From Thomasclavelia sp. (GTDB taxonomy: Bacteria > Bacillota_I > Bacilli_A > Erysipelotrichales > Coprobacillaceae), in NCBI GenBank assembly GCA_028749475.1, contig JAQVWN010000012.1, positions 1 to 56,707 on the forward strand: a stretch of DNA of 56,707 nucleotides. Direction: 5' to 3'. The notes beneath the pieces are model-generated. The model was not told the origin of the DNA, made no database searches, and worked only from the letters and a program-made list of their open reading frames with translations. Every line of letters starts with the position of its first letter. Within the stretch, counting starts at the first letter, position 1. The position numbers and the translations under genes are program-made. This document shows positions 1-56,707 of this stretch, piece by piece.

Positions 1-126
1 TATATATTATTACAATAATAAACGTCCTGCTTGTGCATTAAATTATAAAACCCCTGTGCAATATAGAATTGAACAAGGGTTCTATTGATTCTTTTTTGTG
101 TCTACTTTGAGTTGACAACTGCAAAA
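1..126 (+). mobile_element. Right end of an IS3-family insertion sequence (partial)
   Basis: The window opens inside an insertion sequence. The last codons of an IS3-type transposase are followed about 12 bases later by GTGTCTACTTTGAGTTGACA, which looks like an IS3-family terminal inverted repeat (ends of this family commonly carry a GTGTC/GACAC block). The exact tip, near base 120-126, cannot be fixed without the other end, which lies outside the window. Confidence 0.7.
2..88 (+). CDS. IS3-family transposase OrfB, C-terminal end only
   Basis: An open frame from the window edge to TGA at 86-88 translates to a peptide containing YNNKRPACALNYKTPVQYR. This matches the conserved tail of IS3/IS150 OrfB (pattern YNxxRPxxxLxxxTPxxY), which follows the DDE integrase core. 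Only about 28 residues are visible, so the subgroup and whether the element is intact cannot be judged. The family moves the element by a copy-out, paste-in route through a circular intermediate. Confidence 0.75.
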   Translation: MYYYNNKRPACALNYKTPVQYRIEQGFY

Positions 127-155
127 TCAATTTAGTATCTCCTCTTTTTTAATTA

Positions 156-310
156 TTAAATATTATACGATTTTAAAGTGTAATCGTAATTTTTGTATTT
201 CTTTTTTACTTCAGTATATTTATCAGCATAATTCTTAAACGCTGTATCAAGTTCGGTTTGATCTACTTCTTGACCGCCTAAACTAGCTAAAGAAGCTTTA
301 GTTTGGAGAT
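156..310 (-). pseudogene. Orphan 3' gene fragment between IS end and nrdD-like gene
   Basis: On the minus strand a frame of about 50 codons ends at TAA (156-158). It reads like real protein: a charged, lysine- and tyrosine-rich tail containing GGQEVDQTELDTAFKNYADK. There is no usable start codon and an in-frame stop lies close upstream. The frame differs from that of the nrdD-like gene ending just before it and does not resemble the usual NrdD C-terminus. It is probably the remnant of a gene cut away when the neighbouring IS moved or recombined. I do not recognise its family. Confidence 0.35.
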
Positions 311-328
311 TTGTACTTTCTTTCCTTA

Positions 329-2329
329 TTATTTAATAGAAAAATGAATTTGGCCCAAATTATTAGCGTAAGCTTCATTTAGAATATCGTATAAATTTTC
401 ACTTCCACTTAGAGGAATATTTAAAATATGTCCTCCTAATGTTAATGGTTGATATTTTGCATTTATTTCTATTAATTTAGTTGGTGTTAATTCTTTAGAC
501 ACTTCGACATTTAAAGAATATGGTTGATCAGTAATACCGACTACTTCTCCATATCTTTCCTTATCATCTTTTTCGAATTCTTTAGAAATCTTAGATGATG
601 AAACCATCATAACATTATAATTGAGTTTATCATCTTGGGTTCTTTTATCAAGATAGTCTTTCATGTGAGATATAATTCTAACACCTAGTTCTTGTCCTTT
701 ATCAGTTTCTTGAGATTCCCCGACTAATAGATTTAGGGCTTGCTCTAAACCAACAAAACCAACTGAGATAGTCCCATTTTTAATTGCATCTTCAATTGTA
801 TCTTCATCTTTAAGATCTTTTGAAGCTTGCCAAACTCCTTGTTTAACTAAGAATGGGAAATTATAAACATGTCTTCTTCCTAATATTTGGAATCTTTCTT
901 TTAATTGATTACATGTGAACTCCAACATTTCATCAAGTAAAACAAAGTATTTTTTTACATCACCACTGCTTCTTAAAGCAAGTGATACAAGGTTTATCGT
1001 AGTCACAAATAAATTTCCTCTAGATAACTCATTTTCTCGACCATATATATCTTCTTGAACCCTTGTATTAAGACCTGAATAATTTAAATTATCAACATTA
1101 TTAAAGGTATTATTATTTAAACCAAAGCTAATTGAGTTTCTTGTTTTAGCAACATCTAAGGCTTGTTTTAAAATATCAAAGTTTTTATCACTTTCTTTTA
1201 AATTAACTCCTTCTTTAACAATGAAACATTGTTTAGGGAAGATTGGGGCTTGATTATTACCTATTCCTTCTTTAGTAACTAATAGTAAGCATCTAGATAC
1301 AAGTCTTCCTTCAATGCTTTGATCTAAACCATAAGTAATAGAAGAATAAGGAACTTTAGCTCCTGCATGAGAATTCATTGTATTCATATTATGGATAAAA
1401 GCTTCCATAGCTTGATAAGTTTCTTTTTCTATTCCATCTTTTGATGTTTCTAAAATGTGGTTGGCAGTATTATCATCAAAGCCATTTTGAACTAATACTT
1501 CCTTTAATTTAGTAGCGTTACTTAAAGTAATATCGATATCATCAAATGATATTTTACTTTTATTATTTGTATAATACATTGCATCTTTAACGATGTGTTT
1601 AAAGATTTTTATATATGTTTTTTTTACTCCTTTAGCCATTACTGAATCAAAGTTAACGATTGTTTGATCACCAGATAAGTTATTTTGATTTGATTGGACA
1701 GCAATACAAGCTAAAGAAACATAAGTTCTAATACTTTTAGGTTCTCTTAAGTTTCCATATCCTGTTTTAAATCCACCTTCAAATAACTTTTCTAAATCAA
1801 GCAAACAAGTTTTTCCAGTAAGAGATAAGTAATCTAAATCACCAATATGAATATCTCCATCTTTATGATACTTAGCTTGCATTGGGCTTAAGACAAACAT
1901 TTCATTAAACTGAGTAGCGGCAGCAGATCCATATTTGTACATAGTTCCCATTGGAGCTGATTTATTATAATCTAATTCATCTTCAATATTACTTTCTGGA
2001 AAAGTAATTTCTTCTAGTGTAGTCATTAAGCGAGATTTCATTTGTCTAGCTCTTGTTCGATTAGCTCGATATAAGATATATTCTTTAGCAACTCTAATAT
2101 AGCCTTTTTCTAGTAAAACTTCTTCAACAGTATCTTGAACTAATTCTACTGTTGGTAAAGCACTATCTTTATCTTCTAATCTTTGGACAACGACATCACT
2201 AACTTCAAGAGCATCTTTAAGTTCATACTCTTTATTAACTGCTTGAAAAGCTTTATAAACTGCTCCAGCGATTTTATCTACTTCAAAAGGAACTAATCGT
2301 CCATCTCTTTTACGTATATATTCAATCAT
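329..2329 (-). CDS. NrdD-like protein (anaerobic ribonucleotide reductase relative) lacking catalytic residues
   Basis: The first 95 residues form a complete ATP-cone (start IEYIRKRDGRLVPFEVDKI), the nucleotide-sensing module of ribonucleotide reductases. The rest aligns by eye with class III NrdD (MGTMYKYGS, NEMFVLSP, GDIHIGDLDYLSL, GGFKTGYGNLREP, IFPKQCFIVKEGVN, SRGNLFVTTINL). Key positions are changed. The MGCRTRV/MGCRSFL motif with the thiyl-radical cysteine reads SGLNTRV, TTTCCQ-like reads TGKTCL, and HGGQ reads SGDQ. The C-terminal zinc-finger and glycyl-radical domain is absent: the protein stops at QIHFSIK, about where that domain begins. At 666 residues it is some 60-100 shorter than active NrdD. 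No NrdG activase is nearby. The long intact frame and good RBS suggest a maintained pseudoenzyme, although a decaying gene beside an IS is possible. Confidence 0.8.
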   Translation of the reverse strand: MIEYIRKRDGRLVPFEVDKIAGAVYKAFQAVNKEYELKDALEVSDVVVQRLEDKDSALPTVELVQDTVEEVLLEKGYIRVAKEYILYRANRTRARQMKSRLMTTLEEITFPESNIEDELDYNKSAPMGTMYKYGSAAATQFNEMFVLSPMQAKYHKDGDIHIGDLDYLSLTGKTCLLDLEKLFEGGFKTGYGNLREPKSIRTYVSLACIAVQSNQNNLSGDQTIVNFDSVMAKGVKKTYIKIFKHIVKDAMYYTNNKSKISFDDIDITLSNATKLKEVLVQNGFDDNTANHILETSKDGIEKETYQAMEAFIHNMNTMNSHAGAKVPYSSITYGLDQSIEGRLVSRCLLLVTKEGIGNNQAPIFPKQCFIVKEGVNLKESDKNFDILKQALDVAKTRNSISFGLNNNTFNNVDNLNYSGLNTRVQEDIYGRENELSRGNLFVTTINLVSLALRSSGDVKKYFVLLDEMLEFTCNQLKERFQILGRRHVYNFPFLVKQGVWQASKDLKDEDTIEDAIKNGTISVGFVGLEQALNLLVGESQETDKGQELGVRIISHMKDYLDKRTQDDKLNYNVMMVSSSKISKEFEKDDKERYGEVVGITDQPYSLNVEVSKELTPTKLIEINAKYQPLTLGGHILNIPLSGSENLYDILNEAYANNLGQIHFSIK

Positions 2330-2420
2330 GTCTATTCATACCTTCCTCAGGTTAAATTATACAATGAGGATTTTTATATTTCATTTAATATATATCTTTA
2401 CCTAGGCTTATTGAAAAGAA

Positions 2421-2451
2421 AAAGAGTAAATATAATTAATATTTACTCTTT
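2421..2451 (-). terminator. Intrinsic terminator of the VanY-type gene
   Basis: A perfect 13-bp inverted repeat (AAAGAGTAAATAT, loop AATTA) lies directly after the carboxypeptidase stop codon and is followed on the minus strand by a T-rich run. Confidence 0.8.
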
Positions 2452-2457
2452 AAGTAT

Positions 2458-3711
2458 TTAGTTTTTAGTAACTTGAGGAATGGTATTTGTTTTTAAACAG
2501 TATTCTTCAAATGTCCATCCTTTATCAGTTATCTCTTTCGCTATTTTTACACCAACATATCTAAAGTGCCATGGTTCATGTTCAATTCCAGTAATGTCAC
2601 TTTTATCTTCAGGGAATCGACAGATAAAGCCATATTTTGCAGCATTTTTCATAACCCATTTATATTCTGAAGTATCACCAAAGACATTCTTTTGTTTATT
2701 GACAACACTTTCAGAAGTTAAGTCAACACCAAGTCCAGTTTGATGTTCACTAGCTCCAGGAGTAGCGACATACTCAGCAGCATATTGTCCACCATATTTA
2801 GATTCAAAATCTTTATAGGTTTGTTGTTGAGTTTCATATGAACGATATCCACTATTTAAAACTAAGTTATATCCTTCTTCTTTAGCTGCTTTATACATCT
2901 TGACTAAAGCATCAGAAGCTACTTTTCGAAGTTTAGAGTTTTCACAATCCGGTGCAATCGGCATATCTGGTGTTACTAAATCTTTAGGTTCATAACTTTT
3001 TGGTAAATAGAAACCTTTTTTTACTAAAGCAAGTAAATCTGTTGAATTAGTAATTGTATATTTTTCATTAACTGTTTGACTAGCAGATCCTACTAAGAAT
3101 GGATAATTCACAATATTAACTGCATAGTTATAATTCTTTACTTCCTTATATTTTTCAATATAAGCTGACATATTACTAAGTTCATATCCTTTTACTTTAC
3201 GATATGGAGCAGTTTGTTTAGCTGTTAAACTATTATCAATAATTGATTGAAGATCATCTATTGATGAAGTTTTAATCATATCCCAAATCACTTTATCAGA
3301 ATAACCTAAAGCTTTAAGCTTTGGTTGTTGAGATGTAAATATTTTATCAACATTCTTAATTACTTTTTTAACTTTATATTTTGGATTTATTTCATAATAC
3401 TTTTCATATGCATTATAGAATTTAACCTTCTTACTATTATCTATCCATGTTTCAATATGATCTAATTTATCAAATGAATAAATAGTAGAAATATCATCAC
3501 CATCTAATTCTAAAATAGCATTAGCTTCATCTAATGAATATCCATCATACATTAAATGAATTCGATCACGATTAATGAAACCTACTAAACCAAGTACTAA
3601 TACAATACACGCCACTACTATTAATACAGTTCTATCTAATCTTAAACGAGGACGACTAGATTTACTGTTGTAATCACTATAATATCCATAATCCGTTTTT
3701 CTTTTAAACAT
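2458..3711 (-). CDS. D-alanyl-D-alanine carboxypeptidase, VanY/M15B family
   Basis: A membrane-anchored peptidase that trims the terminal D-alanine from peptidoglycan stem peptides. A short basic cytoplasmic tail precedes one membrane segment (about residues 28-46). After a long poorly conserved middle region, the M15B domain occupies roughly residues 255-400, with the zinc/catalytic motifs SEHQTGLGVDL (HxxxxxxD) and EHEPWHFRYVG (ExxH). LNSGYRSYETQQ is the usual substrate-side motif. The 417-residue length reflects the extra stalk region. It is a single-gene unit with its own terminator; the RBS and start at 3711 are clear. Substrate specificity (D,D- versus L,D-) is inferred from the family. 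Confidence 0.9.
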   Translation of the reverse strand: MFKRKTDYGYYSDYNSKSSRPRLRLDRTVLIVVACIVLVLGLVGFINRDRIHLMYDGYSLDEANAILELDGDDISTIYSFDKLDHIETWIDNSKKVKFYNAYEKYYEINPKYKVKKVIKNVDKIFTSQQPKLKALGYSDKVIWDMIKTSSIDDLQSIIDNSLTAKQTAPYRKVKGYELSNMSAYIEKYKEVKNYNYAVNIVNYPFLVGSASQTVNEKYTITNSTDLLALVKKGFYLPKSYEPKDLVTPDMPIAPDCENSKLRKVASDALVKMYKAAKEEGYNLVLNSGYRSYETQQQTYKDFESKYGGQYAAEYVATPGASEHQTGLGVDLTSESVVNKQKNVFGDTSEYKWVMKNAAKYGFICRFPEDKSDITGIEHEPWHFRYVGVKIAKEITDKGWTFEEYCLKTNTIPQVTKN

Positions 3712-3796
3712 TTTCTTTCTCCTAACTCGGATTAATTATAAGAAAAAGTTGATTATATAGCAATAAACAAAAAAAAATATTTTTATAAATAAAAAA

Positions 3797-3814
3797 GTGA
3801 TAGCTAGCTATCAC
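3797..3814 (-). terminator. Intrinsic terminator after the fumarase genes
   Basis: The 18-bp palindrome GTGATAGCTAGCTATCAC sits just after the fumarase beta-subunit stop and is followed on the minus strand by TTTTTTATT. Confidence 0.85.
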
Positions 3815-3815
3815 C

Positions 3816-4370
3816 TTATTTATAATTATCTAAATAGTCTTTGCGACCAATTTCATATAAATTATTTCCTTTACTATCAATAATGACAGTTAAAGGCATG
3901 TCTTTAACTTCTAACCTTCTTACTGCTTCTGGTCCTAAATCTTCAAAGGCAATAACGTCACACTTTTTAATACAAGAAGACATCATAGCTCCTGCTCCCC
4001 CAATAGCTCCAAAGTAAATTCCTTGGAATTGTTTTAAAGCATCTATAACTTCTTGGGTTCTTTTACCTTTACCAATCATGCATCTAAGTCCTAAAGAAAT
4101 CATTCTAGGGGCAAACTTATCCATTCTTCCACTAGTAGTTGGTCCTCCACTACCAAAACTATGTCCTGGTTTAGTTGGAGTTGGTCCAACATAGAAAATA
4201 GTTTGATCTTTAGGATCAAAAGGTAATGGTTTATTAGAATCTAATAACTCAAACATTCTTTTATGAGCTGCATCACGACCAGTATAAATAACTCCGGAAA
4301 GTAAAACTTCATCCCCGACTTTTAAGTCTTTTACTTTATCTACCGTTAAAGGAGTTTCTAGTTTAATCAT
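3816..4370 (-). CDS. Class I fumarate hydratase, beta subunit (Fumerase_C)
   Basis: This is the C-terminal half of the two-subunit, iron-sulfur fumarase/tartrate dehydratase family, which hydrates fumarate to L-malate. GRDAAHKRMFELL, FYVGPTPTKPGHSFGSGGPTTSGRMD and IGKG are family signatures. I place the start at 4370 (MIKLETPL), where an AAGGAGGT site is seven bases upstream and the ATG overlaps the alpha-subunit stop (ATGA). A longer frame to 4406 lacks support. The result is 184 residues, normal for this subunit. Translational coupling fits a 1:1 complex. L-tartrate dehydratase is the main alternative assignment; the malic enzyme gene elsewhere in the window favours fumarase. Confidence 0.88.
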   Translation of the reverse strand: MIKLETPLTVDKVKDLKVGDEVLLSGVIYTGRDAAHKRMFELLDSNKPLPFDPKDQTIFYVGPTPTKPGHSFGSGGPTTSGRMDKFAPRMISLGLRCMIGKGKRTQEVIDALKQFQGIYFGAIGGAGAMMSSCIKKCDVIAFEDLGPEAVRRLEVKDMPLTVIIDSKGNNLYEIGRKDYLDNYK

Positions 4371-5212
4371 AAAGTTACCTCCTTGTGTCTTGCGACATGA
4401 CAACAAATACTTACTGCTACTGGCATTCCAGCTATATGAGTTGGAAATGTTTCAATGTTTAATGATAAGGCTGTCGTTTTACCACCATATCCAGCAGGTC
4501 CAATTCCTAAAGCATTTATTTTATCTAATAATTCAGTTTCTAAAGAAGCGTAGCGACTATCAGTATTATGCGTACCAATTTCTCTAATCATAGCCTTTTT
4601 AGCTAGCATTGTAACTTTATCAAAAGAGCCTCCAATACCAACCCCAATGACCATTGGTGGACAAGCATTAGGTCCAGCTTCGTTAACGGTATCAACGACA
4701 AAATCTTTTATCGCTTCAACACCATCTGATGGTTTAAGCATTTTAATTTTAGACATGTTTTCACTACCGAATCCTTTAGGAGCTAGAACTATTTTAAAGA
4801 TATCACCTTCAACTATCTCAGGATAAATAATAGCTGGGGTATTATTTTTAGTATTTACTCGATCAAAGACTGGGTCATTAACTACTGATTTACGAAGATA
4901 TCCTTCTTCGTATCCTTTAGCTACCCCTTCATTAATAGCCTCCGTTAAACTTCCTCCAGTAATATGAACATCTTGACCAATTGTAAGATACACAAAAGCC
5001 ATACCAGTATCTTGGCAGATTGGCATCTTATTATTTCTAGCTAAATCTTGGTTTTCTTTAATTACTTCTAAAGTCTTTTTGGCTAGAGGATATGGTTCCT
5101 CCTCAATTTTTTTATTGATTGTATTAACTACATCTTGTGGTAAATCACAAGCAGCATTAATACATAAATTTTTAACTGCTTCAGTTATGTCTTTGCATTG
5201 TATTTCGCGCAT
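4367..5212 (-). CDS. Class I fumarate hydratase, alpha subunit (Fumerase)
   Basis: The iron-sulfur-cluster-bearing subunit of the oxygen-sensitive fumarase. Three cysteine motifs expected to ligate the 4Fe-4S cluster are present: MPICQDTGMAFVYL, NACPPMVIGVGIGGSFD and SICCHVARHKE. The 281-residue length is typical. The RBS AAAGGAG precedes the start. It is coupled to the beta subunit by a 4-base overlap and lies 33 bp after the RpiR-type regulator gene, with a terminator hairpin between. Some control by that regulator or by readthrough is plausible but not shown. Confidence 0.9.
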   Translation of the reverse strand: MREIQCKDITEAVKNLCINAACDLPQDVVNTINKKIEEEPYPLAKKTLEVIKENQDLARNNKMPICQDTGMAFVYLTIGQDVHITGGSLTEAINEGVAKGYEEGYLRKSVVNDPVFDRVNTKNNTPAIIYPEIVEGDIFKIVLAPKGFGSENMSKIKMLKPSDGVEAIKDFVVDTVNEAGPNACPPMVIGVGIGGSFDKVTMLAKKAMIREIGTHNTDSRYASLETELLDKINALGIGPAGYGGKTTALSLNIETFPTHIAGMPVAVSICCHVARHKEVTL

Positions 5213-5228
5213 AGTTTCTCCTTTAAAA

Positions 5229-5246
5229 AAAGGGATTTCTCCCTTT
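5229..5246 (-). terminator. Terminator after the RpiR-type regulator
   Basis: The stem AAAGGGA/TCCCTTT with a 4-base loop overlaps the regulator's stop codon and is followed on the minus strand by T residues. It lies just upstream of the fumarase RBS, so it would limit transcription into the fumarase genes. Confidence 0.7.
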
Positions 5247-6060
5247 AGATTGTTTTATTTTCAACTTCTGGATAATATAAAGCATAATATCTAAGTGACA
5301 TTAATTCCATTGTTGTAAGTAAAGTATGTTTACCTATTTTACTATTTTTAGCTTCTCCTAAACTAATAATATAATCTGGTTGAAGATGAGCATCAGCTTC
5401 AACATTACTAGTCATTAAAACAATTGTACAGCCACTTTTAACTAAATAAGCTAAGGTCTTAGGAGAACTATTAATGAAGTTCCCATTGACAGATACGATT
5501 ATCGCTACGGAAGTTTCTGTCATATTTTTAGCACAACTCATCTGAGTTTCTTGTTCCATATATGCTGAACTAAACTTTTCTAGCATTAATAAGTCTGTTT
5601 GAAAGTGAAGAGCAGCTGAATGAGAGAATTGAGTCCCAAAGAAACAGACATTATCGCTATCATGAATACTTCTTAACACATCATCGATTACTTCCCAATC
5701 AAGTCTTTTGGGAAGTTCATTGATTACATCACATACTTGTTGACAGTATTCTCTAGTTACTTCGGTAGGATCATTAATCATTTTTGATACTGGAATATTA
5801 ATTAAATTGTTAAACTTTCTTTCATTATCTTGAAAATAGGCACATTCTTGTTTTAAATGAGCAAAATTCTCATATCCTAGAGTACGACAAAATCTAGAGA
5901 TAGTTGCTGGTGAAACAAAACATTCATCAGCCAATTGAGATATTCCCATTTTTGCGACCTTAGTAAAATTATGGGCCATGTACATAGCAATTTTATAGTT
6001 GGTGTCCTCGTGAGAAGACGAATCAATAAAAATTATAAGTCTATAAAATAGTGATTTCAT
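5245..6060 (-). CDS. MurR/RpiR-family transcriptional regulator
   Basis: Residues 1-75 carry the RpiR helix-turn-helix, with ISQLADECFVSPATISRFCR as the recognition part. Residues about 120-250 form a SIS (sugar isomerase) fold that normally binds a phosphosugar (VCFFGTQFSHSAA, IIVSVNGN). It is 271 residues with an AAAGGAG site and start at 6060. It is transcribed ahead of the fumarase genes, a less usual neighbour for this family. Inverted repeats at 6179-6251 upstream could be its operator. The ligand is unknown. Confidence 0.85.
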   Translation of the reverse strand: MKSLFYRLIIFIDSSSHEDTNYKIAMYMAHNFTKVAKMGISQLADECFVSPATISRFCRTLGYENFAHLKQECAYFQDNERKFNNLINIPVSKMINDPTEVTREYCQQVCDVINELPKRLDWEVIDDVLRSIHDSDNVCFFGTQFSHSAALHFQTDLLMLEKFSSAYMEQETQMSCAKNMTETSVAIIVSVNGNFINSSPKTLAYLVKSGCTIVLMTSNVEADAHLQPDYIISLGEAKNSKIGKHTLLTTMELMSLRYYALYYPEVENKTI

Positions 6061-6178
6061 CGTTTTTCTCCTTTACATTATTATACACAAAAAGAGGGTG
6101 TTATTATATAAAATATTCTTCACATATTTTAACATATTTTTAACTAAATTATTACATGTTTTATCTTTATCATTCATT

Positions 6179-6251
6179 TTGTAGTCGAAATAAATTTTTC
6201 ATTTTCCCAAGTCGACTACAATTTTCCCAAATAAATGACATTCCCTGTCAT
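6179..6251. promoter_or_regulatory. Nested inverted repeats upstream of the RpiR-type gene
   Basis: Three ordered elements lie here. TTGTAGTCGA (6179-6188) is inverted as TCGACTACAA (6212-6221). ATTTTCCCAA is directly repeated at 6201-6210 and 6221-6230. ATGACA-N5-TGTCAT spans 6235-6251. They lie 120-190 bp upstream of the regulator and just downstream of the dipeptidase operon terminator. They look like protein-binding sites or a remnant small RNA; no function is shown. Confidence 0.4.
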
Positions 6252-6256
6252 AAAAA

Positions 6257-6280
6257 AGAGATACTTTCCCTAGTATCTCT
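6257..6280 (-). terminator. Terminator of the dipeptidase operon
   Basis: The stem AGAGATAC/GTATCTCT with an 8-base loop lies just after the dipeptidase stop codon and is followed on the minus strand by TTTTTT. Confidence 0.8.
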
Positions 6281-6288
6281 TTTACCTT

Positions 6289-7263
6289 TTATAGAACTGC
6301 TTTATAAACTCTTAAAACATTCTTATATAGAATTTTATCAATATCACTATTACTATAGCCTTCATCTTGTAGGGCTTTTTTTAATTTACCAATTTGACTA
6401 CAATCCGGCATTTCTAGTTCACTATCAATACCATCATAGTCACTTCCTAAACCAACATAATCAACACCAACTAAATTAGTAATATAATTAATATGTTTAA
6501 TCATATCCTTAATACAACTTTTAGCGTCTCCTTCTTTAGTCTCAACTAAAAAATCTCCGCAAAAGTTAATACCCATCACGCCACCTCTATTAGCTAGTTT
6601 TATAATCATGTCATCTGTTAGATTTCTAGCTACATTACAAACACTTCTAGCATTGGAATGACTTGCAACAAATGGTTTAGTGGTATTGTTATAAACATCA
6701 TAAAATCCTGCATCACCTAAATGAGAAACATCAATAATTATTCCAAGGTCTTCCATTCTTTTAATATATTCAATTCCAAAAGGAGTTAAACCATCTTTAT
6801 CATTAATTCTTTTTAAATCTTCAAAAGAATTAAAAGGAGGATTTAAATTAGGGTATCCAATTCCATTTTTATAATTCCAAGTAAGAGTTATCATTCTTAC
6901 TCCTCGTTTATAAAAATAATCCAAATTATTTAAATCATTATTTACAACTGATCCTTCTTCGATAGTTAAAAGAGCATTTAATTTATTGGCATCAATATCT
7001 TGATAACTTTTAACTTGTTTAATCAAATCGCTATTCTTCTTTATTTCATTATCAAATAGATCAATCATTTCATTACATGTTTTAAAAGGATTATCTGTTT
7101 CCTTTAAATCAACAAAGATTGCAAAGTTTTGAAGAAGATAATTACCTTCTTTCATTTTCTTTAAATCAATTGAACAATTATTTTTAAACAAAGAATAATC
7201 TTTATCACCTTTTTTTAGATGATAAAGATTACTAATTATGTCACAGTGCATATCGACTATCAA
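6289..7263 (-). CDS. Membrane dipeptidase, M19 (renal dipeptidase) family
   Basis: A zinc metallopeptidase of the amidohydrolase fold that hydrolyses dipeptides, including D-amino-acid-containing ones in some members. Visible metal/active-site motifs are MHCDII near the N-terminus, TIEEGSVV, SHSNARSVC, DVSHLGD and GLGSDYDGI. Length is 324 residues, usual for bacterial members. No signal peptide is visible, so it is probably cytoplasmic. The start is TTG at 7263, seven bases after an AAAGGAG site that lies inside the end of the upstream DegV gene, so the two are translationally close. Confidence 0.88.
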   Translation of the reverse strand: MIVDMHCDIISNLYHLKKGDKDYSLFKNNCSIDLKKMKEGNYLLQNFAIFVDLKETDNPFKTCNEMIDLFDNEIKKNSDLIKQVKSYQDIDANKLNALLTIEEGSVVNNDLNNLDYFYKRGVRMITLTWNYKNGIGYPNLNPPFNSFEDLKRINDKDGLTPFGIEYIKRMEDLGIIIDVSHLGDAGFYDVYNNTTKPFVASHSNARSVCNVARNLTDDMIIKLANRGGVMGINFCGDFLVETKEGDAKSCIKDMIKHINYITNLVGVDYVGLGSDYDGIDSELEMPDCSQIGKLKKALQDEGYSNSDIDKILYKNVLRVYKAVL

Positions 7264-7265
7264 GG

Positions 7266-8123
7266 CTATTCTCCTTTATAGACGTATTGAGCAGCTACAC
7301 ATTTCATACCACCATGAGCTGTTAAAACTGGTGGAAGTTTATATGTTTCAATCTCTATTCCCATAAAGGCGGCCTTAAAGGCTAATTCTAGTTTGCTGGC
7401 TGTTTCAGTATTATCGGCATGTAAAATATAAATTTTATAGTCTTGACTATTAACCCCATCTTCTTTGAATTTAGAAATGATATTTTTAAATATTTTCAAT
7501 TCTGTTTTACATAAAGCATATTTATCAATAAAGCGACCACCATCTTCTAAAGATAATAATGCTCTAATTTTAAACAAACTTGCAACTCTAGCTGCCGCTG
7601 GTGAAAGTCTTCCACTCTTAGATAGTTGCGTAAAGTTATTGGGATAGAGAAAAGAAAATGATTTATCAATTCTTTTATCTAAATCTTTAACGATTTCTTC
7701 AACACTAGCTCCTTCATCAGCCATTCTTTTTGCTCTAATAGCCATATCCATAACTGGTGCTCCAATACTTCTAGTATCATAGATCGTAATATTATCTAAG
7801 CCAACTGTATCAGCTGCTAAATGAAAACCATTATTTGTTCCTGATAAATCACAAGAACAAGTAAAAACTAAAATTGCTTCATAGTTTTCTTTTTTCCAAC
7901 CTTCCATTAATTCTACTAAGTATCCAGTATTAGGTTGAGATGTTGAAGGAACTTCTCCTTCTTTTAATAAAGTATAGAATTCATCAGTTGAAATATCTAC
8001 TTGGTCTTTATATTCTTTACCTCTATCAATAACACTTAATGATACTAATTCAATATTATACTTCTTAGCATTTTCTTTGTCTAAAGCACTAGTACTGTCG
8101 GTAACAACTAAATATTTTTCCAT
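7266..8123 (-). CDS. DegV-family fatty-acid-binding protein
   Basis: The two-domain DegV fold is recognised from VTDSTSALD at the N-terminus, DQVDIS, PSTSQPN, FTCSCDLSGT and RSIGAPVMDMA. The family binds long-chain fatty acids; some members act as FakB, presenting fatty acid to the kinase FakA. No fakA is visible here. 285 residues with a clear RBS. It is the middle gene of a three-gene unit with the 82-residue protein upstream and the dipeptidase 2 bp downstream. Confidence 0.88.
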   Translation of the reverse strand: MEKYLVVTDSTSALDKENAKKYNIELVSLSVIDRGKEYKDQVDISTDEFYTLLKEGEVPSTSQPNTGYLVELMEGWKKENYEAILVFTCSCDLSGTNNGFHLAADTVGLDNITIYDTRSIGAPVMDMAIRAKRMADEGASVEEIVKDLDKRIDKSFSFLYPNNFTQLSKSGRLSPAAARVASLFKIRALLSLEDGGRFIDKYALCKTELKIFKNIISKFKEDGVNSQDYKIYILHADNTETASKLELAFKAAFMGIEIETYKLPPVLTAHGGMKCVAAQYVYKGE

Positions 8124-8134
8124 TTGTTTTCTCC

Positions 8135-8383
8135 TTAGAATTCAATTTCTTTATCTTTATAATCTTTAGTAAGAGATTGATTATTTATCAACCATTCTTT
8201 TCCTTCTTTAAATTCTTCATCAGTTAAATCATCTAGTATTCCATTACTTATTAAAAAACAAACATCATAGATGCTTTGCCATAATTTATCAAAATCATTA
8301 TCTTTTTGATCAGCTTGTTCACTATCATCATACACTGCTAGTTCATGAGCTATGCTTGCAGCTTTTAATTGTTTATCATTCAT
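8135..8383 (-). CDS. Small acidic hypothetical protein
   Basis: 82 residues, rich in Asp/Glu, with a helical look (NDKQLKAASIAHELAVY, then DFDKLWQSIYDVCFLISNG). It has no signal peptide or membrane segment. A strong RBS (GGAGG) precedes the start and it is 11 bp upstream of the DegV gene, so it is the first gene of that operon. I do not recognise a named family and assign no function. Confidence 0.7.
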   Translation of the reverse strand: MNDKQLKAASIAHELAVYDDSEQADQKDNDFDKLWQSIYDVCFLISNGILDDLTDEEFKEGKEWLINNQSLTKDYKDKEIEF

Positions 8384-8422
8384 AAAAAGCCTCCTACAAA
8401 CATTATATATTAATTAAACATA

Positions 8423-8451
8423 AAAAAACATAGCTACCATTTGGTAGCTAT
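8423..8451 (-). terminator. Terminator of the FtsX-type ABC transporter
   Basis: The stem ATAGCTACC/GGTAGCTAT overlaps the permease stop codon and is followed on the minus strand by a T run. Confidence 0.85.
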
Positions 8452-9689
8452 TGTTTATATTGATAAATATTAATAATGCATACAAGAACTATTGGTATTA
8501 ACATTACAAAAAAGATAATTATCGCAATATTAACTGGAATAAGATTATTCATTAATAAAGAGATTAAAGCAGCACTAACATATAAAAGAGTAAAGGCCAA
8601 GATTATTCCATATAGACTAATAACTTCTTTAACCTTTATTATCTCAATGTCTTTCTTTAGATATCCTAGTTTAATCATACTATCAAATATAACTTTTCTT
8701 TTATCTTCCTCGGAAGCAAATTTAAACATAATTGCTAGCGATAGTAGAATAATCGCAACACCAAAAGATAAAAATGAAATAACAGTTTCAACTGGTGATG
8801 TGATACTACCAGCTAGAATTGACATAAAGATAATACTACTAAATATTAGTAACATGATTATTCTTTTAATATTATCTAAATCTTCTCTCAGTAATCCTAG
8901 ATAAATCATTTTATAACGATCATTTAAATATTTATTATTAACTAAATCTTTAAGTCCGGGAATAATAACTTTTGTTATAGTTCCAAAGATTCCAAAGATT
9001 CCAATAATACTAAATAATAATAAACCTGTTGGATTATGACCTATCGTAAAAAACAATAATAATGGAACAATAAATAGTAGAATATATAAAACTTTAGAAG
9101 CCGTAATATTCATTTTAGGAAGATGCATAACTTGGAGTTTTTCTTCTCCATTCATCATGGTGTTAATAGTACTACGATGAACGTAACCTAAGTTTAAAAG
9201 CGTACACCATCCTACCTCAAATAATAGAATTGAAATAGTGATAATGATGGCATTTGAACTAAAACCAATTTCGACACCTTTATAACCAAGATTTGCCAAC
9301 ATGAAATTCATTAGAGGGGTAAGTAGGCCACCTATAATAAGCCCTAGTGGTAATGCCAGTAAGAAAATAATTCCAGTTTGAACAAATAAAAATATAACGA
9401 GTTGTTTAAATGTGCTTCCACACATTAAATCAACAGCAATTTCAAAGGATTTTCTTTTAACAAAGAAATCATTTGCAAAGAATACTACGGCCATACATAC
9501 TATCGTTACTAAAGTAGCGTCAATAGTAATAAGCGAAGTATCATCTTTACCAAGGACAAAACCTAGGCCTTTAGTAAAGGATAAATTAAAGAATGAAGAG
9601 ATAAAGATAGTAGTAATAAGGAAAGTTAACCAGTAGAAAAAGGCCCGGCCTTTATCTTCTTTTAAAGAATGAAGAGCTAGTTTAATCAT
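8448..9689 (-). CDS. ABC transporter permease, FtsX-like
   Basis: 413 residues with a cytoplasmic start (LALHSLKEDKGRAFFYWLTF, the usual FtsX/MacB-type N-terminus) and many hydrophobic spans. Four group early (about residues 17-170) and others follow at 195-260, 275-345 and 355-410. There is no large extracellular loop, unlike BceB or MacB. It overlaps the ATPase gene by 8 bp and so forms one transporter with it. The substrate is unknown. Small transporters of this layout often handle peptides or envelope stress, and the divergent XRE regulator would fit an inducible response; that is inference. Confidence 0.8.
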   Translation of the reverse strand: MIKLALHSLKEDKGRAFFYWLTFLITTIFISSFFNLSFTKGLGFVLGKDDTSLITIDATLVTIVCMAVVFFANDFFVKRKSFEIAVDLMCGSTFKQLVIFLFVQTGIIFLLALPLGLIIGGLLTPLMNFMLANLGYKGVEIGFSSNAIIITISILLFEVGWCTLLNLGYVHRSTINTMMNGEEKLQVMHLPKMNITASKVLYILLFIVPLLLFFTIGHNPTGLLLFSIIGIFGIFGTITKVIIPGLKDLVNNKYLNDRYKMIYLGLLREDLDNIKRIIMLLIFSSIIFMSILAGSITSPVETVISFLSFGVAIILLSLAIMFKFASEEDKRKVIFDSMIKLGYLKKDIEIIKVKEVISLYGIILAFTLLYVSAALISLLMNNLIPVNIAIIIFFVMLIPIVLVCIINIYQYKQ

Positions 9690-10455
9690 GATTGAATAAC
9701 ATCCTTGATTCTTTAGAATTCAAATCTACTATTCTTTGAAAATAAGTATCTTGGTCATCTTTTCCTCTTTGAATAGTATCTTCAATATTACCATCTTTAA
9801 TATATAATAATTGTTTAGAATATGATGCAATTAAAGGATCATGCGTTACCATTATGATAGTCACACCTTCATCATTCATTTTTTTAAGCATTGTAAGTAG
9901 TTGATGAGAATTATTAGAATCCAGATTACCAGTTGGTTCATCAGCAACTACAATCTTTGGATTATTAACTAAAGCTCGACAAATAGCTGCTCTTTGTCTT
10001 TGACCACCTGAGCATTCACTTGGATACTTTTTTAATAAACCTTCAATTTGAAATTCTTTAGCTATTTTTTCAACTCTTTCTTTAATTTCTTTAGTAGGTA
10101 CTTTAGCTAAAGTTAATGGTAAAGCGATATTTTCTAAGAGTGTATGTGAACTTAAAAGATTAAAGTCTTGAAAGATAAAACCGAGGTTCTCATATCTGAA
10201 TTTACCAATTTGAGATTCAGTCATTGTTCTAACTTCTTCTCCATTAATATAGACAAAACCTTTATTAGGAATATCAATAGTTGAGATATTGTTTATAAAT
10301 GTGCTTTTTCCACTACCACTAGGTCCCATTACACAGATAAAGTCACCTAGCTTTGCTTGAAAAGTAATATTATGTAAAGCTTCAAATTCATTTTCAGTAT
10401 CTAAACCATATATTTTAGTAACATTTTTAACATCCAATACGACATTGTTTTCCAT
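9682..10455 (-). CDS. ABC transporter ATP-binding protein, LolD/MacB/BceA type
   Basis: A 257-residue nucleotide-binding subunit with Walker A GPSGSGKST (about residue 44), Q-loop FIFQDFNLL, signature SGGQRQR, Walker B IVVADEPTGNLDS and the switch histidine in MVTHD. DEPTGNLDS is typical for ATPases partnered with FtsX-type permeases. RBS AAGGAGG is 6 bases before the start. The gene is transcribed away from the XRE regulator across a shared operator region. Confidence 0.9.
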   Translation of the reverse strand: MENNVVLDVKNVTKIYGLDTENEFEALHNITFQAKLGDFICVMGPSGSGKSTFINNISTIDIPNKGFVYINGEEVRTMTESQIGKFRYENLGFIFQDFNLLSSHTLLENIALPLTLAKVPTKEIKERVEKIAKEFQIEGLLKKYPSECSGGQRQRAAICRALVNNPKIVVADEPTGNLDSNNSHQLLTMLKKMNDEGVTIIMVTHDPLIASYSKQLLYIKDGNIEDTIQRGKDDQDTYFQRIVDLNSKESRMLFNHD

Positions 10456-10480
10456 ATTGAACCTCCTTAATAAATCATAG

Positions 10481-10539
10481 CACTATGTTTCATTTTTGTA
10501 TAGTAAATATTTGCATAAATGAAACATAGTGGTTATAAT
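10481..10539. promoter_or_regulatory. Divergent promoter region with 13-bp inverted-repeat operator
   Basis: CACTATGTTTCAT (10481-10493) and its exact inverse ATGAAACATAGTG (10519-10531) flank the plus-strand promoter -35 TTGCAT (10511-10516). The -10 TATAAT (10534-10539) follows at 17-bp spacing. A minus-strand -10 candidate (TATGAT) toward the ABC genes lies at the left repeat. The layout fits XRE binding to both arms, repressing itself and the transporter. Confidence 0.7.
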
Positions 10540-10557
10540 TAAGTTGAGGTAAATTAT

Positions 10558-11154
10558 ATGACTTTTGCAAGCTATATCACCAACTTAAGAACAACTAAAC
10601 ATTTATCTAAAAGAGAACTCGCTAGCAAAATGGATGTTTCACCAGCTACGATAGTTAGGATTGAAAGTGGTTTAACCCTTAAACCATCTAAATCTTTTCT
10701 TACGAAGTTATCTAATTATTTAAATGTTGATTCAACAAAAATACTTAAAGAAATTACTCTAAGTAAAAATGGTTCAATGGATACTAATTCTATATTAATA
10801 TATGGAACTTATCTATTTATGGATGGTTGGTTTATTCAAAATCTATATCGATATAATAAAGATATTTCTTTTGGTATTAAAGCCGTCAAGAAAAGAGAAC
10901 CAAACAATATAATCTTAGGAGATTCCTTTGTAAAGATTAATACCAATAATAATATTGATGAAACTATTTCGAAAGCTTTATATAAATATCTACAAGTTAC
11001 TTCTTTTAAACCCAAAGGATATATCATTGCTTTTGATGATAATGAAAAAGATTATTATGAAAAGTTTAAAAAGATTAAATTAAACATTAATTTCCAGATT
11101 ACTTTGGTCTTACTTAATACTGATTTAACTTTAAAAGAAAAATACGAATTATAA
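10558..11154 (+). CDS. XRE-family regulator of the adjacent ABC transporter
   Basis: Residues 4-60 form a Cro/C1-type helix-turn-helix (LSKRELASKMDVSPATIVRI). The remaining 135 residues have no family I recognise; they may sense a ligand. 198 residues. It is divergently transcribed from the FtsX-type transporter with a 13-bp inverted-repeat operator between, so it most likely controls that transporter and itself. A convergent terminator lies after its stop. Confidence 0.8.
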   Translation: MTFASYITNLRTTKHLSKRELASKMDVSPATIVRIESGLTLKPSKSFLTKLSNYLNVDSTKILKEITLSKNGSMDTNSILIYGTYLFMDGWFIQNLYRYNKDISFGIKAVKKREPNNIILGDSFVKINTNNNIDETISKALYKYLQVTSFKPKGYIIAFDDNEKDYYEKFKKIKLNINFQITLVLLNTDLTLKEKYEL

Positions 11155-11188
11155 AAAAGAACTATTACCAATATATAATAGTTCTTTT
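11155..11188. terminator. Bidirectional terminator
   Basis: The stem AAAAGAACTATTA/TAATAGTTCTTTT with an 8-base loop separates two convergent genes and has A/T runs suitable for both directions. Confidence 0.85.
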
Positions 11189-11191
11189 AAG

Positions 11192-12973
11192 TTAACGGAT
11201 ACCTCCGCCTCCTCCACCAGAGAAGCCACCGCCTCCTCCGCCAAAGGATGAGAATCCTCCGCCTCCGCTACTACTTGAAGAATGAGCAGCTGCGTAAGCT
11301 TGAGATGCCGAACGGATACCAGCCATACAATACATACTAGTAAAGTATGGAGTATAAACATAATCAATATTAGATTGATTATTAAATTCTGGATATAATT
11401 TACCAATTTCATCTTTTACTTTATCAGCTTTACCAAAGACTGTCGCAAAGATCAAATAGTCTTCCCATAAATGAACTTCTTTAACATCTTTTTCATCTAA
11501 TAAAGTAAATTCATCAATGAAATTATTAAAACCATAAACATGTTTAATTTCTTCTCTAACATTATTACCATAATAAGTAACAGGTGATTGATAACTAAAG
11601 AATAAGATTTTTTTATTTACCATCGATGTTGTAAGTTCTCCTCTTTTAATTAGATTACCTTCAACAGCTGACTCAATCTTATCAAACCAAGAATCTACAT
11701 CTTCATAATTATTTTTGCACCATTTTTTAAATTCCTTGTCTTCCAATACTTTATTAGAACCACAAGCTTTCATAAACATAATTCTAAGTTCTTCTTCTAG
11801 TTTATTATGGGCATTAAATGGTTTAGAAAAATCAATTTCACATTTATCTTTTTTAAAGAAGCCTGTACCCTCTTCCCTAGTAAAGTCTAGGTTTCCATCT
11901 CTAATCCAACCAAGTAAGACAGCCGAAAGTAAAGAACTCTTTAAATCTTCTTCATTTTCCAAACCTATTTTTTTAATTAGATAATATAAATAAAATAAAT
12001 CTTTATTACATGGAATATCTCTAAAATAACCAGATTCAAGCTTTACTGAATTTAACATAGAATTATCCAAAAATCTGTCATCTGTAGAAATAAATCCCCC
12101 AATTTGTTTACTTTTAGATGTTCCTACTTTAATCGATACCGCAAAGATAATTATCGCAATAAAAACTATTCCAATAATTAAAAATGGCAAAATGGTATCG
12201 ATTGAATCATCATCATCATAATCACTACCTTCTTTAGCATCTTTTAAGGCTTCTTTATAAGTCATTGATGATGTTTTAGAAGTTGTATAGTTTTTTTCTG
12301 TAAACTTAGCAAAGATATTTGCATAGTTTACAGTACCGATGGAATTTGAATCCATTGAAATATTAGAAAGATAAATTCCCCCATTATCATCAAATACGCA
12401 TTGACCATCATACCCAAAACCATATATATCAGTATTGGAATCATAGAATGGATGAGATGGATTAGTTATCTTTATAGAGAACTCATTTGGCATTGGGCTT
12501 AGATTTCTACTAATTAACTGCCAGTTAATACCTTGAACTCCATCCTTATACTCAACTACAAAATTAGTAATCGTATAAGTCATAGTATAAGTATGAACTC
12601 CATAATCACCAATTCCAAAGCATAGTTCATAACCATCAGATTTATCAACTATCCCACATTTATTTTTCTTATACTCTCTAGTACTATCAACATTCCAACT
12701 ATGATCTAATGAAACATAGTTAGTTCCAGTTTCATCCTTTACACTATAATCAGTAATCTTTGAATCCCCCATGTTTTCATACGCTTGATAGACTTCGGTA
12801 CCCTCGTTAAACGTTCCCTCCCAAGTTTGGGTTATCTTAGCATTAGAATTATCATCTAGAACAATATCAAATGATAATTTAGAAATACTACTAGCATCTA
12901 CTCGAGAACTAAAAGACACTAGCGTTACTAGTAGTAAGGCTAGTGCTAATAGTCCTTTAGTTATTTTTTTCAT
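11192..12973 (-). CDS. DUF2207 membrane protein
   Basis: 593 residues: a signal peptide (LLALALLLVTLVSFSS, about residues 8-27), an exported beta-rich domain to about 250, one membrane segment (LPFLIIGIVFIAIIIFAVSI), and then a cytoplasmic region. The tail is almost pure Gly/Ser (GGGGFSSFGGGGGGFSGGGG). This architecture, with the glycine tail, is that of DUF2207 (YciQ-like) proteins. The start overlaps the LemA stop (TAATG). LemA and DUF2207 genes often occur side by side. The molecular role is not established. Confidence 0.85.
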   Translation of the reverse strand: MKKITKGLLALALLLVTLVSFSSRVDASSISKLSFDIVLDDNSNAKITQTWEGTFNEGTEVYQAYENMGDSKITDYSVKDETGTNYVSLDHSWNVDSTREYKKNKCGIVDKSDGYELCFGIGDYGVHTYTMTYTITNFVVEYKDGVQGINWQLISRNLSPMPNEFSIKITNPSHPFYDSNTDIYGFGYDGQCVFDDNGGIYLSNISMDSNSIGTVNYANIFAKFTEKNYTTSKTSSMTYKEALKDAKEGSDYDDDDSIDTILPFLIIGIVFIAIIIFAVSIKVGTSKSKQIGGFISTDDRFLDNSMLNSVKLESGYFRDIPCNKDLFYLYYLIKKIGLENEEDLKSSLLSAVLLGWIRDGNLDFTREEGTGFFKKDKCEIDFSKPFNAHNKLEEELRIMFMKACGSNKVLEDKEFKKWCKNNYEDVDSWFDKIESAVEGNLIKRGELTTSMVNKKILFFSYQSPVTYYGNNVREEIKHVYGFNNFIDEFTLLDEKDVKEVHLWEDYLIFATVFGKADKVKDEIGKLYPEFNNQSNIDYVYTPYFTSMYCMAGIRSASQAYAAAHSSSSSGGGGFSSFGGGGGGFSGGGGGGIR

Positions 12974-13524
12974 TAAAAACTAACCTTTGGTACTTCAGTA
13001 TCTTTTTCTTCCACTTTAAACATTTCAAATGTTGGGAAATGGAATAGTCCAGCAATAATATTAGATGGGAACATTTCTAGTTTATTTGTATAAGTATAAA
13101 CTGCATCATTGTAGAATTGACGAGCATAGGCTATCTTATCTTCAGTATCTTTTAAATCATTTTGTAAAGACATAAAGTTTGTATTAGCTTTTAAATCTGG
13201 GTAAGCTTCTTGAAGCATCATTAATCTAGATAATGCTTGATTTAATTCTCCACTAGCTTCCATTTGTTGCTGTGGAGTAGAAGCATTAACATAATTAGAA
13301 CGAGCTTTAATAGCGTTTTCTAATGTTTCTGATTCATGTTTAGCATAACCTTTAACAGTTTCTACGATATTAGGTATTAAATCAGCCCTTCTTTTTAATT
13401 GAACATCTATTTGAGCCCAATTAGCTTTTACTTTGTTTTTTAATTTTGTTAGTGCATTATAGTTAGTTACTACAAATATTCCGAGTATAACTATAACTGC
13501 TAAAACTATTAATCCGATAAGCAT
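12973..13524 (-). CDS. lemA: LemA family protein
   Basis: A small membrane-anchored helical-bundle protein of 183 residues. A hydrophobic N-terminus (LIGLIVLAVIVILGIFVVT) is followed by the LemA core NALTKLKNKVKANWAQIDVQ and LKRRADLIPNIVETVKGYA. Normal length. RBS GGAGG precedes the start, and the stop overlaps the next gene by one base. Function is uncertain; partnership with the DUF2207 protein is inferred from coupling. Confidence 0.92.
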   Translation of the reverse strand: MLIGLIVLAVIVILGIFVVTNYNALTKLKNKVKANWAQIDVQLKRRADLIPNIVETVKGYAKHESETLENAIKARSNYVNASTPQQQMEASGELNQALSRLMMLQEAYPDLKANTNFMSLQNDLKDTEDKIAYARQFYNDAVYTYTNKLEMFPSNIIAGLFHFPTFEMFKVEEKDTEVPKVSF

Positions 13525-13536
13525 TTTTATTCCTCC

Positions 13537-14691
13537 TTATTTATTTGCCTCAATGATTGCTTTTGCAACATTGTTGGTAACTTCTTTATTAAAGATATCT
13601 GGAATTATATAATCTTCTTTTAAATCTTCATCTTTTATAGTTCCGGCAATTGCTTTTGCTGCTGCAACTTTCATTGTTGGAGTAATACTTCTTGCTCGAC
13701 ACTCTAAAGCCCCTTTAAAGATTCCTGGGAATGCTAAAACATTATTTATTTGGTTAGGATTATCGCTTCGACCAGTTCCAATAACTTTAGCTCCGGCTTC
13801 TTTAGCATCTTGATATGATATTTCTGGTTCAGGGTTAGCCATTGCAAAGATGATTGGATCATTATTCATTGATTTAACCATCTCTTTAGAAACAAGTTTA
13901 GGGCGAGATACACCGATAAACACGTCGGCATCTTTTAAAGCATCAGCTAGATTACCATTCATATTATCTAAGTTACTAATACTTACTAAGTCTTTATAAT
14001 ATTCTTTATCATGATTATAGTTATCTTTTGATAAGATACCATTTTCATCGACTGCTATAACGTTTTTAACTCCCGCTTCTAAAAGCATTTTGATAATGGC
14101 GTATCCAGCAGCTCCTGGTCCATTTAATACCACTTTTACTTCATTTATATTTTTCTTTACTACTTTTAAAGCATTGTATAAAGCACTTAGTACAACAATT
14201 GCTGTTCCATGTTGATCATCATGAAATACTGGAATATCCAACATATCATCTAATCTTTTTTCAACCTCAAAGCATTGAGGAGAAGCGATATCTTCTAAGT
14301 TAATTCCTCCAAAACAAGGAGCAATATTCTTAATTGTTTTAATTAACTCTTCAGTATCCATTTCATCTACACAAATTGGAACACAATCAACATCTCCAAA
14401 TCTTTTAAATAAAGCCGCCTTACCTTCCATTACTGGGATAGCAGCAGTTGCGCCGATATTACCTAAACCTAGAACTGCTGTTCCATTGGATATAACTGCA
14501 ACAGTATTAGATTTTGTAGTATATTTATAAGCATCATCCTTATTATCATGTATCTTACGACAAGGTTCCGCAACCCCTGGTGTATATACAAGTGACATAT
14601 CTTCCATTGTATTTATTTCCACATTTAAGCCAGTATGTAATTTCCCATGATGTTTTTCATGAAGTTTTAAAGATTCTTTATATAAGTCCAT
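13537..14691 (-). CDS. NAD(P)-dependent malic enzyme (oxaloacetate-decarboxylating)
   Basis: Converts L-malate to pyruvate and CO2 with reduction of NAD(P). Signature stretches are LVYTPGVAEPCR, the NAD-binding GTAVLGLGNIG, the metal-site motif VFHDDQHGTA, a second nucleotide fold GPGAAGYAI, and FAMANPEPEI near the C-terminus. At 384 residues it is the short bacterial type without a phosphotransacetylase fusion. With fumarase it gives a fumarate-malate-pyruvate route. It stands ahead of the LemA operon by 12 bp and may be cotranscribed with it. Confidence 0.93.
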   Translation of the reverse strand: MDLYKESLKLHEKHHGKLHTGLNVEINTMEDMSLVYTPGVAEPCRKIHDNKDDAYKYTTKSNTVAVISNGTAVLGLGNIGATAAIPVMEGKAALFKRFGDVDCVPICVDEMDTEELIKTIKNIAPCFGGINLEDIASPQCFEVEKRLDDMLDIPVFHDDQHGTAIVVLSALYNALKVVKKNINEVKVVLNGPGAAGYAIIKMLLEAGVKNVIAVDENGILSKDNYNHDKEYYKDLVSISNLDNMNGNLADALKDADVFIGVSRPKLVSKEMVKSMNNDPIIFAMANPEPEISYQDAKEAGAKVIGTGRSDNPNQINNVLAFPGIFKGALECRARSITPTMKVAAAKAIAGTIKDEDLKEDYIIPDIFNKEVTNNVAKAIIEANK

Positions 14692-14753
14692 TTTATTCCC
14701 TCTTTCTATATATCTAATTATATAACAGATGTTATCTAAATATCATTAAATAT

Positions 14754-15182
14754 TTATAAGTCTTTATATAAATGTTTATGATCTTTTTTATCATAATATC
14801 CTAAATGATAATAGAATTGATGAGCTTTTGTTCTTTCTATTCCTGATTCAAGACGAATACAATATATCTTATTGTTTAAAGCCCACTCCTCAACATTTTC
14901 TATTAAGGCTTTTCCAGCCCCACAACCTTGATAATTATTTAATACTGCTAGTGAAACAATATTAACTAATGGTTGCAAATATAAACTATCGTATACTCGA
15001 GCATGAATATAGCCAACTATTGCTTTATCTTCTATAGCTACAAATACTCTTTGAGTATTATCTTTTAAAATTTTATCTAAAGCTTTTTTGGTTTGATTAA
15101 CATCAAAATCATAACCTAGGGATTCTTTATTAATTAGATATATTGACTCTACATCCTTAATTGTTGCCGTTTTTATTTCCAT
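14754..15182 (-). CDS. GNAT-family N-acetyltransferase
   Basis: 142 residues with the acetyl-CoA binding motif YQGCGAGKALIENVEEWA and the preceding strand LAVLNNYQG. The end, QFYYHLGYYDKKDHKHLYK, is a common GNAT closing motif. The acceptor is unknown. RBS AAGGAAG. It lies between the SPFH terminator and malic enzyme. Confidence 0.85.
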   Translation of the reverse strand: MEIKTATIKDVESIYLINKESLGYDFDVNQTKKALDKILKDNTQRVFVAIEDKAIVGYIHARVYDSLYLQPLVNIVSLAVLNNYQGCGAGKALIENVEEWALNNKIYCIRLESGIERTKAHQFYYHLGYYDKKDHKHLYKDL

Positions 15183-15203
15183 AGTTTCTTCCTTTTAAAA
15201 GAA

Positions 15204-15224
15204 AACTGTACTTTAAGTACAGTT
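15204..15224 (-). terminator. Terminator of the NfeD/SPFH operon
   Basis: The stem AACTGTACT/AGTACAGTT overlaps the SPFH stop codon and is followed on the minus strand by TTTCTTTT. Confidence 0.8.
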
Positions 15225-16134
15225 ATTCTTTAGTTTTAGTATCTTTAGCAATTTCAGCTATTGATGTTATTGTAGCAGCTAATCCTTGTAATTCACTAGG
15301 AATGATAATCTTTGTTGAATCTCCTTTAGCTACATTTTCTAAAGCTTTAAATCCTTCCAAATTAATATATTCAGCACCTGGTTTAGCATTATTAATATAA
15401 TCTATACCTTTAGCTTGCGCTTCATATACCAGTCTCATAGCTTCTGCTTCACCTTCGGCTCTTGCAATCTTGGCTTCTTTATCTGCATTTGCTTCAAGAA
15501 TCATAGATTCTTTAACACCTTCCGCATTTAAAATAGCAGCTGTTTTTTTACCTTCGGCTTGAAGAATAGCTTCTCGACGTTCACGTTCTGCTCGCATTTG
15601 TTTTTCCATTGCTTCTTGGATATCACGAGGTGGAATGATATTTTTTACTTCTACTCGATGAATCTTAATTCCCCATGGGTCTGTAGCTTCATCTAAAATC
15701 GAACGCATTCTAGTATTAATAATATCTCTAGAAGTTAAAGTTTCATCTAATTCGAGGTCTCCAATGATATTACGTAAAGTAGTTGCCGTTAAATTTTCAA
15801 TTGCCTTTAAAGGACCAACTACTCCATAAGTAAATAACTTTGGATCTGTTATTTGGAAATAGACAACAGTATCAATTTGCATAGTTACGTTGTCTTTTGT
15901 AATAACTGGTTGTGGAGGGAAATCTAAAACTTGTTCTTTAAGTGATACCTTGTTTGAAATTCGATCAAAGAATGGAACTAAGACATGTAAACCAACATTT
16001 AAAGTTCTATTGTAAGCTCCTATTCTTTCAATTACGTAAGCTCTTGATTGAGGTACAATTCTAATTGTCTTAGCAACTAGCACCACAACCAAAGCAACTA
16101 AAATAACAATCCATAAATATTTAAATATAAACAT
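15223..16134 (-). CDS. SPFH/band 7 (stomatin-like) membrane protein
   Basis: 303 residues: an N-terminal membrane segment (LWIVILVALVVVLVAKTI) followed by the band 7 domain (IVPQSRAYVIERIGAY, DNVTMQIDTVVYFQITDP, TLRNIIGDLELDETLTSRD). A long coiled coil follows (RAERERREAILQAEGKK). Such proteins scaffold membrane microdomains. It overlaps the NfeD-like gene by one base, the standard stomatin-NfeD pairing. Confidence 0.9.
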   Translation of the reverse strand: MFIFKYLWIVILVALVVVLVAKTIRIVPQSRAYVIERIGAYNRTLNVGLHVLVPFFDRISNKVSLKEQVLDFPPQPVITKDNVTMQIDTVVYFQITDPKLFTYGVVGPLKAIENLTATTLRNIIGDLELDETLTSRDIINTRMRSILDEATDPWGIKIHRVEVKNIIPPRDIQEAMEKQMRAERERREAILQAEGKKTAAILNAEGVKESMILEANADKEAKIARAEGEAEAMRLVYEAQAKGIDYINNAKPGAEYINLEGFKALENVAKGDSTKIIIPSELQGLAATITSIAEIAKDTKTKE

Positions 16135-16577
16135 TATAATTCGTCTCCTTTTATTAACTTTTTAACAATGACATGAGCTCCTTCAATAGAAACTACTTCT
16201 GCATATTCACCTACCTGAATAGTTTCATTGTTTAAACTAGATGCCATCCATAGACTCCCTAGTACTTTTACTTCCCCTTTTTGATCAGGAGTTATTGTTT
16301 CTGTTACTAAACAATGTTCGCCAATCACCCGATCATAATTCGTTTTAATAGTATTGGTTTTTAAATACTTTTTAGATATTGGTCTTACTGTAAGAATACA
16401 TACAATTGATACAAGCGCAAAAGCTAATACTTGAATAAATGTTGAAAGACCCAAGAAATCTAAAATTAAAGCAATTAAAGCTCCAAGTGCAAACCAAATA
16501 CTGACAATATCAACTGTAATAGCTTCGATAATTACGGCTATTACTAGAATAATTGTCCATATTAATGTTGCTGACAT
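16134..16577 (-). CDS. NfeD-like membrane protein
   Basis: 147 residues: three hydrophobic segments in the first 70 residues (WTIILVIAVIIEAI, IWFALGALIALILDFLG, FALVSIVCILTV) and then an OB-fold domain (VKVLGSLWMASS, EVVSIEGAHVIV). This is the short NfeD form without the ClpP-like protease part, usually encoded with a stomatin partner, as here. Confidence 0.88.
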   Translation of the reverse strand: MSATLIWTIILVIAVIIEAITVDIVSIWFALGALIALILDFLGLSTFIQVLAFALVSIVCILTVRPISKKYLKTNTIKTNYDRVIGEHCLVTETITPDQKGEVKVLGSLWMASSLNNETIQVGEYAEVVSIEGAHVIVKKLIKGDEL

Positions 16578-16593
16578 TCTATCCCCTCTCCTT

Positions 16594-16959
16594 CTATAGT
16601 TTCACAATTAACGTTTTATGAATCACATCATAATTAGCGCTATATTTGTAACTAGCTTGACTATTAAAGTCTAGATTAAATCGCTGGACTAAATCTTGAA
16701 TAAAAGACTTACTAGTGATTCGTCCATAGCTTTTACCAATAGATATTTTATAAAGGCATTCTCTTGGATATATTTCTTGATTGATATCTTCTTTAGTTAC
16801 AGGCTTTATTCCAATACTTCTTGAAGAATCATCTATACCAAGTAAGACATATCCAACTTCCTCAAAATGATTACAAGCAGCTTTATTTAAAGTTATATTG
16901 TTTGCAGTAATAGTTATATTATTAGCTATTATTTCATTTTTAGACCATTCGAAATTCAT
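16594..16959 (-). CDS. Hypothetical protein upstream of NfeD/SPFH
   Basis: 121 residues with no signal peptide or membrane span. The N-terminal part looks like beta strands (NEIIANNITITANNITLN), and a later part (GRITSKSFIQDLVQRFNLD) looks like a helix-turn element. A strong RBS cluster precedes the start, and it is 16 bp from the NfeD-like gene, so it is likely the first gene of that operon. I do not recognise the family. Confidence 0.65.
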   Translation of the reverse strand: MNFEWSKNEIIANNITITANNITLNKAACNHFEEVGYVLLGIDDSSRSIGIKPVTKEDINQEIYPRECLYKISIGKSYGRITSKSFIQDLVQRFNLDFNSQASYKYSANYDVIHKTLIVKL

Positions 16960-17046
16960 CCTCTCTGCCTCCTCAATATCATTATATTATTAATATTATT
17001 TTTATTCAATATATTATTATTATTTTGCATAAATATTACAAAATAT

Positions 17047-17070
17047 AAAGACAGTCAATTGACTGTCTTT
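17047..17070 (-). terminator. Hairpin after the LysR gene
   Basis: The 24-bp palindrome AAAGACAGTCAATTGACTGT (continuing CTTT) ends the LysR gene. The minus-strand T-tract is short, so this is a terminator of moderate strength. Confidence 0.65.
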
Positions 17071-17945
17071 TATTGATTGATTACATTCTTTAAAATATTT
17101 ACAAATTCTTCAATGTAATAATTAGTATTATCTTTTGACCAAAAAGCATAGTAACCTCTTTTAATTTGTTTACCATCTTTCATTAAAGGAATAGACATAG
17201 TATTAGGATTACTTACTTTCTTTATTCCTTCTACAGGCATAAATCCTTTATTTATATTTATCATCATTCTTCCTTCTTCTAAATCTTCAACAAAGAAATA
17301 ATTTGTTTTTATTCCAATGTAGTTTTCATAGAATGTTTTTTCGGTAGTTTGTTGAGATTTAGAAGAAACTAAAACACATGTTTCATTTTTTAATTCTTCT
17401 AAATCAATTGTTTTATTTTGAGCTAACTTATTCTTTTTTGACACTTCAATAAATAATCCTAAATCACTTAAATGATAATTGAAACAATCTTCATTAAATG
17501 TTCTTCTTTGATCATTAAGAATTAAACTGATTTCTTTATTTAAAAACAGATTATATAATTCTTCATGATTTCCTTTAATTAAACGAATACTAGTATTAGG
17601 ATAGATATTACTAAATTCAATAATCGCTTTTTCAATTCCATCACCATTATAAGTTCTTGGATACCCAATCTTTAAAACACTTTCATCATCTTCAATATCT
17701 TTTGTCTTTTGACATAGTTCATTAAATTCTTTAACTATTTCTTTGCAATGATAATAAAAGTATTCCCCAGCTGGTGTTAACTTAAAAGACCGATTTTTAC
17801 GAACTAATAGTTTAACATCTAATTGTTCTTCTAAAGCTTTTATTTGTTGAGAAATAGCCGATTGAGAAATAAAGCATTCATCAGCAGCTTTAGTAAAACT
17901 ATGGGTTTCAACAACTTTAATAAAGTACTCCATTTGTTTAATCAT
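17070..17945 (-). CDS. LysR-family transcriptional regulator (redox cluster 1)
   Basis: 291 residues: an N-terminal winged helix-turn-helix (MEYFIKVVETHSFTKAADEC, FISQSAISQQIKALEEQL) and a substrate-binding domain from about residue 90. RBS GAGG. It lies directly downstream of, and in the same direction as, the alcohol dehydrogenase/aldo-keto reductase operon, with its own promoter-like AT-rich start and a terminator between. Likely controller of that operon; the inducer is unknown. Confidence 0.85.
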   Translation of the reverse strand: MIKQMEYFIKVVETHSFTKAADECFISQSAISQQIKALEEQLDVKLLVRKNRSFKLTPAGEYFYYHCKEIVKEFNELCQKTKDIEDDESVLKIGYPRTYNGDGIEKAIIEFSNIYPNTSIRLIKGNHEELYNLFLNKEISLILNDQRRTFNEDCFNYHLSDLGLFIEVSKKNKLAQNKTIDLEELKNETCVLVSSKSQQTTEKTFYENYIGIKTNYFFVEDLEEGRMMININKGFMPVEGIKKVSNPNTMSIPLMKDGKQIKRGYYAFWSKDNTNYYIEEFVNILKNVINQ

Positions 17946-17996
17946 CTTTATCCTCCTAGTATATAATCATTATACTAAATATATATAAAGAAAGAA

Positions 17997-18024
17997 AAAA
18001 CTTCTTATTTAAATAAGAAGTTTT
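17997..18024 (-). terminator. Terminator of redox operon 1
   Basis: The palindrome AAAACTTCTTATTTAAATAA (continuing GAAGTTTT) overlaps the flavodoxin stop codon, with T-rich sequence after it on the minus strand. Confidence 0.8.
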
Positions 18025-18538
18025 ATTTTAGATATGTATCAATCCAATCATTGATAGTTTTAGAGTCATGAACATTATTTCCTCTAATCGCTAAACCTTG
18101 ATTTATTACTGCTCCACTACATACCTTTTTTAAATCTTGAATACTACTACCAAGTCCTGAACCCTCATGAGTCATTATCGGAAAGATCTTTTTACCATTA
18201 AAATCTAATTTATCTAATTGACTAAAGATAGCCATTGGATAAGTACCCCACCAACATGGACCAGCAATAATTATACTATCATATTTAGATATATCAGTTA
18301 GATATTCTTTTAGCTGAGGACGTTCATTATTTTTTAGTTCTAATGAAGCCTCGTTAGTACAACTTGTATAATCTTTGGAATATTCCTTAACTGTCTTTAC
18401 TTCAAAAGTATCAACATCAATAGCTTTAGAAATAGTATCCACCACTATTTGAGTATTCCCTTTTTCTAGATTTTGAATACTACCATTTAGATAGTTTTCT
18501 CCTTTTCTAGAATAATATATTATTAAACATTTACTCAT
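18023..18538 (-). CDS. Flavodoxin family protein (second of pair)
   Basis: 171 residues. The FMN phosphate loop is YYSRKGEN in CLIIYYSRKGENYL, and ring-binding loops are IIAGPCWWGTYP and MTHEGSGLGSS. It belongs to the flavodoxin-like group found with aldo/keto reductases rather than classic electron-transfer flavodoxin. RBS AAAGGAG; 3 bp after the neighbouring flavodoxin gene. Confidence 0.85.
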   Translation of the reverse strand: MSKCLIIYYSRKGENYLNGSIQNLEKGNTQIVVDTISKAIDVDTFEVKTVKEYSKDYTSCTNEASLELKNNERPQLKEYLTDISKYDSIIIAGPCWWGTYPMAIFSQLDKLDFNGKKIFPIMTHEGSGLGSSIQDLKKVCSGAVINQGLAIRGNNVHDSKTINDWIDTYLK

Positions 18539-18541
18539 TTA

Positions 18542-19033
18542 TTACTCCTTTATATCAATACTATCAATCCATTTTTCAATTAATTTAGAATCTGTAATCA
18601 ACTTATCGCCACCATTACTATCAAATCTAATTTCCATTGGATTTATAACTGTCGCCCCTTTTAAAGAATTAGTCATATCTTTAATTACATGACCAGGCCA
18701 TCCCCCATTGGTCATAAATGGAATTACTGTCTTATCAGTAAAATCATTTTCTTCAATGAATGTTTTAACTGCTGGAGCCATTGTAAACCACCAGGTTGGT
18801 GTTCCAATAGCAATCACTTGATAATCATTGATATTTATTTTTTTAATTGGTGGTTTAAAACCTTCATTTACTTCTTTTTGACCTTGGGTTACCACTTCAT
18901 CATATGTTCCAAGATATGGAGTGATTGGTTTAATTTCTTCCAGATTGGCTTTTTTAGCTTCTGCTAAAAGAGTTGCTATCTTTTTGGTATTACCATTTGA
19001 AAAGCTAAAGTAGACAACTAACATTTTATTCAT
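18542..19033 (-). CDS. Flavodoxin family protein (first of pair)
   Basis: A flavodoxin fold with VVYFSFSNGNTKKIA as FMN phosphate loop, AIGTPTWWFTMAP and MTNGGWPGH as ring loops. I place the start at 19033 (MNKMLVV), eight bases after AAAGGAG. A GTG at 19042 abuts the RBS and is unlikely. About 163 residues. It probably passes electrons to, or acts beside, the reductases encoded upstream. Confidence 0.85.
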   Translation of the reverse strand: MNKMLVVYFSFSNGNTKKIATLLAEAKKANLEEIKPITPYLGTYDEVVTQGQKEVNEGFKPPIKKININDYQVIAIGTPTWWFTMAPAVKTFIEENDFTDKTVIPFMTNGGWPGHVIKDMTNSLKGATVINPMEIRFDSNGGDKLITDSKLIEKWIDSIDIKE

Positions 19034-19053
19034 TAATATCACTCCTTTATTTA

Positions 19054-19803
19054 TTATTTAGCTGCTTCATTAATACAATTTAAAGCATTTAATGTTCTAG
19101 GATACCCAATAAAAGGTAAACATTGAGAAATAATTTTAATTAAAAATTCTTTATCATTACCTAAACGAATATTAGCTTTGGCATGAGATGTAAGTTGAGG
19201 TTCACATCCACCTTGGGCATATAGGAAACAAAAAGTAATCATTTCTCTTTGAGCATTATCTAATCCTTTACGAGTATAGTAATCACCAAAACAATTATCA
19301 ACTAACCATTTATTAATATGTTTAGTTTCTTTAGGACCTGATGTTCCAAAGTTAATCATTCGATCACCAAAAATAGCTATTTGAGTTTTTTCTCCTTCTT
19401 CGTAGCGAGTTTCAGGTGTTGTAGTTGATTGACCTTCTAAAGGTAAAGAAATATTATTTGCCTCACAAAAATCATTGATAGCATGTAGGAATGGGAAGGT
19501 TCTTCCAATTCCAAGATAAGCTGTACCTTGATAAACAATTTCTTTCATTTCAATAGGATTTACTCCCATATTATATGATGCTTTTAACATTCCTTTAAAT
19601 TCATCAATTCCTTGGCATCCTAAAAGGACTGCTAGGATTGCTAGATGTCTTGTTTTATCATCTAAATCATTTTGATTTACTACTTCATCAAAGGCAAAGT
19701 TATCAAATAATTCAATAAACTCTGGATCTGTTTCTAGAAACTTAGATTCATAACCTGGAAACATTCTTTCATGATACATTTTTGCTTTTTCATTAATTGC
19801 CAT
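19054..19803 (-). CDS. Carboxymuconolactone decarboxylase (CMD/AhpD-like) family protein, two domains
   Basis: 249 residues with two CMD-type repeats. One is around residues 35-110 (LDDKTRHLAILAVLLGCQG, VNPIEMKEIVYQ) and the other around 165-245 (LDNAQREMITFCFLYAQGG). The AhpD-type CxxC pair is not present, so peroxidase-reductase activity is doubtful. Such two-domain proteins commonly sit beside aldo/keto reductases and flavodoxins, as here. The reaction is unknown. Confidence 0.8.
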   Translation of the reverse strand: MAINEKAKMYHERMFPGYESKFLETDPEFIELFDNFAFDEVVNQNDLDDKTRHLAILAVLLGCQGIDEFKGMLKASYNMGVNPIEMKEIVYQGTAYLGIGRTFPFLHAINDFCEANNISLPLEGQSTTTPETRYEEGEKTQIAIFGDRMINFGTSGPKETKHINKWLVDNCFGDYYTRKGLDNAQREMITFCFLYAQGGCEPQLTSHAKANIRLGNDKEFLIKIISQCLPFIGYPRTLNALNCINEAAK

Positions 19804-19819
19804 TTTTCTTTTCTCCTTT

Positions 19820-20794
19820 TTATTCTTCTGGTAAAGCGCCTACTATTTTATGACGATCATAGATTTCTTCTAAATACTTAACATCTTCATCTTTTAAATC
19901 TAAATCAACTGCTTTAACTGCATCATCAAAGTGTTCATAGTTAGTAGCCCCAACTATTGGAGCTGCAACTCCTTTTTTAAATTGCCAAGCTAAAGCTATT
20001 TGAGTCATAGAAACGCCATATTTTTTAGCTACTTCTTCTACTCTTTCATTTATTTCTAAATCATTTTTCATTGTTTGATCATATTTTCTTTTCAAAGTTT
20101 TATCAGTTTGGCTTCTTTTACTATTAGTTGTCCAACCAGTATGAGCTAAATGGCCACCTGCAAGAGGACTATATGAAATTCTTGAGACATTGAATTGATT
20201 ACAGATTGGAATCATTTCTCTTTCATCTTCACGATACATTAAGTTGTAATGATTTTGCATAGTTGAGAATAATGTCCAACCATTCTTTAGAGCTACTTCT
20301 TGCATATTGTGGAATTGATAACCATACATTGCTGAAGCTCCAATTGCTCTTACTTTACCTGATTTAACTAATTCATCTAAAGCTTCCATTGTTTCTTCAA
20401 TAGGAGTGTCATAGTCAAAACGATGTATTTGATATAAATCTAAATAATCTGTTTGAAGTCTTTTTAAAGTTCCTTCTATTTCTCTAAAGATAGCTTCTTT
20501 ACTTAACTTACCTTCATTAAAATAAACCTTAGAAGCTAATACTACATCTTCTCTTTTAACTCCTAATTCTTTTAAAGCATTTCCAATATAAGTTTCACTA
20601 GTTCCATGAGAATAGCAATTAGCCGTATCAATAAAGTTAACTCCTAATTCTAACGCATGTTTTATTGTAGCCGTAGTTTGTTCTTGATTGATAGTCCATA
20701 GATGGAAATCTTCACTTGGTTCACCAAATGACATTCCCCCAACACATATTCTTGATACTTTAATATCAGTATTTCCTAAATTAATATATTTCAT
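19820..20794 (-). CDS. Aldo/keto reductase
   Basis: 324 residues. The TIM-barrel AKR core contains the catalytic tetrad candidates Asp in NFIDTANCYSHG, Tyr in the same segment, Lys in VVLASKVYF, and His in LYQIHRFDY. The NADPH-binding C-terminus includes GATNYEHFDDAV. It matches the YajO/Tas-like group. RBS AAAGGAG; 15 bp downstream of the alcohol dehydrogenase gene. Confidence 0.9.
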   Translation of the reverse strand: MKYINLGNTDIKVSRICVGGMSFGEPSEDFHLWTINQEQTTATIKHALELGVNFIDTANCYSHGTSETYIGNALKELGVKREDVVLASKVYFNEGKLSKEAIFREIEGTLKRLQTDYLDLYQIHRFDYDTPIEETMEALDELVKSGKVRAIGASAMYGYQFHNMQEVALKNGWTLFSTMQNHYNLMYREDEREMIPICNQFNVSRISYSPLAGGHLAHTGWTTNSKRSQTDKTLKRKYDQTMKNDLEINERVEEVAKKYGVSMTQIALAWQFKKGVAAPIVGATNYEHFDDAVKAVDLDLKDEDVKYLEEIYDRHKIVGALPEE

Positions 20795-20809
20795 TTTTCT
20801 TTTCTCCTT

Positions 20810-21991
20810 TTATAAACACATTTTATAAATATTTAAACAATCTTCTCTTGTAAGTGGACGATAAGCATGTTCTAAGGCTTTTTTGCCATAACAAGCTTTA
20901 ACACTCATTTCTTCAAACTTACTATCATCAATACCAAGTTCAGATAAAGAAGTTGGTAAACCTAATTCATCTTTAATATATTGTTGTAATGCATCGATAG
21001 CTTTATAAGCTACTTCTTTTTTATTACCAGTATCTTTAACATCCATAACATTTATTCCAAATCTTGCAAAGTCATCAATGACAGTTTCGTCTTTATCTAG
21101 TAAATATTTCATCCATTTAGGCATGATAATTGCTAGCCCTAAACCATGGGTTAAATCCATAGTTGAAGAAAATTGCTCTAATGCATGAAGTTGAGCTTGA
21201 GTTTTAAAACCAGAAGTACAGAAACTATTTAAAGCCCAACTAGCACCCCATAAAAGAGTTGCTCTAGCTTTATAATCTTCTGGATTTTTAAGAGCAAGAG
21301 GAATTTGAGTTTTAATTGTTTTAAGTAGTGTTTCAACGACATTAAATTGTAGAGGGTATTTTTCACTATTTACAAAATAGTTCATATCAAATAAATGAGC
21401 CATGATATCAAATCCTCCACAAGCTGTTTGTTTTTTAGGAACAGTGAAAGTAGTAGTAGGATCTAAGAAAGCTACTTTTGGTCTAATAGCTTCACCATTA
21501 ATACCACTTTTAATTCCTTTTTCTTCATTAGCAATTACACATGACTTGTCCATTTCACTTCCTGTAGAAGCAATGGTTGGCATTGCGATAACCGCTAAGG
21601 CCTTATCCCATTTACATTTACCTTCGACAAGATCCCAAATATTATCTGTTTCACTAAGGCTTGTAGCAGCTATAGCTTTACAACAATCAATTGTCGAACC
21701 ACCACCAACAGCTAGGACAGTTTGAATACCATTTTCTTTACAAATCTTTACGCCTTTATTAACAGTAGTATGACGAGGATTAGGTTCCACTGAACCAAGT
21801 TCAAACACTTCAATTCCATTAGATTGTAATTCTTTAATCACTTTGGGATATAAAGGTGAGTTTTTAAAAGATTTACCTCCATACGCCAGTAATACTTTGT
21901 TACCATATTTTAAAACTTCTAAATGAAGGTTTGATAATTGATCTTTACCAAAATAAACTTTAGTTGTGTTTTGAAATTGAAAATCATTCAT
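20810..21991 (-). CDS. Iron-containing alcohol dehydrogenase (butanol dehydrogenase-like)
   Basis: 393 residues of the Fe-ADH family. The NAD(P)-binding GGGSTIDCCKAIA loop is present, with TIASTGSEMDKSCVI and the metal-binding histidines in GFDIMAHLFD and LTHGLGLAI. AALWGASWALN-type text (LLWGASWALNSF) is typical of BDH-like enzymes reducing aldehydes with NAD(P)H. First gene of redox operon 1, with a long inverted repeat 68-102 bp upstream of its start. Confidence 0.9.
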   Translation of the reverse strand: MNDFQFQNTTKVYFGKDQLSNLHLEVLKYGNKVLLAYGGKSFKNSPLYPKVIKELQSNGIEVFELGSVEPNPRHTTVNKGVKICKENGIQTVLAVGGGSTIDCCKAIAATSLSETDNIWDLVEGKCKWDKALAVIAMPTIASTGSEMDKSCVIANEEKGIKSGINGEAIRPKVAFLDPTTTFTVPKKQTACGGFDIMAHLFDMNYFVNSEKYPLQFNVVETLLKTIKTQIPLALKNPEDYKARATLLWGASWALNSFCTSGFKTQAQLHALEQFSSTMDLTHGLGLAIIMPKWMKYLLDKDETVIDDFARFGINVMDVKDTGNKKEVAYKAIDALQQYIKDELGLPTSLSELGIDDSKFEEMSVKACYGKKALEHAYRPLTREDCLNIYKMCL

Positions 21992-22058
21992 TTTATTATC
22001 TCCTTTTCTTTACAACTATATTTTAAATTATTTAGTAATTAGTACAATTTCACTTTCT

Positions 22059-22093
22059 TATCATATTCATAAGTTTTACTTATGAATATGATA
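22059..22093. promoter_or_regulatory. 16-bp perfect inverted repeat upstream of redox operon 1
   Basis: TATCATATTCATAAGT and its exact inverse are separated by three T residues. There is no T-tract, so it is not a terminator for a gene on either side. A T-N11-A LysR-type core can be drawn inside it. The best guess is the operator for the LysR regulator of this cluster. Confidence 0.5.
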
Positions 22094-22118
22094 ATCCTTC
22101 GAGTGTAATTTATGTCAA

Positions 22119-22147
22119 TAAAAAAAGTAATCCAATAAGGATTACTT
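22119..22147 (-). terminator. Terminator of the AGCS symporter gene
   Basis: The stem AAGTAATCC/GGATTACTT with a 5-base loop overlaps the stop codon and is followed on the minus strand by TTTTTT. Confidence 0.85.
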
Positions 22148-23504
22148 AAGAATTTGTTTCCAATAGTGAAGAAGATACTTCATCTTCTTCAAAGTAGGTT
22201 TGTGTTTCGGTAATAATTATATTTCTAAGTCCAATAAGACCAATTAAGTTTGGAATAGCCATTAAACCATTTAAGATATCAGCAATAATAAATACCATAT
22301 CTAAAGAAATAAAAGGTCCAATTCCAACACAGATAATGAATAATATTTTATATGGAAGAATAGCTTTATCACCACCAATGAATTGAATACATTGTTCACC
22401 ATAAAAGTTCCAACCGATAACTGTAGTAAAGGCAAAAAAGATAAGTCCAACATTAACAATGAAAGTTCCAATACCAGCAATTGGTAGAGCACTTTCAAAA
22501 GCCCAAGTCGTGACATCCCCACCAACTAAATTAGTATTAAAAGCACCAGTAACAACAATCGCTAGTCCGGTCATAGTACAAATAATAATTGTATCAATAA
22601 ATGTTCCAGTCATGGAAACTAATCCTTGTCTGACACATGAGTTAGTTTTAGCTGAAGCTGCAGCAATTGGTGCACTACCAAGTCCGGCTTCATTAGAAAA
22701 GATTCCTCTAGAAACTCCTCTTTGCATAACCATTATAATAGTTAGACCGGCCCCAGATCCCAGAGCAGCCCTCGGATTAAATGCTGATTCGATAATAAGT
22801 AAAATAGCATTAGGTAAATTAGTAATATTAACACATAAGACAATAATAACTCCTAAAATGTAAAAGAAAGACATAAAAGGAACAACCTTTTCTGATACGC
22901 TAGCAATTCTTTTGATTCCACCTAAGGTTATTGCAGCAACTAAAACCACTAGAATTATTGAGCATATTTCTTTTGGCATTCCAATAGCGGCATGTAATCC
23001 GCTACTAATTGATTTAACTTGCGAAAATGTTCCTATCCCTAGCAAAGCTGCTAGAACGGTAAATATCGCAAAACTATTAGCTAGGATATTAGAATGGAGA
23101 CCGTTTTTTAAATAGTACATTGGTCCGCCAGCATAGTTACCTTTACCATCTTTTTCTCTAAACACTATCGCTAACAAGCCTTCGGCATATTTAGTTGCCA
23201 TTCCAAAGAAAGCAGCAACCCACATCCATAAAAGGGCTCCTGGTCCTCCTGTTAAAATTGCAGTTGCGACCCCAACAATATTACCTGTCCCGATAGTAGA
23301 AGATAAAGCCGTACATAATGATTGGAAAGAACTGACGTCTCCTTCTCCATCTTCTTTTTTAAAGATACATTTAAAAGCTAATTTAAGTTTTGTTAACTGA
23401 ATTAGTTTTAATTTATATGTAAAGTAGATTCCAACTCCTAAAAGAGTAACTATTAATGGAATACCCCAAATTATATTTTTTATTTCTGTTAAAAAAGCTG
23501 TCAC
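22146..23504 (-). CDS. Sodium:alanine/glycine symporter, AGCS family
   Basis: 452 residues and 10-11 hydrophobic spans. The AGCS signature is clear: STIGTGNIVGVATAILTGGPGALLWMW (split here as STIGTGNIVGVATA and GGPGALLWMW) and then AGGPMYYLKNG. A further motif is GVSRGIFSNEAGLGSAPIAA. It imports alanine or glycine with Na+. The start is GTG at 23504 after GGAGG. Single-gene unit. Confidence 0.92.
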   Translation of the reverse strand: MTAFLTEIKNIIWGIPLIVTLLGVGIYFTYKLKLIQLTKLKLAFKCIFKKEDGEGDVSSFQSLCTALSSTIGTGNIVGVATAILTGGPGALLWMWVAAFFGMATKYAEGLLAIVFREKDGKGNYAGGPMYYLKNGLHSNILANSFAIFTVLAALLGIGTFSQVKSISSGLHAAIGMPKEICSIILVVLVAAITLGGIKRIASVSEKVVPFMSFFYILGVIIVLCVNITNLPNAILLIIESAFNPRAALGSGAGLTIIMVMQRGVSRGIFSNEAGLGSAPIAAASAKTNSCVRQGLVSMTGTFIDTIIICTMTGLAIVVTGAFNTNLVGGDVTTWAFESALPIAGIGTFIVNVGLIFFAFTTVIGWNFYGEQCIQFIGGDKAILPYKILFIICVGIGPFISLDMVFIIADILNGLMAIPNLIGLIGLRNIIITETQTYFEEDEVSSSLLETNS

Positions 23505-23583
23505 TAAATACCTCCACTATTGCCTTTTCCATTATAATGTTTTTTATTTCAAACACAATGAAAATATCTTAATGAAGATAAAA

Positions 23584-23606
23584 AAGGTTCGATATTATCG
23601 AACCTT
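23584..23606 (-). terminator. Terminator of the SGNH hydrolase gene
   Basis: The stem AAGGTTCGAT/ATCGAACCTT overlaps the stop codon and is followed on the minus strand by TTTTT. Confidence 0.85.
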
Positions 23607-24339
23607 AATCACTTAATGTATGTTCTAACAGATATTCTTTCCAAGCCTTATATCCTTCATTTTTAAAGTGGAGCCCATCAGCTGTTAAGTCATGACTAAT
23701 ATAACCATCATTACCTACTAATCCATTATAAATATCAATATAAAACCAAGCATTGTTTTCACACATGGTATATAGCCTTTTATTCATTTCTACTAATTGA
23801 GTAGACTCATAACTATAAAGGTTTTTCTTTGCTATAGGCGTAAGTGACATAATAAAAATCGTTGCTTGAGGTTGAGCCTCTTTTACCATTTTAATTACCT
23901 TTTCATATCTTTGAATAAAGATATCTTGGGCTGGCCACTCAATTTCATTAATTCCAAATTCTAAATAGATTTTTTTGAATGATTTAAGTTTTATAGCTTG
24001 AGACAAATACATTTTTTCATTGCCGACTTTTATTTCCTTACTAGAATAAACTTGATCAACATTATAACCATTTACACCATAGAAAGTTCCTTTTTTAATT
24101 AATCCTGTTTCCCTGAAACCTTCTATTAAAGAATTACCGATAAATAAAGTATCTTTAAAATAACTATCTTTTTTCTTTTTACTCTTAGCTACTTTCAAAT
24201 TCATTTTAGTCATTGAAACAGGAATGTTCATAATTCCAGTATGTCCTTTAGCTTCAACATTTGTCTGAAATGATAAACAACTTATTATCATTATCATAAT
24301 AATGTAAATACTAATAGTGTTTTTTTTCATTGTTATCAT
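23605..24339 (-). CDS. Exported SGNH/GDSL hydrolase
   Basis: 244 residues with an N-terminal signal/anchor (IYIIMIMIISCLSFQ, residues about 11-26). The SGNH blocks are visible: block I FIGNSLIEGF, in which GNS replaces GDS, block III EFGINEI, and block V DGLHFKNEGY holding the catalytic Asp and His. It is probably an extracytoplasmic esterase or deacetylase acting on cell-wall or capsule acyl groups; the substrate is inferred only. The first ATG at 24339 has a suitable AGGAT site. Confidence 0.8.
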   Translation of the reverse strand: MITMKKNTISIYIIMIMIISCLSFQTNVEAKGHTGIMNIPVSMTKMNLKVAKSKKKKDSYFKDTLFIGNSLIEGFRETGLIKKGTFYGVNGYNVDQVYSSKEIKVGNEKMYLSQAIKLKSFKKIYLEFGINEIEWPAQDIFIQRYEKVIKMVKEAQPQATIFIMSLTPIAKKNLYSYESTQLVEMNKRLYTMCENNAWFYIDIYNGLVGNDGYISHDLTADGLHFKNEGYKAWKEYLLEHTLSD

Positions 24340-24455
24340 CTTAAGTATCCTTTTCTTTAAGTCTAATTATATCTTTCTAAATAGATAAATTCATTAGTTT
24401 TATATCTAAAATACTTAAAATCAATAAATTATAATTTGATAACATTTAATATCTA

Positions 24456-25181
24456 CTATAAAGAAGTTATAAATGTAATTAAACCTGATACCCCAATTAA
24501 GATATAAGTAATCTTTTTAGTCATTTCAATATCAATCTTATCAACTATCTTATTACCAATTTGAAGACCTACAAACACAGCAATAACACTAATAATACCA
24601 AAGCCAAGTAAATCAATAGTAAAGATTCCTCGATATACTCTAAAAATAAAGTTATAAGCACAAACTATAAAAAAGAATGCTTGGATAGTTCCTAAGTACT
24701 CCTCTTTTGAAGAAGTAAGTGATAAGAAGAATAAAACCATTAATGGTCCTCCAACTCCAAATAAGCCATCACATACTCCTGAAATAAATCCACAAATAAA
24801 CATTGTTTTGATATCAGCTTTAAGTTTGATCTTTGAACTAAAGAAATAAAAATATACTGCTAGTACTAATAAGAATAATCCAAGAATCATTTTCATAAAA
24901 CCAGTATCAATAGATGTTGAAAAAAAGATAGCAATAGTTCCACCTACCACAAAAAATAAGGCTGGAAGTAGTAAGTCATTTTTATTAATATATTTTCGAT
25001 AACGATAAGCCATCATCGCTGTTAAAAAGACACTCATGAAACTAGATACAGCCGCTGAACTAGTAACACTTAAAAAATAAGGTAGGACACTCATAACTAC
25101 TATCCCAGCGCCAAAGCCACTAACTCCTTGGATTAGTCCTCCTAAAATTGCTAAAAATGCGATTATTATATATATTTCCAT
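24456..25181 (-). CDS. TauE/SafE-family sulfite/anion exporter
   Basis: About 241 residues with seven or eight hydrophobic spans. The family repeat appears twice: GGLIQGVSGFGAGIVVMSVL near the N-terminus and FISGVCDGLFGVGGPLMVLF in the middle. I set the start at 25181 (MEIYIII), preceded by GAGGT. A longer frame to 25271 covers AT-rich, promoter-like sequence and is unlikely. The anion is unknown. It is the last gene of redox cluster 2 but separated by a terminator hairpin. Confidence 0.8.
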   Translation of the reverse strand: MEIYIIIAFLAILGGLIQGVSGFGAGIVVMSVLPYFLSVTSSAAVSSFMSVFLTAMMAYRYRKYINKNDLLLPALFFVVGGTIAIFFSTSIDTGFMKMILGLFLLVLAVYFYFFSSKIKLKADIKTMFICGFISGVCDGLFGVGGPLMVLFFLSLTSSKEEYLGTIQAFFFIVCAYNFIFRVYRGIFTIDLLGFGIISVIAVFVGLQIGNKIVDKIDIEMTKKITYILIGVSGLITFITSL

Positions 25182-25245
25182 TATTTTTACCTCAAAAATA
25201 ATATAAATAATTAAATGAATTATAACTATATTATATCCAACAAAA

Positions 25246-25301
25246 AAACTAGCATTTACAAATTTAATCAATTTTATGACTTATTTTGTAAACGCTAGTT
25301 T
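25246..25301 (-). terminator. Long hairpin after redox cluster 2
   Basis: 17-bp arms with one wobble pair (AAACTAGCATTTACAAA and TTTGTAAACGCTAGTTT) and a 22-base loop, followed on the minus strand by TTTT. It ends the flavoprotein gene and precedes the TauE gene. Confidence 0.75.
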
Positions 25302-25318
25302 ATTAAAAGAACAATCTT

Positions 25319-25762
25319 CTAAATATTAATTTCTTTAGCTTCATTTAAAGAAGTTACCATTCCAAGATATTCAAAGCCATATAAGCTAGCAAATCTTTTC
25401 ATTGTATATTCACCAGCTTCGAGCATCCATTTTTCTGGAGCTGCTCCTTGAAAGACAAAAAGTAACTTTTTACCACTAAACTCACCTGATGAAACTGGTC
25501 CATAGAATCGATCTAAAAGAGTTCTAATTGAACCACATATATTGTGCCAATATAAAGGAGAACCAATAATAATTAAATCATTTTTACTAATTTCATCTAA
25601 TACTTCTTGAAATTGATCTCCTTTTTTATTTTGACCATAAACATTGATTTGATAATCAATTATATTTAGAGTTTGAAAGTCTTTATTTCTTAATACTTCA
25701 TTTACTATTCTACTAGTATTTCCATCTTTATTAGGACTACCATTGATAAATAATGTTTTCAT
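25319..25762 (-). CDS. NAD(P)H-dependent FMN flavoprotein (Flavodoxin_2/FMN_red type)
   Basis: 147 residues with the phosphate loop FINGSPNKDGNTSRI and the loop IIGSPLYWHNICGSI. The fold is flavodoxin-like; such proteins reduce quinones, nitro- or azo-compounds or serve as electron carriers. Slightly short for the family. RBS present; 9 bp from the next flavoprotein gene. Confidence 0.82.
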   Translation of the reverse strand: MKTLFINGSPNKDGNTSRIVNEVLRNKDFQTLNIIDYQINVYGQNKKGDQFQEVLDEISKNDLIIIGSPLYWHNICGSIRTLLDRFYGPVSSGEFSGKKLLFVFQGAAPEKWMLEAGEYTMKRFASLYGFEYLGMVTSLNEAKEINI

Positions 25763-25771
25763 ATTGTTCTC

Positions 25772-26389
25772 CTATCTAATAAAGTTTGTACGATGAAATT
25801 CTTCTTTTTTTGGTAAACCATATTTTTCTTTACCATCATGAATACTTTTAACTAAGAAGGCTGTGTTTCTTGCTAAAACTCGCATACATTGAAGGCCTTC
25901 TTCATCCTTTAATGCTTCACCTGGTTCACGACCATGAATAGCGTTCCAGTATTGGCTAGAAGCTATTGGCATACCTGAAATCGCAAAGAATTTATTAATT
26001 TCATCATAAGTAGCGGAAATACCACCTCTTCTAGCTACTACTACACTGGCTCCAACTTTCATACTCTTATCAAAGTTTGAGCTATAGAATAATCTTGTTA
26101 AAAAGGCAATTAATGTCGCATTAGCTGATCCAAAGTAAACTGGTGTTCCAACTACCAAAGCGTCACATTCTTTAAACTTTGGCATAATTTCATTTACGAT
26201 ATCTTTAAAGACACATGCACCAGTATTTTTACAAACCATACACCCAATACATCCTCTAATATCTTTAGCTCCAACATTGATTATTTCACTTTCTAATCCT
26301 TCTTCAGTGAAAATTTTTGTCATTTCATCTAAAGCTATTTTAGTATTACCATTAATTTTAGGACTACCATTAATCATTAAGACTTTCAT
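25772..26389 (-). CDS. NADPH-dependent FMN reductase / iron-sulfur flavoprotein-like
   Basis: 205 residues: phosphate loop INGSPKINGNTKIA, a cysteine cluster CIGCMVCKNTGACVF (about residues 47-61) as in iron-sulfur flavoproteins or two-cysteine FMN reductases, and GTPVYFGSANATL. The C-terminus contains RVLARNTAFLVKSI, common in this group. The cysteine spacing CxxCxxCxxxxxC allows a cluster or disulfide. RBS GGAG. Confidence 0.83.
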   Translation of the reverse strand: MKVLMINGSPKINGNTKIALDEMTKIFTEEGLESEIINVGAKDIRGCIGCMVCKNTGACVFKDIVNEIMPKFKECDALVVGTPVYFGSANATLIAFLTRLFYSSNFDKSMKVGASVVVARRGGISATYDEINKFFAISGMPIASSQYWNAIHGREPGEALKDEEGLQCMRVLARNTAFLVKSIHDGKEKYGLPKKEEFHRTNFIR

Positions 26390-26402
26390 TATTGTTCTCC
26401 TT

Positions 26403-27252
26403 TTAATCGTGTATTTTTAAACCACCTAGTCGAGTTGCATTACTCATATCTTCTGGATTATAAGTTCCTTTACCAGTATCAAGCAAACTAATTTCTTCCA
26501 TTTCTTCTTTTGTTAAATCAAAATCAAAGATATCAATATTTCCTTTGATTCTCTTTTCATTAGTTGATTTAGGAAGAGAAATAATTTCTTCTTGGTAAAA
26601 CCATCTTAAAATAATTTGACCAGTATTTTTATTATATTTCTTAGCAAGTTTTTCTAAGGTTTCATTTGTTAGTAAGTCTTTATTACCATGTCCAAAAGGA
26701 TACCAAGCTTCAAGTTTAATACCATATAAATTCATATATTCTCTTAACTCTTTTTGTTGGAAGAAAGGATTGCATTCAACTTGATTTACAGCGGGTAGTA
26801 TTTTCATACTTGGATATAATTCTTTAAATAATTTAATAGTATGATTACTAATACCAATAGATTTGATTTTACCTTCTTCTACCCCTTCTTCAAGAGCTTT
26901 CCAAGCTCCTTTAGTATCGCCATAAGGTTGGTGTAATAAATATAAGTCAATATAATCTAAGTCTAAATTCTTAAGAGAATTATCTATTCCTTTTTTGGCA
27001 TTTTCATAACCATAGTCTTGAAGCCATAACTTAGATGTCACAAAAGATTTCTTTACGATCTATTCCACTATCTTTAATAGCTTTACCAACATCAGTTTCA
27101 TTCATATAAGCAGCGGCTGTATCAATATGCCGATAACCGGCCTTTAATGCTGTAAGGACAGCTTCATATGTAGGTCCATCATTAGGAACCATAAATACTC
27201 CAAATCCAATTGCTGGTATTTGATTACCATCATTAAGTTTAATTGTTTCCAT
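26403..27252 (-). pseudogene. Aldo/keto reductase broken by a one-base frameshift
   Basis: The 5' part (27252 to about 27031) and 3' part (about 27041 to 26403) together give a complete AKR closely like the neighbouring intact gene. The 5' part includes FRHID-type YRHIDTAAAYMNETDVG; the 3' part includes DYIDLYLLHQPYGD and NQVECNPFFQQKELREYMN. The join is DRKEIF then VTSKLWLQ. One extra T in the run TTTT (plus-strand AAAA, 27042-27045) shifts the frame and produces an early stop. It may be a true recent mutation, phase variation at a short homopolymer, or an assembly error. RBS AAAGGAG is intact. Confidence 0.85.
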
Positions 27253-27263
27253 ATTTTTCTCCT

Positions 27264-28133
<870 letters not shown>

Positions 28134-28214
28134 TTAAATATAACTTTCTTAATTAAAAAGGTACAATATCATTTAGACAATATGCTATAATTAAAATGCA
28201 TAGTGGAGGTAAAA

Positions 28215-29078
28215 ATGTATAACCTTAATCAATTAATTCAATTCGTTACAATTGTCGAAGAAGGAAATATGACTAAAGCTGCCGATAAACTATATATTTC
28301 TCAACCAGCTCTTTCCCGTTCCATGAGTAAGTTTGAAGAAGAACTAGAAGTAAATCTATTTGATCATTCTAAAAATAAAATAGTCTTAAATCAAAATGGT
28401 GAACTAGCCTATAAACTATCTAAAGATATTTTAAGTAAAGTTTATAAGATGAAAGATACTTTAATTAGTAATGATAAAGATCGTTTTGTATCGCATATTG
28501 GTAGTTGTGCTCCAGCACCTATTTGGGGGATTGAAAAGATCTTTAATAAAGTTTGTCCCACTCACCAATCTGATCATAAAATAATCAGCAGTTCTCATGA
28601 TTTAATTACTGGTTTATTGGATGATACCTATACCTTAATTGTCTTAAACCATCAAATAAATAATGAAGAACTAATAGGTTTTTCTTTCTTTAAAGAAAGT
28701 CTCTATTTATATGTCCCTAATGATTCTAAGTGGGCTTCTAAAAAGAGTTTAACTTTTAACGAGATTAATGGCAGCAGTATTATCTTATCTTCTAAAATCG
28801 GATTTTGGAGTGATTTATGTAAACTAAATTTACCAGATTCACATTTACTATATCAGGATGACGATAAGACGATTGATGAAATAGTTAAATCATCAACTCT
28901 TCCAACTTTTAGGACTAATGTTTCGATGTCGAGTTCTAGTAAAGAAGATTTAAATCGAATTGCAATTCCCATCACTGATAAAGAAGCGACAATGGAATTC
29001 TATATTTACTTTAAAAAGCAAAACAAAAATAAATATATTTTTATCAAAGATAAAATAAAAGAAATGAACTGGAATTAA
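28215..29078 (+). CDS. LysR-family transcriptional regulator (redox cluster 2)
   Basis: A winged HTH lies at residues 1-60 (LIQFVTIVEEGNMTKAADKL, YISQPALSRSMSKFEEEL), followed by a divergent effector domain. I place the start at 28215 (MYNLNQL), after TGGAGGT. A GTG at 28203 overlaps the RBS. An extended -10 TGCTATAAT (TATAAT at 28186-28191) lies upstream. Divergent to the aldo/keto reductase cluster, which it probably regulates. Confidence 0.85.
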   Translation: MYNLNQLIQFVTIVEEGNMTKAADKLYISQPALSRSMSKFEEELEVNLFDHSKNKIVLNQNGELAYKLSKDILSKVYKMKDTLISNDKDRFVSHIGSCAPAPIWGIEKIFNKVCPTHQSDHKIISSSHDLITGLLDDTYTLIVLNHQINNEELIGFSFFKESLYLYVPNDSKWASKKSLTFNEINGSSIILSSKIGFWSDLCKLNLPDSHLLYQDDDKTIDEIVKSSTLPTFRTNVSMSSSSKEDLNRIAIPITDKEATMEFYIYFKKQNKNKYIFIKDKIKEMNWN

Positions 29079-29097
29079 TAATCCTTATTTAAATAGT

Positions 29098-29126
29098 AAA
29101 AGCCTTAACATATTGTTAAGGCTTTT
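29098..29126. terminator. Bidirectional terminator
   Basis: The stem AAAAGCCTTAAC/GTTAAGGCTTTT with a 5-base loop lies between the convergent LysR and ABC-2 permease genes. Confidence 0.88.
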
Positions 29127-29145
29127 AAAAATATTTATTCAATCT

Positions 29146-29901
29146 TTAAATCAAATCTTTTTTATTTAAGAAATAATAACTAACTATACTTCCTACTACA
29201 ATTACTATTAGGGCACTAAGGCCACCAGTAATCCATTGCGAACTAAAGTTGATTCCTGCTTGACCATAAGCGTGCCACATAGAATAATCTAGGACATCAA
29301 ATGGTAAGAATCTTGAAACCATACTAAGTATTTCATTGGAAAAGAAGTTTACAACTACTATTGTCAGGATTGCAATATTATTTGATTTAGTAACAACTGC
29401 AATAGTTACGGCAAATATAATTGATCCAATCACAAATAATAAATTATATAGAAAATATAATGGTAAAGCTGAAAGTGTACCGATTGGAATATCAGCATTA
29501 TAAATGAATTTATATGCAAATAATGTTCCACCCATTGAAACAAGTATATAAATACAAGAAATGAGTGTAAATGCAATAACAATACTAAATCCAATAACAC
29601 TTCTATTTTTAACTGTACTAGCTATATTTTTAATAAAGCCTGTTGAAATCATTCTAGTAAAATAGATAGCAGCCATAATTCCCACAATAACTCCTAAAGT
29701 AGAGCTAGCAATATCGCTACCAAACATTGATTCTAGAGTTTCCACATTTAATGAACTAACAAAAGATTTTTTACTTACATCCATCATCATTTGAGCAAAG
29801 AAAGATGAAATAATTGGAATTATAAAGAATACTACTCCTATTACATAGACATATTTTCTTCTTACAAGAGTATTTAAGTGCATCTTTAATTGATTAAGCA
29901 T
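29146..29901 (-). CDS. ABC-2 type transporter permease
   Basis: 251 residues with six hydrophobic spans (YVIGVVFFIIPIISSFF, TLGVIVGIMAAIYFT, FSIVIAFTLISCIYILV, LYFLYNLLFVIGSIIFAV, IAILTIVVVNFFS, GGLSALIVIVVGSIVSYYF). It overlaps the ATPase gene by 8 bp. Likely the membrane part of a small drug, bacteriocin or lipid exporter. Substrate unknown. Confidence 0.82.
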   Translation of the reverse strand: MLNQLKMHLNTLVRRKYVYVIGVVFFIIPIISSFFAQMMMDVSKKSFVSSLNVETLESMFGSDIASSTLGVIVGIMAAIYFTRMISTGFIKNIASTVKNRSVIGFSIVIAFTLISCIYILVSMGGTLFAYKFIYNADIPIGTLSALPLYFLYNLLFVIGSIIFAVTIAVVTKSNNIAILTIVVVNFFSNEILSMVSRFLPFDVLDYSMWHAYGQAGINFSSQWITGGLSALIVIVVGSIVSYYFLNKKDLI

Positions 29902-30802
29902 ATGTAACTCCTCCCATCATCTTAACAAATACATCTTCACTATCTTCAGCTTGTTCAAATATTTCAACTACACCTATATTACTATTAACTAAAGTTTTAG
30001 TGATTTCAATCGTATCTATTTTTTTACTTTGAGTAACAAGTAAATATCCTTTACTTTCACTAATATTTTTATAGCCTAGATTTTCAATGATAGATTTTGC
30101 TTTTGAGTTATCATCTGTTTTAATCTTAATAACTTTTTCAGATAATTCATAAAGACCTTCGTTATCTAATTCTTTAACCATTTTTCCTGATTCAATAATT
30201 CCAAAACGATCAGCAACTTTTTCTAATTCTTCAAGAATATGACTTGAGAGAATAATTGTTTTTCCTTGTTTCTTTAAATTTAATAAGATATTTCTTATTT
30301 CAATAATACCTTGTGGATCCAATCCATTAATAGGTTCATCTAATAATAGTATTTCTGGATCATTAACCATTGCCATACCAAGTCCAAGTCTTTGTCTCAT
30401 TCCTAAAGAAAAAGCACCAGCGTGTTTGTTTCCAACACTACCTAATCCAACAATCTGTAAAACTCTTTTAGCTTCTTCTTCGGGATTTTTCATTCCACAA
30501 CTAATAGCTTTTAAAATAATATTTCTTTTAGCACTTAGTTTAGGATATATACCTGGTTCTTCAATTAAAACTCCAATATTACCAAATGTTTCACTTATTG
30601 GTTTACCATCAATTAGAATTTCGCCACTAGTAGGATATATCAAACTAGATAGCATTTTTAAGAATGTTGTTTTCCCTGCTCCATTTCTTCCAACGAAACC
30701 ATAAATTTCTCCTTTTGCCACATGGATACTTAAATCGTTACAAGCAACTTGAGCACCAAATTTTTTAGTGAGATTTTTGGTTTCAATCATGTATTGACTC
30801 AT
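29894..30802 (-). CDS. ABC-2 transporter ATP-binding protein
   Basis: 302 residues: Walker A GRNGAGKTT, signature SLGMRQRLGLGMAM, Walker B ILLLDEPINGLDP, switch His in LSSHILEE. The C-terminal 80 residues form the accessory domain seen in bacitracin- and lantibiotic-type exporters (BcrA group). Middle gene of a three-gene unit. Confidence 0.9.
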   Translation of the reverse strand: MSQYMIETKNLTKKFGAQVACNDLSIHVAKGEIYGFVGRNGAGKTTFLKMLSSLIYPTSGEILIDGKPISETFGNIGVLIEEPGIYPKLSAKRNIILKAISCGMKNPEEEAKRVLQIVGLGSVGNKHAGAFSLGMRQRLGLGMAMVNDPEILLLDEPINGLDPQGIIEIRNILLNLKKQGKTIILSSHILEELEKVADRFGIIESGKMVKELDNEGLYELSEKVIKIKTDDNSKAKSIIENLGYKNISESKGYLLVTQSKKIDTIEITKTLVNSNIGVVEIFEQAEDSEDVFVKMMGGVTYA

Positions 30803-30816
30803 TATTCTTCCCCCTC

Positions 30817-31002
30817 TTATAAAACAAAACGTTGAATTAGATTAATCACAAATGAAAATACCATTCCTGCAAGTGCAGAATACAAACAACATTTAGCAAC
30901 ATATTCATCTTGTTTACGTTTAACAAAATAAAGAATAATACCAACTAAAGCCATAATAAAACTAATAATCATTAAACCTATAGGTTTTTGTCTTTGTTCC
31001 AT
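30817..31002 (-). CDS. Small two-span membrane protein in ABC-2 operon
   Basis: 61 residues with two hydrophobic segments (IGLMIISFIMALVGIILYFV and LYSALAGMVFSFVINLI) joined by a charged KRKQDEY loop. RBS AAGGAG; 14 bp upstream of the ATPase gene. Possibly an accessory or immunity-type subunit of the exporter. No family recognised beyond small zinc-ribbon-less membrane proteins that commonly precede such ATPases. Confidence 0.7.
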   Translation of the reverse strand: MEQRQKPIGLMIISFIMALVGIILYFVKRKQDEYVAKCCLYSALAGMVFSFVINLIQRFVL

Positions 31003-31415
31003 ATTTTTTCTCCTTTTTACAATTCCCTGTCTAATATTAAATGATATAGGATTTAATATTATGATATAAATTGTCCTTTTTTATATTATCGCAAATATGT
31101 GATAATTATTAAAGTTATATTGTTTATAATCATAATCAAAAAAACATAAATAATATAACTTTCAAGTAATATATTTTGCTTCATCTTATTGGTTAGATGT
31201 GCATCCTAGAACAAGAATAATTAACATCCAAACATCAATAATATTGAGCTCCAAAGTAGCGAAAAGGATGAGTTTGAACCCATCCTTTTCTTTTATCTTA
31301 TCCATGCTAGTACTCGACCATACTTACGCTATATATTTAATTTTAAACAATCTATTAAAATATTATTAGATGATTTAAAAGAGAAAACTAACAATAACTC
31401 GCATAGCAGTTGCCT
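31003..31415. other. Intergenic stretch without a recognised gene
   Basis: 413 bases, very AT-rich. It holds the promoter of the ABC-2 operon on its left, an imperfect repeat AGTTATATT/AATATAACT (about 31113-31160), and a plus-strand hairpin with T-rich tail at 31262-31295. No convincing coding frame is seen. Confidence 0.5.
31262..31295 (+). terminator. Orphan plus-strand terminator hairpin
   Basis: AAAAGGATG/CATCCTTTT with a 10-base loop followed by CTTTTAT. No coding gene on the plus strand leads into it, so it may end a small RNA or be a relic. Confidence 0.45.
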
Positions 31416-32132
31416 TTAAATATCATAATATTCTTTCATGATATCTTCATTCCACTTATCCCCAGCATCCACATTTGCACTTAAGAAAACAGGAACAACT
31501 AAATTTCTTTTATGCATTTCAGTCGCTATCATCATTGATAATGTTTGTGCCATATACATTCCGATTATGCTTGAACTAGCCCCCATCTTTCCCTTAACAC
31601 CTTCAAGTTCCATCATAGCATCTCCAACACAACCACAATTATCGATAACATAATCACATACCTCAAATAATCTTTTTCCACTTACATGTCTGCTTGTGAC
31701 ACCTTTACTGTGTTGCAAATTCGTGAAGGCAATTGTTTTTACACCGATACTTTTTAAAACAATTGCCATTTCTATAGGAAGAGAATTTCTTCCTGAATTA
31801 GAAGAAATCATTACAATATCCCCTTTTTTAATTTTATACTGGCTAACAATGACATTAGCATATGCAGCAATTCTTTCAATTTGAGTTGATTTTAACGGAT
31901 GTTCACCAAGAGTCAATTCCATAGGAGCAATTAATGAAATACACGCTAATCCTCCAGCTCTTGCATAGAATTCTTCACCAACCATATGTGAGTGGCCAGT
32001 TCCTACAGCATAGAATTTTCCCCCATCTTGTATTTGATCAACAATTACTTTTGCAACCTCGTTTAAAGTATTTTCTTGAGTTTCATCAAACTTTTCTATC
32101 AACTCAATAATCTTGTTTTTGAATTGTTCCAT
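31416..32132 (-). CDS. SIS-domain protein, UPF0309-like
   Basis: 238 residues forming a single SIS (phosphosugar-binding) domain: YAVGTGHSHMVGEEFYARAGG, MISSNSGRNSLPIEMA and a C-terminal HKRNLVVPVFLSANVDAGD. The pattern fits UPF0309 proteins, which are thought to act on phosphorylated amino sugars. It follows the alpha-galactosidase gene but behind a terminator, so it is probably its own unit. RBS GGAGG-like. Confidence 0.82.
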   Translation of the reverse strand: MEQFKNKIIELIEKFDETQENTLNEVAKVIVDQIQDGGKFYAVGTGHSHMVGEEFYARAGGLACISLIAPMELTLGEHPLKSTQIERIAAYANVIVSQYKIKKGDIVMISSNSGRNSLPIEMAIVLKSIGVKTIAFTNLQHSKGVTSRHVSGKRLFEVCDYVIDNCGCVGDAMMELEGVKGKMGASSSIIGMYMAQTLSMMIATEMHKRNLVVPVFLSANVDAGDKWNEDIMKEYYDI

Positions 32133-32293
32133 TTTCTATTCCTCCTTTAAGACAAAAGTCGCTTTGCCACCTTCATTTAACACTATACCCTAACGTTATA
32201 ACTCAATACTAATTATAATTTATTTGAAGATATGTTGCTATATTTCAAATCAAATAAAAGTATTAAAAATCATTTGGAATATTAACTAATAAA

Positions 32294-32317
32294 AAAGAAA
32301 CGATTTTTCGTTTCTTT
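32294..32317 (-). terminator. Terminator of the alpha-galactosidase operon
   Basis: The stem AAAGAAACGA/TCGTTTCTTT with a TTTT loop overlaps the stop codon and is followed on the minus strand by TTTTT. Confidence 0.82.
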
Positions 32318-34538
32318 ATTGTTTAACTAAATGATAAATAACAGATTGGAAGTCGCCTTTGATTTGACATTCTTCTTCATTAACACCATTTAATATTTCT
32401 GGTTTTTTTAAGCCAACATTCTTTAATAATGATCCACTAATTATTATGTCATCATCAATTATTTTATATTGTTTAGATTCTTCAACAAAATCTAGTTTAA
32501 TATAATCTATAGGCTTAGTATCTAATGTAGCTAATACTTTGTAATAACCAACATAAATATTTTTTTTATCTTTACTTTCCAAGGCCCAAATATACTCATT
32601 ATTACCGCTATCACTAAGATGAAAGAATGTCCCACTGTTAATAATATTTTGGATCTTTCGATAATTAGTTATTTGATCTCTAATTTGATTTTTTTGTTTT
32701 AAATCACATTTAGTTACATCTAATTCGTAACCTAAGTTACCAAACATCGCAACATTTCCTCTAAAAGTCATAGAAGTAATTCTATCTATTTGATGGTTAG
32801 GGACACTTGAAACATGATTAGACATTGTACTGATAGGATAACCCAAACTTGTTCCATATTGAATTCTAAGTCTTTCTACTCCATCAGTATTATCACTTAC
32901 CCATATTTGGGGAGAATAATACAAAATTCCTAAATCATATCTTCCTCCTCCACTAGCACATCCTTCAATTAGTATTTTAGGATATTTATTCAAGATCATT
33001 TGATATAGTTTATATACTCCTAAAATATATCTATGGAAGAATTCTTTTTGATTTATTGAATTATCATTCAAATAATTAGAATATGCCTCTGTAATATTCC
33101 TATTCATATCCCATTTAATATATTCTAATTTAGTTTCTTGAATTATCTTGTCAATTTGATTAAAGATATCATTTACTACTTCAGGGTTTGCAAAATCTAG
33201 CACTAATTGACCCCTACCATATGAATAATGACCTTTAGGTGGTCTCACAACCCAATCCGGATGGTCCTTATATAACCTAGAATCCTCGTTAATCATTTCT
33301 GGTTCAAACCAAATTCCTAAAGTCATTCCTAAATTATGAATATCTTGACTAAATCGCTTAATTCCATTTTTAAATTTATCATGAGAAGGATACCAATCAT
33401 CTAGACAACAGCGATCATTATCTCTTGATGCAAACCAGCCATCATCAACTACAAAACAGTCCATTCCTAATTCTTGACCACTTTTTGCAAGATTCAATAA
33501 TTTATCACTATCAAAATCATAATAATAACTCTCCCAACAATTCAAAACAATTGGTCTTTTCTTATTAAGCCAATAAGGGTTAATAATAGTTTGATTAATA
33601 AATGTTCCATTAACTCTTGAAATGCCAGCTAATCCTTCATCACTATAAGCAAGAACTGCTTCTGGTGTATAGAAGCTTTCTTTGGAAGCTAAATCCCATT
33701 CAAATTGATTTGGATGAATACCAGTCATTAGCCTGGTCATATTCCATTCATCAACATCAACTTGCACGATAAAATTACCCGAATAAATAAGATTAGTACT
33801 ATAAACATCTCCAACATTTAAAGACGCATCTAGTGACTTCAAAGCTACAAAAGGATTATGTTGATGACTCGAAGCTCCTCGAAGACTTCCTATCGATGTA
33901 GTCCCCTTTTCAAGTACCCTAGATTCCACTTTTCTTTCATTAGCCCATTGACCTGATAGTTGGATAAATTCATAGTTATCATCATTTAAATTTAGTATTC
34001 CACTCATAGCCTGTTCAATAGTTATTTCATCACTAGATTTATTAGTTATTATATTAGAGCGAACAATGGCGTTTATATCTGGGAAGATTGAATAGTTCAC
34101 TTTAACTTCGATATTTTGAATATCATCAAATAATGTAATAATCAAAGTCTCTTGATTAGTTATTCTAGTTTGAGGTAAATCAGGAATTACTTCTTTTCCT
34201 TTTATTATTTTATATTTTTTAAAGACTAAATGTAGATAACAATCTTGATTTTTCGTTTTTATTTCTAAAGCTCCAGTTTTATAGTCCGTAGTTCCATAAA
34301 CTGGATACTCTTGCTTAGTATCACTCAAAGATAACTTACTATTATCTTTATAATATTTAACTGTTCCCGCAGATTTAGAATTTCTTTTGATTAGATAATA
34401 ACAATCATTAATGGTTAAATTATTAATTCTTTTTCCAAAATAAACATGTTCTAGTTCCCCATTATCAAGAATATGAATTAAATAACTTATTTGATTATTA
34501 TATAGATGGAAAAACTGTTTATCAATTACTTCTATCAT
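32316..34538 (-). CDS. Alpha-galactosidase, glycoside hydrolase family 36
   Basis: 740 residues. After an N-terminal beta-sandwich (to about 330) comes the barrel with NCWESYYYDFDSDKLLNLA, MDCFVVDDGWF, the nucleophile region EYIKWDMNRN (Asp) and the acid/base region SPQIWVSDNTD. LIEGCASGGGRYDLGILYY is the GH36 signature. It lacks a signal peptide, so it acts inside the cell on alpha-galactosides (melibiose or raffinose type). Cotranscribed with a PTS EIIC and a DUF3284-like gene. Confidence 0.93.
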   Translation of the reverse strand: MIEVIDKQFFHLYNNQISYLIHILDNGELEHVYFGKRINNLTINDCYYLIKRNSKSAGTVKYYKDNSKLSLSDTKQEYPVYGTTDYKTGALEIKTKNQDCYLHLVFKKYKIIKGKEVIPDLPQTRITNQETLIITLFDDIQNIEVKVNYSIFPDINAIVRSNIITNKSSDEITIEQAMSGILNLNDDNYEFIQLSGQWANERKVESRVLEKGTTSIGSLRGASSHQHNPFVALKSLDASLNVGDVYSTNLIYSGNFIVQVDVDEWNMTRLMTGIHPNQFEWDLASKESFYTPEAVLAYSDEGLAGISRVNGTFINQTIINPYWLNKKRPIVLNCWESYYYDFDSDKLLNLAKSGQELGMDCFVVDDGWFASRDNDRCCLDDWYPSHDKFKNGIKRFSQDIHNLGMTLGIWFEPEMINEDSRLYKDHPDWVVRPPKGHYSYGRGQLVLDFANPEVVNDIFNQIDKIIQETKLEYIKWDMNRNITEAYSNYLNDNSINQKEFFHRYILGVYKLYQMILNKYPKILIEGCASGGGRYDLGILYYSPQIWVSDNTDGVERLRIQYGTSLGYPISTMSNHVSSVPNHQIDRITSMTFRGNVAMFGNLGYELDVTKCDLKQKNQIRDQITNYRKIQNIINSGTFFHLSDSGNNEYIWALESKDKKNIYVGYYKVLATLDTKPIDYIKLDFVEESKQYKIIDDDIIISGSLLKNVGLKKPEILNGVNEEECQIKGDFQSVIYHLVKQ

Positions 34539-34539
34539 A

Positions 34540-34998
34540 CTACACTCCCTGTATCATTAGCTTCGTTTGATCTTCAATAAAGTTCATTCTCTTTTTCATT
34601 TTATGTTTAAACATGAATCGATAAACAATTGTAATTAAAGAAAAATTAAGGCTTTCTCTCTTTTTATTAAATATATTTTGTTCTTGATAAGTAACTAAAG
34701 TATATCCATCATTTTCTTCAAAAGAGAACGTTTGTATGATGATATTCTTTCCATAAAAACATTTTAATTCTAGTAATTGATTTTTTTCTAGTTTCGTTAC
34801 TTTAATACTTCCTTCAATATTTTCACGAGTGGTTTTTGTATAAAAACTTTTTTTAATTTTTAATCCCACTTCTAGTTCCTTAACCTTAGAATCATAGAAC
34901 TGAAAATACTTTAATTGTTGGTTAATAACTGTTTGAAATACATCTTCAATTTTACATTCTAGACTTTTACTGTATTTCAAACTGTTTATTTTAGCCAT
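34540..34998 (-). CDS. DUF3284-like protein in the galactoside PTS operon
   Basis: About 152 residues from MAKINSLKY; a longer frame to 35043 lies inside the EIIC gene and has no RBS. The start at 34998 follows GGAGAGGAAG and overlaps the EIIC stop by 8 bp. It has no membrane span; it is a mixed alpha/beta protein ending in a basic helix. DUF3284 proteins are regularly found beside lactose/cellobiose-type PTS genes, and this one fits by position and look. Function unknown. Confidence 0.65.
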   Translation of the reverse strand: MAKINSLKYSKSLECKIEDVFQTVINQQLKYFQFYDSKVKELEVGLKIKKSFYTKTTRENIEGSIKVTKLEKNQLLELKCFYGKNIIIQTFSFEENDGYTLVTYQEQNIFNKKRESLNFSLITIVYRFMFKHKMKKRMNFIEDQTKLMIQGV

Positions 34999-36310
34999 TA
35001 GTATATTCTTCCTCTCCATTATCCATAGATAATTCTTCATCACTTTCTTGTTCTTCTTTTAGATATACCTTATCAATTGCTTTCATAAATGGGAACCAAA
35101 TTCCTATACTTACCGCTAAATTAGCTAATTGTAAGATTCCTCCAGCTATACTTCCTGTCCCAATCCAACCTGATAAGAATACTGGTGTTGTCCAAACAAC
35201 TGTTACTCCTATTGGACGTGGAACAAATCCAAAATAAATTGCATAATACGAAATTAGTACTGTTACTACTGGTGCAACAATCCATGGAATTAAAACCATC
35301 GGATTTAATACGATTGGTAATCCAAATGTAATTGGTTCTGAGATATTAAAGAATGCTGGCGCAACAACCATTTTCATTGTCTTTTTAAGACGAACCGAAC
35401 GAGCTAAGAACAAAGCAACTATAATAATTCCTAATGTCATTCCATTACCACCAAGAATTGGGAAAATACCCATAAATGTAGAACAAATAATATGAGGAAT
35501 AGGTTTACCAGCAGCATAAGCAGCATAGTTCTCTAAATTCAATGTTTGTAAAATTGGTTCTGTAATAGTTCCAACAATTATTTGACCATGAACCCCAAAC
35601 CACCAAAATGCTTGAGCCATTATGACAGCAATAATAGTTGCTGGTAAAGTTGCCCCTAAGTTAACCAATGGTCTTTGTAATAGTTTAAATAACCAATCAA
35701 AAGCATTACCATAAGAAGTAAACGTGAAAGCATAACGAATAGCATTAAAAACAATTAAAGTGGCTGATCCTGGGATAATTGCTACAAAAGATTTAGAAAT
35801 TCCACTAGGGACTTGTTTTGGCATTTTAATAGTAATATTTTTATTTTCCAACCATCCAAATATAGAAGTAGAAAGAATACCGGTAATAATAGCAATAAAC
35901 ATTCCTTGTGACCCTAATTTAGCCAAAGGAATAAAAGTTCCATTATCATTAGAAGTAAAAGGTAATAACATCAAAAAGCATGATAAAGAAACTACCCCTG
36001 CAAATAATTGATTACATTTCTTTTTACCAGCTAAATGATATGCAACCCCAAAAGCAACAAACAATGATGATACTGACATTGTTGCATTACCAACGGGACC
36101 TAAAAAATCATTTAAAAAGGTTAAAACTCCCTTTGGAATAAGACCATCAAAACCAAATGTTTGTGGTAAATATTGAATAATCATTGCAATAGATGCAAAC
36201 ATTGTAGCTGGAAAAGCAGCCATGAATCCATCCCTTAAACTAACTAGATATTTATTGTCTGAAATTGCTGTAGCGACAGGCAACATTTTATCCATAATTC
36301 TATCAAACAT
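34991..36310 (-). CDS. PTS transporter EIIC, lactose/cellobiose family
   Basis: 439 residues with about ten hydrophobic spans. CelB-like features are SLRDGFMAAFPATMFASI near the N-terminus, FWWFGVHGQIIVG and SEPITFGLPIVLNP (the SEP..FGLP motif near the sugar site). No EIIA or EIIB domain is attached or encoded nearby, so it must borrow these subunits from elsewhere. With the GH36 enzyme it suggests uptake of an alpha-galactoside. Confidence 0.9.
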   Translation of the reverse strand: MFDRIMDKMLPVATAISDNKYLVSLRDGFMAAFPATMFASIAMIIQYLPQTFGFDGLIPKGVLTFLNDFLGPVGNATMSVSSLFVAFGVAYHLAGKKKCNQLFAGVVSLSCFLMLLPFTSNDNGTFIPLAKLGSQGMFIAIITGILSTSIFGWLENKNITIKMPKQVPSGISKSFVAIIPGSATLIVFNAIRYAFTFTSYGNAFDWLFKLLQRPLVNLGATLPATIIAVIMAQAFWWFGVHGQIIVGTITEPILQTLNLENYAAYAAGKPIPHIICSTFMGIFPILGGNGMTLGIIIVALFLARSVRLKKTMKMVVAPAFFNISEPITFGLPIVLNPMVLIPWIVAPVVTVLISYYAIYFGFVPRPIGVTVVWTTPVFLSGWIGTGSIAGGILQLANLAVSIGIWFPFMKAIDKVYLKEEQESDEELSMDNGEEEYTNG

Positions 36311-36436
36311 ATTTTCTCCTCTTTTCTTTTTTAAATAAGATTATCGATAACTTACCCTATTATCATAGTAAATAACTGTCTCGACAGAAATTACATTTTG
36401 TGATAAAATTATGGAGAAATGTGACATAGGTATAAT

Positions 36437-37264
36437 ATGAAAATAACAAACTACTCAAATGATTTTTATACAAACATAGATATTATGGTTTATAATAATG
36501 GTTACGAAGAATGCGAGCCTAATCACTTCTATGGGCCCACCCTTAGAAAGAGTTATATGATTCACTATGTTAGCTCTGGCAAGGGGATATTCAAAGTTGA
36601 TAATAATATATATCACTTAAAAAAGGGTGATGCTTTTTTAATTAAACCAGGACAATTAATCTATTATCAAGCTGATCATGATGATCCTTGGAGTTATGGA
36701 TGGATTGGTATGTTAGGTATCAAAGTTGATTACTATCTTAAGCAAACTGCCTTTGAATCTTCTCCTGTCATTCACTACGACAAGGATGATCAACTGACAT
36801 TACTATATATAAAAATGGAAAATGCATATCGCTCATTAGGTGATTGTCGAGAGCTATTAATAAATAGTGTATTATATGAATTATTGCATTTTTTAACCAA
36901 TAACTTCCCTAATAATCAAATAGATAACCAAAAACACGGAAAGCGGTATATTCAAGAAATAGTCTCTTATGTAACTACCAATATTCAAGAAAAAGTAAGA
37001 GTCGACGAAATAGCCAATTTATTTGGATTAGATAGAAGTTATCTAACAAGATTATTTAAGCAAGAAGTAGGAATGAGCCTTAAAAACTATATACTTTCAA
37101 CTAAATTAGATGAGGCAAAAAACTTACTTAGTAATACTGAATTACCAATTAATGTTATTAGTCGATCAATTGGAATTGATGATCCTTTATACTTTTCAAG
37201 AATATTTAAAGAAAAAGAGAAGATGAGTGCTAAAGAATATAGAAACAATAACTCTAATAAATAA
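36437..37264 (+). CDS. AraC-family regulator of the alpha-galactoside operon
   Basis: 275 residues: an N-terminal cupin sensor (SYMIHYVSSGKGIFKVD, KKGDAFLIKPGQ) and a C-terminal pair of AraC helix-turn-helix motifs (VDEIANLFGLDRSYLTRLFK and INVISRSIGIDDPLYFSRIF). It resembles MsmR/RafR-type activators. It is divergent from the EIIC gene. TATAAT (36431-36436) directly abuts the ATG and the SD is weak (AGG), so the main start of transcription may be upstream or the message short-leadered. Confidence 0.85.
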   Translation: MKITNYSNDFYTNIDIMVYNNGYEECEPNHFYGPTLRKSYMIHYVSSGKGIFKVDNNIYHLKKGDAFLIKPGQLIYYQADHDDPWSYGWIGMLGIKVDYYLKQTAFESSPVIHYDKDDQLTLLYIKMENAYRSLGDCRELLINSVLYELLHFLTNNFPNNQIDNQKHGKRYIQEIVSYVTTNIQEKVRVDEIANLFGLDRSYLTRLFKQEVGMSLKNYILSTKLDEAKNLLSNTELPINVISRSIGIDDPLYFSRIFKEKEKMSAKEYRNNNSNK

Positions 37265-37321
37265 TAATTAGGTACTTTATTTAAAAACACTAATAATCTT
37301 TTTAAAATAAAAAACATATAT

Positions 37322-37348
37322 AAAAGTCCTTGAGATTCAAGGACTTTT
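37322..37348. terminator. Bidirectional terminator (likely the original tRNA-operon terminator)
   Basis: The stem AAAAGTCCTTGA/TCAAGGACTTTT with a 3-base loop ends the AraC gene. Its minus-strand side is where the tRNA-Leu operon would have ended before the element inserted. It closely resembles the hairpin at 45423-45448. Confidence 0.8.
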
Positions 37349-37356
37349 ATGTTCTT

Positions 37357-37372
37357 TGGTGCTGGTAACAGG
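37357..37372. repeat. Candidate attL: copy of the tRNA-Leu 3' end
   Basis: TGGTGCTGGTAACAGG matches 15 of 16 bases of the tRNA-Leu 3' end at 45456-45471, in the same orientation. Similarity continues leftward through the adjacent hairpin but stops on the right. Confidence 0.6.
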
Positions 37373-37499
37373 TTTTGTTTTATGTTTTTATTAATCTTGA
37401 TATATTCTTAAAACCATGATAATCCGTTGTTTTATCCAATATAAGGCAACAACTTATGACACATAAATATAATATTTTTTCAATTTTCTCCCACAAATT

Positions 37500-37638
37500 T
37501 TACTTATTGTTTGCCTTATCTATAGTCTGTTGCATTGCTTCTCGTAGCACCTGAGTTTGTAAAATTCCTAGCTTTTATACATGATGCTTTGGACTCATCA
37601 ACAAACTCTTTTTTATATTGTTCAAATACCTTACCAGT
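37500..37638 (-). pseudogene. Decayed gene remnant
   Basis: Minus-strand frames give TGKVFEQYKKEFVDESKAS and then, after a frameshift near 37575, KLGILQTQVLREAMQQTIDK with a stop at 37500-37502. They read like one protein C-terminus of about 45 residues; a stop precedes it. I do not recognise the family. It lies just inside the left end of the element. Confidence 0.4.
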
Positions 37639-37767
37639 TTAGTTTGTTGATAGTTTATATTAAATTTATTACTTTTTTAACAATAAAATTGGATTAATGT
37701 TAATAGCAAATACTAATAAATAATATATTGATTATTATTAATTTAAAAGATTTACAATAAGATAAAA

Positions 37768-37803
37768 AAGGATTGATTCCTATCTATACAGAAATCAATC
37801 CTT
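37768..37803 (-). terminator. Terminator of the PTS/metallo-hydrolase operon
   Basis: The stem AAGGATTGATT/AATCAATCCTT with a 14-base loop lies about 80 bp past the hydrolase stop and is followed on the minus strand by TTTTTT. The rest of 37373-37883 is AT-rich and without intact genes. Confidence 0.75.
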
Positions 37804-37883
37804 CATATCTACTCAAATAAAACAATTAAATAATTATCCAATAAATTGGATCATTCAAATTATTATATTTTCATAAATTATTA

Positions 37884-38699
37884 TTAGTTTGCTTTATCTT
37901 TTGAATATAAAATATTTCCTTCTTTACCATCTTTTCTTCCATGTCCATTTTCACTTTGTTCGCAACATGAATATAATTTCACGCCATGAAAATCAACTGG
38001 AATATGAGCATCTGTATGATTTAAAATATGATTGCAACATTCTATAACATTATTAAGTAATTCTTTGGGAGAAAAAAACGTTCCATGGTTTCGATAAATT
38101 GTATCATATTCACTTTCATATTCTTTTAAATGCATAAGACTTTCTTTATATTCTGACACTGATGAAGAATATTCATCAAATAATAAGACGCCTACTCCAC
38201 AGGCATCACCAAAGACGCACACTCTATCTTCAATGATAAGAGGGCACATCATACCAGGTGTATGTCCTTTGACAAGGATCATTTTAACATGGACACCGCC
38301 TGCATCAAAAGTTTGCCCATCTTCAATATTTTTTATTTCACCAGTATATGTTTCAACAAAGTCCTTTCGTTCAACTTTTACATGACTATGTATCATCGTA
38401 TCTTCTACTCTAAATTCCATATTACCATGTTTTTTAAAAACAGGCATATCTAAATAATTCATGTAAATGTCATCAAAAAGGGCTGTACCACCCATATGAT
38501 CTAAATGTCCATGTGAAAGAATAACTGTAATTGGTAACTTTGTGATACTTTCCACATATTCTTTTATATTACCAATTCCATTACAAGTATCTAATAATAA
38601 AGCTTTTTGGCTACCAATTACTAGATAACAACAGACTCCCGTAAAATCAGTTATTCGATAAATGTCTTTTGTTAATTTTACATGTGTAAAGTATTCCAT
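37884..38699 (-). CDS. Metallo-beta-lactamase-fold hydrolase, last gene of PTS operon
   Basis: 271 residues. The MBL metal motif is LSHGHLDHMGG (HxHxDH), followed by a His in VKGHTPGMM and an Asp in VFGDACGVG, and a late His in YRNHGTFF. It begins 3 bp after the EIIBC stop, so it is tightly coupled to sugar import. In other PTS systems this position holds a phospho-glycosidase. Here the fold (shared with the ascorbate-6-phosphate lactonase UlaG) suggests hydrolysis of a lactone, ester or similar bond in a phosphorylated import product. The substrate is not known. The last 20 residues are variable and Cys-rich (LYSCCEQSENGHG). Confidence 0.85.
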   Translation of the reverse strand: MEYFTHVKLTKDIYRITDFTGVCCYLVIGSQKALLLDTCNGIGNIKEYVESITKLPITVILSHGHLDHMGGTALFDDIYMNYLDMPVFKKHGNMEFRVEDTMIHSHVKVERKDFVETYTGEIKNIEDGQTFDAGGVHVKMILVKGHTPGMMCPLIIEDRVCVFGDACGVGVLLFDEYSSSVSEYKESLMHLKEYESEYDTIYRNHGTFFSPKELLNNVIECCNHILNHTDAHIPVDFHGVKLYSCCEQSENGHGRKDGKEGNILYSKDKAN

Positions 38700-38702
38700 A
38701 CA

Positions 38703-40094
38703 CTATTTTACCAAACTTTCATCTAATTTCATAAACCACATAGTTACAAAACCAATGACAACTGATGCGACTAATACAATACCCAACAATATATAATTTG
38801 AGTTAGGCCCACCAAAGAATGCTGGCAAACCATAAATACCATTTGAAGGGCTTAATACATACGCCTTTAAACCGATGATACCAGTTAATAACCCAGAAAT
38901 ACCTCCAGCTATAATACCAGCATATAATGGCGTTTTATATGGAAAATTTAATCCATAAAGTATTGGCTCTCCAACACCTCCAAATAACCATGTAAGGAAA
39001 TAACCAAAAGTTAATGACTTTTTCTTTTTATCTTTGAACTTAAGAACACAACATAGTGTTACGCCAGCGCCAGCCCAACTACATGCAAGAATTGCAGGCA
39101 TAATAAATCCATCATATCCTAACATTGGGAATGTAGTGAATAGAAACGCCATTAAAACTTGATGCATTCCTGTCATAACTAATAAAGAGAATGTAGCCGC
39201 CACAACAGCGACTGCTAATGGCCCAAACATATCGTATAAAGAAATGATACCTTGGCAAATATATGTACCTAAGAACCCACCTAATGGTCCAAATACACAT
39301 AATTCCAATGGTAACATAACAATGACAGTACACACTGGAATTCCGAATACTTTTAAAGTATCTGGTACATGTTTTTTAAAGAATTTTTCAACATAAGAAG
39401 CAATCCAAACTGTTAAGATAATTGGAATGATTGTTGTCGTATAATTTTGGACAACTGCAGGAATTCCATAAACATTGAAAGAAGTTCCTTTTGTTGCCAT
39501 GTCAATTAATGTTGGATGAACTAAAATAGTTCCAAATAATAACCCCATCATTTCACTAAGGCCAAATTTCTTAGCAGCAGTATATCCAACTAGAATTGGT
39601 AAAAAATAAAAACCTGTATCCCCTACCATTGTAAATAATATATAAAGAGCATCTTTTTCATTAACAATGTTTAATAATTGTGGTCCAATAACTGCAACAA
39701 ACGCTTTCGCAAGTCCACATACAATTAACACAGGAATTAATGGTGTCATACATCCTGCAAGTGATCCCATAATAACATTTAAGAAATCTTTAGGACTTTT
39801 AATTTTTTGTTTTTCTTCTTGAACTTCTATTTCTTCCTTCTTTTGAGATTGAGGTACAAGTTTTACAAATGCATCGAATAAATCTCCAACTTGGGGCCCA
39901 ATAATTAATTGCAATTGCCCACCTTTATAGACAACTCCCATAATTTCATCTAAGTCTTTAATCTTTTCTTGATCCGCTTTTTCAATGTCATTTAAGATTA
40001 ATCTTAATCTTGTCATACAATGACTTGATTGTTTTACGTTTTCTTTGCCACCTACATTATCTAAGATGGACTTTGCTAAATCATCATAATTCAT
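38703..40094 (-). CDS. PTS transporter EIIBC, glucose/beta-glucoside superfamily
   Basis: 463 residues. EIIB domain at 1-85 with the phospho-cysteine in KQSSHCMTRLRLIL and the loop GVVYKGGQLQLIIGP. EIIC from about 105 to 455 with ten hydrophobic spans and the family motif GVGEPILYGLNFPYKTPL. No EIIA is fused; the separate EIIA is the first gene of the operon. The sugar is not predictable by eye (sucrose, trehalose, beta-glucoside and MurNAc importers share this layout). RBS GGAGGAAG. Confidence 0.9.
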   Translation of the reverse strand: MNYDDLAKSILDNVGGKENVKQSSHCMTRLRLILNDIEKADQEKIKDLDEIMGVVYKGGQLQLIIGPQVGDLFDAFVKLVPQSQKKEEIEVQEEKQKIKSPKDFLNVIMGSLAGCMTPLIPVLIVCGLAKAFVAVIGPQLLNIVNEKDALYILFTMVGDTGFYFLPILVGYTAAKKFGLSEMMGLLFGTILVHPTLIDMATKGTSFNVYGIPAVVQNYTTTIIPIILTVWIASYVEKFFKKHVPDTLKVFGIPVCTVIVMLPLELCVFGPLGGFLGTYICQGIISLYDMFGPLAVAVVAATFSLLVMTGMHQVLMAFLFTTFPMLGYDGFIMPAILACSWAGAGVTLCCVLKFKDKKKKSLTFGYFLTWLFGGVGEPILYGLNFPYKTPLYAGIIAGGISGLLTGIIGLKAYVLSPSNGIYGLPAFFGGPNSNYILLGIVLVASVVIGFVTMWFMKLDESLVK

Positions 40095-40129
40095 TTTTCT
40101 TCCTCCACTTTAATGATTAATTAAAATAA

Positions 40130-40158
40130 AGGTCTAGCCAGCCGTACTGTCACTATCC
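40130..40158 (-). promoter_or_regulatory. RAT-like antiterminator site before EIIBC
   Basis: On the minus strand the 103-bp gap between the antiterminator gene and EIIBC contains a 29-base element of the form GGAT.GT.AC.G then GGC.A.ACCT. It follows the BglG/LicT RNA target pattern, with a compensatory CAG/CTG inner stem. No clear overlapping terminator hairpin is visible, unlike the first site. Confidence 0.5.
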
Positions 40159-40197
40159 AGTTGAATTGACTGCTCACCTCCTTAAAATTTAATCATT

Positions 40198-41025
40198 TTA
40201 TTCTGTTAATTTGATAATGTGTACAAGTAAATAAAGGATTTCACCATCCAATGGTTCGTCATATCGCATTGATACATATTTAATAATATTCATGGCACAA
40301 TCATATTGTTTTGGATATGATTTCTTAAGATTATTAAGTAGTGTTTCACTTTTTTCATTTTTCACTTGATTATTATGAATAATTCTCTCAAAGAAAACTC
40401 TAAGATGCATAATAAATCTTGTATAAACCAAGCCTTCTTTATCAATATCTAAATTAAAAGTACTTTCTACTATTTCATAAATATCATCAATCATACTTGT
40501 AATATGAATAAGTTCTTCAAAATTTGTATTAATTTCTGCATTAACTATATGCAAAGCAATAAAGCTTGCTTCATCATTTTCAACTTTAACATTAAAAGCC
40601 TCTCTTATCATATCAACAGCGATAGAACCAGCTTCATATTCTTCCGTATACAAACGTTTTACATCCCATAATAATGCATTATCAAATGTAATCCCCATCT
40701 TCATTCTTTCAAGAAGATTAAATACATGATCAGTTAGGGTAACATAGATCTTATCACTTAATTCATGATTCAACTTTTCTTTAATTACATCAATGATCTT
40801 TTCACAAACAGTGACACAATCATACGGGATACTTATCATAAGTTCCTGATAACGACGTTGTGTTTCTGTATCATCACTTATAAATGTTTTATCTATTTTT
40901 GATAAGTCTATATTATCGCCGATTGATTTTTTAAATGCAATTCCCTTACCCTTAACAACTATTTCTTTTCCGTATTCATTGACACTCATAACTGCATTAT
41001 TATTAAGGATTCTAACGATTTTCAT
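40198..41025 (-). CDS. BglG/LicT-family transcriptional antiterminator
   Basis: 275 residues: CAT RNA-binding domain at 1-55 (MKIVRILNNNAVMSVNEYGK, KGKGIAFKK) followed by two PRD domains with phosphorylatable histidines (DHVFNLLERM and FIALHIVNAE in PRD1; FIMHLRVFFERI and LLVHIIK in PRD2). When the sugar is present it would bind the RAT RNA and let transcription pass the leader terminator. RBS AGGAGG; 10 bp after the EIIA gene. Confidence 0.92.
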   Translation of the reverse strand: MKIVRILNNNAVMSVNEYGKEIVVKGKGIAFKKSIGDNIDLSKIDKTFISDDTETQRRYQELMISIPYDCVTVCEKIIDVIKEKLNHELSDKIYVTLTDHVFNLLERMKMGITFDNALLWDVKRLYTEEYEAGSIAVDMIREAFNVKVENDEASFIALHIVNAEINTNFEELIHITSMIDDIYEIVESTFNLDIDKEGLVYTRFIMHLRVFFERIIHNNQVKNEKSETLLNNLKKSYPKQYDCAMNIIKYVSMRYDEPLDGEILYLLVHIIKLTE

Positions 41026-41035
41026 TTTGTTCCTC

Positions 41036-41482
41036 CTATTCTAAAACTAATAATTCATCTCCAGTTTTAACATTTGAAGCACTAGTTTTTTTGATATTTT
41101 TATGATTAGCCATATTTGTAACAATGACCATTACGTCTATTGGATAACCTGCATCGTTTACTTTATCAATATCAAATTGAATAACAGGTTCACCACAGCA
41201 TACCTCTTCACCTTGTTGAATTAATCCAATGAATCCATCACCATTCATATTAACAGTATCAATACCAATATGGATAAGTATCTCTACGCCATCATTTGAT
41301 TCTATCCCAATTGCATGTTGTGTTGGGAATATCATTTTAACTTTTCCATCACAAGGTGATACTACTAATCCATCAGTAGGTGTAATTGCAATACCATCCC
41401 CCATCATTTTTTGTGAAAATGCTTCATCATCCACATTTTCTAATTGTTTAATTGTTCCATTGATTACGCTTAATATTTTCAT
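41036..41482 (-). CDS. PTS EIIA, glucose type
   Basis: 148 residues, a stand-alone EIIA-Glc domain: DGLVVSPCDGKVKMIFPTQH and the phospho-histidine in VEILIHIGIDTVNM, ending in TGDELLVLE. It passes phosphate from HPr to the EIIB cysteine of the EIIBC protein in this operon. First gene, behind a leader with a terminator and RAT site. Confidence 0.92.
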   Translation of the reverse strand: MKILSVINGTIKQLENVDDEAFSQKMMGDGIAITPTDGLVVSPCDGKVKMIFPTQHAIGIESNDGVEILIHIGIDTVNMNGDGFIGLIQQGEEVCCGEPVIQFDIDKVNDAGYPIDVMVIVTNMANHKNIKKTSASNVKTGDELLVLE

Positions 41483-41503
41483 CTCTTTCCTCCAAAATAA
41501 TAA

Positions 41504-41548
41504 AAGACCTGTTTACATAATTAAAAAGTAATTATGTAATCAGGTCTT
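41504..41548 (-). terminator. Leader terminator upstream of EIIA
   Basis: The stem AAGACCTG..TTACATAATT pairs with AATTATGTAA..CAGGTCTT around a 7-base loop. On the minus strand it is followed by TTTTATTATTTT, 20 bases before the EIIA start. It overlaps the RAT site, so the two structures exclude each other. Confidence 0.85.
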
Positions 41549-41572
41549 GCTTAACTTAATAATCACAAATCT
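41542..41572 (-). promoter_or_regulatory. RAT antiterminator site in the PTS operon leader
   Basis: A 31-base minus-strand element running from AGATTTGTGATTAT to GCAAGACCT aligns over its length with the BglG/LicT target (AGGATTGTTACTG to GCAAAACCT). Its last nine bases are also the 5' arm of the leader terminator, the classical antitermination layout. A -35 TTTACA (41609-41614) and -10 TAATAT (41586-41591) lie upstream. Confidence 0.7.
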
Positions 41573-41575
41573 GAA

Positions 41576-41674
41576 CTACGATATTATATTATCATCCAAA
41601 TGAAATATTGTAAAGTCTTTCTTTTTTATCCCTGAAACTCTAATTGCCTCCTCTAGTTTCAAATTTCTTGCCAT
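41576..41674 (-). pseudogene. 32-codon truncated regulator-like frame overlapping the PTS promoter
   Basis: ATG at 41674 follows GGGGGTG and opens MARNLKLEEAIRVSGIKKKD, which looks like the first helices of a Cro-like phage regulator. The sequence then leaves that pattern (FTIFHLDDN) and stops at TAG. The PTS promoter elements fall inside its 3' half. It is probably the stump of a cro-type gene that once faced the XRE gene, cut off where the PTS operon joined. Confidence 0.4.
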
Positions 41675-41676
41675 TG

Positions 41677-41750
41677 TGTCACCCCCACTGTGACAACATT
41701 ATAAGTTGAATATTATTCAGGCCAAGAAAATACTTGAAAAACATTCAACT
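41677..41750. promoter_or_regulatory. Operator-like repeats and promoter upstream of the XRE gene
   Basis: TGTCAC-N7-GTGACA (41677-41695) and AGTTGAAT (41704-41711) inverted as ATTCAACT (41743-41750) occupy the gap between the divergent stump and the XRE gene. An extended -10 TGCTATAAT (TATAAT at 41779-41784) follows. The layout resembles a phage lysogeny switch. Confidence 0.5.
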
Positions 41751-41807
41751 ATTTTTATATTTATTTTGATATTACTGCTATAATTGGGCTAAGAAAGGCA
41801 TATCAAT

Positions 41808-42221
41808 ATGAACGACCAAACAATAAAGCTTAATACAATGATAAAGAAATACATGAAGATTAATAATCTAACGATGAAGGAATTGGGAGCATTGCTAGGT
41901 AAAAGCGAATCAGCTGTTTCTTATTGGATAAAAGGAACTAGCACCCCTAAAATCGGAGAGATACAAAAAATGGCTGATATGTTTAATTTAACAACTGATC
42001 AAATGATTTATGGAGATACATCCGATTACGAAAACCTAAGTTATTCAGTTGAAGCATATGTTGAAAATTCTAACGATTTTGAAAATGCTCTTAAAAAAAT
42101 AATGAGCGGTTCTAAAGAATTAAGAGACTTGGTGTTTTTAATTAGTGAGTTAAACGAGAAAGAAGTAGCTCAAGTAGTTAACTATATCAATTTTGTTTTA
42201 AGTCAACGAGATAAACAATAA
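41808..42221 (+). CDS. XRE-family repressor of the integrative element
   Basis: 137 residues: an N-terminal helix-turn-helix at about 8-65 (MKELGALLGKSESAVSYWIK) and a short C-terminal helical region. It has the size of phage or element repressors without a peptidase domain. It is the first plus-strand gene of the element, 28 bp ahead of the TPR gene, with an operator-like region upstream. Confidence 0.82.
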   Translation: MNDQTIKLNTMIKKYMKINNLTMKELGALLGKSESAVSYWIKGTSTPKIGEIQKMADMFNLTTDQMIYGDTSDYENLSYSVEAYVENSNDFENALKKIMSGSKELRDLVFLISELNEKEVAQVVNYINFVLSQRDKQ

Positions 42222-42249
42222 TAAAGATAGAAAAATAGGAGATATTTAT

Positions 42250-42966
42250 ATGGGATTTTTTAAACATCTAACAAATCGTAGCGCTACCGTTAAAGTAAAA
42301 CCTAAAATAGAGATTAATAATGATATAGAAATAGCTGATGCATTATTTTCTTCTTTAAATATTGGAGTAGGAATTGAAATTTCGAAAGAAGCACAAAAAA
42401 TACTTGCTACTTGCAATAGCAGACAAGATGTATTAGATCGTATTATAGAATTAGCTAGCAAACACGATACGCCTAGAAGTAGAAAACTATTAGCATTGTC
42501 ATATGCATGGAAAGGAGCCACTTATAGAAAAGAGGCTATAGAGGCTCTAAACAATTATATAAACAATGAATTAGATGAAAGTGAATTTAGAAATATGTTT
42601 ATTCCAGGAACTACTATCTTCGCAAGCATTTCAGAGGAAGCAAAGAATAGACATCTTTCTGATATGTATAATTTTTTAGGCAAATGTTACGAGGGAGAGT
42701 ATGAATTTGATAAAGCACTTGAAACTTTCCAAAAATCACATGAATTGGCACCAGAATATATACACAATGTATTAAATGTAGCAAGAGTATATTCTAAGTT
42801 GAATGACATCGACAAAAGCATAGAAATGCTAGAACAATACAAAAGAACAACATGGTACCTAAATGATGAGTCAAATAGAGAAGTAACAAATAATTATTTA
42901 TCCGAATATAAAGGCAAAAAAGAAAGAGGCTATGTATATAGACCTCGTAAAAGAAAAGAAATATAA
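42250..42966 (+). CDS. TPR-repeat protein of unknown function
   Basis: 238 residues. Tetratricopeptide-like helices run from about residue 125 to 215 (LGKCYEGEYEFDKALETFQK, NVLNVARVYSKLNDIDKSIE). The N-terminal half is helical without a known family, and the end is basic (PRKRKEI). RBS AGGAG. Cotranscribed with the XRE gene, so it may modulate or anchor the repressor; that is inference only. Confidence 0.75.
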   Translation: MGFFKHLTNRSATVKVKPKIEINNDIEIADALFSSLNIGVGIEISKEAQKILATCNSRQDVLDRIIELASKHDTPRSRKLLALSYAWKGATYRKEAIEALNNYINNELDESEFRNMFIPGTTIFASISEEAKNRHLSDMYNFLGKCYEGEYEFDKALETFQKSHELAPEYIHNVLNVARVYSKLNDIDKSIEMLEQYKRTTWYLNDESNREVTNNYLSEYKGKKERGYVYRPRKRKEI

Positions 42967-43062
42967 GGGAGAAGTGAAGTTATAAACGGTCTTAATTAGG
43001 GATAAAAAGGTAAAAAATAGGTAAAAAAGAGGAAAAAAGTTAACATTTTGTAAACGAAAAGG

Positions 43063-43091
43063 TTGAAAAAAAGAGTGAGCGGTGATATAAA
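43063..43091 (+). promoter_or_regulatory. Promoter of the structured RNA
   Basis: TTGAAA (43063-43068), a 17-bp spacer, and TATAAA (43086-43091). Transcription would start near 43098, just before the first hairpin of the RNA. Upstream, 42967-43062 is A-rich with no coding frame. Confidence 0.65.
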
Positions 43092-43097
43092 TATGGT

Positions 43098-43310
43098 GAA
43101 GATATTAGTAAAATCCTCTTGACTCGGATTCGTTTCTATTTCTTCGTTGTGCTTCGAGTGTGCTGGACACTTTCCCCAGAGGACTTGTCATTCTCGCACT
43201 AATCAGGGGATTTAGAAAATATGATTAGTTCCACGTGGCGTTGACAATAAGCCCACGAGTCCAGCGACAAAAGATCTGGTACCATTCTAGCAATAGGATG
43301 GTACTTTTTT
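43098..43310 (+). ncRNA. Structured noncoding RNA, about 213 nt, class not recognised
   Basis: It is bounded by a promoter and an intrinsic terminator, has no coding frame, and is less AT-rich than its surroundings. Visible helices are as follows. AATCC/GGATT is at 43112-43116 and 43126-43130. A 7-bp long-range helix GCTGGAC/GTCCAGC pairs 43162-43168 with 43259-43265. Inside it ACTAATCA/TGATTAGT (43198-43205 and 43222-43229) and CGTGGC/GCCCACG (43234-43239 and 43251-43257) form hairpins. The loop of the ACTAATCA hairpin carries GGGGA (43206-43210), able to pair with UCCCC (43173-43177) as a pseudoknot. It does not match 6S, SRP, RNase P, tmRNA or riboswitch cores I know. Confidence 0.65.
43279..43310 (+). 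terminator. Terminator of the structured RNA
   Basis: The stem GTACCATTCTA/TAGGATGGTAC (one wobble pair) with a GCAA tetraloop, then TTTTTT. It stands 21 bp before the start codon of the nuclease-like gene, so that gene depends on readthrough. Confidence 0.9.
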
Positions 43311-43330
43311 ACTAGTCGGGAAAGGTATAT

Positions 43331-44167
43331 ATGGGGAAAACTTTAGACAAAATAGATTTTATACCTTATCAGGAAGAATACTCTTTAGCTGATTTTGTAA
43401 TAAACTATATAAAAGTATTAGATAATAAACAATTTTCTATAAATGATGGCAAAGAGGCAATTAATATAGTCTTTCAAACAAGACATTACCCTCATATTAT
43501 AGGATTGCATCATTATCAAGATTCGCACTCACAAAATAAAACTATGAAAAATGTATTCAACTTAAAAGGAAATACAGCAATAAAATATATTTTACATAAC
43601 AAAATACAAATGAGCGATTTAGTAAACGCTTATGGTGGCACTATTTTTAATAAAGACATTTATAAATATAGAGTCCTTTCTTCACACCTTATTGAAAGGA
43701 TGATTTTAAATTCAAAGTTATATAAAGTGTGTGGCATAATAAAAAATAATGTAAAAGCAGATTATATACTTGTTTCTAATATTGACCAAATTAAATTTTG
43801 TCTTTGCTTGAAAATAGATAATAAATTAAACAGAGATGGTCATACTTATTGTTGCGTTTCAAATTTAATAAATGATAGAGATGTTAACGGAGCCATCAAA
43901 GATGGCAGACTACAAGAAATAAACATTAACAATATTGTTAAAAAAGACTTCAAGACAAAAAGAATAATTTATGCTAAAACTTGCAATTGTATTTTTGATA
44001 AGCCTAACCCTGGTATCTCCATCAATAAAGTGTCTGAGGCATGTGTTATAGAAGTAATTGAATTAGATGGAAATTGTGTAGCTAAAATAATTGATGAAGA
44101 TTGTTACGAGATAAAGTGCTATTTTTATGATAAAAATACAAAAAGAATAATTAATAAATATCTTTAG
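43331..44167 (+). CDS. PBECR4-like protein (putative phage-type nuclease domain)
   Basis: 278 residues. The segment INIVFQTRHYPHIIGLHHYQ followed by KNVFNLKGNTAIKYILHNK resembles the start of PBECR-type (Barnase-EndoU-ColicinE5/D-RelE fold) domains, which have a HLxGL-like histidine motif. A second strand-rich part follows (IIYAKTCNCIFDKPNPG). The last 60 residues look like an added beta domain. I recognise this only by pattern and am not sure. RBS AAAGG. Its only upstream signal is the RNA terminator, an arrangement like type III toxin-antitoxin loci. Confidence 0.5.
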   Translation: MGKTLDKIDFIPYQEEYSLADFVINYIKVLDNKQFSINDGKEAINIVFQTRHYPHIIGLHHYQDSHSQNKTMKNVFNLKGNTAIKYILHNKIQMSDLVNAYGGTIFNKDIYKYRVLSSHLIERMILNSKLYKVCGIIKNNVKADYILVSNIDQIKFCLCLKIDNKLNRDGHTYCCVSNLINDRDVNGAIKDGRLQEININNIVKKDFKTKRIIYAKTCNCIFDKPNPGISINKVSEACVIEVIELDGNCVAKIIDEDCYEIKCYFYDKNTKRIINKYL

Positions 44168-44175
44168 AGTTTATC

Positions 44176-44227
44176 AATTGTAATAGACATTTCTAAACGT
44201 CATAAGAATTGTTAGTCTATGTCAATT
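44176..44227. repeat. Inverted repeat between nuclease-like gene and integrase
   Basis: AATTG..ATAGAC (44176-44188) is inverted as GTCTAT..CAATT (44215-44227) around a 26-base loop. It could be an integrase/excisionase arm site or a terminator without T-tract. Confidence 0.35.
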
Positions 44228-44262
44228 AACAGTATATGTTTTATTATGATATACCAACACGA

Positions 44263-44298
44263 TAGATCCTAAGTTACTCATAAGTGCTTAGGTTTTTT
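44263..44298 (+). terminator. Integrase leader terminator overlapping a tRNA-Leu-complementary stretch
   Basis: CCTAAG (44268-44273) pairs with CTTAGG (44287-44292), with inner ACT/AGT pairs and a T6 tail, 24 bases before the integrase start. The 5' arm lies within TAGATCCTAAGT (44263-44274), which is the exact complement of the anticodon-loop region of tRNA-Leu(UAG) encoded at 45497-45508. Confidence 0.65.
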
Positions 44299-44322
44299 CA
44301 ACCTAGTTAGGAGGTATAATCA

Positions 44323-45381
44323 ATGGCAGCATATAAAGATATTAAAAGAAATACATGGTATTGTGATGTAAAGTACAAAAATGCTTTAGGAGAGTGGAAG
44401 CATCACACAAAGAGAGGCTTCTTAACTAAACGTGAAGCATTAAACTATGAAGCGTATTTCTTAACTAACGATAAAAAGAGTACATCTAATATGACTCTTG
44501 ATGAATTATTTGATAGCTTTAATGATTATCAAAAATTAAGAGTTAAACCTTCAACTTATTTAACTGACAAACGAAGATACTTAAAACATGTATCTCCATA
44601 TTTCGGATCTAAGAGACTTTCTACTATTAAACCTATAGATATAAGTAAATGGATAAAAGAACTTTCTAAGAGTTTTAAACCTATTTACTGCAATAGTATT
44701 TTGTCAACGCTTAAAAAACTAGTTAATTATTCTAATAAGGTGCTTGGATATACATATAACCCAGCGACTAATATATCACCATTAAAAAATGAGAAACGAA
44801 TAGCGGAAATTAATATATGGACTCCTGATGAATTTTCTAAGTTTTATAATTCTTTAGATAGCCAAAAGAAAAAAGTCCTATTTAGGACTCTATATTTTAC
44901 TGGTATGAGAAAAGGCGAATTATTAGCTTTAACTTGGAAAGATTTTAAAAATGGTTCATTGATCATTAATAAAGGATATTCATATGCAAATGGTGGAGTA
45001 TCAACTCCAAAAACAAACAATAGTTATAGAACTGTTTTACTGGATAATACAACTAATAATATGTTGGATGATTATCACAATTACTGTATGAAGTTAGATG
45101 GTTATAGTGACTCATTTTATATATTCGGTGAACAATTACCCCTACCACCGGAAACTATTCGTAGATGGCTAAAAAAAGGTATAAAAGAGAGTGGAGTTAA
45201 AGACATAAGATTACACGATTTTAGGCATAGTCATGTTTCTATGTTAATCAATGAGGGTATGCCAGTAATTGCTATAGCTGGGCGCATAGGAGATACTACT
45301 TCAACAGTCCTGGATGTGTATAGTCATTTAATGAATAAATCTAGTCAAGAAGTTGTTGATTTTCTTAATAAACTTGACTAA
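44323..45381 (+). CDS. Tyrosine recombinase (site-specific integrase)
   Basis: 352 residues: an N-terminal arm-binding segment (YKDIKRNTWYCDVKYKN), a SAM-like core-binding domain (about 60-160), and the catalytic domain with Arg in FTGMRKGELLALTW, HxxR in RLHDFRHSHVSML, and the final His/Tyr in STVLDVYSHL. It is a Tn916/phage-type integrase. RBS TTAGGAGG. It ends 75 bp from the 3' end of tRNA-Leu, its presumed target. Confidence 0.92.
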   Translation: MAAYKDIKRNTWYCDVKYKNALGEWKHHTKRGFLTKREALNYEAYFLTNDKKSTSNMTLDELFDSFNDYQKLRVKPSTYLTDKRRYLKHVSPYFGSKRLSTIKPIDISKWIKELSKSFKPIYCNSILSTLKKLVNYSNKVLGYTYNPATNISPLKNEKRIAEINIWTPDEFSKFYNSLDSQKKKVLFRTLYFTGMRKGELLALTWKDFKNGSLIINKGYSYANGGVSTPKTNNSYRTVLLDNTTNNMLDDYHNYCMKLDGYSDSFYIFGEQLPLPPETIRRWLKKGIKESGVKDIRLHDFRHSHVSMLINEGMPVIAIAGRIGDTTSTVLDVYSHLMNKSSQEVVDFLNKLD

Positions 45382-45422
45382 CTTTTCCCTCAATTTCCCC
45401 TCACAAAACAAGTAAATATGCT

Positions 45423-45448
45423 AAAACCCTTGATTTCTCAAGGGTTTT
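45423..45448. terminator. Bidirectional terminator between integrase and tRNA-Leu
   Basis: The stem AAAACCCTTGA/TCAAGGGTTTT with a TTTC loop serves both the integrase and the tRNA operon. Confidence 0.88.
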
Positions 45449-45455
45449 TATCTTC

Positions 45456-45539
45456 TGGTGCGGGTAACAGGAATCGAACCTGCACGTCAAGGACACTAGA
45501 TCCTAAGTCTAGCGCGTCTGCCAGTTCCGCCATACCCGC
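45456..45539 (-). tRNA. tRNA-Leu (UAG)
   Basis: Cloverleaf with 7-bp acceptor GCGGGTA/TACCCGC, a long variable arm as expected for Leu, anticodon loop CTTAGGA (TAG), T-loop GGTTCGATTCC and encoded ACCA. Its 3' end is the attachment site of the integrative element. Confidence 0.95.
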
Positions 45540-45547
45540 AATTAAAT

Positions 45548-45623
45548 TGGTGACCCGCAGGCGATTCGAACGCCTGACCCTCTGATTAAAAGTCAGATGC
45601 TCTACCAGCTGAGCTAGCGGGTC
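45548..45623 (-). tRNA. tRNA-Lys (UUU)
   Basis: Acceptor GACCCGC/GCGGGTC, anticodon loop CTTTTAA, T-loop GTTCGAATC and encoded CCA. Eight bases upstream of tRNA-Leu in the operon. Confidence 0.95.
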
Positions 45624-45635
45624 ATAAAAATTCTA

Positions 45636-45711
<76 letters not shown>

Positions 45712-45724
45712 TTGAATGCTTGAA

Positions 45725-45800
45725 TGGTGGAGGTTAACGGGCTCGAACCGCTGACCCTCTGCTTGTAAGGCAGATGCTCTCCCAACTGAGCTAAACCTCC
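45725..45800 (-). tRNA. tRNA-Val (UAC)
   Basis: Acceptor GGAGGTT/AACCTCC, anticodon loop CTTACAA, T-loop GTTCGAGCC and encoded CCA. Confidence 0.95.
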
Positions 45801-45804
45801 ATAA

Positions 45805-45880
45805 TGGTGACACGTACGGGATTCGAACCCGTGAATGCATGCGTGAAAGGCATGTGAGTTAACCGTTTCTCCAACGTGCC
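45805..45880 (-). tRNA. tRNA-Glu (UUC)
   Basis: Acceptor GGCACGT/ACGTGTC with a G-T pair, anticodon loop CTTTCAC, T-loop GTTCGAATC and encoded CCA. Confidence 0.93.
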
Positions 45881-45882
45881 AC

Positions 45883-45957
45883 TGGCGCTTGAAGTAGGAT
45901 TTGAACCTACGACCGATCGGTTAACAGCCGATTGCTCTACCGCTGAGCTATTCAAGC
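45883..45957 (-). tRNA. tRNA-Asn (GUU)
   Basis: Acceptor GCTTGAA/TTCAAGC, anticodon loop CTGTTAA, T-loop GTTCAAATC and encoded GCCA end. First tRNA of the six-gene operon; the leader upstream (45958-46018) is AT-rich. Confidence 0.93.
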
Positions 45958-46018
45958 AATGAACTGCCTAAATATAATAGCATTCATCATTATAAAAAGC
46001 AACATCTTTTTAACAATA

Positions 46019-46044
46019 AAACGCTAGGTAAATACCTAGCGTTT
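46019..46044 (-). terminator. Terminator of the EAL-protein gene
   Basis: The stem AAACGCTAGGTA/TACCTAGCGTTT overlaps the stop codon and is followed on the minus strand by T residues. Confidence 0.85.
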
Positions 46045-48490
46045 AAACGTTTAATTCTAATGGTTTTATTATGGCCTTTTCTTTTAATTTATTAAATTCA
46101 TTGATAGAAATCGCCTTAGAAAAATAGAACCCCTGCATATACTTACATTTGATATCTAATAACTTTTGAGCTTGTTCTTTTGTCTCTATTCCTTCAGCTA
46201 TTACTGGAATGTTTAAACTGTTTGCCATGTCAATTATTGATTTAATAATAATTAAACCACGTTCATCGTTATAAGCATTTTTAATAAACAACATATCTAA
46301 TTTAAGAACATCTATTGGTAGTTCTCTTAAAGTATTTAAAGATGAATATCCTGAACCAAAGTCATCCATTTCAATTACAAAACCAGCATTCTTTAGTTTC
46401 TTTATTTCTACAACTAAATAGTAATCATCATCTACATATGAAGATTCAGTAACTTCTAATCTTACATAATTAGGTGAAATATCATATTTACTGATAAGTC
46501 TTAGTAAAGTATCGGACACATCTAATCTAAAGAAATCATTTCTAGATATATTTACTGAAATAGGAATTACTTGTTCATTATTAATAAGCCAATTATGAAG
46601 TTGTTTACAAACATTTTCCCAAACATTAATATCTAGTTCAGTCACTAATTGATTTGATTCCATTAATGGTAAAAATTCTTTTGGTAGAAGTAATCCTTTA
46701 GTTGGATGATTCCATCTTACCAAAGCTTCTAGTCCACATAATTCATTTGTTTGATAATTATATTGAGGTTGATAATAAATGACGAATTCATCATTTTTCA
46801 GTCCTTCTTTTATATCTGTCAGCATTTCTTTTTCGTATACTAGTTGTTCTTTCATTTGATCATTATAGATACCAATTTTATTTGTAGCATCATGTTTAAC
46901 AGACAATAAAGCCATTAATGCTCTATCACATATAGATGCTCCAGATATTGGCTCATCTATTTGATAAACCCCAAATGAAGCTAACAAACCATATTTACTA
47001 TAATTCTTATCTAACCAAGTACTAATATCATTTATTAATTTCTTATAACCACATAGTTTAGTATCAAAGAATAACACAAAGTGATCGGCCGTTAAATGAG
47101 CACAAGTTACTCCTTTAATCTGTGAAAGCATTTCTCCTATACTCTTTAATAGAACATTTCCTTCATTAATTCCATAGTTTTCATTGAATAGTTTAAAACT
47201 ATCAATATCAAAACGAATCACTGAATAATTAATATTATCATCAAGTTTTATATAATACTCAATTGTCCGGTAGAAAGATTGAGCATTATATAAACCTGTT
47301 AGTTCATCTTTTTCTGCTAAGTCTTTTTCATCTAAGGCTTGATTTAATTCTATTACTCTACTTTTATATCTTAAAAGTAGTAATATTAATGATAATAAAA
47401 CACCAACTAATAAAACCGAAATAACAATAATGATAATTCCTCCATATGTAGAAATGAATGAAGCATCATTATTAATTATAATTGAATTACTAGGAAGTTC
47501 ATTTTCACCTATATTATTGTTTTTTAAAACATTCTTATCAAAGATGGTTTTAGGTTTTATTTTTATAGAAGTTACTTCTTTAATATTTGTTCCTTTTAAT
47601 ACAGATTTCAACATCTTAGTAAGACTATTAATATTACTAGAAGTAGTATTAACTACCCCTCCAATAGCTCCTTGACCAATGCTACATTCATCAACACAAA
47701 ACACTGGGGTAGAAGTATTTGTTGCTATAAAGTTTATTCCATTTTCAATAGAATAATAATTCTTCTGTTTATCAAAATTCATATTTAAAAATAAATATAC
47801 TGTATTATCTTTTGTTTTATTAAAGATATCTTTTAGTTCTTCAATTGAATAACTCATAGTATTAATTGAATTATATTTGATATTTAATTCTTTTAATTTA
47901 CCTGCTTTATTGTATTTATCTTTAGCTTGATTAAAAAAATTATATTTTTCTTTTCCTATTGAAGATTCATCATAAATTATATTAATATTTTGAACATTAG
48001 GATACATTTTATATATTAAATCTAATGTATTATAAACTGGATATTTATTAAACACCCCATTAATATTATCACTTTTAGAAGCTACACTTAGTAATTCATC
48101 GTTATAAACTTCATCATATAAAATCGGTGTGTTTTTAAATAAATCATTATTATATTCTTCAACAAACCTTAAGGCATCATCGTTAAAAGCAATTACACTA
48201 TCATAGTTGCCATAATCAGATATTGATTTCTTTATTTGATTATATGTTGAATCTTTCACTTCATTATAATCATATGAATTGGTTTCCATAAAAACATATT
48301 CTGTTGATGCTTTACTATCCATTATTTCTTCATATTCATGAATTAGATCATCTGTCGTATCATATGAATAAGCATAAGAAAAAATAGCTAGTACCCTCTT
48401 TTTTGCACTTGCTTCAACTGGTACTCTATAAAGACCTAACACTATTAATAGCGTTAAGAAAAAAAATGCCACACACCTTATTCTCTTCAT
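46043..48490 (-). CDS. Receptor-like cyclic-di-GMP phosphodiesterase (sensor, degenerate GGDEF, EAL)
   Basis: 815 residues: signal peptide (CVAFFFLTLLIVLGLY), an extracytoplasmic domain to about 340 that resembles ABC sugar-binding/BMP-like sensor proteins (KRVLAIFSYAYSYDTTDD, DSVIAFNDDALRFVEEY), and a membrane span (GGIIIIVISVLLVGVLLSLI). A GGDEF-like domain follows with its motif degraded to TADHF, then an EAL domain with LEALVRWNHP, VTESSY, DDFGSGYSSL, KLDMLFI, AEGIET and QGFYFSKA all intact. It should degrade c-di-GMP in response to an external ligand, the GGDEF-like part being regulatory. Single-gene unit. Confidence 0.88.
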   Translation of the reverse strand: MKRIRCVAFFFLTLLIVLGLYRVPVEASAKKRVLAIFSYAYSYDTTDDLIHEYEEIMDSKASTEYVFMETNSYDYNEVKDSTYNQIKKSISDYGNYDSVIAFNDDALRFVEEYNNDLFKNTPILYDEVYNDELLSVASKSDNINGVFNKYPVYNTLDLIYKMYPNVQNINIIYDESSIGKEKYNFFNQAKDKYNKAGKLKELNIKYNSINTMSYSIEELKDIFNKTKDNTVYLFLNMNFDKQKNYYSIENGINFIATNTSTPVFCVDECSIGQGAIGGVVNTTSSNINSLTKMLKSVLKGTNIKEVTSIKIKPKTIFDKNVLKNNNIGENELPSNSIIINNDASFISTYGGIIIIVISVLLVGVLLSLILLLLRYKSRVIELNQALDEKDLAEKDELTGLYNAQSFYRTIEYYIKLDDNINYSVIRFDIDSFKLFNENYGINEGNVLLKSIGEMLSQIKGVTCAHLTADHFVLFFDTKLCGYKKLINDISTWLDKNYSKYGLLASFGVYQIDEPISGASICDRALMALLSVKHDATNKIGIYNDQMKEQLVYEKEMLTDIKEGLKNDEFVIYYQPQYNYQTNELCGLEALVRWNHPTKGLLLPKEFLPLMESNQLVTELDINVWENVCKQLHNWLINNEQVIPISVNISRNDFFRLDVSDTLLRLISKYDISPNYVRLEVTESSYVDDDYYLVVEIKKLKNAGFVIEMDDFGSGYSSLNTLRELPIDVLKLDMLFIKNAYNDERGLIIIKSIIDMANSLNIPVIAEGIETKEQAQKLLDIKCKYMQGFYFSKAISINEFNKLKEKAIIKPLELNV

Positions 48491-48624
48491 TAAAATGTCC
48501 CCACAAGAACATTATACATTATTAAATAGTAAATTATTATAATAAAATAATTTTTTGGTATTTATCTTTGCTTTATATAATATGAGTTTTTTAGTATAAT
48601 ATGATAAGTATGAGAGGAAGAAGA

Positions 48625-49101
48625 ATGAAGAAATTTTATCTAGGCATAAACAATTTTTTAAATCATCATATATTTATTAAATCCACCATCTACTTCTTAT
48701 CTAGGTTCTGTCCTTGGATGGTAGGCGTTTTTTATGCCTTGTTTGTTTTAAAGATATATCTTGATTATCAACAAGTTTTAGTTACTTTATTATGTAAACC
48801 TGTAATAGTATTTATTCTTACTTCCTTACTTAGAATGTCAATAAATAGGCCAAGACCTGCTGAATATTATGGTTTTAGTCCAATAGATGAGAAAAGATTA
48901 AAAGGAAGATCTTTCCCAAGTATCCATGTAGCAGTAGCTCTTAGTATAGCATTTGTAGTATTAAATTATGGACCTAATATGGGACTACTTCTTTCGGCTC
49001 TAGCAGTTATAATAACATGTACTAGATTACTTACAGGAGTTCATTATATTAGCGATATCATCGCGAGTATTTTAATTGCTGTAGCTGTTGCTTTAGTATA
49101 A
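48625..49101 (+). CDS. PAP2-family phosphatase (undecaprenyl-diphosphatase-like)
   Basis: About 158 residues starting at MKKFYLG, 4 bases after AGAGGAAG; an in-frame ATG at 48601 has no RBS. Phosphatase motifs are SINRPRPAEYYG, SFPSIHVAVAL (SxxxxH) and RLLTGVHYISDI. Five hydrophobic spans. Likely dephosphorylates a lipid pyrophosphate such as undecaprenyl-PP. A paralogue lies at 54543-55028. Confidence 0.85.
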   Translation: MKKFYLGINNFLNHHIFIKSTIYFLSRFCPWMVGVFYALFVLKIYLDYQQVLVTLLCKPVIVFILTSLLRMSINRPRPAEYYGFSPIDEKRLKGRSFPSIHVAVALSIAFVVLNYGPNMGLLLSALAVIITCTRLLTGVHYISDIIASILIAVAVALV

Positions 49102-49131
49102 AAAAGGAGATTTCAATGAAATCTCCTTTTT
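49101..49131. terminator. Bidirectional terminator
   Basis: The stem AAAAAGGAGATTTCA/TGAAATCTCCTTTTT separates the convergent PAP2 and LCP genes. Confidence 0.9.
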
Positions 49132-50626
49132 ATTCTTTAATATCTGATTTAGTTATTTTATTACCATCTTCAATTTTATCAATTAAACTCTTAATACTAT
49201 TTAAACTCTTGCTATCTGGTTTTAATGTATAAACATTTTGACCAGGCATTGAATATGTTTTAGTTGATTTAACCCCTGTACCAGTCAATTGAACGTTATA
49301 CATTGACCATTTTATATTTTCATCTAATTGCATTTGAATTAAAGACTTAATATCTGATGAAGACATATTTGTTTCAAATGATCCTTCTACTGCCGTTAAG
49401 ATGTTTTCATAATTAGTAATAATCTTAGTAGAAATACATTTTTTAATTAAAGCTTTAAGTAAAAGTTGTTGGTTTTTACCACGATCAAAATCACCATTAG
49501 GTAATGCATATCTTTCTCTTACAAAACATAAAGCTTTTTCACCATTCATCTTATTTTCACCTTTTACTATTTTATAATTACCATGTCTGGTAGTAAAAGC
49601 ATATGGTGAATTAATTGTTATTCCATCAACGGCATCAACTATATCAGTAATACCTTGGAAATTAGTTTTGGCATAATAGTTAATCTTTGTATCTAAGAAA
49701 TCTTCCATGGTAGATATTGTTTCATTAACTCCAAAGTTAGCTGAATGAGTTAACTTATCCATTTTACCATTACGATGAAGCTTAACTTGCGTATCCCTAG
49801 GAACAGAAACCAATAGTATTTGATGGGTATTTGGATTCACACATGCAAGTAAATTAACATCTGTTCTAGATACAGTTGATACTGACCCATAGGTATCTAA
49901 ACCAGTTAAATAAACAATAAATGGTTTAGATGTAACATCAGTGCTAGTAGTTACTGAAGTAACTGATTCCACAAATTCTTTTTTATAGATAATTCTTGTT
50001 TCACCAGTAAAATCTTCATGATTAGCTTCTAGGTTAGATAAATATGATTGATCAGCAACTATGGCATCGACATCACCATCATATAAACTATCAGCTAACT
50101 TAGTGTAATTACTTTTAACTACGTAATCTATTCCTTTTGTTTTAGTAGATAAAATATCCTTTACTTTAGAAATATTCTTAGTTGATTTTTTAGAATCATA
50201 ACCAACCTTTTTATTCTTTAAATCATTAACACTTGTAATATCACTATCATTTAAAACATAACAAGCAATAACCCTTGTTTGAGTTTCACTACCAGAAATA
50301 TTAGAAATAAAACTATCTCCCCTATTAACATAAATTAATGATGTTAAAACCATAAAGATACTTAAAACAATACATAGTAGTTTACTAAATACATATAAGC
50401 CACCTTTGTGCTTTTTCTTTTTTCTTTTATTACCAACCTGCATTAATTTGCTTACCAGCAACACTAAAATAAGTAGTATTACTGCTAATACTATAAAATA
50501 CTTCATTGGTAATAAATTTAAACGATATACAAATACTAATAAAAATATACTCGCTAATAATTGAATTAAAGATAATATTCTCCTTGAAAATATTTTCCCC
50601 ATGACTCCCTTTTTTTTCTTTGCCAA
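49130..50626 (-). CDS. LytR-CpsA-Psr (LCP) family protein with solute-binding-like insert
   Basis: About 498 residues from a TTG start at 50626 (MAKKKKG), eight bases after GAGG and matching the paralogue's MAKK start. A GTG at 50635 sits on the RBS. Three hydrophobic segments occupy the first 110 residues. A module at about 130-215 (SVNDLKNKKVGYDSKKSTK, LADSLYDGDVDAIVADQSYL) looks like half of a periplasmic solute-binding fold. The LCP domain follows at about 240-470 with VSVPRDTQVKL and CFVRERYALPNGDFDRGKNQ. LCP enzymes attach anionic glycopolymers to peptidoglycan. Confidence 0.88.
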   Translation of the reverse strand: MAKKKKGVMGKIFSRRILSLIQLLASIFLLVFVYRLNLLPMKYFIVLAVILLILVLLVSKLMQVGNKRKKKKHKGGLYVFSKLLCIVLSIFMVLTSLIYVNRGDSFISNISGSETQTRVIACYVLNDSDITSVNDLKNKKVGYDSKKSTKNISKVKDILSTKTKGIDYVVKSNYTKLADSLYDGDVDAIVADQSYLSNLEANHEDFTGETRIIYKKEFVESVTSVTTSTDVTSKPFIVYLTGLDTYGSVSTVSRTDVNLLACVNPNTHQILLVSVPRDTQVKLHRNGKMDKLTHSANFGVNETISTMEDFLDTKINYYAKTNFQGITDIVDAVDGITINSPYAFTTRHGNYKIVKGENKMNGEKALCFVRERYALPNGDFDRGKNQQLLLKALIKKCISTKIITNYENILTAVEGSFETNMSSSDIKSLIQMQLDENIKWSMYNVQLTGTGVKSTKTYSMPGQNVYTLKPDSKSLNSIKSLIDKIEDGNKITKSDIKE

Positions 50627-50669
50627 TCTAAACACCTCGCATAAAAATTATAACATTCCTATATTTATA

Positions 50670-50699
50670 AAAAAAGGAGAATAGATAATCTATTCTCCT
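50670..50699 (-). terminator. Terminator of the second LCP gene
   Basis: The stem AGGAGAATAGA/TCTATTCTCCT followed on the minus strand by a T run, between the two tandem LCP genes. Confidence 0.85.
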
Positions 50700-50705
50700 G
50701 AATCA

Positions 50706-52250
50706 TTACTCATCTGAATCATTTGAACTACTTGAATCACTATTTGTATATGTTCCAGCATTCTTAACATCAGCCTTAGTAACTTTTTCACCTTTTTCAA
50801 CTTTATCAATTAAGCTAATTACTTTTTTGACTTGTGATTTATATGGTTTCATTACATAAATGCTAGTACCAGACATTGAATATGTCTCACTTGTACGATA
50901 ACCTTCACCTTGAATTTGAACATTATTAAATGTCCATGCTGAACCATCATTAAGTTGCATTTGAATTAATGATTTAATCTCACTAGAAGACATATCTGTT
51001 TGGAATGAACCTTCAACAGCACTTAAAATATTTTCATAATTATTAAGTATTGCTGGTGACATTGCTTTTTCAAGTAATGCTTTAAGAAGTTTTTGTTGGT
51101 TCTTACCACGATCAAAGTCTCCGTTTGGAAGATTATATCTTTCTCTTACGAAACATAATGCTTTATCGCCATCCATTTCGTTTTCACCTTTTACAATACT
51201 ATAATTACCATGTCTAGTAGTAAAAGCAACATCGGACTTAACGGTAATTCCTCCCATAGCATCTACTATATTTGTGATACCTTGGAAGTTTGTTTTTGCA
51301 TAATAGTTGATTTTAACATTTAAGAAATCTTCTATTGTATTGATTGTTTCATCTGTACCATAGATACCAGTATGAGTAAGCTTATCCATCTTACCATTCT
51401 TATGTAAGTTAATTTGGGTATCTCTTGGAATAGAAACCATTAATACTTGTCTTGTTTTAGGATTAACTGTAACAATTAAGTTAACATCAGATCTAGATAC
51501 TGTTGATACATCACCGTAAGTATCAAGTCCAGTAATATATACTGAAAATGCATTTTCAGTTACATCTGTTCTAGCAGTAGTAGATGTAGTCTTTTTAGCA
51601 AATGAATAAGATTTAACTACTCTAGTTTCTTCATCAAATCCTTCATGATTTGTTTCAAGCATTGATCGATATTGTTCACCAACAACTATTGCATCAACAT
51701 CGCCATTATATAAACTATCAGCAAGTTTGGCATAAGTATCTACTTTAGTATACTTTTGTTCACCAATATCTTCTTCTAATTTACCTAAACCTTTAGTTAA
51801 AACTGTAGTTTCTTTTTCATAAGAAACTCCAAATTTTTTACCATCTAGTTTCTTTAAAGTAGCGTTTTTGTATTTACCACTATTTAATACAATAACTGAT
51901 ACAACATATTTTTGAGAACCATCACCTGTAACGTTACTAAAGAAACTATTTGCTCTAGTTACATAAGGTGTAGCTACTAATAACATAATTGATACTAAGA
52001 TTGATAATATCTTAGTTATAATTGCTCTCTTTGTGGTTTTTCCTTGTCTTTTTTCTTTCTTCTTACCTGATTGAATAATTCCAAAGAAGATAAGAATTAA
52101 TGCAACTAATATTCCACCAACTGCAATTAAGTATTTAGTTGGTAGTATATTTAATTGATATACAAAATATACAAAGAATATTGATACTAATAATTCAAGT
52201 CCTAATATTAAGGCTCTTGATGTTAATACCTTCATAATTTTCTTAGCCAT
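50706..52250 (-). CDS. LytR-CpsA-Psr (LCP) family protein, tandem paralogue
   Basis: 514 residues, the same architecture as its neighbour: membrane-embedded N-terminus, solute-binding-like module (LKKLDGKKFGVSYEKE, LADSLYNGDVDAIVVGEQY), then the LCP catalytic domain (VSIPRDTQINLHKNGKMD, CFVRERYNLPNGDFDRGKNQ). The C-terminus ends in a Ser/Asn/Asp-rich tail. RBS GGAGG. The two proteins are clearly duplicates that have diverged. Confidence 0.9.
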   Translation of the reverse strand: MAKKIMKVLTSRALILGLELLVSIFFVYFVYQLNILPTKYLIAVGGILVALILIFFGIIQSGKKKEKRQGKTTKRAIITKILSILVSIMLLVATPYVTRANSFFSNVTGDGSQKYVVSVIVLNSGKYKNATLKKLDGKKFGVSYEKETTVLTKGLGKLEEDIGEQKYTKVDTYAKLADSLYNGDVDAIVVGEQYRSMLETNHEGFDEETRVVKSYSFAKKTTSTTARTDVTENAFSVYITGLDTYGDVSTVSRSDVNLIVTVNPKTRQVLMVSIPRDTQINLHKNGKMDKLTHTGIYGTDETINTIEDFLNVKINYYAKTNFQGITNIVDAMGGITVKSDVAFTTRHGNYSIVKGENEMDGDKALCFVRERYNLPNGDFDRGKNQQKLLKALLEKAMSPAILNNYENILSAVEGSFQTDMSSSEIKSLIQMQLNDGSAWTFNNVQIQGEGYRTSETYSMSGTSIYVMKPYKSQVKKVISLIDKVEKGEKVTKADVKNAGTYTNSDSSSSNDSDE

Positions 52251-52312
52251 AAATTACCTCCGTAATTACTTTGAAATAATACCATAATGATAATATGAAT
52301 TCAAACTACTTA

Positions 52313-53095
52313 CTAACTAGGCCTAGTATTTGTCTTTGGATTAATACCTTTTTCTTGTAATACAGCATGCACTACATTCCTTTTACCATTAGCACTTCCG
52401 CCTGATGTACAGGTTGATAAAGTGATAACGGGATTATTTTGAGTTTGATCAAAATCAACACTAATATTACTGTTTTTTAGCATCTCAGTGTAATACTCTT
52501 GATAGTTAGTATAACTAGTATTATACAAGTTACTTTCAGCCGAGATAATGTGAGCTGACACTACTTTATAAATACTTACTGTACTATCTGGCATATAGAT
52601 ATATACATACGGATGTTTATTGGCAAAGTCTTGTTCAGTATAAGACTTGATATCTGCAAACATTGATCCATTCTTCATATTGTGCCCATATATTACTGTA
52701 TTTACTTGATTAAAGGGATCTTTAACATCTGCTTGGATAAAAATAGATCCAGCTCTAAATGATTTTTTATCAATATCACTATGAATATAGGTATCATTAG
52801 TAGCACCTTGTAAAACCGGGTAATCAACATTTGTATCAGGAATTTGAATCCAGGCTTTAACATCACTATTTCTTTTACTTAAAGAATCCCAATCAATATC
52901 TAAGTATTTCTTTGGTAATTCACTAGTATACTTTGATTGGATGGAAGCATTGGCATCATCCATAGTTTTATAATCCAACCAAATAGATACTAAATTAAAT
53001 GCTGAGTAACAAAATACACAAATACATACTAGTAGAATTAATCGTCTAACCCATTTACCAATCTTATTTTCTTTTTTCTCGTTATTAGTTTTCAT
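52313..53095 (-). CDS. Class B sortase
   Basis: 260 residues: an N-terminal membrane anchor (LILLVCICVFCYSAFNLVSI) and the sortase B domain with catalytic His in VIYGHNMKNGSMF, Cys in ITLSTCTSGG and Arg in NGKRNVVHAV. DVKAWIQIPDTNVDYPVLQG is the class B signature. It anchors surface proteins to peptidoglycan; no LPxTG/NPxTN-type substrate is seen in the window. Its ATG overlaps the YchF stop (TAATG), with no good SD, so translation is probably coupled. Confidence 0.9.
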   Translation of the reverse strand: MKTNNEKKENKIGKWVRRLILLVCICVFCYSAFNLVSIWLDYKTMDDANASIQSKYTSELPKKYLDIDWDSLSKRNSDVKAWIQIPDTNVDYPVLQGATNDTYIHSDIDKKSFRAGSIFIQADVKDPFNQVNTVIYGHNMKNGSMFADIKSYTEQDFANKHPYVYIYMPDSTVSIYKVVSAHIISAESNLYNTSYTNYQEYYTEMLKNSNISVDFDQTQNNPVITLSTCTSGGSANGKRNVVHAVLQEKGINPKTNTRPS

Positions 53096-54195
53096 TAGAC
53101 ATTAAATTTAAACAACATGATATCACCATCTTGGCCAACATATTGTTTTCCTTCCTGGCGCATCTTACCAGCTTCTTTTAAAGCATGTTCAGTGCCATAT
53201 TGAATTAAATCATCATAGCTATATGTTTCAGCTTTAATAAATCCTCTTTGGAAATCAGTATGAATTATTCCTGCAAGTTCAGGAGCTGTCATTCCTTCTT
53301 TAAAAGTCCAAGCTCGACATTCATCTTTTCCGGCCGTAAAGAATGTTCTTAATCCTAGTAAATGATAAGCTTCTCTAATTAGTTTATCTAATCCACTTTC
53401 ATCAATTCCTAAGTCTTTTAAGAATTCATCTTTTTCTTCTTTTTCCATTCCAACAAGTTCAGATTCGATCTTGGCACAAATACATACAACATCGCACCCT
53501 TCTTTTTTAGCATATTCTACAACTTCGTTGTAATAAGGATTAGATGTAGGATCTTCTAAATCTTCTTCACCAACATTAGCTACATAGATTAATGGTTTCA
53601 TAGTTAAAAGAGTATATTGTTTTACAACATCCATATCTTCTTTTTCAAATTCTAATACTCTAGCTGGTTTACTAGCTTCTAAAGTCTCTTTGATTAAAGA
53701 TAAAATTCTCATTTCCACTTTAGCTTCTTTATCACCAGTTTGAGCTTTCTTTTCAATTTTTCCAATTCTTTTATCAACTGATTCTAAATCAGAAAAAATT
53801 AGTTCAAGATTAATAGTTTCAATATCCCTAATTGGATTTACATCACCATCAACATGAGTTATATCTTTATCTCTAAAACATCTTACTACTTCACAAATAG
53901 CGTCCGTTTGACGAATGTTTCCAAGGAACTTATTTCCTAATCCTTCACCACGACTCGCTCCCTTTACAAGACCAGCAATGTCAGTAAATTCAAAAGTAGT
54001 TGGTACTACCTTTTTTGGTTCAAATATTTCTGCGATTTTATCTAAACGCGCATCAGGTACTTCAACTACCCCAACATTAGGATCAATAGTCGCAAATGGG
54101 TAGTTTTCTGCTTCAACCTGTGCGTTTGTAATTGCATTAAATAATGTTGATTTCCCTACATTTGGTAAACCAACTATTCCAGCTGTTAAAGCCAC
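53095..54195 (-). CDS. ychF: Redox-regulated GTPase/ATPase YchF (OLA1)
   Basis: 366 residues from the GTG at 54195 (MALTAGIVG), eight bases after AAAGGAG. The GTG at 54204 overlaps the RBS. G1 GLPNVGKST, the switch region NYPFATIDPNVGVV, G3 DIAGLVKGASRGEGLGN, the YchF-type G4 position NVGEED (replacing NKxD, the reason for ATP preference), and a C-terminal TGS domain (FFTAGKDECRAWTFKEG, DFQRGFIKAE). A ribosome-associated conserved NTPase. Confidence 0.95.
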   Translation of the reverse strand: MALTAGIVGLPNVGKSTLFNAITNAQVEAENYPFATIDPNVGVVEVPDARLDKIAEIFEPKKVVPTTFEFTDIAGLVKGASRGEGLGNKFLGNIRQTDAICEVVRCFRDKDITHVDGDVNPIRDIETINLELIFSDLESVDKRIGKIEKKAQTGDKEAKVEMRILSLIKETLEASKPARVLEFEKEDMDVVKQYTLLTMKPLIYVANVGEEDLEDPTSNPYYNEVVEYAKKEGCDVVCICAKIESELVGMEKEEKDEFLKDLGIDESGLDKLIREAYHLLGLRTFFTAGKDECRAWTFKEGMTAPELAGIIHTDFQRGFIKAETYSYDDLIQYGTEHALKEAGKMRQEGKQYVGQDGDIMLFKFNV

Positions 54196-54324
54196 ATATA
54201 TCACTCCTTTATTTTCTTCTTCATTATAGTTTAAACTTGTTGTTTAAGCAATCATCCAATATCAAATTATAGTTGATTAAAAGATTATTATTGGTAATAT
54301 AAAGATATAGAAATGAGGGATTGC

Positions 54325-54543
54325 ATGTTTAATACATTGGATTTACATGGAATGAATGTTTCAGAAGCTAAAATTGAATTAGATCATCGTATTGCTTCTA
54401 TTAAAGAAGGCGAACTAACAGTAATTCATGGTTACTCTTCTAATACACTTCAACAATTTGTTAGAAAAAAGTATCATCATAAAAAAGTTGTTAGGAAGAT
54501 TCTAACAATGAATCCTGGTGAAACTATTTTGGTAATTAAATAA
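54325..54543 (+). CDS. Mini Smr-domain-like protein
   Basis: 72 residues from MFNTLDLHG, after GAGGG; an ATG at 54313 has no RBS. LDLHGMNVSEAKIELDHRI, TVIHGYSSNTLQQFV and the ending NPGETILVIK follow the Smr pattern (DLHG, HGxG, GxTxV), with HGYS in place of HGKG. Smr domains bind or nick nucleic acid. Its stop overlaps the next start (TAATG), so it is cotranslated with the PAP2 gene. Divergent from ychF. Confidence 0.75.
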   Translation: MFNTLDLHGMNVSEAKIELDHRIASIKEGELTVIHGYSSNTLQQFVRKKYHHKKVVRKILTMNPGETILVIK

Positions 54544-55028
54544 TGGAAGAATTTTATCAAAAAACTACCGATTATCTAAGAAGTAAAAAATTAGATAAAT
54601 TAATACTTATGATAGTTAAAATATTTCCATTTATCATTGCTATTATATATGGAGTTACTTTAATTCATCTATATCTATCTCATTCTAGTTTATTCATTAA
54701 TACAGTACTTATTCCTCTAATATCTTTTTCTATTGTGACATTAATTAGAAAGATCATTGATCGTCCTCGACCATTTATCAAATATGACTTTGAGCCTTTA
54801 TATTACAAAAAAGAAGGTGAGTCTTTCCCCAGTCGTCATACCGTTAGTGCTATTAGTATTGCAGTGGCCTTATTTCATGTAAATATGGTAATAGGAATTG
54901 TTGTATTAATTCTAGCATCACTTGTTGCTTTAAGTCGAATATTAAGTGGAGTTCACTATCCTAGCGATGTAATAGTTGGAATACTTATTGCCTTACTTGT
55001 ATATATAGCAGTTTATCTAATAAACTAA
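54543..55028 (+). CDS. PAP2-family phosphatase (undecaprenyl-diphosphatase-like), paralogue
   Basis: 161 residues with five hydrophobic spans and motifs KIIDRPRPFIKYD, SFPSRHTVSAIS and RILSGVHYPSDVIVG. Same family as the gene at 48625. Coupled to the mini Smr gene by a one-base overlap. Likely lipid-carrier recycling. Confidence 0.87.
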   Translation: MEEFYQKTTDYLRSKKLDKLILMIVKIFPFIIAIIYGVTLIHLYLSHSSLFINTVLIPLISFSIVTLIRKIIDRPRPFIKYDFEPLYYKKEGESFPSRHTVSAISIAVALFHVNMVIGIVVLILASLVALSRILSGVHYPSDVIVGILIALLVYIAVYLIN

Positions 55029-55049
55029 AAGCGCCTTTAGAGGCGCTTT
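55028..55049. terminator. Bidirectional terminator
   Basis: The stem AAAGCGCCT/AGGCGCTTT with a TTAG loop lies between the convergent PAP2 and sulfatase-family genes. Confidence 0.88.
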
Positions 55050-56541
55050 ATTTTATTATTTCTTGATTATAGAAAGTAGAAGTTTTTTTAATTTCATTGT
55101 TTAGTTTCTTATAACCATATTTTTCCATTAATGTTTGTTGATCACTAAAAAGATTAACTCCTAAACCTAATCGATCACCTTTAATATTTACCCCCATTGA
55201 TGCTAAAAGAGTTGGATAATAATCAAAGGTTGCAAATTGTCTATTTTTACTATTTATCGGTTCAACGGCTGAATTAATAAAACAATTATAAGGTGTTCTA
55301 ACATAGTTTTTATCCATGCCTTCAAAGAACTTTTCTGACATACTATTATGATCACCAGTTATCATAATTGTAGTATTAGAATACCAGTCTTGTTTCTTAG
55401 CCCACATAACAAAGTTATAAACCATCTTTGATTGACAACTTATGACATTAGCGTATTGTTTGTCGTATTTGTTTTCACACTCATCACAGACATAACCATC
55501 AGGAGTATGAGTATCAATGGTAACTATCTCAATGTTAAAAGGTTTATCTTTTTTAGATAATTTATCAATATCATTTCTCGCAAATTCAAATACTTTCTTA
55601 TCTTCAAAGCCCCAAAACACATGATAATCTTCCGGTAATCTTTTTTCTTTAATTGCTTGCATATGATCTAGAATATAATAATTACCATGTTGTTGATAAT
55701 AGTTTTTTGTACACCCAAAACTAGAATCACTTCCCATAATTATTTCATTATTATATCCTTCTTTTTTTAGAACATCACCTAAAGAATAAAGACCTGGAAA
55801 AAAGGTTGAAGACTCATCATACTTTTTTGAATTAGGATATAGTAATAACGGTACTCCAGCACTTTGAGCAACCTGAGAGGCAATTGTCCATTGAGTACCT
55901 TCGACCGGTAAAGGTCCACCATTATTATTTCTATTTGAAAAGTTAATATTATTATTGGCTAAATCTGTAAGTTCAGGCATATAGTTGATATCTAACCCAC
56001 CACCATTATTAATATCTAAATAAGTGGTTTCAACAGATTCTAAAACAATATGAATTAAATTCCTTTTTGTTTTAGGAAAAGATAATTCGACTTTCCTTGG
56101 ATCAATATATTCTTCTTCATACAAATTAGTATGTCTTACAAGACAAAGAATATATTGAGGTATTTTGTAATTAAATAAAGCTATTATCGCTAAAGCGATA
56201 ATACATAAAATCATTATTAAATTAATATTTTGATAAGTGAATTGATAAAAGAAATTAAGTAGAATACTCATAATTATTACAACTGAGAATAATGATTGAA
56301 AGAAAGTATTTAAGAATAAATCTTTAAATATTCCCCCATCAGTACCATCCATTGGTACTCTTAAATGAAAGATAATTTGATTTAAAGTCTTAACCGAAAA
56401 AGTTCTATTTCCCCATCTAATTGCAAACAATGTTGCAAAGATAAAAAATAAAACTATACTAAATATTCCAAAACGTCCAGTAAAATAATTTATAATGATA
56501 TCCATGACTGCAATATTATCAAAAATGGATGATATATTCAA
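55048..56541 (-). CDS. LTA synthase-like sulfatase-superfamily membrane protein, probably 5'-truncated by IS3
   Basis: Hydrophobic spans fill the first 145 visible residues. The alkaline-phosphatase/sulfatase domain follows, with NLIHIVLESVE (metal-binding Glu), GTQWTIASQ (nucleophile Thr region), IVTIDTHTPDGY and MITGDHNSMSEK (metal-binding Asp-His). This is the LtaS/MdoB type that transfers phosphoglycerol-like groups outside the cell. The first possible start in frame is TTG at 56541 without an RBS. The frame stays open and reads like membrane protein (IESIYLVVL) up to the IS boundary near 56575, so the true N-terminus seems lost. Confidence 0.82.
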   Translation of the reverse strand: MNISSIFDNIAVMDIIINYFTGRFGIFSIVLFFIFATLFAIRWGNRTFSVKTLNQIIFHLRVPMDGTDGGIFKDLFLNTFFQSLFSVVIIMSILLNFFYQFTYQNINLIMILCIIALAIIALFNYKIPQYILCLVRHTNLYEEEYIDPRKVELSFPKTKRNLIHIVLESVETTYLDINNGGGLDINYMPELTDLANNNINFSNRNNNGGPLPVEGTQWTIASQVAQSAGVPLLLYPNSKKYDESSTFFPGLYSLGDVLKKEGYNNEIIMGSDSSFGCTKNYYQQHGNYYILDHMQAIKEKRLPEDYHVFWGFEDKKVFEFARNDIDKLSKKDKPFNIEIVTIDTHTPDGYVCDECENKYDKQYANVISCQSKMVYNFVMWAKKQDWYSNTTIMITGDHNSMSEKFFEGMDKNYVRTPYNCFINSAVEPINSKNRQFATFDYYPTLLASMGVNIKGDRLGLGVNLFSDQQTLMEKYGYKKLNNEIKKTSTFYNQEIIK

Positions 56542-56576
56542 TACAACTAAGTAAATACTCTCAATATAAAAAAAGA

Positions 56577-56707
56577 GCTAATGAAATGAACCCCGTTATT
56601 TGGACACCCAAATAAAGGAGGTTCATTTTATTATGGCAAAACTTACAAGGGAACAAAAAATAGAAATATATAACAAACATAAACAAGGAATAGTAGTACC
56701 AACACTG
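56577..56707 (+). mobile_element. Left end of an IS3-family insertion sequence (partial)
   Basis: An inverted-repeat-like start TGAACCCCGTTATTTGGACA (56587-56606; possibly beginning a few bases earlier) precedes the orfA RBS and start. The terminal repeat differs from that of the left-edge IS, so the two are different elements. The rest is outside the window. Confidence 0.7.
56633..56707 (+). CDS. IS3-family transposase OrfA, N-terminal fragment
   Basis: RBS AAAGGAGG and ATG at 56633 open MAKLTREQKIEIYNKHKQG, the usual start of IS150-group OrfA helix-turn-helix proteins. The gene runs off the window after 25 codons. OrfA normally joins OrfB by a programmed frameshift. Confidence 0.8.
   Translation, partial: MAKLTREQKIEIYNKHKQGIVVPTL

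Follow-up and report, generated by a model that had tools for sequence, protein, structure and literature searches.

A structured RNA, a terminator and a remote PBECR4-like gene in Thomasclavelia: a candidate type III-like toxin-antitoxin unit

Does a non-coding RNA that ends in a terminator directly in front of a gene belong with that gene, and could it hold the gene's product in check? The question is raised by positions 43063–44167 of the window, by which we mean the whole stretch of Thomasclavelia sp. DNA that was analysed (56,707 nucleotides of contig JAQVWN010000012.1). An earlier note had described here a structured RNA, a terminator and a gene, in this order, and both the order and the coordinates were borne out by the sequence and by a terminator scan, with one correction: the RNA had been taken to begin at 43063, while its start is to be expected about 36 nt later.

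Layout and surroundings of the unit

The features of the unit and of its neighbours, all on the + strand, are as follows.

41808–42221, +: Cro/CI-type HTH regulator, probably of the same element (Pfam HTH_3, 5.3e-11)
42250–42966, +: TPR protein, probably of the same element (Pfam TPR_8, 3.7e-6)
43063–43091, +: promoter-like TTGAAA-N17-TATAAA, read by eye; genome G023 has the same -10 stretch GTGATATAAATAT in its copy
43099–43310, +: non-coding RNA of ~210 nt, proposed antitoxin; start deduced from the promoter, structure conserved in the G023 relative
43161–43266, +: conserved RNA core, every pair kept in a two-sequence pair count
43161–43167/43260–43266, +: closing helix of the core
43173–43177/43206–43210 and 43199–43204/43223–43228, +: pseudoknot of two crossing helices, with a compensatory change in the second
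43235–43238/43253–43256, +: hairpin in the core, with a compensatory change
43278–43310, +: Rho-independent terminator with a 12-bp stem (43278–43305) and a T-run up to 43310; terminator scan
43318–43325, +: ribosome-binding-site-like GGGAAAGG, read from the sequence
43331–44167, +: 278-aa protein, divergent PBECR4-like, proposed endoribonuclease toxin (PBECR4 profile, hhalign, HxxG motif His55–Gly58)
44323–45381, +: tyrosine integrase of the element that carries the unit, adjoining a tRNA array (Pfam Phage_integrase, 3.6e-17)

Since 43063–43091 is promoter-like, the transcript is expected to start near 43099 and not at 43063. A consensus promoter scan did not flag this sequence because the scan demands a T at the last position. 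The terminator scan found one site at 43278–43310, compared with 0.3 expected from shuffles. The ATG of the 278-aa gene lies 20 nt past the T-run, and no promoter-like sequence was found by the promoter scan between the terminator and the gene.

The RNA-gene unit, together with the integrase, the HTH regulator and the TPR gene, adjoins a six-gene tRNA array, and for this reason it looks like the cargo of a small integrative element, for which no convincing repeat was found as attachment sites. At 43002–43041, after the TPR gene and ahead of the RNA promoter, lie AT-rich direct repeats (GGTAAAAAA-type) that recur every 11 nt and may be regulator-binding sites. Beside the PTS genes, at 41504–41548, AAGACCTGTTTACATAATTA and its complement form a long hairpin. 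The control terminator scan also picked up such a hairpin on the - strand, upstream of a gene near oriented position 15226, perhaps the same place, and it may be a bidirectional terminator.

The RNA and the protein

Judged by folding energy alone, the window RNA is only slightly more stable than chance would give (z = -1.77; among 200 shuffles, 13 folded equally well). A relative of the RNA was found in one other genome among 294 of the order, G023 (same family, Erysipelotrichaceae; contig JAJQEL010000078.1), where 100 nt align at 81% identity (E = 3.5e-19) and the covariance-model score is 180.5 bits, the model itself having been built from these two copies. The two RNAs share the -10 stretch, the closing helix, the pseudoknot, the hairpin and the terminator. 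All proposed pairs (32/32) were preserved between them, and three helices show compensatory changes, five in total, of which one falls in a pseudoknot helix and three in the terminator stem; slid versions of the alignment, used as a control, gave pairing in 28–44% of cells. Such a pattern is unlike neutral drift, as far as two sequences, a thin basis, can tell. The kept pairs are thus better evidence for a structured RNA than the folding energy, and the structure proposed in the earlier note stands on these pairs and their compensatory changes, not on an energy that is unexceptional. A repeat search found no tandem repeats in the RNA, as the same note had stated.

Against Rfam families, including Bacilli-1, rli62, drum and abiF, the window RNA did not score above any threshold, and as judged by this lack of a match it is new. 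Viral and genome collections, scanned for the RNA pattern, returned chance matches only, the G023 contig excepted. Covariance-model matches in other genomes (L022, L023, L024 and L033) were rejected or left unproven: in L022 the terminator alone matches, L023 is antisense inside a MATE gene, and L024 is a short partial match only.

In G023, an RBS-like AAGGAG comes after the RNA and its terminator, but no gene does. As this is the only relative, the co-occurrence of this RNA with this gene, which the earlier note had proposed as a check, is seen at one locus only; the layout recurs among the PBECR4 relatives described below. On either side of the orphan copy stands a 230-nt repeat of a shikimate-kinase gene's 3' end, the two being 93% identical (L019, 4685–4914 and 5253–5482). 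The RNA between these ends looks like the remnant of an inserted element, as if the element had brought a replacement end for the gene.

The 278-aa protein matched no family in Pfam, NCBIfam, PHROGs or PADLOC, the gathering cut-off of PF18813 not being reached, and no close relatives were found in viral contigs, phages or plasmids. The route to PBECR4 (PF18813) was a weak protein match in genome G163. With a profile of the PBECR4 proteins of the order, the window protein scored 17.3 bits, whereas the top score among 2000 shuffles was 6.7, and over 1628 open frames the top scorer outside known PBECR4 loci reached 6.9. Alignment to PBECR4 by hhalign gave a probability of 79% (E 1.6e-5), and His55 and Gly58 of the HxxG motif are the sole invariant residues across 18 aligned proteins. 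On the profile score, the hhalign result and these two residues, the window protein is therefore a remote relative of PBECR4, at the profile level only, its identity to PBECR4 proteins being 12–21%. The earlier assignment to a PBECR-type protein thus holds as profile-level homology with the HxxG motif, and not as a Pfam match. The protein had also been called unlike ToxN, and indeed no ToxN, CptN or TenpN homology was detected for it or its relatives.

No relative of solved structure was found by sequence. Two AlphaFold models, one made from the window protein by itself and one from a phage PBECR4 protein with four sequences, had mean pLDDT values of 33.6 and 36.8, too poor for a structure search; the attribution of a BECR fold, the type of Barnase, EndoU and RelE nucleases, to PBECR4 is taken from Pfam's description alone. 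By analogy, the protein is a probable endoribonuclease toxin. A HEPN nuclease was considered and rejected: RVLSSH fits RX4H but is unconserved in the 18-protein alignment. Pfam gave no Abi_2 match for the window protein. A match at L003, of 23% identity and inside a translation-factor gene, is due to chance.

RNAs and terminators upstream of PBECR4 genes

If the RNA and the protein form a unit, then other PBECR4 genes should carry an RNA too. Of the order's 294 genomes, 24 have PF18813. Except in the L076–L080 subgroup, almost every member is preceded by a non-coding stretch that closes with a hairpin and T-run just 5' of the RBS. A terminator 8–50 nt 5' of the start was found for 17 of 23 PBECR4-type genes of the order, the window gene included, and, under one and the same rule, for 8 of 78 control genes, namely genes outside this group that have 100 or more free nucleotides before them (Fisher p = 8e-9, a value that is overstated because related loci are not independent). 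When phage and plasmid members were added, the layout was present in 27 of 35 PBECR4 genes, and several of the remaining ones have weaker hairpins or uncertain starts. The earlier note had counted homologues that regularly lack the RNA as evidence against a functional link; the opposite was found, an RNA and a terminator 14–45 nt before the start codon being usual in the order, in phages, in satellites and on plasmids.

The RNAs themselves are wholly different between PBECR4 subgroups. Tandem-repeat RNAs are found at seven loci (L059, L060, L062, L063, L064, L067 and L072), and the others, the window RNA included, are single complex RNAs. A chromosomal subgroup (L076–L078 and L080) is mostly without an upstream terminator and is possibly a domesticated form; at these loci the PBECR4 gene lies, in at least some cases, directly 3' of an Ffh-like gene. 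At L066, two tRNA genes are directly duplicated over 183 nt (96%; 336–518 and 2866–3048), and the two copies flank a 2.5-kb stretch with an HTH gene, an upstream non-coding RNA, the PBECR4 gene and an acetyltransferase-like open frame; this stretch has no integrase and looks like a minimal mobile cassette. On the Fusobacterium hwasookii mobilizable plasmid NZ_CP013332.1 (L099), two PBECR4 genes stand in tandem (158–868 and 1192–1908), each with an RNA-like stretch and a terminator of its own upstream.

Some of the upstream RNAs belong to three Rfam families to which no function is assigned. Bacilli-1 (RF02931) precedes PBECR4 in Streptococcus phages and a satellite (72–83 bits; threshold 55.6), rli62 (RF01486) does so in Listeria phage A500 (142.5; threshold 83), and drum (RF02958) in genomes G082 and G340 (60.4 and 46.3; threshold 43). 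Both above-threshold drum RNAs found precede PBECR4 genes (2/2); drum matches at L093 and L094 were rejected, lying below threshold and within coding sequence. By DNA similarity, a Bacilli-1-like or rli62-like RNA stands upstream in 9/9 Streptococcus and 9/9 Listeria phage records that bear PBECR4. The Bacilli-1 stretches are 79–100% identical along most of their length, and one of them, used as the sole query, retrieved a record that the protein search had missed, phi30c, in which phi30c_007, directly 3' of the RNA, is a PBECR4 protein (E 8e-36). Having been found through the RNA alone, this gene independently confirms the pairing.

The RNA also occurs without the gene. Satellite Javan250 has the RNA and terminator and lacks PBECR4, and eleven Listeria phage records carry an rli62-like RNA with no PBECR4 gene detected, so that some of these RNAs may serve another role. 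Three of the eleven, the PSA-type phages PSA, LP-101 and LP-P111 (L107–L109, ~1038–1483), were scored against the Rfam threshold: each has an above-threshold rli62, no PBECR4, and then an mcrA RNA (RF03010) before HNH or packaging genes. For these orphans, a decoy antitoxin or a separate function is possible. RNA without gene thus occurs and gene without RNA is rare, an asymmetry expected for an antitoxin and its toxin.

A literature search over 5.39 million papers, with subscription papers and preprints largely outside it, found no mention of PBECR4 and no link of Bacilli-1, rli62 or drum to it; for Bacilli-1 and drum it brought up studies of structure but none that describes what they do. 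What we saw of the published rli62 work deals with expression, horizontal-transfer patterns and interferon induction, and names no partner protein. Neither NCBIfam (June 2026) nor PADLOC gives PBECR4 members a toxin or defence name. The pairing of PBECR4 with these three RNAs is a new observation, an earlier description elsewhere being possible.

Working model, alternatives and known systems

The window locus is, in our view, probably a type III-like toxin-antitoxin unit that a small integrative element carries. Most transcripts begun at the promoter (43063–43091) would end at the terminator (43278–43310), leaving the pseudoknotted RNA in excess, and the occasional one that reads through would serve as mRNA for the 278-aa PBECR4-like protein. 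By binding this probable endoribonuclease, the RNA would block it. If transcription were disturbed, as by phage infection, or the element lost, the RNA would decay first and the freed protein would halt growth, which could serve maintenance of the element, abortive infection or both. Accepting the analogy, we infer that the window RNA acts as the excess antitoxin of a PBECR4-like endoribonuclease. RNA copies without a gene, as in G023, Javan250 and the PSA-type phages, fit the antitoxin role.

Three other relations between RNA and gene have to be weighed. The RNA might be a cis-acting leader only, a riboswitch-like attenuator in which a signal decides between termination and read-through and the RNA never touches the protein. 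RNA, terminator and RBS do adjoin on one strand, Rfam classes rli62 as Cis-reg, and AbiF is reported to be controlled partly through premature termination (PMC12373285); but tandem repeats before several PBECR4 genes are hard to square with an attenuator, the RNA types differ wholly among subgroups, and geneless copies persist, with the terminators retained in G023 and Javan250. We regard a mere leader as unlikely. That RNA and gene are independent neighbours, a small RNA with its own terminator preceding the gene by chance, is less probable again: a terminator does stand shortly upstream of 8 of 78 ordinary genes, and the one relative of the window RNA has no gene, but 27 of 35 relatives share the layout, and the 278-aa gene has no promoter-like sequence of its own after the terminator.

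The slimmest chance is given to an RNA that activates the nuclease or directs it against invader RNA, as a cofactor or guide, and does not restrain it. The RNAs are produced beside the gene, and AbiF RNAs have been regarded as ancestors of Cas13 guides, in work cited in PMC12373285. No variable spacer-like segment was noticed in close relatives, however, the Bacilli-1 stretches sharing 79–100% identity along most of their length, and an orphan RNA would have no nuclease to serve.

With restraint by the RNA as the preferred reading, PBECR4 loci look like a little-recognised group of RNA-restrained toxins. Whether the class as a whole consists of toxins held by upstream RNAs, with Bacilli-1, rli62, drum, the tandem-repeat RNAs and the window RNA as antitoxins that phages, satellites, plasmids and small integrative elements have spread, we judge to be an even call; orphan rli62 of PSA-type Listeria phages could then be decoy antitoxins against the same toxins. 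If this is true, PBECR4, known by a domain name only, becomes a new class of RNA-controlled toxins, and a partner and a function can be proposed for three orphan structured RNAs. The type III logic of RNA antitoxin, terminator and nuclease would reach a further toxin family, and the role of conserved PBECR4 cargo genes in phages and satellites would be explained.

Among known systems, the PBECR4 loci with Bacilli-1, rli62 or drum have the same layout and a homologous protein family, but the window RNA matches none of these RNA families and the window protein is very divergent. As in type III systems, the window RNA lies directly 5' of the gene on the same strand, with a Rho-independent terminator between them. 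ToxIN, CptIN and TenpIN likewise combine an RNA gene, a terminator and an endoribonuclease-like gene on one strand, and their RNA forms a pseudoknot (PMC5086642). Their antitoxin tandem repeats, in contrast, are absent from the window RNA, though present in seven related loci, and the window protein has no detected homology to ToxN, CptN or TenpN. Because repeats and ToxN homology were both looked for and found absent, the locus is not filed as ToxIN-type; our claim, by analogy, is that it would work like such a unit without being a member. In AvcID, also a type III-like pair, the enzyme is a different one (PMC10511110). Of the systems that have been studied, RCd22-AbiF of Clostridioides difficile comes closest; in it, a SigA-type promoter, a structured RNA and a terminator precede a toxin gene without its own promoter, and the RNA neutralises the AbiF toxin in trans and co-purifies with it (PMC12373285). 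The window unit resembles it (Rfam abiF, RF03085) in the SigA-type promoter, the structured RNA of 100–200 nt, the Rho-independent terminator, the promoterless toxin gene and the mobile element; it differs in that the AbiF toxin is an Abi_2 HEPN protein whose RNA has two abiF motifs, whereas the window protein is PBECR4-like and its RNA unrelated.

Follow-up and report, generated by a model that had tools for sequence, protein, structure and literature searches.

What does a GC-rich, structured and apparently non-coding stretch do when it lies directly before the gene of a protein that annotation resources do not recognise? The question is raised by a locus of Thomasclavelia sp., located in the 56,707 nt stretch of contig JAQVWN010000012.1 that we analysed and that, as a whole, we call the window. 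The candidate RNA covers positions 43098 to 43312, on the plus strand like the other features of the locus. It is preceded by a sigma-A-type promoter (43063-43091) in which TTGAAA (43063-43068) and TATAAA (43086-43091) are separated by a 17 nt spacer, exactly as an earlier note on this DNA had described it, and transcription would be expected to start at about position 43098. This promoter agrees with the consensus at 10 of 12 positions, but matches of this quality are not rare (n = 29 on the plus strand of the 56.7 kb window, about one per 2 kb by chance), so that it has no rarity value here. The same note had claimed the absence of a reading frame and an elevated G+C content, and we found both: the longest open frame, counted stop to stop across all frames of 43041-43330, has about 49 codons, and the GC content of the RNA stretch is 44%, compared with 29.5% in the window and 26-30% in the two flanking genes. 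An intrinsic terminator (43278-43309), with a stem formed by 43278-43289 and 43294-43305, the GNRA-type loop GCAA that had been announced and a T run, separates the RNA from the downstream gene. Only 21 nt lie between the end of this terminator and the ATG at 43331, too little space for a second promoter. The arrangement is that of type III toxin-antitoxin systems, namely an RNA gene and a putative toxin gene with an intrinsic terminator between them, presumably transcribed together.

When 43098-43312 was folded with the terminator included, we obtained -58.8 kcal/mol (z = -2.53), and 4 of 200 shuffled sequences folded equally well. A shifted stretch of 220 nt gave a z of just -1.7, and folding energy alone is therefore weak evidence. 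The 7 bp long-range helix that closes the structure, described earlier and recovered here (GCUGGAC 43162-43168 with GUCCAGC 43259-43265), has a pair probability of about 0.99, and hairpin P3 (43234-43257; CGUGG with CCACG) one of about 0.97. Hairpin P2 (43199-43228) consists of the stem strands CUAAUCA and UGAUUAG around the loop region GGGGAUUUAGAAAAUA, and its stem reaches a pair probability of about 0.2 when the pseudoknot is left out of the fold. The proposed pseudoknot would join UCCCC (43173-43177) to GGGGA (43206-43210) in the P2 loop. Both strands are present as the earlier note had it, and a hairpin of at least 7 bp whose loop can pair within the 60 nt upstream of it (five pairs, at least four of them GC) arose in 9 of 3000 dinucleotide shuffles; the pseudoknot itself is plausible but unproven, a sequence-level candidate for which no close homologue was found that could reveal covariation. 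Taken alone, the window copy is only moderately convincing as an RNA gene. It might simply be an ordinary AT-rich leader that carries the terminator of the upstream transcription unit and helices formed at random, and a fold energy that is moderately unusual at best, together with a promoter match of a common kind, would suit such an explanation; the GC island and the scarcity of the loop pairing among shuffles would not. The description given in the earlier note is accurate, yet by itself it is no proof of an RNA gene, and it is the context of the downstream gene that decides.

The note had placed the RNA in no recognised class, which held insofar as Rfam is concerned. Over the whole window, Rfam returned tRNAs only, with neither drum (RF02958) nor the abiF motif (RF03085), and in the RNA region there was no match at gathering thresholds, E values up to 10 yielding just implausible eukaryotic or off-strand matches. 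Beyond Rfam, the RNA is better seen as belonging to a recognisable kind, a recurrent module made of an RNA, a terminator and a gene of the PBECR4 family. The collection of homologues that had been proposed produced no detectable homologue of the window RNA itself in the collections searched; neither the RNA nor the protein has close relatives in its own genome, genus or family, or in the viral contigs, genome contigs and phages. The 33 nt matches in Bacillus phages, located in amidase/endolysin genes, were dismissed as chance. The suggestion to look upstream of PBECR-like genes, on the other hand, proved right.

The gene downstream (43331-44167) encodes a divergent PBECR4-like predicted RNase of 278 amino acids, the proposed toxin. 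The lead to PBECR4 came from a tblastn search of plasmids, in which a Streptococcus protein annotated as PBECR4 was the one weak match (E = 0.01). The protein is below detection in Pfam, PF18813 included, and is unrecognised by PADLOC, PHROGs and NCBIfam. In profile comparisons with hhalign, we obtained an E value of 8e-6 (probability 84%) against a profile of 18 PBECR4 proteins, and of 1.2e-4 against a close PBECR4 sub-family that keeps the motif PHLLGL(H/Q)Y, where the window protein has PHIIGLHH. The histidine of the HxxG motif and its glycine (H55 and G58) are invariant in the PBECR4 alignments, the window protein included. No Pfam match of the ToxN, CptN or TenpN type was found for the window protein at E <= 1, and the PBECR4 profile matched no PDB sequence. 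The AlphaFold model of the window protein alone was unusable (pLDDT 33). When a homologue from a phage was modelled (L090; pLDDT 61), the top Foldseek match was RegB, below significance, and the best rows in VIA were RelE-type and BrnT toxins at non-significant Z scores of 3.2-3.5, with HigB also high; ToxN and CptN were absent among the structure matches listed for this model, which decides nothing. This ranking is consistent with a BECR fold for PBECR4 but is no proof of it. The PBECR domains of polyvalent proteins from phages and conjugative elements, which also occur in solo proteins, have been predicted to be RNases with a BECR fold, in a text that makes no mention of noncoding RNA (PMC5512222). 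The window protein shares with PF18813 the HxxG motif and the overall N-terminal domain, but differs from that description in having an RNA upstream.

A small integrative element likely carries both the RNA and the nuclease gene. A tyrosine integrase (44323-45381; PF00589, PF14659 and PF14657) follows the nuclease gene and adjoins a tRNA-Leu (45456-45539, minus strand; ARAGORN) that is part of a tRNA cluster. The integrative element of the earlier note is supported by the integrase beside the tRNA but not by attachment sites: we looked for att repeats and found none, and the ends of the element were not located. Directly upstream of the RNA are genes for an HTH_3 regulator (41808-42221) and a TPR protein (42250-42966), both assigned by Pfam and probably on the same element, which would measure about 3.7 kb up to the integrase. 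Elsewhere in the window (49130-52250, minus strand), two adjacent and clearly paralogous proteins of 501 and 514 amino acids are encoded, which resemble members of the LytR-CpsA-Psr family.

A search for PF18813 across the order, with 196 genomes of which 21 contained a match, was extended to class and phylum samples, and we gathered related PBECR4 proteins from plasmids, phages and viral contigs. Most of the stand-alone PBECR4 genes examined, in Bacillota, Fusobacterium plasmids and phages, have the same layout, in which a site resembling a promoter leads into about 120-250 nt of GC-rich sequence, followed by a terminator, a ribosome binding site (RBS) and the PBECR4 gene. It is absent at long polyvalent-like PBECR4 proteins (L037-L041) and at a few others (L022, L024). 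With a fixed rule, the 110 nt or so that precede the start contained a terminator in 30 of 45 PBECR4 genes; among controls, which were genes from 17 other stretches and the window, the figure was 51 of 335 (15%). The PBECR4 start codons were placed by eye, while the controls are simple ORF calls. Restricting the controls to those with an upstream gap of at least 200 nt left a terminator in 17 of 97, and after removal of near-duplicates the terminator was present at 24 of 37 PBECR4 loci (Fisher p = 3e-7 against this stricter control). The true fraction is higher, since the rule overlooks some AT-rich terminators that are seen by eye (e.g. at L010, L018 and L025). The stretches upstream of PBECR4 genes also fold better than those of controls (median z of -2.4 versus -1.0, Mann-Whitney p = 1e-4) and are richer in GC (37% versus 29%). 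An architecture shared with PBECR4 genes so far above the controls makes the random-leader explanation of the window RNA very improbable. A plasmid of Fusobacterium hwasookii (NZ_CP013332.1) carries a head-to-tail pair of RNA-PBECR4 units (L048, 4983-6934) and, further along, zeta toxin genes as well as an Abi family gene.

The RNAs upstream of PBECR4 genes belong to several unrelated classes. Tandem repeats characterise the RNAs of eight loci (L051, L054, L100, L031, L005, L017, L012 and L058), with two repeats of about 42-55 nt in several sister loci and of 78 nt in one; on an Enterococcus faecium plasmid (L051), the two 55 nt repeats are 93% identical. In an Enterococcus phage or contig (L058), three copies of RatA (RF01776, a type I antitoxin RNA; 2098-2185, 3175-3260 and 3615-3700) flank the repeat-type RNA-PBECR4 module. 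Another class is the drum RNA (RF02958), a structured small RNA; each of its three above-threshold matches (L014, 898-1005, minus strand; L032, 2029-2134, minus strand; L033, 184-295, plus strand) is immediately followed by a PBECR4 gene. Because drum was defined in Rfam without regard to PBECR4, this pairing counts in favour of the module. The window RNA shares this position, but does not match the drum model. Searches that started from drum, in 344 genomes of the phylum and in three families or genera, gave no further above-threshold copy. A drum-like match of 31 bits (L081) sits among ordinary genes and was rejected as chance. At a contig end (L102, 1501-1780), a drum-like RNA of 37 bits, below threshold, has its own terminator and is followed by the apparent start of a second RNA.

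A further class, for which we built the covariance model R1, occurs in Erysipelotrichaceae MAGs and Fusobacterium plasmids and is made up of a CCC strand, a hairpin with a GGGG...GAAAUA loop, a hairpin ACCG...CGGU and a terminator. Covariation in the stems of this class is strong: both partners change in 9 of 12 pairs, and 91% of cells are paired versus 74% when shuffled, a signal that is destroyed by sliding the pairing partners. Like this class, the window RNA combines a CCC strand, a loop of the same type in P2, a second hairpin, a terminator and PBECR4, but its 5′ part is longer and it is closed by the long-range helix. The R1 model finds an in-register match at 43189-43246 that is not significant (8.2 bits, E = 4.4 for the window), and membership was not accepted on that account; the window RNA may be a divergent relative of the GGGG-loop class, and we do not treat it as a member.

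All matches of the R1 model lie next to intact PBECR4 genes or to lost or broken ones. One locus (L082) has, over 196 nt, exactly the RNA sequence of another (L025), while its PBECR4 toxin breaks off within the first few codons; in L030 the GGGG-loop RNA is kept beside a PBECR4 fragment, and in L088 a copy is followed directly by another RNA unit. The GGGG-loop RNA copies are thus intact in L082, L030 and L088 (genome G060) in spite of a truncated, degenerate or missing PBECR4. That these three loci have retained the RNA after losing the toxin fits a harmful protein and a harmless RNA, and is what an antitoxin role predicts.

The phage class (L090-L099) speaks to another possibility. Identity among its proteins drops to 65%, while the core of the RNA and the terminator hardly change from one phage to the next, and in the aligned copies we noticed no variable segment that resembles a spacer. 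This is not what would be expected of a trans-acting small RNA, guide or cofactor whose role is to lead the PBECR4 protein to targets and not to inhibit it. Stand-alone RNase domains usually want restraint and not guidance, which we also counted against such a role. It is true that a conserved pairing of RNA and nuclease is also the logic of guide systems, and that AbiF has been discussed as an ancestor of Cas13 (PMC12373285), but of the explanations considered we find guidance the least probable.

How the RNA could restrain the nuclease is best illustrated by AbiF and RCd22 of Clostridioides difficile phi027 (RF03085), where a SigA promoter is followed by a single structured ncRNA of about 130 nt, a terminator, an RBS and the toxin gene (PMC12373285). 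RCd22 is an experimentally demonstrated RNA antitoxin that acts both in cis, by limiting read-through, and in trans, by binding and neutralising AbiF (PMC12373285). The window shows the same order of parts, with a single structured RNA and its terminator behind one promoter and then, after an RBS, the gene of the proposed toxin, but AbiF is a HEPN/Cas13-ancestor protein whereas the toxin candidate here is PBECR4, and the Rfam scan reported no abiF motif in the window. The likeness is double-edged, for a cis-acting attenuator, that is a leader which folds, terminates and keeps the nuclease mRNA low, perhaps with riboswitch-like sensing and without any role as a separate molecule, would also place its terminator immediately before the RBS behind one promoter, and RCd22 likewise lowers abiF mRNA through premature termination (PMC12373285). 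However, the RNAs stay intact where the nuclease has been lost or broken, and their classes are wholly different between related nucleases, some with tandem repeats, which would be odd for a ligand sensor. In addition, no alternative antiterminator helix was noticed, without a systematic search. We consider attenuation alone unlikely.

The type III systems ToxIN, CptIN and TenpIN also come close to this locus. By published criteria, such systems are recognised by tandem repeats with a terminator and the gene of an RNase behind them, and the repeats are the hallmark of ToxI and CptI (PMC5086642). Like these systems, the window locus has an RNA gene, a terminator and the gene of a predicted RNase toxin, presumably in one operon; their antitoxins are pseudoknotted, for which the window RNA offers a candidate pairing, and several sister PBECR4 loci share the tandem repeats. 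The window RNA differs in being non-repetitive, with no direct repeats of at least 16 nt in 43098-43312, and the window protein lies outside the ToxN families, being a PBECR4 with a predicted BECR fold.

In the reading that we favour, and that we regard as probable, 43098-43312 encodes the antitoxin RNA for a PBECR4 toxin, and the two form a type III-like toxin-antitoxin system carried on the small integrative element. For this PBECR4-type nuclease we propose the mechanism of AbiF and RCd22, because it is the closest experimental precedent. A single promoter would serve both the RNA and the nuclease gene; most transcripts would end at the terminator and provide many copies of the RNA, while a minority would read through and yield the nuclease mRNA. 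Once folded, with the long-range helix closing it and probably with the pseudoknot formed, the RNA would bind the nuclease and keep it inactive. Upon loss of the element or shut-off of the host by a phage, the RNA would fall first, and the nuclease thereby freed would cut cellular or phage RNA. The RNase activity, the toxicity, the binding of RNA and the physiological trigger are all putative attributes of the PBECR4 module, which we infer, as we do the antitoxin role of the window RNA, from the layout and its recurrence. The module would work like a type III toxin-antitoxin system; what is new is the different toxin family and, in the window copy, the non-repetitive RNA. The open-access collection that we searched, which is not the whole literature, contains no mention of PBECR4, never brings PBECR and type III toxin-antitoxin systems together, and yielded no RNA antitoxin for a BECR toxin, the one match being a type II review.

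Beyond this locus, we lean towards the view that PBECR4 RNases are toxins under RNA control, forming a large group that has so far escaped recognition and extends over Bacillota and Fusobacteriota as well as the phages and plasmids of both. A single nuclease family would here be combined with many unrelated antitoxin folds, either repetitive or single; drum would be one of them and the window RNA, with a new fold, another. If this is true, a toxin family with a predicted BECR fold would join the RNA-antitoxin systems, and a testable function would be suggested for the orphan drum RNA. The repeated pairing of one nuclease family with unrelated RNA folds would then be a natural experiment in the inhibition of RNases by RNA. 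It would also suggest how cells stay safe from stand-alone PBECR4 domains, which are known from the conflict proteins of phages and conjugative elements.
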